A DNA stretch of 35,857 nt from a virus. Below, in pieces: positions 1 to 35,857 of this stretch (positions are counted from its first letter, which is position 1; each line of letters opens with the position of its first letter). Location of the stretch: IMG/VR virus record IMGVR_UViG_3300026519_000033, positions 1 to 35,857 of that record. One strand, given 5' to 3'. Under the pieces are notes generated by a model. That model ran no database searches, had not been told where the DNA came from, and saw only the letters and a program-made list of their open reading frames with translations. The translations under genes were made by a program, and so were the position numbers.

Positions 1-1
1 A

Positions 2-217
2 TTTAAGATTAAGAGTAAAACAGATGTGATAAAACAAAACGAAGCCGTAATAGAGTCAATGGAAGTTAACTTAGATACCGCCAATTTTGAAAATGAATTA
101 ATGTTAGATACCGTATCAATTATAGAAAAGAACGATACTGTATTTGATATTGATAACAACGTAATAGAACTAGATAACGATACCGCTAAACTAGCTAACA
201 AAACATTCAAAATATAG
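2..217 (+). CDS. Partial ORF, unknown small acidic protein (C-terminal part)
   Basis: The reading frame is open from the left edge of the window (base 2) to a TAG at 215-217, so the true start is probably outside. A GTG at 26 could give a 63-residue protein, but no clear ribosome binding site precedes it. The visible product is hydrophilic and rich in Asn, Asp and Ile, with no membrane segment or signal peptide and no motif I recognise. It is followed after 11 bases by a lipoprotein gene and then by baseplate genes on the same strand, so it is probably part of a late structural operon. Function unknown. Confidence 0.6.
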   Translation, partial: FKIKSKTDVIKQNEAVIESMEVNLDTANFENELMLDTVSIIEKNDTVFDIDNNVIELDNDTAKLANKTFKI

Positions 218-228
218 AAGGCAGTAGT

Positions 229-495
229 ATGAAAAAAGTACAATTAATCATCATTGCTATATTTGGCTTAGTCATAAATGGGTGTGGTCAAAAGGCAGTA
301 ACTATTGTTCACCCAACACTTCCCATTTTAAAGCCAGTGCCAATGGTTACAATTAAGACAGATAATGTAGGGCATATAATTAATACAAAAACTACCATTA
401 GTTATATCATATCATTAAAGAAACGTAATTTGGCATACGATAACATCATCACTAAATACAATGATAAATATACAAAGAAAGATACAAAGGATTAA
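229..495 (+). CDS. Small lipoprotein, possible outer spanin
   Basis: An 88-residue protein with a lysine start, a hydrophobic stretch at residues 5-18 and a lipobox ending in I-N-G-C, so Cys19 is the likely lipidated residue. The mature part is short, begins with a proline-rich segment (residues 28-38) and ends in a Lys/Asp-rich tail. A small proline-rich lipoprotein is the typical form of Rz1-type outer spanins, which fuse inner and outer membranes in Gram-negative lysis. Against this, it lies beside baseplate genes, not in the lysis cassette at 24911-26482, and no partner inner spanin is visible. A virion-associated or exclusion lipoprotein is equally possible. AGGCAG precedes the ATG. Confidence 0.65.
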   Translation: MKKVQLIIIAIFGLVINGCGQKAVTIVHPTLPILKPVPMVTIKTDNVGHIINTKTTISYIISLKKRNLAYDNIITKYNDKYTKKDTKD

Positions 496-498
496 GAA

Positions 499-1287
499 AT
501 GATTATACGATACCCACATAACATAGGCGATTTTAGGGCAAAAATAATCATCAAAGAATATGAGTTTAAGGGAACATCATTCTCTATGGAAAATCTGTTC
601 AACATAGGTAATTTCTCCGATGTGTTTGCTAATATGCAAAGTTTATCATCTGCCATTGTTTTACCCATTCCAAATCAGTTATCAGACGATACATCTATTA
701 ATTGGGGTACAAACGATATTGGGTCAATGTCTACTACTATTACGGGTGCTATTCAAGACAGCGTTAATGGTACTTCAACCCAAGGTGATACTGCATACAA
801 ATCAGGTAGCATCAAAGGAAACATGACTATATTAAATTACCAAGGTACTAACATACGTTCATTTAAATTAAATTATGTACTAATTCCATCTAATAAGAAT
901 GAGGCAAAAGACATAAGTTCAATCACTCATATATTACGCCATGGTATGCTATCAAACAGACCTAAACAAAATACTGTATCTAGTAATGTATCAAAAGGTG
1001 GTGTTAAGTCTATTTCCGATTTATTTGGTGCATTATCAAAAACAGTTATTAACTCCGCAAATACATTTAGTGATAGTCCTAGTATATTTCATGTAAATGT
1101 AATTGGAGTTAATGACTTTAAATTCCTACCTAGTGTAATTACAGATATTTCTATATCAAGTCCTAGTGATACATTCCAAATCCAAACGGACGGGTACTTA
1201 CCAGCTACTTCCCTACAAATAACATTTAGTGAAATTGTGGATATGACAAAGGGTACATACGCAGATTTACATCAAGGTAAAATATAA
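499..1287 (+). CDS. gp48: Baseplate tail-tube cap protein, gp48-like
   Basis: A 262-residue protein resembling T4 gp48, which caps the baseplate hub and starts tail-tube polymerisation. The C-terminal end (about residues 230-258) has the pattern LPATSLQITFSEI followed by a Gly-Thr-Tyr turn, close to the end of T4 gp48 (LPSTFTLEITMREI). An earlier segment, IPNQLSDDTSINWG, is typical of this tube-fold family. It is shorter than T4 gp48 (about 364 residues), so outer loops are probably missing. Its stop overlaps the start of the next gene in TAATG, indicating translational coupling with the hub gene. gp54 was considered; the C-terminus fits gp48 better. Confidence 0.68.
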   Translation: MIIRYPHNIGDFRAKIIIKEYEFKGTSFSMENLFNIGNFSDVFANMQSLSSAIVLPIPNQLSDDTSINWGTNDIGSMSTTITGAIQDSVNGTSTQGDTAYKSGSIKGNMTILNYQGTNIRSFKLNYVLIPSNKNEAKDISSITHILRHGMLSNRPKQNTVSSNVSKGGVKSISDLFGALSKTVINSANTFSDSPSIFHVNVIGVNDFKFLPSVITDISISSPSDTFQIQTDGYLPATSLQITFSEIVDMTKGTYADLHQGKI

Positions 1288-2453
1288 TGAAATTTTACGA
1301 CAAGATAGAAGCGTGTACTATCTATATATCTAGTGGTGGTAAAGAGGTTTATATACCATTTTCATTTGTACGAAACATTACCTTAAGACAGTCATTAAAA
1401 GAGATAGGAGTAGGCTTTACAATGAGTTTTAAGGACGTTTCAAACGTTGTTGATAGACTACCAATAAAAGAGGGAGATGCGCTATCATTGTCAGTTATAG
1501 ACGCAGGAAACAATGATGTTAGTTTAGAGTTCACAATCATAGATGTTACACCACTACAAACTTCAGTTAATGTCAATGACAAATCGCAAGTTATACTTAA
1601 TGCTATATCTACAGATGCTTATAATCTATTAATAGAAAAAGTAAGCAATGGGTATGATGATGAAAAAACAATTATGGATGTTATAAAAGACGTTATAGGA
1701 GATATTGATATTGAAATAGATAATATTACAAACTCCGTACATAATTTCGCAGGTGCTAATCAGACTAAGTACTCGTTTATTAAGAGATTATGTGAGTATG
1801 CGTCAAACGGTAGTAGTGACACTTTCTTATTTTATGAAGATTTCAACGGTATCAAGATAAAGTCAATTGATACAATACTTGATAATAAAGATAATGTAGA
1901 TGAGTTCCTTTTCTTTAACCAAAACGAAAGATACAAATTCAACGTACTTGATTACAAAATTGTTGGAAGAGAAAATGTAGTTGACACAAGTATAACCAAC
2001 GTTAACAATATTAAAAAGGTAGGCTTTGATATTGAAAATAAAAAGGTTGTTACTCATACAGTTAAGGTAACTGATGACGAAATTAGAATGATGGGTAGTG
2101 GTAGCGTCCAGCGTTCCTATAAGAAAGATAGAACAGAGGATATAGTATATGTATCGTATAACAATAAAGAGACGTTTGAGTCATCATTAAAACAAGATAT
2201 ATACATGAGTTCGTTCTCTCGTAAAATTGACGTGCTAGTTAATGGGGATTTTAGTAGAAATGTAGGGGATATAATATTCTTACAATTTGATGATAATCTT
2301 GATAAGAGTGATATTAATAAACAGATAACTGGATTTTGGTTAGTTGAGAGTTTAGCGTTAGAGTTCCACAGTGAGGATTTTAAGATGAAGATTAGACTAA
2401 CATCAAACGGAACAATAGATGATGATTTAGATATCAACAATAACGTGATTTAA
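1287..2453 (+). CDS. gp27: Baseplate hub protein, gp27-like
   Basis: A 388-residue protein with the layout of the gp27/gpD/VgrG-N hub family: an N-terminal beta domain with a strand pair around GVGFTMSFKDVSNVV, a middle region with helices, and near the C-terminus (about residues 318-333) the typical NGDFSRNVGDIIFLQF pattern seen where these proteins pass into a small beta barrel. In T4 three gp27 copies form the central hub that holds the gp5 spike. Translationally coupled to the gp48-like gene (TAATG overlap). Its stop codon is the first part of repeat element A. No spike gene gp5 is visible in this window. Confidence 0.65.
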   Translation: MKFYDKIEACTIYISSGGKEVYIPFSFVRNITLRQSLKEIGVGFTMSFKDVSNVVDRLPIKEGDALSLSVIDAGNNDVSLEFTIIDVTPLQTSVNVNDKSQVILNAISTDAYNLLIEKVSNGYDDEKTIMDVIKDVIGDIDIEIDNITNSVHNFAGANQTKYSFIKRLCEYASNGSSDTFLFYEDFNGIKIKSIDTILDNKDNVDEFLFFNQNERYKFNVLDYKIVGRENVVDTSITNVNNIKKVGFDIENKKVVTHTVKVTDDEIRMMGSGSVQRSYKKDRTEDIVYVSYNNKETFESSLKQDIYMSSFSRKIDVLVNGDFSRNVGDIIFLQFDDNLDKSDINKQITGFWLVESLALEFHSEDFKMKIRLTSNGTIDDDLDINNNVI

Positions 2454-2535
2454 GCCACTTTATAGCATTACACTATCTAGGAGTTGTTATTTTGATTAGA
2501 ATGGCTTTAAGGGGTGATTTTGTTTTATTGTGATG
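2450..2535. repeat. Interspersed operon-boundary element, copy A
   Basis: Begins with TTAAGCCACTTTATAGC, contains the invariant core CTAGGAGTTGTTATTTTGAT and ends with a T-rich GATTTTGTTTTATTG. TTAAGCCA at the left and TGGCTTTAA near 2502-2510 can pair with a one-base bulge. The same element recurs at 8953, 14958, 24777, 34519 and 35297. Here it lies between convergent genes; the TAA of the gp27 gene is its first TAA. Noncoding; function unknown. Confidence 0.85.
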
Positions 2536-2544
2536 GTGATGTTG

Positions 2545-2570
2545 AATGATAGGAACTAAATCCTATCATT
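2545..2570. terminator. Hairpin at convergent gene ends (possible bidirectional terminator)
   Basis: Perfect 10-bp inverted repeat AATGATAGGA / TCCTATCATT around a 6-base loop ACTAAA, seven bases from the stop of the minus-strand barrel gene. No strong T-run follows on either strand, so it may be an RNA 3'-end protector and not an intrinsic terminator. The loop has the opposite orientation to the copies at 24883 and 35403. Confidence 0.6.
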
Positions 2571-2577
2571 AATTTCA

Positions 2578-3162
2578 TTAAAATCTAATCTTGATACCTA
2601 CTACACCATACGTATCGCTAAGTTTTGCATTATTAGAATGGTAGTTGTGTACCAAATCTGTATACAATCCAAGTGTATCGTTTAATTGATACTCCGCTCC
2701 AAGTTTTCCAGTGAACCCAGAATAATTGGTATCTGTTGTACTTCCCACGAATAGTGCTTGGTAATCGCTGATAATTGTATAATGATACCCTACCCCCGCA
2801 TTAAGGCTAATTCCATACAATGATGATGTATTTGCCACAACCATGACATCTACTGTTTTGGAAATGTCCGAATAATAACCAGCTACTTCTAAAGCAATAT
2901 GTTCATTAACTGAATATCCAACTTTCAAACCACCTAGTGGGTCTTTTAAATCACGCACTTCACGCAATCCTACTCCAATTCCAACGTAAAATCTACTTAC
3001 ACAATCAATAGTTCCTGTTTCTCCATTACTTGCATTCATAGTTGTAGCAGTACTACATGGACTATAATCATAGTCTATTGCTTCTGTTTGAGGTTCCATT
3101 ATGTTACCGCCCGCTTGTGCCATTGCTATTGATAAAATAGCTGTCATTAATACTTTTTTCAT
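2578..3162 (-). CDS. Phage-encoded outer-membrane beta-barrel protein
   Basis: A 194-residue protein with a clear signal peptide (MKKVLMTAILSIAMAQA, probable cleavage after AQA), a spacer with two cysteines (about residues 36 and 54), then alternating strands such as FYVGIGVGL, GGLKVGYSV, HIALEVAGYY and GFTGKLGAEY. It ends GVVGIKIRF, the terminal aromatic beta-signal recognised by the BAM machinery. This is an 8-strand OmpA/OmpW-type barrel by appearance. By analogy with lambda Lom and other phage outer-membrane proteins it could alter the host surface or block superinfection; that is inference. SD AAAGGAAACGA precedes the ATG. Its 5' region is copied in the array at 3150-3830. Confidence 0.8.
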   Translation of the reverse strand: MKKVLMTAILSIAMAQAGGNIMEPQTEAIDYDYSPCSTATTMNASNGETGTIDCVSRFYVGIGVGLREVRDLKDPLGGLKVGYSVNEHIALEVAGYYSDISKTVDVMVVANTSSLYGISLNAGVGYHYTIISDYQALFVGSTTDTNYSGFTGKLGAEYQLNDTLGLYTDLVHNYHSNNAKLSDTYGVVGIKIRF

Positions 3163-3274
3163 ATTCGTTTCCTTTGTTTTTTGTTTTTGTTAGCCGTTAT
3201 GGCAATCTAGTTATGTTAAAATCAACACAATTGATACCTATACTTGTATCGCATGTATTTTCTTCATGCCTGTT

Positions 3275-3418
3275 TTAGTTATACACATACAATGTAATTG
3301 ACAAAAGTGATAGAAATATAATTGCTATCACTTTTGCTCCTGTTTTAGGTTCAATTGTGTTTCTACTTTCTTTTGCCATTACCGTTAATATAGTAACTAT
3401 AAATAATAATTTTTTCAT
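3275..3418 (-). CDS. Micro-ORF 1: truncated membrane peptide
   Basis: A 47-residue ORF starting MKKLLFIVTILTVMA with a good SD (AAAGGAAACGA). It has a signal-like N-terminus, a polar middle and a second hydrophobic run, VIAIIFLSLLSITLYVY, then a stop. Relative to micro-ORF 3, a 15-base in-frame insertion after the codons for YVY introduces this stop; the remaining frame downstream (to a TAA at 3197-3199) still encodes the same tail, CDTSIGINCVDFNITRLP. It is therefore either a shortened variant or a broken member of the family. No homology recognised. Confidence 0.5.
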   Translation of the reverse strand: MKKLLFIVTILTVMAKESRNTIEPKTGAKVIAIIFLSLLSITLYVYN

Positions 3419-3487
3419 ATTCGTTTCCTTTGTTTTTTGTTATCTGTCATGGCAATATAGTGATGTTAAAATCAACACAATTGATAC

Positions 3488-3634
3488 CTAACCCAGTGTT
3501 GCACATAACTTCTTCATTGTAATTGAGGTTAAAACATACAATGTCACCGACAAAAGTGATAGAAATATCATTATGTTCCCACCTACTTGTATCAATGCCG
3601 TTAATATACCAGCAGTTATTAATACTTTTTTCAT
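3488..3634 (-). pseudogene. Micro-ORF 2: frameshifted copy
   Basis: A 48-residue ORF beginning MKKVLITAGILTALIQVGGN, which closely matches the start of the barrel protein (MKKVLMTAILSIAMAQAGGN), then the family segment IMIFLSLLSVTLYV. After this the frame departs from its relatives. The expected tail (CNTGLGINCVDFNITILP) is found in another frame, ending at a TGA at 3447-3449, so a frameshift has probably occurred. It has the same SD and leader as the neighbours. Its hybrid nature, a barrel-like signal peptide joined to a micro-ORF body, points to recombination between units. Confidence 0.5.
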
Positions 3635-3669
3635 ATTCGTTTCCTTTGTTTTTTTGTTTTTGTTATCCG

Positions 3670-3813
3670 TTATGGCAATCTAGTTATGTTAAAATCAACA
3701 CAATTGATACCTATACTTGTATCGCATGTATTTTCTTCATAAACACACAATGTAATTGACAAAATTGCTAAAAAAATTAATAGCAAGTTCATTACTTTAA
3801 TTATTTGTTTCAT
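3670..3813 (-). CDS. Micro-ORF 3: intact small membrane or secreted peptide
   Basis: A 47-residue protein, the apparently intact member of the array: MKQIIKVMNL, a hydrophobic segment (about residues 9-25), then YEENTCDTSIGINCVDFNIT and a final RLP. The two cysteines six residues apart would lie outside the cytoplasm and could form a disulphide. It is the first ORF downstream of the iteron promoter at 3832-3871; AAAGGAGTTAA precedes the ATG. Function unknown. Its position before a phage outer-membrane protein suggests a joint role at the envelope, but this is inference. Confidence 0.55.
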   Translation of the reverse strand: MKQIIKVMNLLLIFLAILSITLCVYEENTCDTSIGINCVDFNITRLP

Positions 3814-3831
3814 TTAACTCCTTTAATTTTT

Positions 3832-3871
3832 GATTATGTATAGTAACATGAGTTAGCTTAGAGTTAGCTTA
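3832..3871 (-). promoter_or_regulatory. Iteron promoter P1 (early/middle type)
   Basis: Read on the minus strand: TAAGCTAACTCTAAGCTAAC, then a spacer and TGTTACTATACATAATC. The two TAAGCTAAC repeats are 11 bp apart, about one helical turn, and cover roughly -40 to -22 if TATACA is the -10. It drives the micro-ORF array and the barrel gene. The motif recurs at 13 other minus-strand sites. Confidence 0.7.
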
Positions 3872-3882
3872 TTGATGAAAAA

Positions 3883-4596
3883 TTACTTCAACAAATAATA
3901 AAGTCTTCCACTACTATTGTTGTATTCCATTGAACTAAACTTAGCCATATCTATTTTTTTATTTGTTCCAATAGTTAATCTCTTTATATTTACATTGTAA
4001 GGAGATGGTACAAGTTTACCTAGTGTACCAATACCTATTGATATATTAAATGCTTCACTAGATGTAGCCTCAACGTTTACCCTTGATGTACTACCACTTC
4101 TTGAATTAAGTATCTCAAAATATACACGACCGTTTTCACTCTCTAGTGTAAGCTCATCAGCCTCTATTGATTTAGAGATGAGGTTAATATTATTTAGTAT
4201 AGACTCATCAAATATAAATTTAGTTAATGATGTATCCTCTTTTTCAAATAGTTCACGTCCTGTTGTCTTAGCAACTATTATATGGCTTTTGTATGGGGTC
4301 ACATAATTGATACATTCTTTTTCATTACCAACCATTGATACTTTAATAACATTACCATTCAATTCTACATCACAATCAGGATACACTTTTAAGATATCAC
4401 AGAACATACTTGTTCCAATTCCTATATCTCCATCAATAGATAGCCCATATTCGTCACACTCATAAATTCCCGTTAGATTACGGTGTAGTGGTTCTGTTAT
4501 ATCTATACTTCCGCTTTTTAATATCATAGTTGCGTTAATCTTAGAGAAATTCTCTAAGACGTTTATAGTTCGGGGTGATAATTTAATTTTACTCAT
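3883..4596 (-). CDS. gp45: Sliding clamp, DNA polymerase processivity factor gp45
   Basis: A 237-residue protein close in length to T4 gp45 (228). The N-terminus LSPRTINVLENFSKINATMI followed by LKSGS matches T4 gp45 (LSKDTTALLKNFATINSGIM, then LKSG) almost position by position. gp45 forms a trimeric ring that tethers polymerase to DNA and, in T4, also activates late transcription with gp33 and gp55. It follows gp32 with a 10-base gap (SD AAAGGATAG) and is therefore probably expressed with it. The clamp-loader large subunit gp44, its neighbour in T4, is not in this window. Confidence 0.9.
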   Translation of the reverse strand: MSKIKLSPRTINVLENFSKINATMILKSGSIDITEPLHRNLTGIYECDEYGLSIDGDIGIGTSMFCDILKVYPDCDVELNGNVIKVSMVGNEKECINYVTPYKSHIIVAKTTGRELFEKEDTSLTKFIFDESILNNINLISKSIEADELTLESENGRVYFEILNSRSGSTSRVNVEATSSEAFNISIGIGTLGKLVPSPYNVNIKRLTIGTNKKIDMAKFSSMEYNNSSGRLYYLLK

Positions 4597-4606
4597 TTAC
4601 TATCCT

Positions 4607-5575
4607 TTATATTTCAATGTCATCAATATCAATGTCATCAATATCAATGTCATCATATACTTTTTCATCTTTAGCTATATCTTTAGCTATATCTTTTTTA
4701 GTTTCATGTACTTGTGTACTTTTCTCTTCACGTTTATCTGTTGGAACGGAATTTACATTATCTAACTCTTCTCTCTCTTCCCTTGTAGGATAATATGTAT
4801 CTCTTTCAAATGCTATGTACTCTTTATACGCTTTAAGTTCGCTAGGTGTGTTGAGGTATGGTGCTAAGAACTCTTTCTTATCTGTTAAATTTTTTATTTT
4901 ATTGTTATCTACTAATTCTTGATATTCTCCAGAAAAGTCAATTGTTTTACCTGATACACTTGTAGAGAAATCTTTAGGATTTTGTGTACGCTTAATATTA
5001 ACAATCGGTGAGTTAAATATATCAAATACATCTAATGGTTCACCATCATCGCTTTCTGCTCTATTTAGTACATCTGAAATTTGCTTACCGTATTTGAATA
5101 AGAATACCTTACCCTCATTATCAGGATTTAGTGTATCTTCTACTACAAGTACATTCGCTACTTTATTCTCATACGAAATTGATGATTTTATAATACCTTT
5201 TAGTACTTCATCGCTTTCATTGTTACGTTTAGCTACATTGTATTTTTTCCACCCATCATCACAACACTCACATTCTTTACCTAATGTTTTTGGGCATACG
5301 TACGGAATTACGAATCTCTTTTCACCGTTTTTGGTTACATTATGTCCATGAAACAGGATGGAGGTAGATGTCACAGTATCAAATCCTTTAGCCTCTTGTT
5401 CGTCCGTTGGTATGCTTGGTAAAAATCTTAATTTAATATCAACGCTTTTTGTTTTTGCGTCAATTGATAGTTTAAGAAAATCGAACTTATTCTTATTATG
5501 AGTTCCGTTATTTGTATGAATACTATCTGTTTTTTTATTTTTCATCTTTGCTTGTAATTTTTCTCTTGCTGTCAT
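4607..5575 (-). CDS. gp32: Single-stranded DNA-binding protein gp32
   Basis: A 322-residue protein (T4 gp32 is 301). It has a basic N-terminal region (residues 1-30) for cooperative binding, an OB-fold core, and a zinc site of the T4 type: His76/His78, Cys94, Cys102 and Cys104/105. The C-terminus is highly acidic, built from repeated Asp-Ile units (about 309-322) encoded by three 15-bp tandem repeats, preceded by a KDIA duplication. The acidic tail in T4 recruits replication and recombination partners. The leader (5576-5682) is unusually A-rich and looks like an autogenous translational operator. SD AAAGGAAA is directly upstream of the ATG. Confidence 0.92.
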   Translation of the reverse strand: MTAREKLQAKMKNKKTDSIHTNNGTHNKNKFDFLKLSIDAKTKSVDIKLRFLPSIPTDEQEAKGFDTVTSTSILFHGHNVTKNGEKRFVIPYVCPKTLGKECECCDDGWKKYNVAKRNNESDEVLKGIIKSSISYENKVANVLVVEDTLNPDNEGKVFLFKYGKQISDVLNRAESDDGEPLDVFDIFNSPIVNIKRTQNPKDFSTSVSGKTIDFSGEYQELVDNNKIKNLTDKKEFLAPYLNTPSELKAYKEYIAFERDTYYPTREEREELDNVNSVPTDKREEKSTQVHETKKDIAKDIAKDEKVYDDIDIDDIDIDDIEI

Positions 5576-5682
5576 TTTATTTTCCTTTAATTTATTTGCT
5601 ATTTGTTTGCTTATTGTTTGCTTATTTCTTATTATTCTCTTATTTATTACTTAATATCCATATTCTATCCTTTTGGTTTTTT
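5576..5682 (-). promoter_or_regulatory. A-rich repetitive leader of the gp32 mRNA, with a 4-codon ORF
   Basis: The transcript from P2 would start with the standard leader (AAAAGGATAGAAT) and an ATG at 5661 that opens only MDIK before a TAA (5647-5649). It continues as an almost purely A/T/G-poor run with repeats of AATAAGCAAACA (near 5600-5620) up to the gp32 SD. T4 gp32 represses its own translation by binding cooperatively to an unstructured A/U-rich leader. This leader has the same character. I see no obvious pseudoknot by eye. Confidence 0.55.
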
Positions 5683-5722
5683 GATTATGTATAGTAACAT
5701 AGGTTATCTTAGAGTTAGCTTA
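5683..5722 (-). promoter_or_regulatory. Iteron promoter P2, upstream of gp32
   Basis: Same promoter family as P1; the upstream repeat is TAAGCTAAC and the second is altered to TAAGATAAC. The -10-like TATACAT is retained. Expected to transcribe gp32 and gp45. Confidence 0.7.
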
Positions 5723-5742
5723 TACTACAATTGACATTTTAG

Positions 5743-6123
5743 TTACTTAACCATGATGGTCAATTCTTTAATCTTCACTAACGCTTCATCTAGTGTTGTA
5801 TTAGAAAACGATGAATTGATATCAGCAAGTTTAACTACATGTAACCCATGTTTTTTTATGCTTCTAAGGTTATCAAATTTATTTTGGTTATGATAATTTG
5901 TTAATATCAGTATTTGTTTTAGTGTAATTGTACCGAATGTCATCTCTATTTCTTCAAGGTCATACCCTGCTTCAACTGCGTCATAAAGATACGCTAGTAT
6001 TTTATCATTTTCTGTATCACACATGAGTGCCATTATCCTAGCACGTTTGCTGGCGTTGTGTTTTCCGTTGTGTGCCTTTATCGATATTTGCTCTGCTAGA
6101 GTCACTAAATTTACTGATTTCAT
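5743..6123 (-). CDS. RSH-like (ppGpp hydrolase-fold) protein with broken HD motif
   Basis: A 126-residue protein whose first 75 residues follow the pattern of the HD hydrolase domain of SpoT/RelA and MESH1: an A-H-x-G-K motif (His18), then a helix, then ILAYLYDAVEAGYDLEEIEM and FG..I...LILT. In active enzymes the middle motif is L-L-H-D-V-x-E-D; here the His is Tyr47 and only Asp48 remains, and the second conserved His is also missing. It may bind (p)ppGpp or another nucleotide without hydrolysing it, or be only a distant structural relative. The C-terminal 50 residues are not recognised. It has its own promoter (P3) and SD AAAAGGATAG. Confidence 0.5.
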   Translation of the reverse strand: MKSVNLVTLAEQISIKAHNGKHNASKRARIMALMCDTENDKILAYLYDAVEAGYDLEEIEMTFGTITLKQILILTNYHNQNKFDNLRSIKKHGLHVVKLADINSSFSNTTLDEALVKIKELTIMVK

Positions 6124-6144
6124 ATTCTATCCTTTTGTTTTTTT

Positions 6145-6184
6145 GATTATGTATAGTAACATAGGTTAGCTTAAAGTTAGCTTA
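6145..6184 (-). promoter_or_regulatory. Iteron promoter P3, overlapping the end of the polymerase gene
   Basis: Two TAAGCTAAC repeats and TATACATAATC upstream of the RSH-like gene. The TAA stop codon of gp43 (6182-6184) is the first three bases of the distal iteron, so the stop and the promoter share sequence. Confidence 0.7.
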
Positions 6185-8866
6185 GAATATATCCTCTTCT
6201 ATTTCTTTTACGCTCTGCAACTTTATTCCTATTGCCTTTAACAAATCCCTAGCCTTTTTTAATACCGTTTTTTCTAACATAGTATCTATATCTATTATCT
6301 CTTTCATGATGTGTGAGTTCTTATGTTTAAAAAAACTCTTATCTCTATACGCTAAGCTATCTTTGTTTGTATACTTATTAATCTTTACATATAACACTCT
6401 AATTTTATCACCACTAACAATATGCTCTAGTCCTTGAAATAATCCATCATCTACTAATCTATTGTACTCCCTAGCAGATTTAACTTGTATTGGCGTTGCT
6501 CTATATTGTTTCTCTATGTCATTTACACCCTTTGGTATTGCCATGTCATGTATATCAAACTTAAATCCCTTATAATCACTCGTGAAGGTATCAATAAGCC
6601 TTGATATAGTGATAGTATTACCGTTTGTTAACATTAGTTCTAATAATTCCTGTAGCACGTACTTGGCGCATTTAGGTGTATCTGAACGCTTAACACTAAT
6701 ACCCGAATAATATGGATTAAAATCTTTATAAACCTTACCCTCGTTATCCGTTAAATCAATAGCGTACATCTTGCTAGAGAATACAACCATTTTATTAATA
6801 ATCTTTTCCCTACTAAATTCTATAACATCTTTGTATTGATTAAACTCGTTATAGATACGTGTATTTGTTATAACTATTGTAGGGGATATATACTTTCGTT
6901 CAATTTTATCTATCACCTTGGCGGTAAACAGTCTTTTATCTGTGCCTTGACCATTCTTTTCATATATAGCATTCAAAATATCATTATCTATCTTCAAAAA
7001 GAAACTGTCTGTATCTGAATAAACACGCTCACTATTTGGGTATCCGTTCTCATGTAATACTTTCAAAACATCATTAGCATTTTCTACAATCATGTATCTA
7101 CCCATAGACGTGATGGATAATGCAATTCTGAAATCTTGTAATATACCAAACTTAGAGCCTAATAATCCATACACACTATTCATTAATATCTTAAATACAT
7201 ACTGAAATCTATCAGCTTGTGAGCGTTCATCATCGGTTAATGATTTATCTTTCATTTTGGCTTTGTATTCTAAACGTTTATTATAGAACCCATCAATGAT
7301 GAATGGTATTATCCCCTGTATATCTTTCCTAAAAAATTCTCCGTTTGGAACAAATGTGTAATTACTATCTCTAGCATAATCCATGATAATGGCTTTATCT
7401 TCGTCACTCATCACATCACGATAATAATTTACACAGTCATCATCAAGTGTAATTCTATCTCTAAGTGGTTGTATAAGTTTTATTATGTTACTTGGTATCA
7501 TATCATCATTCACTATTGTTTCAGGTGATATGTTACCATTGATAATAAGATTTGGGTACATTGAGAGTACGTCTTCTGTTACTACTCCCTCATGAATACC
7601 TTTTAGGTTAAATGTGTAACCACCTGCATACTTCATCTGCTCATCTGTGCCATCTACTTTTAATCTATCCGATATATGTTCATTATTGATGTTATAGGTC
7701 TGTATACATTTATTATGTTGTAATAGAGTAGATTTAATCTTATCCTCCCATACTGCTACAGTACCCATAGCATTAATCGCTGTACTATCCATTACATGGG
7801 CAATAGTATAGAGTATCTCAATGTATGCTAACTTCTCATCTAAAGCCCTTAGAGTTGTTATATCCCTAACTGCATACTCAATAAATAACTTATAGCTAAT
7901 TCTATTTATTGATTTGGTGTCATTATTTGTGTATGCCTCATATAGCCCATTTGTTTTTAATTCATCTAACTCAGGTATATATTCACCCTTCTGAATTGTA
8001 ACAATAGAACGAAACCCTTCACTTTCTAAATCTACTTTAGACTCTACCCCTTCATGGTCACACACTGCACCTAGTTTATAACTTTCACGTGAACTAATTG
8101 TAAACTTTTTATATAAATCAAGATAATCTAAATGTTCAATTCCGTTTGGCACATGTGTAGTTGTTCGTTCTCCTTTGTTATTGGTAAAGAATGTGTCCAT
8201 TCCGTACTTAGTAACCTCTTTGTACTTATCATATACACCACACTCTTTAGAACGTACCTCAATGTACTTATAATCAAATACCTTTGTATTCCAACCAAAT
8301 ATAGAGAACGGTTCTGTTTCCTTTAGTAATTTAAAGTATGATAATAACAATTGTCTTTCAGATGAATAATTCTTATATACTACATTCTTATCTGTATTAA
8401 TATATCCATAATTTTCCCCGAATGTATGAACATAAGTAATATCACTGTCTTTCATTCCATATTGTATTGCACTTATAGGTGGTAATTTACTTTCTTCCAC
8501 GGTGTATGGATTTGGAAACCCCTTACCGTCACCTTCTTTAAAGTCAAGTGTTTCAATATCCATGAACGCAAGTTTTGGTAATGTAAAATCTAACTTATGT
8601 TTTCCTACAAGTGGTTGTGTCATTCCTAGAGTTGAGTATATAGCATCATCTGTATCACTAACAAATTTTTTTAATTCATGTAGGTTAGTATGTGGATAAT
8701 AAGTTAGTGGTTTATTAGTAATATAATCTTTGTATTTGGTAGGTCTATCACCGTCAATGAAACTCATTAAAGGCTTAGTATACTGGGTAATTGATTTGTT
8801 ACCGTTATCATCTTGTGATACAGTGTATATTCTATTATTGTGTTTAATGGCGGTTATTGGTACCAT
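6182..8866 (-). CDS. gp43: Family B DNA polymerase gp43
   Basis: An 894-residue protein (T4 gp43: 898). The 3'-5' exonuclease motifs are FMDIETLDF (Asp103, Glu105), FGWNTKVFDY (about 190-199) and YAVRDITTL (331-339). Polymerase motifs are A, DVLSMYP (432-438); B, KILMNSVYGLLG (559-570); and C, YSDTDS (616-621). All catalytic residues are present. The C-terminus ends in an acidic-hydrophobic VKEIEEDIF, where T4 gp43 carries its clamp-binding tail. It is transcribed alone from P4 (SD AAAGGGATAG); no intein or homing-endonuclease interruption is visible, although T4-like polymerase genes are often invaded. Confidence 0.96.
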   Translation of the reverse strand: MVPITAIKHNNRIYTVSQDDNGNKSITQYTKPLMSFIDGDRPTKYKDYITNKPLTYYPHTNLHELKKFVSDTDDAIYSTLGMTQPLVGKHKLDFTLPKLAFMDIETLDFKEGDGKGFPNPYTVEESKLPPISAIQYGMKDSDITYVHTFGENYGYINTDKNVVYKNYSSERQLLLSYFKLLKETEPFSIFGWNTKVFDYKYIEVRSKECGVYDKYKEVTKYGMDTFFTNNKGERTTTHVPNGIEHLDYLDLYKKFTISSRESYKLGAVCDHEGVESKVDLESEGFRSIVTIQKGEYIPELDELKTNGLYEAYTNNDTKSINRISYKLFIEYAVRDITTLRALDEKLAYIEILYTIAHVMDSTAINAMGTVAVWEDKIKSTLLQHNKCIQTYNINNEHISDRLKVDGTDEQMKYAGGYTFNLKGIHEGVVTEDVLSMYPNLIINGNISPETIVNDDMIPSNIIKLIQPLRDRITLDDDCVNYYRDVMSDEDKAIIMDYARDSNYTFVPNGEFFRKDIQGIIPFIIDGFYNKRLEYKAKMKDKSLTDDERSQADRFQYVFKILMNSVYGLLGSKFGILQDFRIALSITSMGRYMIVENANDVLKVLHENGYPNSERVYSDTDSFFLKIDNDILNAIYEKNGQGTDKRLFTAKVIDKIERKYISPTIVITNTRIYNEFNQYKDVIEFSREKIINKMVVFSSKMYAIDLTDNEGKVYKDFNPYYSGISVKRSDTPKCAKYVLQELLELMLTNGNTITISRLIDTFTSDYKGFKFDIHDMAIPKGVNDIEKQYRATPIQVKSAREYNRLVDDGLFQGLEHIVSGDKIRVLYVKINKYTNKDSLAYRDKSFFKHKNSHIMKEIIDIDTMLEKTVLKKARDLLKAIGIKLQSVKEIEEDIF

Positions 8867-8887
8867 TTCTATCCCTTTGTTTTATTT

Positions 8888-8926
8888 GTTGTGTATAGTA
8901 ACCTAAGATAACTTAGGTTTAGCTTA
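8888..8926 (-). promoter_or_regulatory. Divergent iteron promoter P4, upstream of gp43
   Basis: The -10-like TGTTACTATACA version is kept as GTTACTATACAC, but the iterons are altered: the distal one is TAAGCTAAA and the proximal one lies in a perfect palindrome CCTAAG-TTAT-CTTAGG. This would expose the polymerase gene to a different level or type of control from its neighbours. Confidence 0.6.
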
Positions 8927-8952
8927 TATTTGAAATAAGGCTTGGAATGTAT

Positions 8953-9030
8953 TTAAGCCACTTCATTGTATTACACTAGCTAGGAGTTGTTATTTTGATT
9001 AGAATGGCTTTAAGGGGTGGTTCTGTTAAG
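8953..9030. repeat. Interspersed operon-boundary element, copy B
   Basis: TTAAGCCACTTCATTGTATT, then CTAGCTAGGAGTTGTTATTT and AATGGCTTTAAGGGGTGG. Lies between the end of gp41 and promoter P4. As in copy A, TTAAGCCA and TGGCTTTAA can pair. The GATAGGA hairpin of other copies is replaced by a different inverted repeat (9034-9068). Confidence 0.85.
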
Positions 9031-9033
9031 TTA

Positions 9034-9068
9034 TGACGTTGATATACTAGAATGGCACATCAACGTCA
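9034..9068 (-). terminator. Hairpin overlapping the gp41 stop codon
   Basis: TGACGTTGAT and ATCAACGTCA form a perfect 10-bp stem with a loop of about 15 bases; the gp41 stop (9047-9049) is in the loop. No T-run follows on the minus strand, so it may stabilise or process the mRNA 3' end and not terminate by itself. Confidence 0.5.
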
Positions 9069-10417
9069 AGATAACTTTCCACATCATCCAAATACCCTCC
9101 TTCCTCATCTTCCGAATTGTAAACACTACGTTCATGTATTGTTTCATTATCTTCCATACTTGTGATACGCTGGTGTGATATATCCACACTAACATTTTCT
9201 ACATTGGTGTTATTCTTATTTGCTCGTCTTGATTTAATTAGCTTTAGGTTGTATATGTCTTTGTCTATCTCGTCTACCCCCATGAACATTAAACTATCTA
9301 GCCCATGTGCGTATCCACTAGAGTCTGCTACATGGCTCATGTTTATATCCTCTACTTGTAAAGAATGAACTATCGGCTTTGCTTGTAAGGCGGTTATTAT
9401 TGGAATATCATGCATGAATGCAATATCTTTTAGTTCTTCTGTTGCTTTTTTACCATTCATGTATAAGTCACCTCTAATTCCAGCATCATTTGCTTTTAGT
9501 AATCCTAAATAATCAAGTATCAAAATGTCAGGAACAAAGCCTTTTAATTCCCATTCTTCCAACGTATAGTCAACGTCCATACTGCAACTTGAAGTAGGTA
9601 ATCTTTTTACCATAACACTACCCGTTAATTTAGTAGCAATACTCCTAAATGCTCTTAAGGACTCTTCGTTGTCTTTACTTAAGTCATGCAGTGTTACATT
9701 TAGTAGGTTACAGTCTATTCTACTCATGACAGCCTCTGATGAGTCCTCTAAATGTATAATACCTACATTATAGCCATCTAACATGTACTTAGTTGATAGC
9801 GATGTTAGCATCATTGTTTTACCCGTGTTTGAACTAGATAAGAACGTATTAACAGACCCCTTATCAGAAAAAGATGAGTCAATGATGGAGATACCGCTTT
9901 TCATATCAATAGTTTGGCTTTGTTTGTAGTACTCAAATCTGCTTTCGGCATCATCTATGTACGATTTTGAGTTATCTACTTTAAGTAATTCCAAATCTGT
10001 GATATATTTCATCTTAACTAATAACGTTTCGTACGTTTCTTTACTTTTGTATTTATCATCATTTTCACCGTCAAGCATGTCTATACTCTTATGTATCAAC
10101 GATGTAAATCTAGTTTCTTTTATATACGACTCGATAGACTTTAAACCGACCTTGAATTTAATATCAATTGTCTTTAATGTTTCTATATACCCTAATAAAT
10201 ATGGTTTTTGTGTAGCCTTTATGTCTAGGTTTGAACTTATGCTTAATGATAAATCATCTTTATTCATTGATATATTATTAGCGTATGCCGATTTAAGTTC
10301 TGCTAGAATTATCTTATCTTCCTTTGTACCCATGTCCGTTAACTCTAATACAGGTAATGCTTTTGAAGATACCTCTTTTGATGATAATAGTATTTCGAAT
10401 ACTTCCTTTGTAGTCAT
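9047..10417 (-). CDS. gp41: Replicative DNA helicase gp41 (DnaB family)
   Basis: A 456-residue protein (T4 gp41: 475). The N-terminal helical domain (1-165) is followed by a RecA-fold motor with Walker A LSSSNTGKT (193-201), Walker B DILILDYLGLL (297-307) and a later ITALQAKP segment typical of DnaB/gp41 motif H3. The C-terminus is acidic. The first Gly of the classic Walker A is replaced by Ser, a mild deviation. It follows the lipoprotein gene at 10433 by 15 bases with SD AGAGGAA. No primase gp61 gene is recognisable in the window. It probably works with the gp59-like loader at 24149. Confidence 0.88.
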   Translation of the reverse strand: MTTKEVFEILLSSKEVSSKALPVLELTDMGTKEDKIILAELKSAYANNISMNKDDLSLSISSNLDIKATQKPYLLGYIETLKTIDIKFKVGLKSIESYIKETRFTSLIHKSIDMLDGENDDKYKSKETYETLLVKMKYITDLELLKVDNSKSYIDDAESRFEYYKQSQTIDMKSGISIIDSSFSDKGSVNTFLSSSNTGKTMMLTSLSTKYMLDGYNVGIIHLEDSSEAVMSRIDCNLLNVTLHDLSKDNEESLRAFRSIATKLTGSVMVKRLPTSSCSMDVDYTLEEWELKGFVPDILILDYLGLLKANDAGIRGDLYMNGKKATEELKDIAFMHDIPIITALQAKPIVHSLQVEDINMSHVADSSGYAHGLDSLMFMGVDEIDKDIYNLKLIKSRRANKNNTNVENVSVDISHQRITSMEDNETIHERSVYNSEDEEGGYLDDVESYLDVDVPF

Positions 10418-10432
10418 GTTAAATTCCTCTTT

Positions 10433-10993
10433 TTATATCGAAAGGTTCAAATAATTTGGCTCATATAGATACTCTGTACCTACAGGAAATGCACCTATTG
10501 AACCGCTTTGTAGTATTAATTGTTTCTTTTCTCCATCAACTATAACATTTATTTGTAATAACAAATGTCCAGATTTGTAATTTTTATCTTCAACATATCC
10601 CGCGATTAATTGTAGATTTTCCTGTTTGAACATAGTTGAAAATTTAGGGTCTGTTAATAAATATGACGCCACGCTAAGGGCATAGTCTTCACAGTCACCA
10701 ACGAAATAATCTGTATCAATGTTATCAACAAAAACCCAGTAATCATCTTGACCGTAAGTATCAATATCATAAGCGTATTCGTAGTTATCGTTAATTGTAT
10801 ATATTGCATTTAGGAACTCGTAATACTCTTCATAAGTTAACACAGCCTCTTTATATTCGTTTACTTTTGACTCTAACACAGTGCCGTAAGTGACATCTCT
10901 GTATTTTGTGTCAAACGTGTCCTCATATAAATCACACCCGTTAATTGTTAATACCGCTATCGTTGCTAAAATCGTTTTTAAAATCGTGTTCAT
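10433..10993 (-). CDS. Lipoprotein with BTLCP/LapG-like cysteine-protease fold
   Basis: A 186-residue protein with a signal sequence and lipobox ending T-I-N-G-C (Cys20). The mature part contains VGDCEDYALSVASYLL (Cys101) and, 42 residues on, SGHLLLQINV (His143), matching the Cys and His motifs of bacterial transglutaminase-like cysteine proteinases such as LapG, a periplasmic protease that releases LapA biofilm adhesins. The third catalytic residue, an Asp in a V-L-D-N motif, is replaced by Gln162 (LILQSG), so activity is uncertain. A lipid-anchored periplasmic protease made from an early-type promoter (P5) might act on host surface adhesins or exclude other phages; this is inference. Confidence 0.65.
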   Translation of the reverse strand: MNTILKTILATIAVLTINGCDLYEDTFDTKYRDVTYGTVLESKVNEYKEAVLTYEEYYEFLNAIYTINDNYEYAYDIDTYGQDDYWVFVDNIDTDYFVGDCEDYALSVASYLLTDPKFSTMFKQENLQLIAGYVEDKNYKSGHLLLQINVIVDGEKKQLILQSGSIGAFPVGTEYLYEPNYLNLSI

Positions 10994-11014
10994 TTTCTAT
11001 CCTTTTGGTTTCTT

Positions 11015-11054
11015 GATTATGTATAGTAACATAGGTTAGCTTAAAGTTAGCTTA
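11015..11054 (-). promoter_or_regulatory. Iteron promoter P5, lipoprotein-gp41 operon
   Basis: Two TAAGCTAAC repeats 11 bp apart and TGTTACTATACATAATC. Followed by the standard leader CCAAAAGGATAGAAA and the ATG at 10993. Confidence 0.7.
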
Positions 11055-11079
11055 GGTTACGATTTTAACAATTGATGTG

Positions 11080-11535
11080 TTAGTCTTTCCAAGTTATTAT
11101 TCTACAATCTGCTTCTAATATATTCAATGGCTTGTCTGTATCTGGCGACCCTGCGTATCTGGCTTTGTACTTCGCTCCCTCAAAATCGTTGTATTCACTG
11201 ATTTCATGTAAGTGAACAAAATCATTTCCGTTACAATCATTCCACTTAATCGCACCAATAGGTGTAGCGTGTACAAGGAACTCATCTTTAGTGAACACAT
11301 CGTGCCCTAATTCATTCCAACTTATGATACAGAATTGTACCACATTTAGCTTTGTGTGTTTAGGTTGTTTTTCAATAAATCTTTCTATACTACGTTTGTA
11401 TTCTTCCTTTGTGTATCTTGGATTATCAATTGTATAACAATGCTCATTGAAATATCTCATTCTGTATGGGGTACAATGTTCATCAGATAGTGGTAGCTTT
11501 TCTAATTCTAGTCTTTTTATTTCTTCTGGTTTCAT
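11080..11535 (-). CDS. Unknown protein, 151 residues
   Basis: Not recognised. Begins with a charged helix (MKPEEIKRLELEKLPLSD), then a region rich in aromatic residues and histidines, with VQFCIISWNELGHDVF and a C-terminal part with HLHEISEYNDFEGAKYKARY. Five cysteines are present but not in CxxC pairs. No signal peptide or membrane segment is seen, so it is probably cytoplasmic. It is alone between promoters P6 and P5, suggesting early or middle expression. Its first five codons, MKPEE, recur just after promoter P9 (17606), where a short remnant ORF lies. SD AAAAGGATAAG. Confidence 0.6.
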   Translation of the reverse strand: MKPEEIKRLELEKLPLSDEHCTPYRMRYFNEHCYTIDNPRYTKEEYKRSIERFIEKQPKHTKLNVVQFCIISWNELGHDVFTKDEFLVHATPIGAIKWNDCNGNDFVHLHEISEYNDFEGAKYKARYAGSPDTDKPLNILEADCRIITWKD

Positions 11536-11560
11536 TTTTCTTATCCTTTTGTTTTATTGT

Positions 11561-11592
11561 TTTTGTATAGTAACATAGGTTAGCTTAGAGTT
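11561..11592 (-). promoter_or_regulatory. Iteron promoter P6 with one degenerate iteron
   Basis: Proximal TAAGCTAAC and GTTACTATACA are intact, but the distal iteron is reduced to GGAAACTC, next to the UvsW stop at 11595. Useful natural test of whether the distal repeat matters. Confidence 0.6.
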
Positions 11593-11594
11593 TC

Positions 11595-13130
11595 CTATAT
11601 CAAAGAACTACCAAGCTTAATATTCTTTTCGAATGTAGTCTCAAATTCATTATGTTCAAAAATTTGTAGCCTCTCTAAATAACTTTTATAGAGATAATTG
11701 TCTACCTTACCGCCATTACGCTTATCATGCCTTAAATCATCTACAAAATCCAGCAACACGCCTGTTCGTTTCTTACCGTCAGGAAATCTCCTTAAAATTC
11801 TACCTATAGCTTGTGGTATTCCATTTTCAGATTTACTACTTTGTGCTAACACTAAATACTGTAATGTTGTTAGATTTAGCCCCTTGCTGGATATACTAAA
11901 TGTAGATACTAATATCTTACCATTCAACTCTTTGTCATAGTTAGCTAATATCTCTTTCCTATCCTTAACTTTTGTTTTTCCTCCTATGAACAGAACCTTA
12001 TCCGTATATTTAGACAATACCTTATATATCGCTTCTCCGTATGCTACTGTATTGAATAGTACTAATATATTTCCATCATTCTTTTTACTTAACTGTAGAA
12101 TAACCTTACAAACAGTTTTTAATCTTTCTTTGTTGCTGGATACGAAATCTACTTCAGCCCTATACTTTTCAGTACCTTTTAACCCCCTCTGCATAGCCTT
12201 TAAATCGCGTTTGGCATCATCATCATATCTTAACATATATGGGGCTATAACAACGTTAGAACTTAAGTTTAGGTCTATCATTTCTCTAGCCGTAATGATA
12301 TTCTCATACACGCCAAATAAAGAGGTTAGTTCATAGTATGGAATAACATCTGTTGGTACAGTTCCAGTTACTCCCATTCTACGGTTTATATTACCAAGCT
12401 TAGTGATTATGCTTTTATATGATTTGGATTTACCTAAATGTACCTCATCAACATATAAAGATGTAACCGACTGATAAATAGAGTGACTATCATCTAGTTT
12501 TGCTATTGACTGCCAAGTTGATATAATTATCGGTACATCTGCATCTTTATTCTGTCCACCATATATCTTATGAATAAGGTTTGATATATCCTTATAATTC
12601 TTACTGTACTCAATGAAATCATTATACATCTGTAGTACTAGGTTTATGTCAGGTACTACTAATAAAATCTTTTCATTTGGATTATTCTCGATTAAGTGCA
12701 TAAAGGTTAAGAATAACATTAGAGATTTACCACTACCCGTTGCACTTTTAATTATACCTAGTTCATTGTTTAGTAGTTTATTAACAGCTCTGATTTGGAA
12801 ATCATACGGTGTGAATGGAAGATTATATTTTGTAAAACTATCTTTCTTTAATTGTATGAAATTATCATCTATTATCATAGATGGGATTTCAAGGTCTATT
12901 CCTAAATCGAATGCTTCCTCTTTTAGCTTTGGTAATAATCCATTCCCGATGATAGCTTCGTCCGATAAGTACTTTACCATACTTGACATATACCCTGCCT
13001 TTACGGCTGGAGTATACTTTAGTGTAACGTCCTCAATAGATAATCTCTTTTGAAGTTTTTTGAACAATAGCGTTTCGCTTTCATCGTATACCAATTTAGA
13101 GTATACGCTGTCTAGTCTTTCAATTTTCAT
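11595..13130 (-). CDS. uvsW: UvsW-like recombination and replication helicase
   Basis: A superfamily 2 helicase of 511 residues from the chosen ATG at 13130 (T4 UvsW: 587). Motifs: I, SATGSGKS (129-136); II, DEVH (228-231); III, TGT (255-257); VI, QAIGRILRR near the C-terminus. The N-terminal 95 residues resemble the small DNA-binding domain of UvsW. In T4 it unwinds R-loops and branched DNA and drives the switch from origin- to recombination-dependent replication. An upstream start at 13154 would add 8 residues with no better ribosome site; I prefer MKIERL. It overlaps the preceding gene by 11 bases, so is probably coupled to it. Confidence 0.85.
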   Translation of the reverse strand: MKIERLDSVYSKLVYDESETLLFKKLQKRLSIEDVTLKYTPAVKAGYMSSMVKYLSDEAIIGNGLLPKLKEEAFDLGIDLEIPSMIIDDNFIQLKKDSFTKYNLPFTPYDFQIRAVNKLLNNELGIIKSATGSGKSLMLFLTFMHLIENNPNEKILLVVPDINLVLQMYNDFIEYSKNYKDISNLIHKIYGGQNKDADVPIIISTWQSIAKLDDSHSIYQSVTSLYVDEVHLGKSKSYKSIITKLGNINRRMGVTGTVPTDVIPYYELTSLFGVYENIITAREMIDLNLSSNVVIAPYMLRYDDDAKRDLKAMQRGLKGTEKYRAEVDFVSSNKERLKTVCKVILQLSKKNDGNILVLFNTVAYGEAIYKVLSKYTDKVLFIGGKTKVKDRKEILANYDKELNGKILVSTFSISSKGLNLTTLQYLVLAQSSKSENGIPQAIGRILRRFPDGKKRTGVLLDFVDDLRHDKRNGGKVDNYLYKSYLERLQIFEHNEFETTFEKNIKLGSSLI

Positions 13131-13536
13131 GATGACCACATCTTGTGTATACATCTATTGATAGCAGTATTAGTCCGTATAACAGCCCTATAGTTACATT
13201 CTTTATTTCACGCTTGACCCTTGCATCTCTGATGTCATACACGTAGTTATATGATTTGTCATCTGTATTAATTCTGTTATACTTATTTCCGATGAACCCT
13301 CTATGTTTAAAGTTATACACGGTATAATAGCCCTTTTTGTCTTTGCATTTATCTACATTAGTAATAGTCGCTACCAATATTGCGTCATGTGTTGTTTCAT
13401 TTAGGTACTTTTTGAATTTCTTTTTTCCCCTTATTGTTTTTATAAATTTCCCATAAGCGTTGAATATTGCGTACGCTTTCTTTCCTTTTATCTTTGACAA
13501 ATATAGCTCGTTCATTCCCTCGTGCAAATCATTCAT
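13120..13536 (-). CDS. Unknown basic protein with one C-terminal membrane segment
   Basis: A 138-residue protein from the ATG at 13536, which has a good SD (AAAGGATAAG). A longer frame up to 13578 would start inside promoter P7 and is rejected. The N-terminal half is strongly basic (KGKK, RGKKKFKKY). A hydrophobic helix, NVTIGLLYGLILLSIDVY, lies close to the C-terminus, consistent with a tail-anchored inner-membrane protein whose basic domain faces the cytoplasm. No family recognised. It begins the operon that continues into UvsW. Confidence 0.6.
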   Translation of the reverse strand: MNDLHEGMNELYLSKIKGKKAYAIFNAYGKFIKTIRGKKKFKKYLNETTHDAILVATITNVDKCKDKKGYYTVYNFKHRGFIGNKYNRINTDDKSYNYVYDIRDARVKREIKNVTIGLLYGLILLSIDVYTRCGHHEN

Positions 13537-13560
13537 TTTCTTATCCTTTCTTTGTTTCTT

Positions 13561-13600
13561 GATTTTGTATAGTAACATAGGTTAGCTTAAAGTTAGCTTA
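13561..13600 (-). promoter_or_regulatory. Iteron promoter P7, membrane protein-uvsW operon
   Basis: Two TAAGCTAAC repeats and GTTACTATACAAAATC, directly adjoining the stop of the gene at 13601. Confidence 0.7.
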
Positions 13601-14005
13601 TCAACCTTCTCTTTGTTTTGATATATCATTCAAATAGTCAATGTGGTTTTGGCTCATCACTTGATAGTAATCTCTAGCCACATCTTTCCCAACTGTATAA
13701 AAATCCATTATAGGATATATACATTTGTTTTCAATATCATCAATATACTTTTCTCGCTTAATGTAGGTTACTCTTCCGTTTATGCTCATATCCTTGGCGA
13801 TAATATACATATCATAAATACCAATCTTCCAATTTACATTAAGGAACTGTGCTATAGGGGTGGTTTGTATATTACTACTAAGATACTGCAAAAGCAACAC
13901 ATTATTTAGCCCACTCCCGATTACTTCGGCTTCGCTTAGAATAGGCTTTGTACTTGTTATATTAGAAAGTACATCAAATACACTCAATGCCTTATTAGTA
14001 CCCAT
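13601..14005 (-). CDS. Possible clamp-loader small subunit, gp62-like
   Basis: A 134-residue protein. The layout NKALSVF near the start, a central helix IAQFLN, and a C-terminal FYTVGKDVARDYYQVMSQNH resembles the compact gp62 clamp-loader subunits of marine T4-like phages, which run from an N-x-x-L-S-x-F motif to a similar final helix pair. The match is by overall pattern, not by a catalytic motif, and T4 gp62 is longer (187). Supporting context: it lies among gp43, gp45 and gp41. Against: no gp44 partner is beside it. Overlaps the preceding gene by 11 bases. It could be an unrelated phage protein. Confidence 0.4.
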   Translation of the reverse strand: MGTNKALSVFDVLSNITSTKPILSEAEVIGSGLNNVLLLQYLSSNIQTTPIAQFLNVNWKIGIYDMYIIAKDMSINGRVTYIKREKYIDDIENKCIYPIMDFYTVGKDVARDYYQVMSQNHIDYLNDISKQREG

Positions 14006-14219
14006 AATGTCCCCTCACCGAATTCAATATCTTGTTCTTTATCGCATTTGTGACATATTTGTTATCGTTCTCATTGTCAAATACAGTACATTTTGCGATT
14101 TCTATTTCATGGTCTGTTTGTGAACGTATATCCTTAGATGAGTATATTCTCCTTAGTGCAAGTTCTACACATAAACCAATATGTTCTTTTTCTAATATAT
14201 CTTTTTCTGATTTAGTCAT
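13995..14219 (-). CDS. Unknown 74-residue protein
   Basis: A small soluble helical protein, MTKSEKDILEKEHIGLCVEL and onward, ending RGHYGY. Mixed charge, two cysteines (about residues 17 and 44), no membrane segment, no family recognised. It is first in the operon from P8 and overlaps the start of the possible gp62 gene. SD AAAGGAATAGGAT precedes the ATG. T4 gp33 (late co-activator) was considered because of size and context, but the clamp-binding C-terminal motif of gp33 is absent. Confidence 0.55.
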   Translation of the reverse strand: MTKSEKDILEKEHIGLCVELALRRIYSSKDIRSQTDHEIEIAKCTVFDNENDNKYVTNAIKNKILNSVRGHYGY

Positions 14220-14242
14220 ATCCTATTCCTTTGTGATTATTT

Positions 14243-14282
14243 GATTTTGTATAGTAACATACGTTATCTTAGAGTTAGCTTA
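14243..14282 (-). promoter_or_regulatory. Iteron promoter P8
   Basis: Distal TAAGCTAAC intact, proximal changed to TAAGATAAC (as in P2), then GTTACTATACAAAATC. Drives the genes at 13995 and 13601. Back to back with the late-type motif of gp14 on the other strand. Confidence 0.7.
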
Positions 14283-14288
14283 GCGGGC

Positions 14289-14310
14289 ATTAAATATGAG
14301 TAAACAAAGG
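14289..14310 (+). promoter_or_regulatory. Late-type promoter motif upstream of gp14
   Basis: ATTAAATATGAGTAAACAAA, followed by GG as part of the SD. The same sequence precedes the gene at 17712 (plus) and, on the minus strand, gp4. TTAAATA resembles the T4 late promoter TATAAATA. Inferred. Confidence 0.5.
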
Positions 14311-14319
14311 GATTAATTC

Positions 14320-14961
14320 ATGAATTTTCAACCAAATGTAAAGCATGAGGCTCATTTTGATAATAGGTACAAGCAAGTAGAGGAGATGAGCAAATCGTTC
14401 GGTTCTAAATTTTATTACATGCAGGCGATAGGTGTTGTGGTAGATGATATACTAAATGAGTTTGAGACTAAACAGTATTCTAAACTAAACGCACACCCTA
14501 TATTTGCCATAAGGGATAATGATAGTTTCCTACAAGGAAGTGAGTCGTTTGGTGGATTTGGTTTCCTTCCGTCATACAGTAAAATAATATACATACCTAA
14601 GAAATCTCTTGATGATTTGAAGGTAGTGCCGATGGAACATGACATCATATATGATACCATTGAGAATAGTTTATATCAAATTACTAACATAGACACTAAC
14701 AATGATGGATATGAGGGTGATAAGATTAACAACAGACAATTTAACTATAAAGTGTATCTAAAGGGGTATAGTGCTTCTACAAGCGAAATTATAGATGCGG
14801 ACATGGATGAAGATATGACCGATATAGACGGGGCATTATTGAGCCTTGGTGAATTGGAGTCTTTAACTAAAGTAGATGAAAATGATAATGTTAATACGCC
14901 ATCTAAAGTGATAAGTGATACAGTGGTAGGTGATAATCATAATCCATTCGAAAGGATTTAA
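14320..14961 (+). CDS. gp14: Neck protein gp14-like
   Basis: A 213-residue protein (T4 gp14: 256). Similar features are a start with a short Asn/Phe-rich region, a central VVVDDIL-EFET segment, then IIYIPKKSLDD, and the pattern HDIIYDTIENSLYQITNID, which parallels LIYFPMDNSLFEINWVE of T4 gp14. It ends with a Pro-Phe motif (HNPFERI) as gp14 does. In T4, gp13 and gp14 form the neck that closes the packaged head and accepts the tail. It is a single plus-strand gene between minus-strand operons; its partner gp13 is at 15752 on the opposite strand. SD AAAGGGATTAA. Confidence 0.72.
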   Translation: MNFQPNVKHEAHFDNRYKQVEEMSKSFGSKFYYMQAIGVVVDDILNEFETKQYSKLNAHPIFAIRDNDSFLQGSESFGGFGFLPSYSKIIYIPKKSLDDLKVVPMEHDIIYDTIENSLYQITNIDTNNDGYEGDKINNRQFNYKVYLKGYSASTSEIIDADMDEDMTDIDGALLSLGELESLTKVDENDNVNTPSKVISDTVVGDNHNPFERI

Positions 14962-15052
14962 GCCACTTTATAGCATTACCCTAGCTAGGAGTCGTTATTT
15001 TGATTATAATTGATTTAAGGGAGTGTTTTGTTTTATTGTTAGGGTGCCATGA
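14958..15052. repeat. Interspersed operon-boundary element, copy C
   Basis: TTAAGCCACTTTATAGCATT, then CTAGCTAGGAGTCGTTATTT and GATTTAAGGGAGTGTTTTGT. Lies between convergent gp14 and gp15 and, as in copy A, includes the TAA stop of the plus-strand gene. No GATAGGA hairpin follows here. Confidence 0.85.
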
Positions 15053-15077
15053 AGTGAATTAGCGAAGGAGTGTAACA

Positions 15078-15749
15078 TCACCCCATGCCTACTGAAATAT
15101 ATGACTCAATTAAGTTTGAGTTCACTAAATCATCTTTACTATCACCCGCAAACAAATTAAGATTTATTCTACTAATAGTTTGTGTATCATCTAATTCAAT
15201 CTCATTCACAAATAAGCAATTATAAACAGTTAATGATACAATAGCCGATGGCTCTCTATCTGACTCTAATTCATATTCTTTAATCTCACTTGTAATCTGT
15301 GTATTTGCCTGGATATGTAGTGTAGTAATTTCTGTTCCAAGGAATGGCAACTTTACATCTTTGAAATATGAGCCATACTCAAATATATCATTTATACTTT
15401 CTATGATAGAATATAATTCATTATTTGTTCTAGTCTTAATGGTTAATTCGTAATTCATACTGTAGCGTGTAGGTGCAAATATAGAATAACCATCACCTAT
15501 ATACTTTAGGTACTTATTATTAACGTGTTCTGTGTCACGTTCAATTCCATTGAACTTAAGGCTCATTGCAGGTAAGCTATCCTTATACAATGGTTCAACT
15601 TTACCACGTTCCTTATTCATGTATCGCCTATCACCGTCATTATAAAATAATGGAATTAGATATGTATCATTAACATACCACCCATCAAATAGAGATAATA
15701 TAGCAGATGAGTAAAACCTAATGTTATCGTGTTTTGGTATCTTATACAT
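15078..15749 (-). CDS. gp15: Tail terminator / sheath stabiliser gp15-like
   Basis: A 223-residue protein (T4 gp15: 272). It has the gp15 layout: IRFYSSAILSLFDGWYV at the start (T4: SSFRRYATLMGDLFSNI), an LPAMSLKFNGIERD region, the strand SMNYELTIKTRTNNELYSII, then IFEYG and a C-terminal IVSLTVYNCLF strand. In T4 gp15 caps the tube and sheath and joins tail to neck. It follows gp13 by two bases, in an operon gp4 - tube-fold - gp13 - gp15 that is entirely head-tail connector genes, which supports the call. Confidence 0.72.
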   Translation of the reverse strand: MYKIPKHDNIRFYSSAILSLFDGWYVNDTYLIPLFYNDGDRRYMNKERGKVEPLYKDSLPAMSLKFNGIERDTEHVNNKYLKYIGDGYSIFAPTRYSMNYELTIKTRTNNELYSIIESINDIFEYGSYFKDVKLPFLGTEITTLHIQANTQITSEIKEYELESDREPSAIVSLTVYNCLFVNEIELDDTQTISRINLNLFAGDSKDDLVNSNLIESYISVGMG

Positions 15750-15751
15750 AA

Positions 15752-16549
15752 TTACTTTCCTGCAATATAAATTGGTATAGCACTATTCAATTCATTATCT
15801 TCTATTCGTTGTTTATACTCATCAAGTAATGTATCTGCACGTTCAATCATGTAAGGCACATTCAAATGTAACCCATTACCCATAATAGATGACTGACTTA
15901 CGTCATATTTTGCACCTATTATAGTAGCCCAAAATCTCCACATTTTAGATAATAACAATAATTGGAAATTGTAATCATCGGAAACATTCTCTATAGGTAT
16001 CCTGCTATTTATAAGTACGGCTAGAGTATTCGTAATAACATCATCTGTTAGAATGTTAATTTTTCGTGTTAGTTTATTGTAATCATACGCTAGAGTATCT
16101 ACACCAAAATTGGATAGTGCGTTTAATTGGTCAAGTCTATTCTTTTGTTCAAATACAGTTGTCATGTTTCCTCCATTGACACCTGTAATTAATGATTTCA
16201 TAGAAACAGGAACATAAAGGTTAGCGTCATCAAACATTGTATCAATATTACCACTACCATTAATCTTTACGCCATCTAACTGATGTACTTCTAGTACAGA
16301 CACCGTTTCTACAGGTAATTGAAACGTTAATGAAGGATTAACTATTGTATCCCCGTTTTCATCTATTGTAGTGTCTGTACTGAACACCTGCACAACTTTA
16401 CGCTCAATACATTCAGAGCTATAATCTGAATGTTCTATATATGCACGATTAGCTATATCAATAAACGATGCTTCCGATATTTCTATATCGTGTGCATCAG
16501 ACCCTAATTGCCTGAATATAAATTCTTTTAATTCCGTTTGCGTCATCAT
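15752..16549 (-). CDS. gp13: Neck protein gp13-like
   Basis: A 265-residue protein (T4 gp13: 309). The N-terminus TELKEFIFRQLGSDAHDIEI, followed by a helix with IANRAYIEHSDYSSE, has the helix-strand pattern of gp13 (ELIEYIKRKLGAPVIKIEI). A long helical segment lies in the last third. gp13 binds the portal and gp14 to complete the head. The start overlaps the preceding stop as ATGA (16546-16549), so the genes are translationally coupled. Context with gp15 and gp4 is consistent. Confidence 0.7.
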   Translation of the reverse strand: MMTQTELKEFIFRQLGSDAHDIEISEASFIDIANRAYIEHSDYSSECIERKVVQVFSTDTTIDENGDTIVNPSLTFQLPVETVSVLEVHQLDGVKINGSGNIDTMFDDANLYVPVSMKSLITGVNGGNMTTVFEQKNRLDQLNALSNFGVDTLAYDYNKLTRKINILTDDVITNTLAVLINSRIPIENVSDDYNFQLLLLSKMWRFWATIIGAKYDVSQSSIMGNGLHLNVPYMIERADTLLDEYKQRIEDNELNSAIPIYIAGK

Positions 16550-17025
16550 TTTACCTTTTTTATTTTAATTTCGTTTATATCAATACTTATTGTAGAAATA
16601 ATTGTTGACTCTGACTGATTTGTAAGGTCAAAACTAAGTCCGCTAATATTGCTTATCATAACATCACTATACTCAATAGTTACTATATGCTCCCTATGTA
16701 ACCCATATATTAATAATCTTGCACTAAGTTTATTATTGCCATCAAATTTAGCCGTTCTATCCATTAAATCAATGATAGATAAATAAGTTTCCATATCCTC
16801 GCCTATTATTATATCAAAACTACCTACGCCGTACTCTATCTTATCAGACGAAAGCTTAGGCATGTATGATGATGGATTTGGGCTATCAAAGTTTGTTAGC
16901 GATATATCAGGAGTGGTAAATCTTTGTATTTGAAATTCAATGCCCTTCAATGATTTGTCACTTGTATCATCTGTATCAAATTGCAGGACGAAGTTCGTTG
17001 GTACTAATCTGTTAAATTTACTCAT
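16546..17025 (-). CDS. Tube-fold minor tail or connector protein
   Basis: A 159-residue beta-rich protein: LVPTNFVLQFDTD, then FQIQRFTTPDISL, then YGVGSFDIIIGEDMETYLSI and a C-terminal ISGLSFDL with a final alternating strand. This order (FxLxI, QxxxxPxISL, V-x-F-x-I-DEDMxxYL, ISGLSFD) is that of a family of small structural proteins in marine T4-like phages with a gp19-type tail-tube fold. T4 itself has no well-placed counterpart. It lies between gp4 and gp13, so a role in joining tube and neck is likely, but this is inference. Confidence 0.6.
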   Translation of the reverse strand: MSKFNRLVPTNFVLQFDTDDTSDKSLKGIEFQIQRFTTPDISLTNFDSPNPSSYMPKLSSDKIEYGVGSFDIIIGEDMETYLSIIDLMDRTAKFDGNNKLSARLLIYGLHREHIVTIEYSDVMISNISGLSFDLTNQSESTIISTISIDINEIKIKKVK

Positions 17026-17026
17026 G

Positions 17027-17503
17027 TTATACCTTTAGGATAAGTTCGTCCCAAATAACAAACTTATATTTTGTGTAACCTGCTATTTCGTTAGCATTGT
17101 TTATCCATTCATCTACCTCTTGCCATTTAGCCGTGTTAACTGAAAATGTTTGTAATGCTTTATTGTATGATATTTTATTTCCATTCTTTGGCATTTTTGG
17201 GGGAATGGTTTCTTTGTTTGGTTTAATCTCAATGAATGTGATTACATCCCTTCCCTTATCATCTTTTTGTAGTATCGTTAAGTCCATGTAATACTTAGAG
17301 TCTTTTTCTTTAATTGGATTATGATAAGTAAACACGCTTGCCTCACTTGCCCATGACTCTATTTGACCCATTTTAGATAACGTACTACATATTTCAAACG
17401 CTCTAAATTCCCAACTACTCCTATACGTAACCGAAGTTTGCATACACCCTTTAAACCTAGTATTAGCGTCATTTATAATTCCCTTATGTGTATTGAAAGA
17501 CAT
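17027..17503 (-). CDS. gp4: Head completion protein gp4-like (nuclease fold)
   Basis: A 158-residue protein (T4 gp4: 150). Matching features are TSVTYRSSWEFRAFEICSTL, the WASE motif, a Y-x-D strand pair (KYYMDLTIL) and VITFIEIKPNKET. The Asp of YMDL and the Glu-x-Lys of EIKP form a PD-(D/E)XK-type nuclease site. In T4 gp4 acts after packaging to complete the head before neck attachment. It is first in the operon to gp15 and has two possible promoters upstream: an iteron type (P9) and a late type (17539-17554). Confidence 0.75.
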   Translation of the reverse strand: MSFNTHKGIINDANTRFKGCMQTSVTYRSSWEFRAFEICSTLSKMGQIESWASEASVFTYHNPIKEKDSKYYMDLTILQKDDKGRDVITFIEIKPNKETIPPKMPKNGNKISYNKALQTFSVNTAKWQEVDEWINNANEIAGYTKYKFVIWDELILKV

Positions 17504-17538
17504 TTTTTGATAATTCCTTTATTTCGTTTGTTTGTTTG

Positions 17539-17554
17539 TTTATTCATATTTAAT
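17539..17554 (-). promoter_or_regulatory. Late-type promoter motif upstream of gp4
   Basis: On the minus strand ATTAAATATGAATAAA, the same sequence as at 17682-17700 on the plus strand. About 45 bases before the gp4 start. Inferred late promoter. Confidence 0.5.
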
Positions 17555-17606
17555 TGTGATACTCCGCCACATAAATTAGGTGGAATATCAATTCTTCTGG
17601 TTTCAT
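17550..17606 (-). pseudogene. Short ORF, possible remnant of an MKPEE-type gene
   Basis: An 18-codon ORF whose first codons spell MKPEE, identical to the start of the gene at 11535, then LIFHLIYVAEYHN. The ATG is next to the expected transcription start of P9 and has no SD, unlike all other P-promoter genes, which have a leader of about 20-25 bases. The likely reading is a deletion that joined promoter P9 to the beginning of a lost gene. It may not be translated. Confidence 0.3.
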
Positions 17607-17646
17607 GATTATGTATAGTAACATAGGTTAGCTTAGAGTTAGCTTA
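17607..17646 (-). promoter_or_regulatory. Iteron promoter P9
   Basis: Intact tandem TAAGCTAAC and GTTACTATACATAATC. No full gene with an early look follows it; the first complete gene downstream is gp4. Possibly orphaned, or gives early transcription of the connector operon. Confidence 0.65.
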
Positions 17647-17681
17647 TATCCACCACTTTAAAGAGATGGTTTTACTTTGAT

Positions 17682-17703
17682 ATTAAATATGAATAAACAA
17701 AGG
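17682..17703 (+). promoter_or_regulatory. Late-type promoter motif upstream of the 17712 gene
   Basis: ATTAAATATGAATAAACAAA followed by GG, nearly the same as upstream of gp14. Inferred late promoter. Confidence 0.5.
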
Positions 17704-17711
17704 ATTAAAAA

Positions 17712-17882
17712 ATGGCAAGAGTGGTACTAAAGAAAGAAAATTCGTTTGAGAAGGCTAAAAAGAAACAAGAGACCGAATTTAAAAAGGTGTTGTCTAACAA
17801 ACAAAAACCGAAAAATAAGTTACCCGATGTTACACTTAAAAGATTAGAAGCATTGCATAAGCTAAATATGTTCAAAAAATAG
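17712..17882 (+). CDS. Small basic protein, 56 residues
   Basis: A lysine-rich soluble protein (MARVVLKKENSFEKAKKKQE, then EFKKVLSN and KNKLPDVTLKRLEALHKL). Preceded by SD AAAGGATTAA and a late-type promoter, and followed directly by a strong hairpin, so it is a complete transcription unit. Basic charge and late expression suggest a DNA- or head-associated protein, but no family is recognised. It is the only gene on this strand between two minus-strand operons. Confidence 0.6.
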   Translation: MARVVLKKENSFEKAKKKQETEFKKVLSNKQKPKNKLPDVTLKRLEALHKLNMFKK

Positions 17883-17903
17883 GGGTATCATATTCCCCTA
17901 TTT
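17877..17903. terminator. Bidirectional terminator hairpin between convergent genes
   Basis: AAATAGGGG and CCCCTATTT form a perfect 9-bp stem with a 9-base loop. On the plus strand it is followed by ATTTTCTT; on the minus strand by TTTTTTGAAC, a good U-run. It overlaps the stop codons of both convergent genes. Confidence 0.75.
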
Positions 17904-18058
17904 ATTTTCTTCATAACCTCATTCTCTTCTTCTATACGATTATTGGTCTGTAGCAACACTAAATTTAATTCACCTTCACTCATATCAAGTAATGTGTTTC
18001 TATCAATTTTGGCTACACGTGTTAAATGTTCAACCGTGCTATATATACTATTCATCAT
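17888..18058 (-). CDS. Small protein, 56 residues, downstream of gp26-like gene
   Basis: Begins at a double ATG (MMNSIYSTVEHLTRVAKIDR) with SD CGAGG four bases before. Helical, mixed charge: a DMSEGELNLVLLQTNN helix and a Glu/Lys-rich end. It starts 20 bases after the gp26-like stop and ends in the terminator at 17877-17903. In T4 the hub gene region encodes small assembly factors, so a baseplate chaperone role is possible, but no sequence match is claimed. Confidence 0.6.
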   Translation of the reverse strand: MMNSIYSTVEHLTRVAKIDRNTLLDMSEGELNLVLLQTNNRIEEENEVMKKINRGI

Positions 18059-18078
18059 TGCCTCGTTTCCAAGGCAAC

Positions 18079-18855
18079 TTAAAAATTTGGCAAATCACCG
18101 TAGATTATTTCATTATCAAAATTACAGTAAATACATTTATACTTAATTTTATATTCAATACTTGGTATAACCTTATCTAGCTCATTAATAAGCCTAAAAA
18201 ATATATCCTCTTCCAACTCATCGAAACACCATTTAACAATCTCATCTTTACTTAACGGTTTATACTCTGTGCCATTTATATTAATAGCATCTATATACCT
18301 AAGTAGGTAATCCGCCATATCTTCATTTTCAACCGTTGTATAAGTTTCGTGGTAATCATTATCAAACGATAGTACAAATGTATAATCATCAATGTCTAAT
18401 TTAAGCACACTAAGAGGCTCTATATTAAAGTCTTTCTTTAAGTCTATGCTTTGGGTACTATAGGCATCACATTTTTTACAATTGTGTTCTAATCCATGTA
18501 TGTACCTGCTTCTTGATAACTCATATAATTTTACAAGTAAATACTCTCTTTGTACCTTATTAAATGTGTAATCATAATCTGTCTGAATACAAGGCTCTAT
18601 GATAATATCCCACTGTAGTTTTTTAGTAGCGTTCTTCACCTCAACTTCCGTTAAATCATCATCTAACATGTATATCGCATATATATACTGAACGATACTA
18701 CGGTTTGACCATGCGGTTAATGTGACTTTTGGAATGAAGTTCTTTATCTCCACTGTAGTAACAAATGTACTTTTAATATTTGGCATGTCAAATTTTGGCT
18801 TTTTGTTTAGCCCAAATATCTTTTTCATTTTGTTTAGCCCAAATATATTTTTCAT
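18079..18855 (-). CDS. gp26: Baseplate hub protein gp26-like, with two CxxC pairs
   Basis: A 258-residue protein. It has a strand LTAWSNRSIVQYIYAIYMLD, a central CKKC (Cys126, Cys129) and a C-terminal CIYC (241, 244), which together could bind one zinc ion. A zinc-ribbon baseplate protein of this size is typical of the T4 gp26 family. The N-terminus is a direct duplication of nine residues (MKNIFGLNK / MKKIFGLNK) encoded by a 27-bp tandem repeat, so the second Met (18828) is an alternative start. The first start overlaps the dNMP kinase stop as ATGA. gp51 and gp28 are less likely alternatives. Confidence 0.55.
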   Translation of the reverse strand: MKNIFGLNKMKKIFGLNKKPKFDMPNIKSTFVTTVEIKNFIPKVTLTAWSNRSIVQYIYAIYMLDDDLTEVEVKNATKKLQWDIIIEPCIQTDYDYTFNKVQREYLLVKLYELSRSRYIHGLEHNCKKCDAYSTQSIDLKKDFNIEPLSVLKLDIDDYTFVLSFDNDYHETYTTVENEDMADYLLRYIDAININGTEYKPLSKDEIVKWCFDELEEDIFFRLINELDKVIPSIEYKIKYKCIYCNFDNEIIYGDLPNF

Positions 18856-19400
18856 TTTGTATCCTTCAACAAGTTCAATTCTTCCATTACTATATCTAAC
18901 ATACTTTCGTATGCTTTTGTATTATCATTTAGTACCGTAGTTTCAAATTCATAATCATCTAATGCGGTTTCGCTAATGTGTTCACCCTCGTAAGGTTTGT
19001 AATTTACATTATTAACTCTAAGTGTATCAACGGTATATCTACTACATAATTCTGGTATTTCTATTTCATTCTTGTATCTACAATCAGTAATGATAGCTAA
19101 ATCTATTCCTTTGTCCTCATTATTGATAATACTCTTAGTCAATATATCTACGAAAAAGTTTTCATTTACACCTATAATAGCTGTACCTATTTGTTGTAAT
19201 AATGCTCTTTCTTCACTGCCTTCTACGTTCTTCCTAGTGTCTAGTTCCTCTAATGATATATCATACAACTTTGCAACACTATCCTTTAGTGGAGACGCTA
19301 ACGTAAACCGCTTTACGTTTCCTTTGAAATGTTTGGCGATATAATCTGCCGTGAAATCTTTACCTGCTCTCTTTTTTCCACTTATGAATAGTATTCTCAT
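18852..19400 (-). CDS. gp1: Deoxynucleoside monophosphate kinase gp1
   Basis: A 182-residue kinase starting MRILFISGKKRAGKDFTADY with a P-loop G-K-K-R-A-G-K-D. Further features are LASPLKDSV, the LLQQIGTAIIG helix, ITDCRYKNEIE, and a late HISETALDDYEFET motif typical of T4 dNMP kinase. It phosphorylates dGMP, dTMP and hydroxymethyl-dCMP in T4. Shorter than T4 gp1 (241) but all motifs are present. It overlaps both neighbours by four bases (ATGA), in the operon gp55-like - gp1 - gp26-like - small protein. Confidence 0.85.
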   Translation of the reverse strand: MRILFISGKKRAGKDFTADYIAKHFKGNVKRFTLASPLKDSVAKLYDISLEELDTRKNVEGSEERALLQQIGTAIIGVNENFFVDILTKSIINNEDKGIDLAIITDCRYKNEIEIPELCSRYTVDTLRVNNVNYKPYEGEHISETALDDYEFETTVLNDNTKAYESMLDIVMEELNLLKDTK

Positions 19401-20533
19401 TTTTTGTCCTTTGCTGGTAACATGCGTTTTGGTTTATACACCTTTACTACTCCATCTTTTTTTAATGCCTTTTCTATCTCATCATCGAATACGCATTCGG
19501 ACATAAATCTATCCTCTATTGTATCAAATAATAAAAAGGGCTGTTCTTTTTTATCTTCATATACTAAGTTATCATACACTGCTTTTGGAATAAACACTTT
19601 ATCTATAGCAACCATACCATTAATTATGTCATCGTCCTCAACATACTGCACATCATGCTCTGCACGTGATAAGTAATTCCTAATGCTAATATCAAACATA
19701 TCATAAAAATCATCATTAACTATATCAGGTCTTATATTTATACATAGATACTGATAGTTATTATTTCTAGCTATTTCCGCGTTTCTCTGTATAGTGTTTT
19801 TTTGATTATACAGAGTTTCATTGTGTAACATAGGTGTGTATATATCAATTAACAACACATCATTTATCATCATCATGTATTGTTTCTTTTTAACCTTAAA
19901 TTTAGGTACTGTTTTGTCTATTGTAATTGAGTGATTTAATTTCAACTTTGTACCATACGTTTCTTTTAAGTGCATGGTTATATTTTTTAACATTGTATAA
20001 TAATCATGGTCACGAAATATTTCCAATTCATGTGACAGGGTGTGCTTTGGTATCATTTTTTCAATGTTTCTATGTATGTAAGGTAAATATGTTTTATCTC
20101 CTTCATTTTCTCTTATCGACTCTACAATATTGCTATATTTTGATAGCCCCTTTATGATTTCTAAGAATGCAGATGTAATTATACTTGTATTGTATGTGAA
20201 TAAATTTCCATCTTCCTTAAATGATTTGAATGTATATCTAAGTAACTTATACCGTGCATGTGAGGTCATATCTTTTTTAGTATCATCATCATAACCACTC
20301 CATTTTGGAATCATTATCAACCGCTCGATTAACAGCTCATTTTGTGTGGTATATAGATAACCAAGGGTCTTATCTTCTCTACCTAATCCACAGTACTTAT
20401 AGAACCGATGGTCTATATACCCATTGCGTTTCTTTAGCCCATTATCTTCAAGCCATTTCTTAAGTGCATTGTCTAACTCATTCCTATATGCAAGATGTCT
20501 ATTGTCCTTTTCATCTTCTAGGTGTTGTGTCAT
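19397..20533 (-). CDS. gp55-like late sigma factor with a long C-terminal extension
   Basis: A 378-residue protein from the ATG at 20533 (SD AAAAAGGAT); a longer frame to 20572 starts inside P10 and is rejected. Residues 60-135 (ELLIERLIMIPKWSGYDDD, KDMTSHARYKLLRYTFKSF, FTYNTSIITSAFLEII) follow T4 gp55, whose pattern is [37 protein letters not shown], then NPHAYITQACFNAFV. gp55 directs RNA polymerase to late promoters with the gp45 clamp. T4 gp55 has only 185 residues. Here residues 205-290 resemble a Vsr-type nuclease fold (a VLLIDIY strand, an R-N-A-E-I-A-R-N-N-N-Y-Q-Y-L-C-I helix-strand) but lack a convincing catalytic set. The fusion is unusual. Confidence 0.6.
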   Translation of the reverse strand: MTQHLEDEKDNRHLAYRNELDNALKKWLEDNGLKKRNGYIDHRFYKYCGLGREDKTLGYLYTTQNELLIERLIMIPKWSGYDDDTKKDMTSHARYKLLRYTFKSFKEDGNLFTYNTSIITSAFLEIIKGLSKYSNIVESIRENEGDKTYLPYIHRNIEKMIPKHTLSHELEIFRDHDYYTMLKNITMHLKETYGTKLKLNHSITIDKTVPKFKVKKKQYMMMINDVLLIDIYTPMLHNETLYNQKNTIQRNAEIARNNNYQYLCINIRPDIVNDDFYDMFDISIRNYLSRAEHDVQYVEDDDIINGMVAIDKVFIPKAVYDNLVYEDKKEQPFLLFDTIEDRFMSECVFDDEIEKALKKDGVVKVYKPKRMLPAKDKK

Positions 20534-20557
20534 ATTTATCCTTTTTAATTTATTTTC

Positions 20558-20594
20558 AATGTATAGTAACATAAGTTAGCTTAGAGTTAACTTA
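20558..20594 (-). promoter_or_regulatory. Iteron promoter P10, gp55-like operon
   Basis: Distal iteron is TAAGTTAAC (one change), proximal TAAGCTAAC, then GTTACTATACATTG. The gp46 stop TAA (20592-20594) forms the start of the distal iteron. Confidence 0.7.
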
Positions 20595-22325
20595 GATGAA
20601 TTCAATATCCGTATAAATATCATCTACTTTCACTACATTGATGATGCGGTCAAACATTTCTAAATCTATATCGCTATTGTGGCTAATTACATATATAGGT
20701 ATATTGACAGATATATCTTTCAATGCCTCTATTACTATTCCCAACCTAGAACCGTCTAATGCTATATCTAGTATTTCATCTATCAATAGTATAGGTACAC
20801 TATTGTCTAATTCTAATCCAAGCTTGATGAATGTTAATAGAAAGCTAAAATTAATGCTACTCAACTCCCCATCACTTTGGCTGAATATATCAATCTCCTT
20901 ATTATTCTTTATTAGTGATATATCCAACCCGTCATTTATACTAATCTCCAAACTATCATCAAACCTGCATAAGTAAGAATTAACTGTACTCTCAATGTAT
21001 GGTAAGTACTCTGAAAATAAATCAACACGTATCTTATCATCTTTTATTAACTTACCTATATCAACACAATTATTATATAGTAATTCAATCTCTTTATGTT
21101 TAGCTTCTATATTAGCGTGTTCTATTACAAGCTTATCTATCTTATCATTTATTTTAGTTAGCTTATCGTCATTGGATACTTTAGGAACGGATAATCTATC
21201 TATGTTACTGTTTAACCTACTTATTTCACGCCTTAAATCGCTTATCACGTCTAACTCTATACTTAGCCTACCTAAAGCAGTTTCAAGCTTATTCTTTGTT
21301 TTAATTAGTTTATCCTCTTTGGCATCTATTTGTTTCAATACAACGTTACATTTATCTATATTTGATATATACTTATCCCTATCTACATGACCTATAATAT
21401 CCTTCACAGTAGGACAAGCACCACACGCTTTAAATTTAACTAGTTGACTGTCGTAACTGTTAAGTTTAGTAGTTATTGTATTAAGTTTCAATGTAATATC
21501 ATTGCGTTTGGTATTAATAGTACTTATCAAGTCATTAACTTTATTTAGCTTTGCTGTGTATTCATCATGTTTAGAATTAATGTTATCTACATCTTTTAAC
21601 GATAGTTCCATCTCAATCTTATCTATATCAAACTTGTAAGCCTGTATCTCCTTTAATATTGCCTCTTCGTTATCTTTGTTGTTATCCTCTATGGTATCCT
21701 TTATTTCTTTTGCGTTATCTAAATTGTTAGTTACATTTGTTAGCTCATAGTTTGCAGATAATAGCTCGTTTTTGTATTTTGAAGTTCTATCTTTGGTTGT
21801 ATCCTTGATGTGTCTTAATATATCAATGCCTAATAAATTCTCTACGAACATTTTTCTATCATTCTTTGATAAGTACAGGAATGGGCTACTAGACTGTTTA
21901 TTGTTCACTAGGTTTCGTTTTAAGAAAGTTTTTAGTTCAATGCCACTTAAGATGTTGTTAACAATGTATTCATCATCTATTGCCTTGCTAGAGCCTATAG
22001 ACACATCTGTACCATTACTATCAAATATTGTTAACGTATTTGGTTTCATTGTGCGGATAATAGTATGCGTATCAAGTACCAAAGTAACCGATAAATCTTT
22101 CTTTTTAATTCTATTAATTAAAGAACTGTTTGATATAGTGGCTATACCATTTCCTTTTGGATTTATAGCAGTTCCATACAAGGCATAAACAATAGCGTGT
22201 AATAATGTAGATTTGCCTGCACCATTACTGCCTTGTATTAAATGCAAACCATTATCTGTAAAATCTATAGTTAGCTCTTTTGATATAGATTTGAAGTTTC
22301 GTATAGTCATTGACTTGAACGTCAT
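20592..22325 (-). CDS. gp46: Recombination nuclease subunit gp46 (SbcC/Rad50-like)
   Basis: A 577-residue protein from the ATG at 22325 (SD AAAAAGGACA); the longer frame to 22403 runs through P11 and is rejected. It has Walker A GSNGAGKST (32-40), long coiled coils on both sides of a zinc hook CGAC (302-305), a signature-like SDGELSSINF and Walker B ILLIDEILD. In T4 gp46 pairs with the gp47 nuclease to resect DNA ends for recombination-dependent replication. No gp47 gene is beside it or recognisable elsewhere in the window; the phosphoesterase at 30886 is a candidate substitute. Confidence 0.9.
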   Translation of the reverse strand: MTFKSMTIRNFKSISKELTIDFTDNGLHLIQGSNGAGKSTLLHAIVYALYGTAINPKGNGIATISNSSLINRIKKKDLSVTLVLDTHTIIRTMKPNTLTIFDSNGTDVSIGSSKAIDDEYIVNNILSGIELKTFLKRNLVNNKQSSSPFLYLSKNDRKMFVENLLGIDILRHIKDTTKDRTSKYKNELLSANYELTNVTNNLDNAKEIKDTIEDNNKDNEEAILKEIQAYKFDIDKIEMELSLKDVDNINSKHDEYTAKLNKVNDLISTINTKRNDITLKLNTITTKLNSYDSQLVKFKACGACPTVKDIIGHVDRDKYISNIDKCNVVLKQIDAKEDKLIKTKNKLETALGRLSIELDVISDLRREISRLNSNIDRLSVPKVSNDDKLTKINDKIDKLVIEHANIEAKHKEIELLYNNCVDIGKLIKDDKIRVDLFSEYLPYIESTVNSYLCRFDDSLEISINDGLDISLIKNNKEIDIFSQSDGELSSINFSFLLTFIKLGLELDNSVPILLIDEILDIALDGSRLGIVIEALKDISVNIPIYVISHNSDIDLEMFDRIINVVKVDDIYTDIEFI

Positions 22326-22348
22326 CTTATTGTCCTTTTTGTTTTTTT

Positions 22349-22387
22349 GATTATGTATAGTAACATAAGTTAGCTTAAAGTTAGCTT
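22349..22387 (-). promoter_or_regulatory. Iteron promoter P11, gp46
   Basis: AAAGCTAACTTTAAGCTAAC, then TTATGTTACTATACATAATC. Located in the 82 bases between gp17 and gp46. Confidence 0.7.
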
Positions 22388-22407
22388 TGTCAAAAAAGGA
22401 CAATATA

Positions 22408-24111
22408 TTAAACTATGCCATTAGCACCAAGTATATCAAACTCCTCTTCCTCAATTGATGGGTCAGGTGTATCCTCGTGTAAGTGCAAGGTTTGATTAGA
22501 GGTATTGTTTTTACCATTCTTAGATAGGAATGTTATTGGGTCTATATCAAGGCTATTATAAGGCTCTAATAACCAAGCAAAGTTAATAGCCAACGCCATA
22601 ACCAAGTCATCATGCTTTTTTGGTAACGCTTCGTATCTACCGTTCTTATTCTTAACAAACGTAATCAATTCGTTTTCAATTTCAACGTCACTGATTTCTA
22701 ACATACCATTATCTATCAAATATGCTATATTAGATAATATTGACTTTCTGCTTTTGCTAGTAGTTCTAAAGCCAAATTCATCCCATTTAACCGTATGACT
22801 AAATATATTAGCGTCTTCCACTAATTCATTTATTTGTGTTAGAATACCACTACCCTCACTATTATTCTCTATAATTAATAATGCGTTTGGATACAATTCT
22901 AATACATTCTCTATTAGATAAGCTAGTTCTGTATAGTGTACGTCTTTACCATGATAAACAGCAACTACCTTTGACCTCATCGTTTCGGTATTTATCCTAA
23001 CTACTATAATTGCGTTTGCGTCTGACTCGGATTTGGCTACGGCACTAGTCCTAGCACTATCAACGCTAACTACATACTTATATTTATCATCATAGATAAA
23101 TTCCTCCCATACCTTGAAATGCTCAGATACATACTCGTTAATCACGTAATCATCATTTGTGTTAAGTGTCTTTAATGTAGCAGGCTTAACCAATGTTTCA
23201 GATGACCCTATAAATGAGCATAAGTGGTTTTGGTTAAATAACAATTCCCCAATTCTATCCAATTCCTTATCTGCCCAATCTTTATCACGTGTTGGATTTC
23301 TAGTCCAATTGGCTACATACGATACAAACTCGCCATCACTTGCATCTTTAATATCACTATGTGCTTTAATATAATCTTCATGGAAATGATTACCTATTCC
23401 ATTGGGAGTAGATATGATTATTATTTTTGATGTCTTACTAGACGTAATAGATGGGTATGCACTATCTTTTAATCCATTCCATTTGGTGTTGTTAATAAAC
23501 GCCTTTTCATCTATAACTAATCGATTAACTGACTTTCCCCTAAACGCACTTTCTCCTGCTACAAACCCCGCAAGTACCCTCTTATCCTCCAATTCTACGG
23601 TTTTAGTGTTCCATACCTTAACGCCCTTTTGTAGGAATGGGGGTAACATTTGGTACATATCCTTAACCATGCTCATCATTGATAATACTTGTGTATCCGT
23701 TTGTGCCGTGATACCAACGTAATATGACTTATTGAATACTAATTCATGCAATACAATAGCGGACGCAATAGTAGTTTTACCCATTTGTCTAGCAATCATT
23801 GCAATGACAAACCTTGACTGCTTGGTGAGGTCTAGTAATTCGCGTTGGTAATCAAACATATTAAACGGAACTATACCCGTTAATGTATTAATCTTAACAT
23901 AAGTACGAATGAAGTACTCTATATCCCCTTTACACTTTGCGTACTCTTCTCTAGCTAACGGCGTTTTGAATAAGTTATCGTTTTCACCTCTTAATGTTGC
24001 GTTGTTATTGTAGGAAAACTCAACCAACTTACCTTTACTGTTTTTGCCTACATTTGGGTAGTTTTGTAAATCGGTAAAATCATAATCGGATAGCTTTATA
24101 TTACTTGACAA
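22408..24111 (-). CDS. gp17: Terminase large subunit gp17
   Basis: A 567-residue packaging motor (T4: 610). ATPase: Walker A ARQMGKTT (107-114), Walker B LVIDE (198-202), coupling motif IIIISTPNG (231-239). RNase H-fold nuclease: VVSVDSAR (Asp351), LIIENN (Glu415) and HDDLVMAL (Asp501/502). All key residues are present. The start codon appears to be TTG (24111) with SD AAAAAGGAAACC; the next ATG is too far inside. A late-type promoter lies at 24130-24146, immediately after the gp59-like gene begins its 3' end. It works with the small subunit at 30026. Confidence 0.95.
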   Translation of the reverse strand: MSSNIKLSDYDFTDLQNYPNVGKNSKGKLVEFSYNNNATLRGENDNLFKTPLAREEYAKCKGDIEYFIRTYVKINTLTGIVPFNMFDYQRELLDLTKQSRFVIAMIARQMGKTTIASAIVLHELVFNKSYYVGITAQTDTQVLSMMSMVKDMYQMLPPFLQKGVKVWNTKTVELEDKRVLAGFVAGESAFRGKSVNRLVIDEKAFINNTKWNGLKDSAYPSITSSKTSKIIIISTPNGIGNHFHEDYIKAHSDIKDASDGEFVSYVANWTRNPTRDKDWADKELDRIGELLFNQNHLCSFIGSSETLVKPATLKTLNTNDDYVINEYVSEHFKVWEEFIYDDKYKYVVSVDSARTSAVAKSESDANAIIVVRINTETMRSKVVAVYHGKDVHYTELAYLIENVLELYPNALLIIENNSEGSGILTQINELVEDANIFSHTVKWDEFGFRTTSKSRKSILSNIAYLIDNGMLEISDVEIENELITFVKNKNGRYEALPKKHDDLVMALAINFAWLLEPYNSLDIDPITFLSKNGKNNTSNQTLHLHEDTPDPSIEEEEFDILGANGIV

Positions 24112-24129
24112 GTGGTTTCCTTTTTGTGG

Positions 24130-24146
24130 TTTACCACTATTTAAAG
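24130..24146 (-). promoter_or_regulatory. Late-type promoter motif upstream of gp17
   Basis: Minus strand CTTTAAATAGTGGTAAA, almost the same as the motif before the tail fibre gene (27793). About 20-35 bases before the gp17 start. Inferred late promoter. Confidence 0.5.
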
Positions 24147-24148
24147 CA

Positions 24149-24691
24149 TCAATCTATCATGTAGTTATCTATTACGATATCTGTATATGGGGGATACACA
24201 CTGCCTTTAACTGTTTTGTGTATTAACTTCAATAGTTTAGTTATACGTCTGTATCTTAACGCCACGATAGGTAATTCAGGTAATTCGTGTTTCAATATAA
24301 CAGAATATATACTTATGAAACATAGTGGGGATATGTACCCAGCTTTTAGTTTAGATACTATACCATTAATGTCATATACATTATTTTTCACCAAGTACTT
24401 ATAATCGTTGGGTAAATTTGGTGTATATAGGTGGTTATAAAATCTAGTGTAGTTATCTGTTATCAAATTTAGTTCATTCAACTTAGGAGATTTATGATTA
24501 TACAACATCGCATTTAGTAATGCTATATTAGTGACAGACTCTCTCCCAAACACACCTAGCTTATTCACTACATTTGGATATATAACATTTACGTTGTATG
24601 GAATACCAAAGTTATCATCGATACAATTTGAATTAGTTTCAATAGATTTTAATACGCTCATGAATATCATTTTTATTTCATACGTAGTCAT
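24149..24691 (-). CDS. gp59: Helicase loader gp59-like
   Basis: A 180-residue helical basic protein (T4 gp59: 217). The C-terminal half KLKAGYISPLCFISIYSVIL, then RYRRITKLLKLI, parallels T4 gp59 (LLQSNIISFETFILLDSFLN, then YSIKLKAYRKIL). The middle FYNHLYTPNLPNDYKYL parallels FYREYIGRLKQIKFKFEEDI. gp59 loads gp41 helicase onto gp32-coated forks. The match is by pattern over the whole length, not by a catalytic motif. It has its own promoter (P12), of the TAATAT subtype shared only with UvsX, which fits a recombination-replication role. Confidence 0.55.
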   Translation of the reverse strand: MTTYEIKMIFMSVLKSIETNSNCIDDNFGIPYNVNVIYPNVVNKLGVFGRESVTNIALLNAMLYNHKSPKLNELNLITDNYTRFYNHLYTPNLPNDYKYLVKNNVYDINGIVSKLKAGYISPLCFISIYSVILKHELPELPIVALRYRRITKLLKLIHKTVKGSVYPPYTDIVIDNYMID

Positions 24692-24712
24692 TCCAAGCCT
24701 TTATTATTAGAT

Positions 24713-24749
24713 TTTTGATATTAGCATAAGTTAGCTTAAAGTTAGCTTA
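24713..24749 (-). promoter_or_regulatory. Iteron promoter P12 (TAATAT subtype), gp59-like gene
   Basis: Tandem TAAGCTAAC, then TTATGCTAATATCAAAAAT. The -10 is TAATAT with an upstream TGC (extended -10 form), unlike TATACAT of most others. P13 upstream of UvsX has the same form. Confidence 0.65.
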
Positions 24750-24776
24750 TATTTGAAATTAGTCTTAGAATGGATT

Positions 24777-24875
24777 TTAAGCCATTTCATTGTATTACTC
24801 TAGCTAGGAGTTGTTATTTCGATTAGAATTGATTTAATGGTGTGTTTTGTTTTATTGTGATGGGTAATAGGAAGT
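24777..24875. repeat. Interspersed operon-boundary element, copy D
   Basis: TTAAGCCATTTCATTGTATT, then CTAGCTAGGAGTTGTTATTT and GATTTAATGGTGTGTTTTGT. Nearly identical to copy F (35297) over more than 150 bases including flanks and hairpin. Lies between the lysin stop and promoter P12. Confidence 0.88.
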
Positions 24876-24882
24876 GAATGAA

Positions 24883-24902
24883 GATAGGATTTAGTTCCTA
24901 TC
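24883..24902. terminator. GATAGGA hairpin after the lysin gene
   Basis: GATAGGA / TCCTATC, loop TTTAGT. Loop orientation is opposite to copies A and E. No T-run on the minus strand. Confidence 0.5.
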
Positions 24903-24910
24903 ATTCGTTG

Positions 24911-25600
24911 TTAAGCATATTTTCTAATTTTATTGAGTACGGATATTGTGGTATAGAGTCTTTCTTTTTTCTCCTTTTTAGGTAACCCTGAATTAATCTT
25001 ACGGATAATACATTTTGTATTTTTACATTCATACATTTTTGTCATATACCAAAAGCCCATAGCACTCAATACACCGCCAATATAAGAGTTCAATAATGAC
25101 GGATAAACATCACCATCATCATTAAAACACACAATGCCTGTTTTATCCTCTATAATCTTATAAACTCTAATTGTGTTGGAGCGTCCAGTTAATTGGAATA
25201 TTCCACTACCTCTATACTTCCACCCATCAATCGGTTTAAGATTACCAAGCACCCTTGCTTTATTTCCTTTGCCATACCAATTCATAGCAATATATTTTTG
25301 CTTTTCTATTCCTCTCAATTTCATAGCATTAGCCATTAGTTTTGGATTATTTCTAAATGTACGCGAAAACCTCTTTAATACTGGCTCTCTATAATTTAAA
25401 TTCTCCCTTAACCTAACAGTGCCATTCTTTTTGATGAACATTTCATGTTTGGTTTGTGCAAGAAATCTAGCCAAGTGTTTATCTGTTGTAATTCCGAACT
25501 CTTCCCCGTATAGATTTATGGTATCTTTAAGGGTCTGAATGAAACGTTTCTCAACTCTTTTTCCGTACACTTTACGTAATAGTTTTTTGGATACTTTCAT
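24911..25600 (-). CDS. Endolysin, glycoside hydrolase family 19 type
   Basis: A 229-residue GH19-like lysin. Features are FLAQTKHE (probable catalytic Glu53), RENLNY (Glu66), YGKGNKARVLGN, then GWKYRGSGIFQLTGRSN, the signature region of phage chitinase-like lysozymes that cut peptidoglycan glycan chains. No signal peptide or separate cell-wall-binding domain; a basic C-terminal tail. It therefore needs a holin, and small membrane proteins are directly upstream (25603-26482). Two bases separate it from the preceding stop. T4 uses an unrelated lysozyme (gpe). Confidence 0.88.
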   Translation of the reverse strand: MKVSKKLLRKVYGKRVEKRFIQTLKDTINLYGEEFGITTDKHLARFLAQTKHEMFIKKNGTVRLRENLNYREPVLKRFSRTFRNNPKLMANAMKLRGIEKQKYIAMNWYGKGNKARVLGNLKPIDGWKYRGSGIFQLTGRSNTIRVYKIIEDKTGIVCFNDDGDVYPSLLNSYIGGVLSAMGFWYMTKMYECKNTKCIIRKINSGLPKKEKKERLYTTISVLNKIRKYA

Positions 25601-25602
25601 TC

Positions 25603-25860
25603 CTACAACCTTTCATCTATCGGGGGCTTTGTATCTGTAGCCATTCTTCCTTTAACTACGAATAGAGTGGTTAACATTGGTAGCCATATCTTAAGTATAG
25701 TAATAACCTCAGCCTGTGGCGCGTAACCTAATATATCAAGCGTTTCGGTTATTTCTTTTTGGTAAGTTAAAAGGAATATTAATACCCCGTTACCCATTAC
25801 TACACTTTTTACAGTGTTTGATTTTCTATACTTAAATATTTCTTTTATCGATTTAAACAT
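25603..25860 (-). CDS. Small membrane protein, holin candidate
   Basis: An 85-residue protein from the ATG at 25860 (SD AAAGGGTCGCC); a longer frame to 25890 would start inside the hairpin at 25879-25915 and is rejected. Two hydrophobic helices (about 18-34 and 52-70) and a charged C-terminus suggest a two-helix holin with an N-terminal basic domain. Directly upstream of the endolysin. The 13-bp hairpin before it may control its expression, as lysis timing is often controlled at the holin. Confidence 0.6.
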   Translation of the reverse strand: MFKSIKEIFKYRKSNTVKSVVMGNGVLIFLLTYQKEITETLDILGYAPQAEVITILKIWLPMLTTLFVVKGRMATDTKPPIDERL

Positions 25861-25878
25861 GGCGACCCTTTTGTGAAA

Positions 25879-25915
25879 ATTAGAGGACATGGTTAATTAC
25901 TTCATGTCCTCTAAT
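25879..25915 (-). terminator. Strong hairpin between lysis genes
   Basis: ATTAGAGGACATG and CATGTCCTCTAAT form a perfect 13-bp stem with an 11-base loop. On the minus strand it is followed by TTTTC, then the SD of the gene at 25860. It could terminate, attenuate or protect the lysis transcript. Confidence 0.65.
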
Positions 25916-25925
25916 GTATTTAATT
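25915..25925 (-). promoter_or_regulatory. Late-type promoter motif upstream of the holin candidate
   Basis: AATTAAATACA on the minus strand, just upstream of the hairpin. Weaker match to the late motif, since the following TAAA block is missing. Confidence 0.35.
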
Positions 25926-26123
25926 TTTTTGGTTAATACAGTACTTCACTTCATTGTCGTACAATTTACAAACAATCAAAGAACCATAGCGTATAGCTAA
26001 TAATATAAAAACAAATGAAACAAATGGGTAATCTAAAATCAATTCAATTAGATTAGCTTTAATGTGGTCTACAATATAGATTAGTATTGTAAATATTCCT
26101 ATTATTAGTATTGACATTCTCAT
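25920..26123 (-). CDS. Small two-helix membrane protein
   Basis: A 67-residue protein with hydrophobic helices at about residues 3-22 and 33-52 and a short charged tail. Its ATG overlaps the preceding stop in TAATG (SD AAAGGATAAAATA). Part of the lysis block fibre - 26482 - this gene - 25860 - endolysin; could be a holin, antiholin or pinholin. No family recognised. Confidence 0.55.
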   Translation of the reverse strand: MRMSILIIGIFTILIYIVDHIKANLIELILDYPFVSFVFILLAIRYGSLIVCKLYDNEVKYCINQKN

Positions 26124-26482
26124 TATTTTATCCTTTTTGTTATTAGTTTATCTAGTATCAGTTTAGTGTACAAAACAATACTAGATAGTACTTCTTTGTA
26201 ATGTAATCCTACTATTATTGCCATGAATGTATATATGTATTTATTGAGTTCAATGTATTCAGATATATTTGGTTCTAGCATGATTAGTATACCAACGATA
26301 GAGATACATATTAATATGCCATTTATCAAAGATACTACTATATCCGATAAAGAGTATTCTATATTAGAAAGCTTAACCTCTTTGATGAAGTGAATGATAC
26401 CTGTTATTGTACCTATGATAATGGCTCTAATCACATCTGTATCATTACTAAGTGCTTGAATTAATTGATTATTAAACATCAT
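26123..26482 (-). CDS. Membrane protein, holin-like
   Basis: A 119-residue protein from a double ATG at 26482, one base after the stop of the tail fibre gene. Hydrophobic segments at about 18-34, 47-68 and 82-95 suggest three helices, the layout of class I holins. The C-terminus is basic (LDKLITKRIK), also typical. A longer frame using TTG at 26512 lies within the fibre gene and is not needed. First of three small membrane proteins before the endolysin; which one is the true holin cannot be decided from sequence. Confidence 0.6.
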   Translation of the reverse strand: MMFNNQLIQALSNDTDVIRAIIIGTITGIIHFIKEVKLSNIEYSLSDIVVSLINGILICISIVGILIMLEPNISEYIELNKYIYTFMAIIVGLHYKEVLSSIVLYTKLILDKLITKRIK

Positions 26483-26483
26483 A

Positions 26484-27770
26484 TCATAGTGACCTGTATG
26501 AGGTAGCATCAATATCTATACGTTGTTGTATACTGACGTCAAGATAAGCTGTAGCTAGGTATGACATTCCTCTTAAAGTAATAAATATTGCCGTAGATGG
26601 TGAGTTAAAATCGCTAAGTGTACCCCTAGTATTATCTATTGCAGAAAATCCTATTGCACGTATACTACCCTGAGACGTTATATATAACCCATCAATATTT
26701 AAAGCGGACTTGTCTAATCTAGCTAAATTATTAATATAAAGTCCATTAGTTAAATAAAACCTGCTATTTATAAACTCTACAATCCCATTAAATTTTACAT
26801 CAAGGGTACAATAACTTTTAATTGAGCAATTTGTAAATGTAGTAGTGCTTCCGCTTGCAATTTCCATATATGTATTAGCTATAATTTCACTAAAATTAAT
26901 ATTAACCGTGTCATTAAATCGTAATTCTGACGCAACAATTTTAGAATTAATTATATAACATTCTGATATATAAAGCAGACTGTTAGATACAATTCTACTA
27001 TCTCTTATGCTAGATGTACCAATTAATCTAGGATTTGAAATATCACTAGGAAGGCGTGGTAAAACTAATTCATTAACCCCCGTCATATTAAAGAAAGGAC
27101 TAACTATTACAAAATCTATTGAAATACTTGGAATATATATAGATGGTGTTAATAATATATTTGAAATAACACCCGTAATTTCATTATTTTTAACATCTAC
27201 ATTATATGCTCTACCGTTATTAACGCTATAATGGTAATGAGTAGCATCGGAGATATGTTTTAGTGAAATATCGCCAATTTCAAATCTGTACAATGGTAGT
27301 AAATATGTATTGTGCCTCATTGATGGGTCTACAATTAAATTACCAGCTACATCGTAGTACCCAAAGACGTGTGGTAATTCTGTTAATACAGATGTAACTA
27401 ATCCGCTTTCAGTTTCAAGGGCATTCAACTTAGCATTAGTAGGCACTGTAATAGATTTAACTTGTCCTTGTGTCACAACCTCTTTATTAACGGCATCATA
27501 AACTCCTAGAGTGTAACCTATCATATTATCCGCTTGTCTATCAGACAATGCCATAGAAGTATTTGTAAACCATGCCCCGCTACTATTCTTATATAAAACA
27601 GTTCCACTACTGAATGGTAATACAATCTTCTCAAATAATCTATCTGTGCCTAGTGACGCTACCACTTCTTCCATTTGTCTAATCGGTCTGTTTAATGTAT
27701 CGGTATGCCCGTTTACATTCTCCCCATGTAGTACTTCACCGTCTTTTATATAATCAATTCCAAGTGCCAT
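26484..27770 (-). CDS. Tail fibre protein with beta-helix region
   Basis: A 428-residue protein from the ATG at 27770 (SD AAAAGGAAT). The start MALGIDYIKDGEVLHGENVN followed by GHTDTLNRPIRQ is a known N-terminal module of phage tail fibre or appendage proteins. Residues about 200-420 are an irregular repeat of short strands rich in Asn, Ser, Ile and Thr (NSKIVASELRFND, SEIIANTYMEI, NCSIKSYCTLDV), typical of a right-handed parallel beta-helix. No chaperone or peptidase domain at the end. Likely host-recognition or polysaccharide-contacting protein. No enzymatic motif can be named. Confidence 0.7.
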   Translation of the reverse strand: MALGIDYIKDGEVLHGENVNGHTDTLNRPIRQMEEVVASLGTDRLFEKIVLPFSSGTVLYKNSSGAWFTNTSMALSDRQADNMIGYTLGVYDAVNKEVVTQGQVKSITVPTNAKLNALETESGLVTSVLTELPHVFGYYDVAGNLIVDPSMRHNTYLLPLYRFEIGDISLKHISDATHYHYSVNNGRAYNVDVKNNEITGVISNILLTPSIYIPSISIDFVIVSPFFNMTGVNELVLPRLPSDISNPRLIGTSSIRDSRIVSNSLLYISECYIINSKIVASELRFNDTVNINFSEIIANTYMEIASGSTTTFTNCSIKSYCTLDVKFNGIVEFINSRFYLTNGLYINNLARLDKSALNIDGLYITSQGSIRAIGFSAIDNTRGTLSDFNSPSTAIFITLRGMSYLATAYLDVSIQQRIDIDATSYRSL

Positions 27771-27771
27771 A

Positions 27772-27993
27772 TTATAATTCCTTTTGGATATATTTACCAC
27801 TATTTAATTCGTGTCTTGTAACACGAATATATGTGTTGTCTGTACCCTTTGTGAAATTTTTTATTTTTAGTTTGGTTAGTTCACCAACATCATCGACAGT
27901 TTGAATTACGTTTCCGTTTCTGTCTTGAATGATGTAGACGTGAGATGAGTGTTCACGCTTGGCTTCATTGATTTTTTCAAGTACATTTAACAT
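27772..27993 (-). CDS. Small protein with capsid-targeting-like N-terminus
   Basis: A 73-residue protein. The first ten residues, MLNVLEKINE, have the form of T4 capsid-targeting sequences (such as MKTYQEFIAE), which end in an (I/L)-x-E site cut by the prohead protease gp21. The next protein (27994) begins MINVLEIINE. The rest (HVYIIQDRNGNVIQTVDD and a basic C-terminus) is not recognised. It lies between gp23 and the fibre gene, so an internal head or scaffold role is plausible. The late-type motif of the fibre gene lies inside its 3' end. Confidence 0.6.
   Translation of the reverse strand: MLNVLEKINEAKREHSSHVYIIQDRNGNVIQTVDDVGELTKLKIKNFTKGTDNTYIRVTRHELNSGKYIQKEL
27793..27809 (-). promoter_or_regulatory. 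Late-type promoter motif upstream of the tail fibre gene
   Basis: AATTAAATAGTGGTAAA on the minus strand, inside the 3' end of the gene at 27772. Thirteen of its core bases match the gp17 upstream motif exactly. Inferred. Confidence 0.45.
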
Positions 27994-28254
27994 TTACAGC
28001 CCCGCGTTTTTTCTTTTATTGTTTGTACGCTCTCTCTTTTTAGATGAGATAAAATGTGTGGCTTTACGTTTTCTAGCACCTATCTTTTGAGATTTGCTAC
28101 GTTTACGTTTTTCAGTAGCACTCATTCTAACTTCTTTTCCGTTAACTGTTTTGAACCCATCTTTGTCACTTTTCTTTTTTACCATACGTTTACCGTTCCT
28201 AAAGATTACTTTTTTCTTTAGGACTTCGTTTATTATTTCAAGTACGTTAATCAT
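27994..28254 (-). CDS. Highly basic internal-head-type protein
   Basis: An 86-residue protein. The N-terminus MINVLEIINE is a capsid-targeting-like sequence ending in I-N-E. The rest is very basic: VIFRNGKRMVKKKSDKDGFK, then VRMSATEKRKRSKSQKIGAR and KRKATHF with more Arg/Lys. The pattern RNGK-VK...GFK...VRMSA-E--KRSK--KxGARKRKA is found in a family of small basic proteins of T4-like phages, often joined to head-targeting N-termini. Likely packaged with or around DNA. It directly follows gp23. Confidence 0.65.
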   Translation of the reverse strand: MINVLEIINEVLKKKVIFRNGKRMVKKKSDKDGFKTVNGKEVRMSATEKRKRSKSQKIGARKRKATHFISSKKRERTNNKRKNAGL

Positions 28255-28265
28255 TATATGTATCC

Positions 28266-29459
28266 TTAAACTGGTGTGGTTAATCTGCCTGTAAGGTCTA
28301 TAAGTCTAGTCATATAACTATATCCATTACCAAGTGTTTTCACGTCATATCTAGCCATTACTGCTAAACATTCCTCTAGTGTGTTTGGGTCTATAGCGTC
28401 AATTACATTCAAATCAAGTTGTGACACGAATGTACCGCCAGTTATACCATCTTCACCTGACGTACCAACTACTAGGTAATCAGAGCTTGAAAAACCGTCC
28501 TCTATTACTATTGTGCCATCAATAAGCTTACCTGCCACTGACTTACTTTTAGGCGCAGGTACAATAGGGGTAATGCTCTTTGTTAATTTTAACCCAGCCA
28601 CCACATTTGATGAGCAAATTACATAATAACCTGTACTAATACCCGTGTTTGTAGATATTTTTCCTACTAAGTGGAATATAAATGCCTCAAGTGCGGATAG
28701 TCTAAGTCCTACATATTCAGATGACGGAACATGTGTATATTTCAAATAAATTGAGTTACCGATAATTGAGCGAATTAAATCTCTATCAAGTTGATACTTT
28801 GCGGTTCTAATCATTACACCATTGATAAAATCCCTAGCGTGTCTTTTACCCATCAATGAAATTAAATCCATTATATACGTTGACGTTATCCTTGTAGGTA
28901 TCGTATGTGATTTAACTTCATATTCTAGTGCAGATATATCTATCATTATGCCTATCTCACCGTGGTTTATAGTATCTGTATCAAGGTCATCGCCTGTACC
29001 AATGATTTTATCTTCATTGGTTGAGAATAAATCACTAATCCCAGCACCTTTGCCTAAGAATGATGAAAAGACATCAGCTCTAAGAGCATAATAATCAATA
29101 ATAGTCTTTTCATCGGATATATCATATTCTACTAAAAACGACACGCTAGAGTCTGTCGAAAATAGACCGTTCTTTTTTCCTATTCGTTTAACAACTGTAA
29201 TTTTATTATGTACTGGTGCATCTCCTGTTGTACCTATAACTCCGTATCTTTTATTAGTTACCATATTGTAATATTTAAGTTCTGTCTTTGGTATATGTCC
29301 TTTTTTAGACTGAACGTTGTAAACAGTAGCAACGTATGGCAATAATGTTTCTTCCGATAGTGCAATGGCTATCTTATCTATATATGATAAATAAGATGCT
29401 ATATCGCTTCCTGTAGTTGAACTTTCCATTAGTTTCATGAATTGTTTAGACTGAGTCAT
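28266..29459 (-). CDS. gp23: Major capsid protein gp23-like
   Basis: A 397-residue protein (T4 gp23: 521, of which 65 are removed). Matching regions: IPTRITSTYIMDLISLMGKR with RDLI (spine helix), GYYVICSSNVVAGL (T4: GNFIIASRNVVNVL), SSSDYLVVGTSGEDG and a C-terminal LAVMARYDVKTLGNG (T4: FKTRYGIGINPF). The N-terminus MTQSKQFMKLME followed by SSTTG looks like a 12-residue propeptide ending in L-M-E, a site for a gp21-type protease. The shorter length suggests a reduced insertion domain. Two bases from the gp19 stop; SD GAGGTGG. gp24 vertex protein was considered; next to gp19, gp23 is more likely. Confidence 0.8.
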   Translation of the reverse strand: MTQSKQFMKLMESSTTGSDIASYLSYIDKIAIALSEETLLPYVATVYNVQSKKGHIPKTELKYYNMVTNKRYGVIGTTGDAPVHNKITVVKRIGKKNGLFSTDSSVSFLVEYDISDEKTIIDYYALRADVFSSFLGKGAGISDLFSTNEDKIIGTGDDLDTDTINHGEIGIMIDISALEYEVKSHTIPTRITSTYIMDLISLMGKRHARDFINGVMIRTAKYQLDRDLIRSIIGNSIYLKYTHVPSSEYVGLRLSALEAFIFHLVGKISTNTGISTGYYVICSSNVVAGLKLTKSITPIVPAPKSKSVAGKLIDGTIVIEDGFSSSDYLVVGTSGEDGITGGTFVSQLDLNVIDAIDPNTLEECLAVMARYDVKTLGNGYSYMTRLIDLTGRLTTPV

Positions 29460-29461
29460 AA

Positions 29462-29971
29462 TTAAACCACCTCAACAGAAGATGCGGAAAATGTCATTGG
29501 TAGGGTCAATAGTGCATTTGTAGCATCATTATCAAGTTCTATTTCGCCACTGTTCAACATCCAAAGGTCTGTTATTTTATACTTAAGTACAATATCTATC
29601 CCATTTGGTTTGTATACTTCAACCATAGCTGAGCCTACATAATCACTATATGTCTTGGTTACAGTAGCTTTTTGCCAGTCATCGGCTATCTTTTTAGCTT
29701 CCCCCGCACTTCCACTTGAATTAAGTAATGCAACTATAGATAATGGTGACTCTAACTGACCATCACCAGCTAATTGAAACATTCTACCGCTTTTATTAAC
29801 ATCTATTGTACCAGTGGCATTTGCAGGTAGTGTGAACGACTTAATCATTAAAGATAATGTTCTACTATCTCCACTAACACCGTTTGGTAAAGAAATAATC
29901 ATTTTAAATTTGTTTCCTCGTATTCCATCGCCAAGTGTTTCTTTGAACTCATTTAAATCATGTATTGCCAT
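29462..29971 (-). CDS. gp19: Tail tube protein gp19
   Basis: A 169-residue protein (T4 gp19: 163). The start DLNEFKETLGDGIRGNKFKM, then a LPGxxxxx-like IKSFTLPANATGTIDV and GRMFQLAGDG, ends in a beta strand LLTLPMTFSASSVEV. These are the marks of the T4-type tail tube subunit that stacks in hexamers inside the sheath. It lies upstream of gp23 (two-base gap) and has a late-type promoter and SD AAGGATATT. The sheath gene gp18 is not in the window. Confidence 0.82.
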   Translation of the reverse strand: MAIHDLNEFKETLGDGIRGNKFKMIISLPNGVSGDSRTLSLMIKSFTLPANATGTIDVNKSGRMFQLAGDGQLESPLSIVALLNSSGSAGEAKKIADDWQKATVTKTYSDYVGSAMVEVYKPNGIDIVLKYKITDLWMLNSGEIELDNDATNALLTLPMTFSASSVEVV

Positions 29972-29986
29972 TTTAATATCCTTAAT

Positions 29987-30010
29987 ATAGTATTTAGTAC
30001 TATTTAATAT
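29987..30010 (-). promoter_or_regulatory. Late-type promoter motif with hairpin upstream of gp19-gp23
   Basis: ATATTAAATAGTACTAAATA on the minus strand. The ATAGTA / TACTAT pair (29987-30003) can also fold as a 6-bp stem. Would drive gp19, gp23 and the genes after it. Inferred late promoter. Confidence 0.5.
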
Positions 30011-30011
30011 G

Positions 30012-30026
30012 GTGCCTTTGTGGCAC
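30012..30026 (-). terminator. Small GC-rich hairpin after gp16
   Basis: GTGCC / GGCAC with loop TTTGT, immediately after the terminase small subunit stop. Short stem and no U-run; weak terminator candidate separating the uvsX-gp16 and gp19-gp23 units. Confidence 0.4.
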
Positions 30027-30469
30027 TACTCCATTGGTTTATAGTAATCTGCGTGTATATCGTCTATATCATCGCTTAATGGTTGTTTCTTAATCACTGT
30101 GCTATATTTATCATGTATTCCTAATAACTGTGTTGATGTGGTTTGTAAGTTCTTAATCACATTTTGCATTTCGCTTAATGTTTCAGAATTTGGAGTAACA
30201 GATAATATCTCTGAATACATACCAACTATCTTTTCTTGCTTATCAATACATTCTATTAGAATATCCCTTACTAATCCAACATCATCATTTAACAAATCAT
30301 TCAATTTGGCATCGGCTGTTAATTTGTACTTATCCGATAGTTTACGAAATGTATCAATGTCAATTTCTAAATCCGTTGATTTATCCTCAATGATACTTTC
30401 GCTATCTATATTCATAGTATCAAGTAAATCGCTATATTCACTTATAAAGGCGTTCTTTCCTAAATTCAT
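30026..30469 (-). CDS. gp16: Terminase small subunit gp16-like
   Basis: A 147-residue helical acidic protein (T4 gp16: 164). The central region DDVGLVRDILIECIDKQEKI, then VTPNSETLSEMQNVIKNLQT and LLGIHDKYSTVIKK, matches the T4 order [40 protein letters not shown], then ILKLHKDMKDI. gp16 rings regulate gp17 packaging and recognise the DNA. The gene follows UvsY by three bases, so packaging is linked to recombination genes here, whereas gp17 is 6 kb away in another operon. SD AAAGGATTAAA. Confidence 0.68.
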   Translation of the reverse strand: MNLGKNAFISEYSDLLDTMNIDSESIIEDKSTDLEIDIDTFRKLSDKYKLTADAKLNDLLNDDVGLVRDILIECIDKQEKIVGMYSEILSVTPNSETLSEMQNVIKNLQTTSTQLLGIHDKYSTVIKKQPLSDDIDDIHADYYKPME

Positions 30470-30472
30470 GAT

Positions 30473-30886
30473 TTAATCCTTTATTATACCCATTTTTGCT
30501 TTTATAATATTACTATGATAGAATGATATAGACTTAAGCTCGGATACTATCCCGTCTAGTGTCTTACATTCTATGTCTAATGTGTCTATCTCTTTTCTTA
30601 ATTTCCTAATATCCTTGTGAGTATGTACCATTGTTTTTAATTCAGAAGCTCCTAAGTCCATTACCGCTAAATCATTTGTTCCCAATTTGTACCCTCTAGT
30701 TAGTTTATGTGTAAGTTCATCTAAACTATCGTGTAATTCAACTGAACGCGATAGTCTTAATCTAATCTCTTTTTGAAACATAGATACAATTAGAGGTATT
30801 TGTAAGGCTTTCCCGATAGATAACCTAGCAGTTAGATTAGTCAAATGTTCAACTGCCATGTTCTCTAATTCTGTTATTTGTACCAT
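30473..30886 (-). CDS. uvsY: Recombination mediator UvsY
   Basis: A 137-residue protein, the same length as T4 UvsY. The C-terminal half is a good match: GASELKTMVHTHKDIRKLRK and VSELKSISFYHSNIIKAK against T4 EKSEMKTVLSADKDVLKVDT and LDAIKSRGFAIKHIQDMR. UvsY loads UvsX onto gp32-covered DNA. It is in the same operon as UvsX, the RuvC-like resolvase and the phosphoesterase, and overlaps the phosphoesterase stop in TAATG. SD GAGAGGGTGA. Confidence 0.7.
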   Translation of the reverse strand: MVQITELENMAVEHLTNLTARLSIGKALQIPLIVSMFQKEIRLRLSRSVELHDSLDELTHKLTRGYKLGTNDLAVMDLGASELKTMVHTHKDIRKLRKEIDTLDIECKTLDGIVSELKSISFYHSNIIKAKMGIIKD

Positions 30887-32604
30887 TACTTTATCACCCT
30901 CTCGATAGTATACACATTACCTTTATGTTCCATTGTTACTATTCCATTACTATTCTTGCATTTCTTAATTAGCTTCATAGCAAACCTTTCACTAATACCA
31001 GTTATGTTTTTGGCTATTTTTCTGTAACCTGTACTAACAATCATCTCTTTAGGAAAGTTGATTTTTTCTACCACGTATGCCATCTTTTTTGGTTTATCGT
31101 TGTCTTTACTTTCTTTAACGACAGGTATATCATTTATATATTCTGTTTTTTCTATGTATGTTATTAGTGTTGATTTAGAGTTAGTATTACCAACTACCCT
31201 AAAGTTCTTAGTATCGTAATTGTATGTAATGAGTTGTGGTTTACCGTTCTTGTGTAATAGACAGTCTGTATGGCTCCATGTGCTAAATCCCTTTGTGTAG
31301 TTACGGTTTAGGTTACTTTGAGTTCCTACAATTACATGCCCATCAATTAATTTAGCGGAATGTGTATGTGCAGATACTAGCTTGCTAGTGCTATGTTTAG
31401 ATATAGCAGTCATCGACCTAGACCCGTTCATTCCAGCATGACCGTGAGAGCTAATTAGATAATCCTCAATGAAATAACTATCATCTGCTCCCAATACTTT
31501 AACACCATTAATATCACGTATTAACAAACCAAAGGCATCAGGTATTTTTATATCGCATTTTGCACTATCTGTATCTAACTCCGACTGTATGCTGTCTATT
31601 TCTTCCAATAACATCAGTTGCATATACAATATTTCTTTAGCGTTCCTTGTGTCACTTATACCCTTTGATAAGCATTTCTCTAAGTACTGTCCTAAATGGT
31701 TATGATGATTACTATCTACTACTATAACCTCATCTGTCATTGTAGCAACATTCTTAATAAATGTAATACTCTGCTTAACTTCGTCCATCATTGTTAAGCC
31801 ACTATTGCCTATTAAATATCCCTCAATAGCATTTCCTGTACTATGGTGTGATTTAACTCTAAAGTCCATTATATCATGTAATACAATTTTTTCAGGCTTA
31901 GTAGTCTTTACTAAAGAATTTTCAGATAAGTATGCGTTATATAACACGCCATCATCATTAAATGGAACATGAACATCACCACACACCATCGCACTAGCCC
32001 TCACCGATACAGGAGGCTTATTACCGTTATACATAGTACCAATGTCAATGAATACACCGTTATTATCTATCTGTACCTGTCTTGTATGTGTTTCTTTGGT
32101 TAGTGTACTACATTCAATTATAACCCCGCCTATAGAGTGATAAAACTTAGCTTTACTACCAGCCTTACTATTACCATAATTTGGGATAGTAATACTGCCA
32201 CTAGTGAAGTTAAATCTATTAATTGCGTCTTTTGACACTTTAACCAATGACTCCATGTGCATTTTAGGACTAGCAAATATAGCAGAAATCCCTTTAGATA
32301 TTTGTGCTAGTGATGTTAATGGAGTTATAGCAGTTGGAAGTATCTTAATTGATGGGTATAATGCTATCTCGTCATTGATAATAATATCATCGTTAATTAG
32401 ATACGGTTTTATCAAGTTACTGTATACTATATCCTCCTCGGATAACATATCTGGATTATATCTAACAGGTAATACAATTAGTGTAGCATCATTAACTTTA
32501 CACCAGTGTTTAACTGTTTCTAATGCCTGTTTATCAACGTTAGTGTTATTTTGAGCGGACGTAATAAAGTACCTTTCTATTTTATGTGTTGGTGGTTTAC
32601 TCAT
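30886..32604 (-). CDS. Large metallophosphoesterase of the recombination operon
   Basis: A 572-residue protein from the ATG at 32604 (SD AAAAGGAAA). Calcineurin-like metal motifs appear in order: GDVHVPF (209), HDIMDFR (243), SNHHNHL (298), SSHGHAG (385) and AHTHS (412). The first 200 residues, starting RYFITSAQNNTNVDKQALET, form a separate domain with PTAITPLTSL and FYHSIGGVIIE segments, known in other large phages but without an assigned function. The last 60 residues may be a small helix-turn-helix. It lies between RuvC and UvsY. With no gp47 found, it could be the nuclease that works with gp46, but this is inference; a phosphatase or phosphodiesterase is possible. Confidence 0.65.
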   Translation of the reverse strand: MSKPPTHKIERYFITSAQNNTNVDKQALETVKHWCKVNDATLIVLPVRYNPDMLSEEDIVYSNLIKPYLINDDIIINDEIALYPSIKILPTAITPLTSLAQISKGISAIFASPKMHMESLVKVSKDAINRFNFTSGSITIPNYGNSKAGSKAKFYHSIGGVIIECSTLTKETHTRQVQIDNNGVFIDIGTMYNGNKPPVSVRASAMVCGDVHVPFNDDGVLYNAYLSENSLVKTTKPEKIVLHDIMDFRVKSHHSTGNAIEGYLIGNSGLTMMDEVKQSITFIKNVATMTDEVIVVDSNHHNHLGQYLEKCLSKGISDTRNAKEILYMQLMLLEEIDSIQSELDTDSAKCDIKIPDAFGLLIRDINGVKVLGADDSYFIEDYLISSHGHAGMNGSRSMTAISKHSTSKLVSAHTHSAKLIDGHVIVGTQSNLNRNYTKGFSTWSHTDCLLHKNGKPQLITYNYDTKNFRVVGNTNSKSTLITYIEKTEYINDIPVVKESKDNDKPKKMAYVVEKINFPKEMIVSTGYRKIAKNITGISERFAMKLIKKCKNSNGIVTMEHKGNVYTIERVIK

Positions 32605-32671
32605 TATTATTTTTCCTTTTCTTTTTTCTTTCATATTTTTCTTTCATAGGTTTATCATATTTAACCATGGT

Positions 32672-33355
32672 TCACGTTGGTATCAATGCTAGGTAAAAAG
32701 CATCTACCATATCATCAAATTTATCAAGGTTTTTTATATCTTTGTTATGCGATAACATTATATCATAACTAACACTAAAGTTAGATTTCATTGCATATCT
32801 CATTGCATCTTTACTGTATTTATGCTTACCCTTTAGTACACCTGCGAATGACTTTAAGCTCATAGGGGTAGCCGTAGTTAATACAACGCCTTTTATATAT
32901 CTATCTAAATAACCACCTATAAATCCTAATACTTGTCCTAATGTAGCTGTCTGCCCCAATGAACCGTATGATATTCCCTCAAGTGTAACTTCGGTTATAT
33001 CATTTATGTAAGGTGATAATCTATCACTAATTCTATCCGTAATGTAGGATAATCTAGTTTCAACAGATAACTTTAAACTGTTCTTTTCATCTTTAGTGAA
33101 TTTAGTTAAAGGCTTAACCGTTACTAACTTATCTTTATCCATATCCCAACGTACAAGGTCGGGCATATACGGATTATCTCTATTCACTAGATACATAGTT
33201 CTAGTTTCATCTTTAATAGCCTTATTAGCCATTTGTATAATATTAGGGAATGTAGGAACATTGAATATAGACACCACTGTGTCATTTTCATCAATTACAC
33301 ACACGCCAGTACAGGATAAACTTTGGTCTATCCCTACTCTATACTTACTAGCCAT
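32672..33355 (-). CDS. RuvC-like Holliday junction resolvase
   Basis: A 227-residue RNase H-fold nuclease from the ATG at 33355, which overlaps the UvsX stop (ATGGCTAG). Catalytic acids are in VGIDQSLSCTGVCVID (Asp10), VTLEGISYG (Glu126) and KFDDMVDAFYLAL (Asp214/215, Asp218), with a lysine-rich KGKHKYSKD between. RuvC cuts Holliday junctions symmetrically. T4 uses the unrelated endonuclease VII (gp49) to resolve junctions before packaging; none is seen here, so this gene probably replaces it. Coupled to UvsX, it links strand invasion to resolution. A longer frame to 33394 lies within uvsX. Confidence 0.78.
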   Translation of the reverse strand: MASKYRVGIDQSLSCTGVCVIDENDTVVSIFNVPTFPNIIQMANKAIKDETRTMYLVNRDNPYMPDLVRWDMDKDKLVTVKPLTKFTKDEKNSLKLSVETRLSYITDRISDRLSPYINDITEVTLEGISYGSLGQTATLGQVLGFIGGYLDRYIKGVVLTTATPMSLKSFAGVLKGKHKYSKDAMRYAMKSNFSVSYDIMLSHNKDIKNLDKFDDMVDAFYLALIPT

Positions 33356-34409
33356 ATAGGAACTCTTTAGACACACATTCTTTAAACGTATCATCTGAAA
33401 TTAATGTTTCGAAAAATTTGTTATATGTTTCATCTTTAGGGTCTGTGTGAAGATGTTTCTTTTTAATCTTAAGTTCAGGATTAGACGCTAATTGATAAAC
33501 CGTGCTTGTACCCTCTTTTGTAGATAGAATTAAACCATACGATAAACCTAATGTTTCTAGTCCATAGTACTTGATAATTCCATACTTTCTATGTACCCCG
33601 AATTTAACCTTAGTACCCTCCCTAGTAAGTCTACCCTTAACAACGCCACATGTCATAATATTACCTATTGTGTCTTTGTTAGTGTCATCTGTTTTCCATG
33701 TGGCTTTAGAAGTTACTTCCAATACTACTGACGGCATATACAACACCCCACCACCACTAACAACAGTTGATGCTCCATACCCACCTATATTTGCGTATGT
33801 ATGATTTATTAGCACTATGGGGCAATTTGTTTCTGCCCCTATATCCACTAAATTACCAACTAATGCTTTCTTTTCCATAGAAATACTCATATCCTTGCTT
33901 GTATTGTTCTTTTCTATGTTAGTCAATGTTCTATTACTAACCCATTTACCTAAGCTATCATAAATGAATACGGCTTTACCTCCGTCTTGTATAATTGATT
34001 TTGCTATTTGATTTGAGGTATATGTTAATGACTTTGCTTTATCCTCATGTGTGATACTAGACTGTAGGAAATAAAGCATGTCGTCCATATCAACACCTAA
34101 ATTAGCCATTGATTTCTTTTGTACTGCGTTTTCGCTATCAAACCAAATAGGGGTGATTTCATCTTGTTGTGCATGTTTTGCGACACCTGTCGCTAATAGA
34201 GTTTTTCCACTGGATGGTTTTCCAGCAAACATTGTGATTAATGAATTTGGAACACCTCCGTCTACTCTTCCAGCTATAGCTATATCTACAATTATTGAAC
34301 CAGTGCTAATAAAATATTCTATATCTCGTGGTTGGGTACTATTAATACCAAACTTTGCTACGTCTCTAGCTACCTTTTTTATTAGTGAGCTTTGTTTCTT
34401 TACTGCCAT
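33348..34409 (-). CDS. uvsX: UvsX RecA-like recombinase
   Basis: A 353-residue recombinase (T4 UvsX: 391). Features are STGSIIVDIAIAG, Walker A FAGKPSSGKT (61-70), the Glu-containing WFDSENAV, Walker B VFIYDSLG, and a loop region IVLINHTYANIGGYG. UvsX forms filaments on ssDNA and starts recombination-dependent replication. First gene of the operon uvsX - ruvC-like - phosphoesterase - uvsY - gp16. Transcribed from P13, of the TAATAT subtype. SD AAAGGATTTAAA. Confidence 0.93.
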   Translation of the reverse strand: MAVKKQSSLIKKVARDVAKFGINSTQPRDIEYFISTGSIIVDIAIAGRVDGGVPNSLITMFAGKPSSGKTLLATGVAKHAQQDEITPIWFDSENAVQKKSMANLGVDMDDMLYFLQSSITHEDKAKSLTYTSNQIAKSIIQDGGKAVFIYDSLGKWVSNRTLTNIEKNNTSKDMSISMEKKALVGNLVDIGAETNCPIVLINHTYANIGGYGASTVVSGGGVLYMPSVVLEVTSKATWKTDDTNKDTIGNIMTCGVVKGRLTREGTKVKFGVHRKYGIIKYYGLETLGLSYGLILSTKEGTSTVYQLASNPELKIKKKHLHTDPKDETYNKFFETLISDDTFKECVSKEFLYG

Positions 34410-34432
34410 TTTAAATCCTTTATTTTTTAGGT

Positions 34433-34470
34433 TTTTGATATTAGCGTAAGTTAGCTTAGAGTTAGCTTAG
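34433..34470 (-). promoter_or_regulatory. Iteron promoter P13 (TAATAT subtype), uvsX operon
   Basis: TAAGCTAACTCTAAGCTAAC, then TTACGCTAATATCAAAAAC. Same -10 variant as P12. Confidence 0.65.
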
Positions 34471-34518
34471 TTATGAAAGAATTTTGAAAGAATTTTGAAA
34501 TTATAATTGGAATGGATT

Positions 34519-34617
34519 TTAATAAACTTTAGGGTGTTGTTCTATCTAGGAGTTGTTAATTTGATTAGAATTGATTTAATGGGTGGTTTTGTTTGATTAT
34601 GAGGGTGTCATGAAGTT
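34519..34617. repeat. Interspersed operon-boundary element, copy E (divergent)
   Basis: The most diverged copy: TTAATAAACTTTAGGGTGTT replaces the usual left part, but CTATCTAGGAGTTGTTAATT and GATTAGAATTGATTTAATGG are kept. Ends with GGTGTCATGAAGTTAACTAG, shared with copy C. Lies between a gene stop at 34654 and promoter P13. Confidence 0.8.
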
Positions 34618-34620
34618 AAC

Positions 34621-34656
34621 TAGTGAACGATAGGAACCAAATCCTATAATTCACTA
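34621..34656. terminator. Extended hairpin after the acidic paralogue
   Basis: TAGTGAA and ATAGGA pair with TCCTAT and TTCACTA, with a 2 x 2 internal loop and terminal loop ACCAAA. Includes the stop codon of the gene at 34654. Loop orientation like copy A. Confidence 0.55.
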
Positions 34657-35196
34657 ATCAGTTCTAAACAAATAGCTTCCGTTAATCAATTCAATTTCAA
34701 TACCATCATACAATGCCAAGGTTTTACCTGCTCCCTCAATATATACAAGGTCTTCCGCTATCTCTTGGTAATCACGGCTTGTAGCATTAGCTCTAATAAG
34801 CGATAATTTATCATAACCATACTCTTCCACCAATTCCCAAATATCATTTGGTACATATTCTTCTCCATCATCTCCTTCAATAGCATATTCACTCAAATCA
34901 ATGTTTTCTTCGATGATATTGATTAGTTCATTAGTAATTGCTTCGGATATTTCCATTCCATTACCATATAAATCATTAACCAACTCAAACATACTTTCTT
35001 CGGCTAATTCTACCGCTTCGTCATAATCTTTAGTTATCAAATACTCTCTTCCATTAATTGTAAGTACAGAGCCATTAATAGAAATACCTCTAATATTATC
35101 GTCAAGTATACCTAAATCATATACAATAGCATCAATTAGTTCAACATGAACCTGCTCTCTTTCCGCTACTTTTTTTATCATTTCGTATTTAGTCAT
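34654..35196 (-). CDS. Acidic protein, paralogue 1
   Basis: A 180-residue strongly acidic protein. After an N-terminal MTKYEMIKKVAEREQVHVEL it has LTINGREYLITKDYDEAVEL, a helix ELINIIEENIDLSEYAIEGD, and WELVEEYGYDKLSLIRANAT, ending with a strand ELINGSYLFRTD. The second half is shared with the next gene (35428) at high identity, so this is a recent tandem duplication. No catalytic motif; acidity and early-type promoter (P14, with three iterons) would fit a DNA-mimic or protein-binding role, but this is speculation. SD AAAAAGGATTACAC. Confidence 0.65.
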   Translation of the reverse strand: MTKYEMIKKVAEREQVHVELIDAIVYDLGILDDNIRGISINGSVLTINGREYLITKDYDEAVELAEESMFELVNDLYGNGMEISEAITNELINIIEENIDLSEYAIEGDDGEEYVPNDIWELVEEYGYDKLSLIRANATSRDYQEIAEDLVYIEGAGKTLALYDGIEIELINGSYLFRTD

Positions 35197-35218
35197 CGTG
35201 TAATCCTTTTTATTTCTT

Positions 35219-35269
35219 GATTATGTATAGTAACATAAGTTAGCTTAAAGTTAGCTTAAAGTTAGCTTA
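35219..35269 (-). promoter_or_regulatory. Iteron promoter P14 with three iterons
   Basis: Three TAAGCTAAC units at 11-bp spacing followed by TTATGTTACTATACATAATC. The only copy with a third repeat, which shows that the unit can expand. Confidence 0.7.
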
Positions 35270-35296
35270 TATTTGAAATTAGTCTTAGAATGGATT

Positions 35297-35395
35297 TTAA
35301 GCCATTTCATTGTATTACTCTAGCTAGGAGTTGTTATTTCGATTAGAATTGATTTAATGGTGTGTTTTGTTTTATTGTGATGGGTGGTATGAAGT
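35297..35395. repeat. Interspersed operon-boundary element, copy F
   Basis: Nearly identical to copy D: same TTAAGCCATTTCATTGTATT, CTAGCTAGGAGTTGTTATTT and GTGTGTTTTGTTTTATTG, with the few differences near GGTGGTATGAAGTTAA. Lies between the two acidic paralogues. Confidence 0.88.
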
Positions 35396-35402
35396 TAATG
35401 AA

Positions 35403-35422
35403 GATAGGATTTAGTTCCTATC
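35403..35422. terminator. GATAGGA hairpin after acidic paralogue 2
   Basis: GATAGGA / TCCTATC with loop TTTAGT, identical to the hairpin of copy D and inverted relative to A and E. Confidence 0.5.
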
Positions 35423-35427
35423 ATTCG

Positions 35428-35857
35428 TTAATTTGTACGAAACAGCCAATTTCCGTTATACAATTCAATCTCATTATGGTCATATATTGCTAAGGCTATG
35501 CCTACTCCATCAAGACGCACAAGGTATTCTGCTACCTCTTCGTAATCACCTCTTGTAGCATTAGTTCTAATCAGTTCTAATTTATCATAACCATACTCTT
35601 CCACCAATTCCCAAATATTACTTGGTATATATTCTTCTCCATCATCTCCTTCAATAGCATATTCACGAAAATCAATGTTTTCTTCGATGATATTGATTAG
35701 TTCATTAGTGACAAATTCTGAGAATTCTATTCCAGTGCCATAAAAATCCCTAACCAACTCAAACATACTTTCTTCGGCTAATTCTACCGCTTCGTCATAA
35801 TCTTTAGTTATCAAATACTCTCTTCCATTAATTGTAAGTACAGAGCCATTAATAGAA
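35428..35857 (-). CDS. Acidic protein, paralogue 2 (5' end outside window)
   Basis: The frame is open to the right edge of the window. The visible 143 codons match paralogue 1 closely: SINGSVLTINGREYLITKDY, DEAVELAEESMFELV, ELINIIEENIDFREYAIEGD and WELVEEYGYDKLELIR, ending NGNWLFRTN. Differences cluster around the FYGTGIEFSEFVTNE segment and the C-terminal part (LVRLDGVGIALAIYDHNEIE), so the copies have begun to diverge. The first Met at 35814 is internal, not the start. Function unknown, as for paralogue 1. Confidence 0.65.
   Translation of the reverse strand, partial: SINGSVLTINGREYLITKDYDEAVELAEESMFELVRDFYGTGIEFSEFVTNELINIIEENIDFREYAIEGDDGEEYIPSNIWELVEEYGYDKLELIRTNATRGDYEEVAEYLVRLDGVGIALAIYDHNEIELYNGNWLFRTN

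Follow-up and report, generated by a model that had tools for sequence, protein, structure and literature searches.

How did a phage gene for a probable outer-membrane protein come to be preceded by three short, partly repeated reading frames, and do these frames point to selection acting on the envelope of the host? The locus lies in a virus contig of 35.9 kb and 32% GC, the whole of which was analyzed and is referred to here as the window. On the minus strand, the order of elements is a promoter-like motif (P1), micro-ORFs 1–3 (47, 48 and 47 aa), an ORF of 194 aa (the barrel gene) and a hairpin that is a probable terminator (Table 1). Promoter P1, the small membrane-peptide gene, the barrel gene and the terminator would constitute a single transcription unit.

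Mosaic structure of the micro-ORF array

The three repeated units that the original prediction had placed between P1 and the barrel gene were recovered as direct repeats of ~100–111 nt, present in three copies with 71–95% identity at positions 3075–3740. The copies are spaced by 250–256 and 216–223 nt, and the repeated blocks are out of register with the genes. The hydrophobic segment and the tail are found in three copies, in micro-ORFs 1–3, and the leader and signal are also found in three copies, in micro-ORFs 2 and 3 and in the barrel gene. In micro-ORF 3, the portion up to about codon 31 aligns with the barrel, and the remainder aligns with micro-ORF 1. The starts of both hybrids resemble that of the barrel (MKKVLITAGILTALIQVGGNIM in micro-ORF 2 vs MKKVLMTAILSIAMAQAGGNIM; MKKLLFIVTILTVMAKESRNTIEPKTGA in micro-ORF 3 vs MKKVLMTAILSIAMAQAGGNIMEPQTEA), and their start codons and Shine-Dalgarno sequences (SDs) are intact.

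Several details of the earlier description had to be modified. The same leader and SD had been assigned to every unit, which is correct for micro-ORFs 2 and 3, both preceded, as is the barrel gene, by the repeated leader AAACAAAGGAAACGAATATG, but not for micro-ORF 1, which has a separate leader and the SD AAAGGAG. A barrel-like signal had been attributed to one unit, the frameshifted micro-ORF 2, where it is indeed present; micro-ORF 3 carries one as well, so the number is two. The tail, reported as CxxxxxxC on each peptide, is actually C-x7-C and is in frame in micro-ORF 1 only, as it lies beyond the frameshift or stop in micro-ORFs 2 and 3. In contrast, the description of one intact unit, one with a stop within a 15-nt insertion (micro-ORF 3) and one frameshifted (micro-ORF 2, where a 14-nt insertion was found) was accurate, and the overall picture of an array that decays and forms hybrids upstream of a barrel gene stands. 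Because the insertions in micro-ORFs 2 and 3 occupy the identical point and are similar (both TAAC..AA..ACA), they are probably one shared indel and not two independent lesions. Micro-ORF 2 also differs from micro-ORF 3 by one in-frame gap of 33 nt; in micro-ORF 3 a CAATT stands on either side of it, and the gap looks like a product of slippage between short repeats.

Searches of phages with micro-ORF 1 by tblastn gave no match. Its reading as a lipoprotein of the Cor/Llp type was discarded, as inspection by eye revealed no canonical lipobox (ITLC). An assembler artefact is also an unlikely source of the repeats, the copies differing by roughly 5–35% outside the 75-nt run described below.

Table 1. 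Positions of the features discussed, in window coordinates unless stated otherwise (L009 and L010 are sequences of the neighboring contig).
Feature	Position	Strand	Basis or remark
Repeated intergenic element, between convergent gene ends	2449–2538	.	Repeat copies within phage
Hairpin right after barrel stop (AATGATAGGA-6-TCCTATCATT)	2545–2570	-	-12.5 kcal/mol
Probable outer-membrane beta-barrel protein, 194 aa	2578–3162	-	PF13505 match, alternating hydropathy
Second copy of 75-nt stretch, part of ~120-nt homogenized tract	3193–3267	-	Identical to about 3666–3740
15-nt insertion with in-frame TAA, micro-ORF 3 (ends approximate)	3268–3282	-
Micro-ORF 3, 47 aa: barrel-type N-terminus (to ~codon 31) plus hydrophobic segment; stop in 15-nt insertion before tail	3275–3418	-
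Near-perfect palindrome at micro-ORF 3 hybrid junction, 15–16 bp stem, 3–5 nt loop	3302–3336	.	-16.1 kcal/mol
Micro-ORF 2, 48 aa: barrel-type signal (codons 1–22) plus hydrophobic segment; frameshift by 14-nt insertion before tail	3488–3634	-
Leader copy with SD AAAGGAAA ahead of micro-ORF 2	3635–3669	-	Repeat comparison
Tail plus leader start, first 75-nt identical stretch (ends approximate)	3666–3740	-
Micro-ORF 1, 47 aa, intact: hydrophobic segment plus tail EENTCDTSIGINCVDFNITRLP (C-x7-C)	3670–3813	-	ORF translation
SD AAAGGAG of micro-ORF 1, unlike repeated leader	3818–3824	-	Sequence
P1, phage promoter-like element: two 11-bp TAAGCTAACTC repeats, then ATGTTACTATACATAATCA	3831–3871	-	Motif match
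Promoter-like motif, copies 1–7	3831–3871, 5682–5710, 6144–6172, 8886–8914, 11014–11042, 11558–11586, 13560–13588	-
Promoter-like motif, copies 8–14	14242–14270, 17606–17634, 20554–20582, 22348–22376, 24709–24737, 34429–34457, 35218–35246	-
Intergenic element, copies in window	2449–2538, 8921–9041, 14957–15058, 24744–24882, 34498–34619, 35264–35402
Intergenic element, copies in neighboring sequence	L009 1133–1290, L009 5720–5862, L010 209–332

Further traces of rearrangement were detected within the array. The first and last tail-plus-leader copies share 75 identical nt, within a tract of ~120 nt that contains one mismatch, and the regions on either side of this tract differ at 30–50%. The identity of this pair (permutation p 5e-5) and the restriction of the excess similarity to it, with none in the middle copy (Fisher p 5e-4), were evaluated with tests in which mutation rates are taken to be even along the segment. 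The simplest account of the tract is a recent conversion or unequal crossover. The palindrome at which the two parts of micro-ORF 3 meet is the sole hairpin of its size in the window (0 in each of 5 shuffles). As its left arm is an inverted copy of the right arm, and the right arm is also found in micro-ORF 2, it is best read as the scar of a template switch; it does not resemble an intrinsic terminator, since no U run follows.

Probable origin by partial tandem duplication

From the structure of the array and its mosaic we infer the following history. A partial tandem duplication would have started within the hydrophobic segment of the small gene, spanned the tail and the leader between the two genes, and ended ~31 codons into the barrel gene, thereby inserting at the junction a hybrid ORF in which the barrel signal sequence was fused to the hydrophobic segment of the peptide. 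A second duplication would have produced two hybrids, which would then have decayed through the 33-nt in-frame deletion in micro-ORF 2 and through indels that removed the tail from both, and recent conversion or unequal crossover would have rendered the outer two tail-plus-leader copies nearly identical. This scheme is favored because the repeated blocks are offset from the genes exactly as it predicts; the ancestral unduplicated state is a reconstruction, as no relative with such an arrangement was found. We give a probability of roughly two in three to the complete reading, namely that the barrel/peptide hybrids are junction by-products of ordinary partial tandem duplication, with the intact peptide and the barrel likely functional and the barrel altering the host surface.

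The genetic background is compatible with such a process. T4-type replication and structural genes are present in the window (gp43 polymerase, gp32, clamp gp45, gp41-like helicase, UvsX, gp46-like, terminase and capsid), and the best phage polymerases are ~25% identical to its gp43, the phage being a deeply diverged, distant relative of T4. In phage T4, recombination at homologies of 2–10 bp gives rise to tandem segmental amplifications, as at dmd-tifA (PMC9391042), and the present phage carries recombination genes for such a process (UvsX, gp46-like and weak UvsY matches). As in the T4 case, a small early-region segment appears tandemly duplicated in a T4-type phage, and, as is characteristic of T4-type tandem duplications, the segment is repeated head to tail and a new junction is formed. 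The dmd-tifA copies join at short homologies; here the junction site is now overwritten by the palindrome and the copies are too diverged to show the original ends. Unlike the T4 segment, that at the barrel locus begins and ends inside genes, yielding junction hybrids, and its copies are old (roughly 65–95% alike) and decayed; a selective agent is known for the T4 case only.

A second small-gene array was found outside the window. The contig IMGVR_UViG_3300026519_000053 (L009 13201–13347) overlaps window positions 1–147 at 99% and shares the promoter motif, and the two contigs are therefore very probably parts of one phage genome. On this neighboring contig, small ORFs that are partly duplicated and fused form an early array (L009 6038–7037, 60–83% alike) under the same motif, and the duplication process is therefore not specific to the surface gene. 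The array at the barrel locus is thus one local instance of a process already known. It illustrates clearly how new short ORFs may arise in a T4-like phage: a duplication with both ends inside genes would join an existing signal sequence to a different peptide, and the copies would then be homogenized by conversion.

The original prediction had taken the expansion and hybrids as a typical sign of changing selection on surface or immunity genes. This view was not supported, as hybrids are the expected product at duplication junctions and the second array lies elsewhere, on the neighboring contig. The signal parts gave pN/pS values of 0.65, 1.65 and 1.78 (small counts), with no consistent codon constraint, and the differences between the unread tail of micro-ORF 2 and the tail of micro-ORF 1 are distributed 4/3/5 over codon positions. 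In the hydrophobic segment, amino-acid changes are somewhat fewer than silent ones (pN/pS 0.23 and 0.43, from very few sites), and some hybrids may thus have been under past selection. Altogether, the counts fit hybrid decay with, at most, some pressure to remain hydrophobic, and no sign of adaptive amplification or immunity was detected at the locus.

Other explanations of the array were weighed against partial tandem duplication. That the micro-ORFs are, in line with the original prediction, a functional family of small membrane peptides, amplified and diversified to alter the envelope, together with the barrel, against other phages, is unlikely: SDs and starts are kept in all micro-ORF copies, the hydrophobic segment has pN/pS values under 1 and T4 does amplify the early gene tifA under selection (PMC9391042), but the tail is gone from two of the three copies, the changes in the unread tail of micro-ORF 2 fall evenly on the three codon positions, the signal parts lack consistent constraint, the repeated units are gene-junction segments instead of whole genes and no defense or exclusion family was matched in PADLOC, NCBIfam or PHROGs. 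A further reading, in which the barrel and the disulfide-tailed peptide form an envelope module that evolves secreted or membrane micro-proteins by repeated signal fusion through junction duplication, under phage competition, appears very improbable. We also find it quite unlikely that micro-ORFs 1–3 and the palindrome act in cis, as upstream ORFs or as an attenuator for the barrel gene. Their location between P1 and the barrel gene, and the long hairpin in micro-ORF 3, which has no counterpart elsewhere in the window, would suit such a role; however, the hairpin is found in one copy only and has no U run after it, its left arm is explained by template switching and the barrel gene has a good SD of its own.

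Highly doubtful as well is a derivation from complete barrel genes in tandem, each collapsed by internal deletion, in which the peptide tail would be the last barrel strand. The DNA of the tail does match best the 3' end of the barrel gene, with a local score of 25 that is equaled by 4% of 585-nt and 0.7% of 90-nt stretches from the same genome, and DT, GI and F align by eye in one frame. At the protein level, though, the match is weak (p 0.11–0.19, with the best match elsewhere) and needs gaps, and the hydrophobic segment is left unexplained. The N-terminal Cys linker of the barrel was also considered as the origin of the tail and was not significant (p 0.11).

The barrel protein and its likely role

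Inspection of the barrel protein by eye revealed a signal peptide (MKKVLMTAILSIAMA/QAGG), a Cys-containing linker, ~8 predicted strands and a C-terminal Phe. The family PF13505 (OMP_b-brl) matches residues 56–172 with an E-value of 1.5e-6 and 28.9 bits, against a curated cut-off of 28.7, and a search of the phage's own genome with this family likewise exceeded the cut-off. In addition, its hydropathy shows the alternation expected of beta strands (p 0.008). Based on this marginal Pfam match and on the strand pattern, the protein is probably an outer-membrane beta-barrel. It resembles PF13505 members in the matched region, the signal peptide and the final Phe, and departs from them in being phage-encoded, in a score barely above the cut-off and in that no close homologue was found. 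AlphaFold without alignment gave pLDDT values of 30 and 34 and no usable model, and PF24653 (Phage_OMP) remained below its curated score (12 bits vs 27, E 0.26).

Relatives of the barrel and of the locus were sought widely. No match to the barrel was obtained by tblastn on 50,697 phages, plasmids yielded one weak match (E 0.5) and pattern scans of IMG/VR and GTDB genomes found none. Similarly, no relative with the locus appeared in phage, IMG/VR or genome searches; the leader DNA pattern had no match in IMG/VR, and the promoter pattern matched only the neighboring contig, with none in genomes. The distant gp43 relatives (25–28% identity, 80 loci) have neither barrel nor micro-ORFs, and scans with terminase and capsid provided no closer relative.

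Outer-membrane proteins are encoded by several phages, examples being lambda Lom, the Lc porin of PA-2 and the cyanophage OMP of PF24653, and those of known role mostly change the host surface. For this reason, the barrel is most likely produced while the phage infects the cell and placed in the outer membrane of the host, whose surface it would alter. A role in envelope modification or superinfection exclusion is plausible by analogy; the absence of defense or exclusion family matches for the locus in PADLOC, NCBIfam and PHROGs neither supports nor excludes it. Cor of phi80/N15, which blocks receptors, and T4 Imm/Sp are listed in a review (PMC11436027), and neither Cor nor Imm/Sp is a sequence relative of the barrel. 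The barrel is thus like Lom, the Lc porin, Cor and PF24653 as a phage product expected in the host outer membrane, and unlike them in sequence, with no significant match. If located there, it would add an unstudied phage surface protein, although neither this barrel nor the route to new ORFs overturns existing knowledge.

A virion or lysis-related function, in place of modification of the host surface, is unlikely for the barrel. It would agree with the structural plus-strand tail genes that adjoin the barrel gene and with a promoter class that is not exclusively early (see below). Nevertheless, the barrel gene is on the strand opposite to these tail genes; it belongs to the replication cluster, where it follows clamp gp45, gp32 and gp43, and is under the motif that precedes gp32, gp43, gp46 and UvsX.

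Promoter-like motif, intergenic element and other genome features

The promoter-like motif consists of TAAGCTAACYT (two to three times, with an 11-bp period) followed by ATGTTACTATACATAATCA. All 14 matches of the P1 motif in the window are on the minus strand, with 0 in the shuffled window, and 5 further copies are on the neighboring-contig sequences L009/L010. These copies are probably sites for a phage activator plus a -10 element. The motif lies upstream of gp32, gp43, gp46-like and UvsX genes and also of a head-completion (gp4-like) gene, and is therefore not a strict early-gene mark. The T4 late promoter TATAAATA has few sites, none of them useful at the barrel locus.

An intergenic element of ~100–120 nt is present in at least 9 copies, located where transcription units end and between convergent genes. 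The copies have no strong fold in common, and the element may be terminator-like or serve in recombination.

Other features were observed in passing. A protein similar to the T5 A1 DNA transfer protein (window 30886–32634; PHROG 1745, E 2e-108) is encoded within this T4-like genome, a small predicted lipoprotein (MKKVQLIIIAIFGLVINGCGQ...) lies at window 229–495 amid the plus-strand tail genes, and short tandem repeats of 15 and 12 nt are located at window 4614–4696, within gp32, in the 3' part of the gene. On the neighboring contig, the ORFs of the tandem small-ORF array mentioned above, with fused and partial copies, share the sequence EPKLRxKASYxWDTYKRCDQ; the region L009 5882–7037 also includes, beside this array, a 15-nt repeat encoding (EEPKE)n at L009 5882–6031.

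Follow-up and report, generated by a model that had tools for sequence, protein, structure and literature searches.

The window, which is the whole stretch of DNA analysed here, is a virus record of 35,857 bases with 32% GC. On its minus strand lies a gene whose predicted product, judged by sequence, is divergent but related to the bacterial transglutaminase-like cysteine proteinases (BTLCPs). The initial annotation had placed the reading frame at 10433-10993 and had quoted the motifs GDCEDYA (Cys101) and SGHLLL (His143); the position is exact and both motifs read as quoted. The features of the locus are the following.

9047..10417, minus strand: DnaB-like replicative helicase gene (gp41-like), second gene of a putative bicistron, by profile (phrog_19, 1.4e-41)
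10433..10993, minus strand: BTLCP-like lipoprotein gene, 186 aa, ATG start, from the ORF list, Pfam and our own profiles
10508..10510, minus strand: Gln162, codon CAA, predicted third residue replacing Asp, from the model hairpin and the bacterial profile alignment
10535..10537, minus strand: Asp153, codon GAT, rival third residue in a predicted two-residue DG turn
10565..10567, minus strand: His143, codon CAT, catalytic histidine position, invariant in both alignments
10685..10699, minus strand: GDCED, with the nucleophile Cys101 flanked by Asp100 and Glu102, from the alignments of relatives
10691-10693, minus strand: Cys101 codon TGT
10760..10768, minus strand: Asp76-Ile-Asp78, which matches the calcium-loop DID of LapG in the alignment
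10934..10993, minus strand: predicted signal sequence and lipobox INGC, from sequence motif and hydropathy only
11001..11006, minus strand: probable ribosome-binding site AAAAGG, from the upstream sequence
11022..11054, minus strand: promoter-like element, with a pair of TAAGCTAAC boxes (11 bp apart) ahead of TATGTTACTATA

The gene had been described as standing before gp41, and indeed the DnaB-like helicase gene starts 15 nt downstream of its stop. The window also encodes a UvsW-like DNA helicase by profile (phrog_16); gp41 and UvsW are our labels for these phrog_19 and phrog_16 matches. From their sequences we read 6182-8866, 4607-5575 and 3883-4596 as the putative gp43, gp32 and gp45, respectively, and the terminase is 34-36% identical to those of T4-like phages (12 matches, among the matches listed). 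A separate endolysin-like gene lies at 24911-25600 (phrog_181). A recent foreign origin of the target gene was rejected, as its composition (GC 0.326, GC3 0.294) resembles that of the helicase gene (0.336, 0.304) and of the window (GC 0.321). PADLOC matched the target to no defence-system protein at E up to 1.

Two further genes of the window deserve mention. The 151-aa gene at 11080-11535 (minus strand) has its own perfect promoter-like element and gave no confident family match in Pfam, PHROGs, NCBIfam or PADLOC. An outer-membrane beta-barrel-like protein is encoded at 2578-3162 (minus strand; Pfam OMP_b-brl, 28.9 bits against a cut-off of 28.7), with a single phage match at chance level (E 9); we read it as a further putative envelope gene of the same phage.

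The initial annotation had the gene transcribed from an iteron promoter. The conserved element, with its two TAAGCTAAC boxes 11 bp apart, is there, in a perfect copy 28 nt upstream of the target, and its role as a promoter is what we infer. With up to 4 mismatches allowed, the last 20 bases of TAAGCTAACTTTAAGCTAACCTATGTTACTATA occur in 13 copies, which span 3839-35245 of the window and all lie on the minus strand; at up to 3 mismatches 11 copies were found against 0.03 expected. An exact second TAAGCTAAC lies 11 bp upstream in 9 of the 13 copies, and in 10 of the 13 an ORF of at least 50 codons follows at 25-31 nt; two others are 110 and 114 nt before an ORF (114 for the gp32-like gene) and one has no ORF within 130 nt. 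The element in front of the target is common to replication genes, the copy of the DNA-polymerase-like gene having 4 mismatches. Since the gp41-like helicase gene has no element of its own and the gap is 15 nt, target and helicase are probably read as one transcript. The element itself resembles an early or middle promoter of a phage, its activator boxes paired at a spacing of one helical turn, and could be a MotA-like activator system. The late T4 motif TATAAATA was not enriched in the window (5 found against 14 expected), and a sigma-70 scan of 8800-13700 did no better than shuffles (27 against 25.5).

Pfam gave a single family for the protein, Peptidase_C93/BTLCP (PF06035; E 2e-5, 24.9 bits, 24.4 in a second run). 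Because this score falls below the gathering cut-off of 27 bits, we call the target a divergent relative and not a certified member. PHROGs returned phrog_12671, ‘peptidase’ (E 1.8e-4), plus one family of unknown function. Our own BTLCP profiles, built from 51, 17 and 34 relatives, scored the target at 66.6, 59.4 and 58.0 bits, against best scores of 8.4, 9.7 and 7.2 bits for 2,000 shuffles of the mature protein; note that the profiles flatter the target because likeness to the query played a part in the choice of their rows. Profile homology to the BTLCP family is thus beyond chance (58-67 bits against at most 9.7, and the Pfam E value), and the relationship proposed in the initial annotation held. 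LapG itself was rejected: the NCBIfam LapG equivalog gave 19.3 bits against a cut-off of 320, and the earlier LapG label was not borne out. By phmmer, LapG (4u65_E) came first among PDB chains, with an E value (0.094) that is not significant alone. With E allowed up to 10, tblastn matched 34 phage records, the best of them at 6e-3, including 22 Caulobacter and 10 Vibrio phages; none of the 34 covers 80% of the query, and several are annotated as transglutaminase-like cysteine peptidases.

We obtained two structure models. The first was built on an alignment holding Asp153 in the Asp column (pTM 0.75); in the second the other 51 rows were cut after His+3, so that the model got no cue to the position of the Asp strand (pTM 0.73). 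Both show a transglutaminase/papain-like fold resembling LapG, which is the best solved match and agrees with what the initial annotation had expected. Foldseek placed LapG 4u65_E first (E 3e-5), with Legionella LapG entries next, and VIA-align gave the two LapGs Z scores of 10.2 and 9.4 with the first model (best rmsd 3.5, 121 aligned) and of 9.6 and 9.0 with the second (best rmsd 3.9, 124 aligned). The best non-LapG rows were PeiP/PeiW (Z 7.5, first model) and vasohibin (7.3, second model). A viral structure library yielded five matches at E up to 0.001, one being the SBP1 BTLCP and the others unnamed.

The relatives were collected by alignment-based scans, from which the best 79 loci of at least 296 and the best 79 of at least 235 relatives were kept, and by a genome scan (best 80 of at least 90), with the surveyed loci ranked by likeness to the window protein. 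The viral survey of 100 loci reduced to 76 distinct GDCED proteins, among the matches listed; for the third catalytic position one incomplete protein (L068) was left out, giving 75. The columns of Cys101 and His143 are invariant across both alignments of relatives. Their spacing in the target, 42, had been named as a point to check and is usual for phage relatives, being the same in 26 of 75 and 40-44 in 67 of 75 (among the matches listed). In the second model Cys82 (mature numbering) opens a helix (82-95) and His124 lies within a strand (120-133), the arrangement of a BTLCP.

Residues beside the active site that bind calcium in characterised BTLCPs are likely kept in the target as well, at Asp76, Asp100 and Glu102. 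Asp76 aligns with D111 of P. fluorescens LapG, on a mapping that presumes the LapG Cys numbering. Asp100 and Glu102 match the DvhG calcium ligands D316 and E318. In the available parts of the sources, D111 belongs to the calcium loop of LapG (PMC4359373), and both the D316A/E318A double mutant and the C317A mutant of DvhG are inactive (PMC13090378).

At the third position, Asp was read by a pattern rule in 72 of the 75 viral relatives, with Asn in CcrSwift (by alignment), Cys in a Thiohalocapsa phage and Gly in Bajun, and in 77 of the 79 bacterial or archaeal ones, with Glu in L165; L149 was counted as Asp-bearing on its VIDV. By the same rule not one of the 75 viral and 79 bacterial relatives, 154 distinct proteins in all, has Gln, all counts being among the matches listed. 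The Caulobacter and Brevundimonas phages carrying the Asn (L002) and the Gly (L009) are related to each other.

The initial annotation had put Gln162 at the Asp position and had left room for another acidic residue in the triad. A candidate for such a residue is Asp153; beyond Gln162 the next ones are Glu174 and Glu178, 12 and 16 residues on. MAFFT set Asp153 in the Asp column in 15 of 15 runs (five settings, three row sets), and among the profile alignments reaching the site those of all relatives and of phages did the same, whereas the bacterial one picked Gln162. Moreover, the distance from His143 to Asp153, 10, is near the His-Asp spacing of 11 seen in 65 of the 72 Asp-bearing viral relatives (among the matches listed). 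The protein would then be an active enzyme with an ordinary Cys-His-Asp triad, and the Gln162 reading an alignment error. Against this, the strand reaches 152 or 153 in both models. The first has strands at 139-148 and 150-153, a loop at 154-157 and a short strand at 158-160; the Asp153 reading could use the one-residue break at 149, although an ordinary hairpin turn would need a longer one than is modelled. In the second model (DSSP, full numbering) a strand at 139-152 leads into a turn at Asp153-Gly154, ten residues past His143, and the partner strand, 155-162, ends at Gln162. Given this turn, Gln162 stands opposite His+2, which would be the Asp register of the short phage forms if their turn is assumed to have two residues. 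The pLDDT of this model was 90 for 140-149, 93 for 150-159 and 68 for 160-169, and its tail from 168 on is mostly below 50. On this mixed evidence the earlier placement of Gln162 stands as the probable one, Asp153 is an unlikely third residue, and the enzyme with a complete Cys-His-Asp triad is quite improbable. A frameshift concealing an Asp was rejected, as stops break the other two frames across the last 160 bases; the Gln codon, CAA, is two base changes away from an Asp codon.

Would a Cys-His-Gln site work? In the available text of a review, the canonical third residues of papain-like peptidases are Asn, Gln, Asp and Glu (PMC10318531), and the Caulobacter BTLCP HvyA is dead as D241A and works as D241N (PMC4241560, in part). 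The dead D241A shows that the position matters, while D241N and the naming of Gln in the review indicate that Gln can be functional; hence loss of the acid alone shows neither a dead nor a live enzyme. Since the Cys, the His and the likely calcium ligands are kept, we think, from sequence and models, that a Cys-His-Gln enzyme that works is more likely than a dead one.

The N-terminus had been described as carrying a lipobox, and in support of this we found a hydrophobic core (Kyte-Doolittle mean 2.28 over the best 12 residues) followed by the motif INGC, with Cys20 as the residue that would be lipidated and Asp21 at +2; the Asn at -2 is unusual. Lipidation and membrane placement of the protein are predicted from these signals. 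In E. coli, Asp at +2 retains lipoproteins in the inner membrane. Asp21 might do the same here, which is a guess, as the rule is that of E. coli and may not be that of this host. Among the matches listed, a lipobox occurs in 6 of the 76 distinct phage relatives, namely Kuja, four of the proteins of contig L016, and Bajun, and is absent in 70, one being judged by eye. A script also gave 6, from which L004 was dropped (an artefact of an extended start) and Bajun (L009) was added by eye. Since 70 of 76 have none, this localisation is not a family trait.

Other lipoprotein-like genes were seen along the way. In the window, the ORF at 229-495 (plus strand, 88 aa) shares the INGC lipobox of the target and is rich in proline at its start, and its product is possibly an outer spanin. 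The 240-kb viral contig L016 (IMGVR_UViG_3300028045_000001) holds six BTLCP genes within about 6 kb (5971-12093), all six above the Pfam cut-off and each with a lipobox-like start by eye; it looks like an expanded lipoprotein BTLCP cluster, which may be under diversifying selection. Vibrio phage Kuja (MN718199, 3953-4324) has an unannotated lipoprotein-like BTLCP frame adjoining a tail-fibre gene and still open where the record ends, no stop codon having been reached.

The target remained a single sequence: sequence and alignment scans found no close relative. Scans of viral contigs with the target and gp41-like sequences themselves returned none, in a set that may omit the records nearest the window; the UvsW-like protein gave two distant loci (30-32%), and a fixed-spacing DNA pattern search for closer relatives gave 0. 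In the tree the window protein falls, weakly supported (59/76), on the side of the phages; its branch is long (2.02) and isolated and meets other long branches, and we claim no origin for the gene from the tree. As for neighbours, 14 of the 121 ORFs beside relatives were profile-tested (10 by PHROGs, 4 others by Pfam); two of the ten were further BTLCPs, and none of the 14 was a replicative helicase. Portal, terminase, spanin, annotated lysis genes and tail fibre all occur beside phage BTLCPs, so the neighbourhoods point no single way.

Building on the homology, the fold, the kept Cys, His and calcium-ligand residues, the shared promoter-like sequence and the lipobox motif, all computed here, we propose with about even confidence that the gene encodes an envelope lipoprotein of the BTLCP family, with a Cys-His-Gln site and a kept calcium site, which is coproduced with the replisome and whose task is to modify a protein of the host envelope. 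Its activity, the use of Gln, the substrate, the timing and the benefit are our suggestions. As the first gene of the pair with the gp41-like helicase, it would be expressed alongside the replication proteins; anchored in the host envelope so as to face the periplasm, its LapG-like cysteine peptidase/amidase domain would modify a host envelope protein during copying of the phage genome, before lysis. The altered cell surface or DNA-entry route might then exclude rival phages, which fits a protein of the envelope that is expressed alongside the replisome; superinfection exclusion is our leading guess, and as a second choice the infected cell could be freed from an adhesin or capsule. The whole chain is a long shot: a lytic T4-like phage would coexpress a BTLCP with its replisome, and this calcium-dependent Cys-His-Gln enzyme, anchored in the envelope, would exclude competitors by cleaving or deamidating a protein of the host envelope.

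The Asp-to-Gln change could also mark a pseudoenzyme that kept the fold, lost catalysis and binds a former substrate or a host regulator, for example as a decoy blocking a host LapG-like or DNA-entry protein. The prevalence of Asp (72 of the 75 viral relatives in which the third position could be read, among the matches listed), the non-functional HvyA D241A (PMC4241560, in part) and the long isolated branch would suit such a protein, but a decoy has no need of the Cys, His and calcium-ligand residues, all of which are kept, and Asn works at this place in HvyA and exists in a phage BTLCP (CcrSwift, by alignment). We consider it doubtful. An envelope amidase aiding lysis or acting on peptidoglycan is suggested by a Thiohalocapsa phage whose BTLCP adjoins genes annotated as hemolysin, Rz-like spanin and peptidoglycan hydrolase, by another (L066) three ORFs upstream of an Rz-like spanin, and by the pseudomurein endoisopeptidases PeiP/PeiW among the structural neighbours (Z 7.5). 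The target, however, is paired with a helicase gene behind an element common to replication genes, and the endolysin-like gene is a separate one, which makes a lysis role very unlikely. A role in processing or chaperoning tail fibres or other virion proteins would agree with SBP1, where the BTLCP directly follows a tail-fibre gene, and with Kuja, but neighbours differ between phages (portal in one; terminase, portal and spanin among others) and those of the target are the helicase gene and the 151-aa gene without a confident family; we give this role hardly any weight.

If that whole chain from the replisome-linked enzyme to the exclusion of competitors holds, it would be a proteolytic route to superinfection exclusion, and if the enzyme is active with Gln it would use a third residue absent from the relatives surveyed (among the matches listed). 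The predicted export signal and the core replication neighbour hint at the time of its production and at its approximate place of action. In the available part of a study of river viruses, BTLCP was the auxiliary gene identified most often (PMC11283719), and with such genes common in environmental phages the target offers a handle on phage BTLCP function. Among the open-literature matches listed, we found no functional study of a phage BTLCP.

Finally, we compared the protein with known systems. The characterised BTLCPs LapG, HvyA and DvhG act on surface structures (PMC4359373, PMC4241560 and PMC13090378, each in part). LapG of Pseudomonas and Legionella, a calcium-dependent periplasmic protease that cleaves LapA and is held by LapD, is the best structural match and shares GDCED with the flanking calcium ligands and the predicted envelope location; LapG, however, is soluble with a C-H-D triad, whereas the target bears a lipobox and scores far below the LapG cut-off. 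In the accessible text on HvyA, this periplasm-exported BTLCP domain, resembling the target in its predicted export, blocks capsulation, and its loss makes Caulobacter insensitive to phage phiCr30, a precedent for a BTLCP deciding whether a phage infects its host (PMC4241560). Because HvyA decides capsule and phage sensitivity there, a phage mimic of it could be tested in the L002 and L009 phages. The working C-H-N variant shows that HvyA tolerates an amide at the third place; it differs from the target in being bacterial, without a lipidation signal and with Asp in the wild type, and that text describes no Gln variant. DvhG of Desulfovibrio vulgaris is a membrane-anchored, active BTLCP with the DCE calcium/catalytic motif but, in the available part of PMC13090378, is anchored by a transmembrane helix with a long linker and not as a lipoprotein, has C-H-D, lies in an adhesin operon and cuts an adhesin.

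Llp of phage T5 is a superinfection-exclusion lipoprotein. So is Ltp of phage TP-J34 (PMC3952083, in part), and a lipobox signal sequence, a mark of such proteins, was found in the target by motif and hydropathy. Compared by description, Ltp and Llp resemble it as phage-encoded lipoproteins outside the cytoplasmic membrane, but in the material available they are not known as proteases, and Ltp is expressed from a prophage in a Gram-positive host. Phage BTLCPs are already known, in print and as record annotations: those of phrog_12671, of phiCbK-like Caulobacter phages, of Vibrio phages and of river-water viruses share GDCED...H in phage genes with the target, but most of them measure about 130-150 aa, lack a lipobox and have Asp (among the matches listed). 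Lipoprotein BTLCPs do occur in other phages too (the six of 76 above, among the matches listed), and what is unusual in the target is its lipoprotein form, its Gln and its helicase operon.
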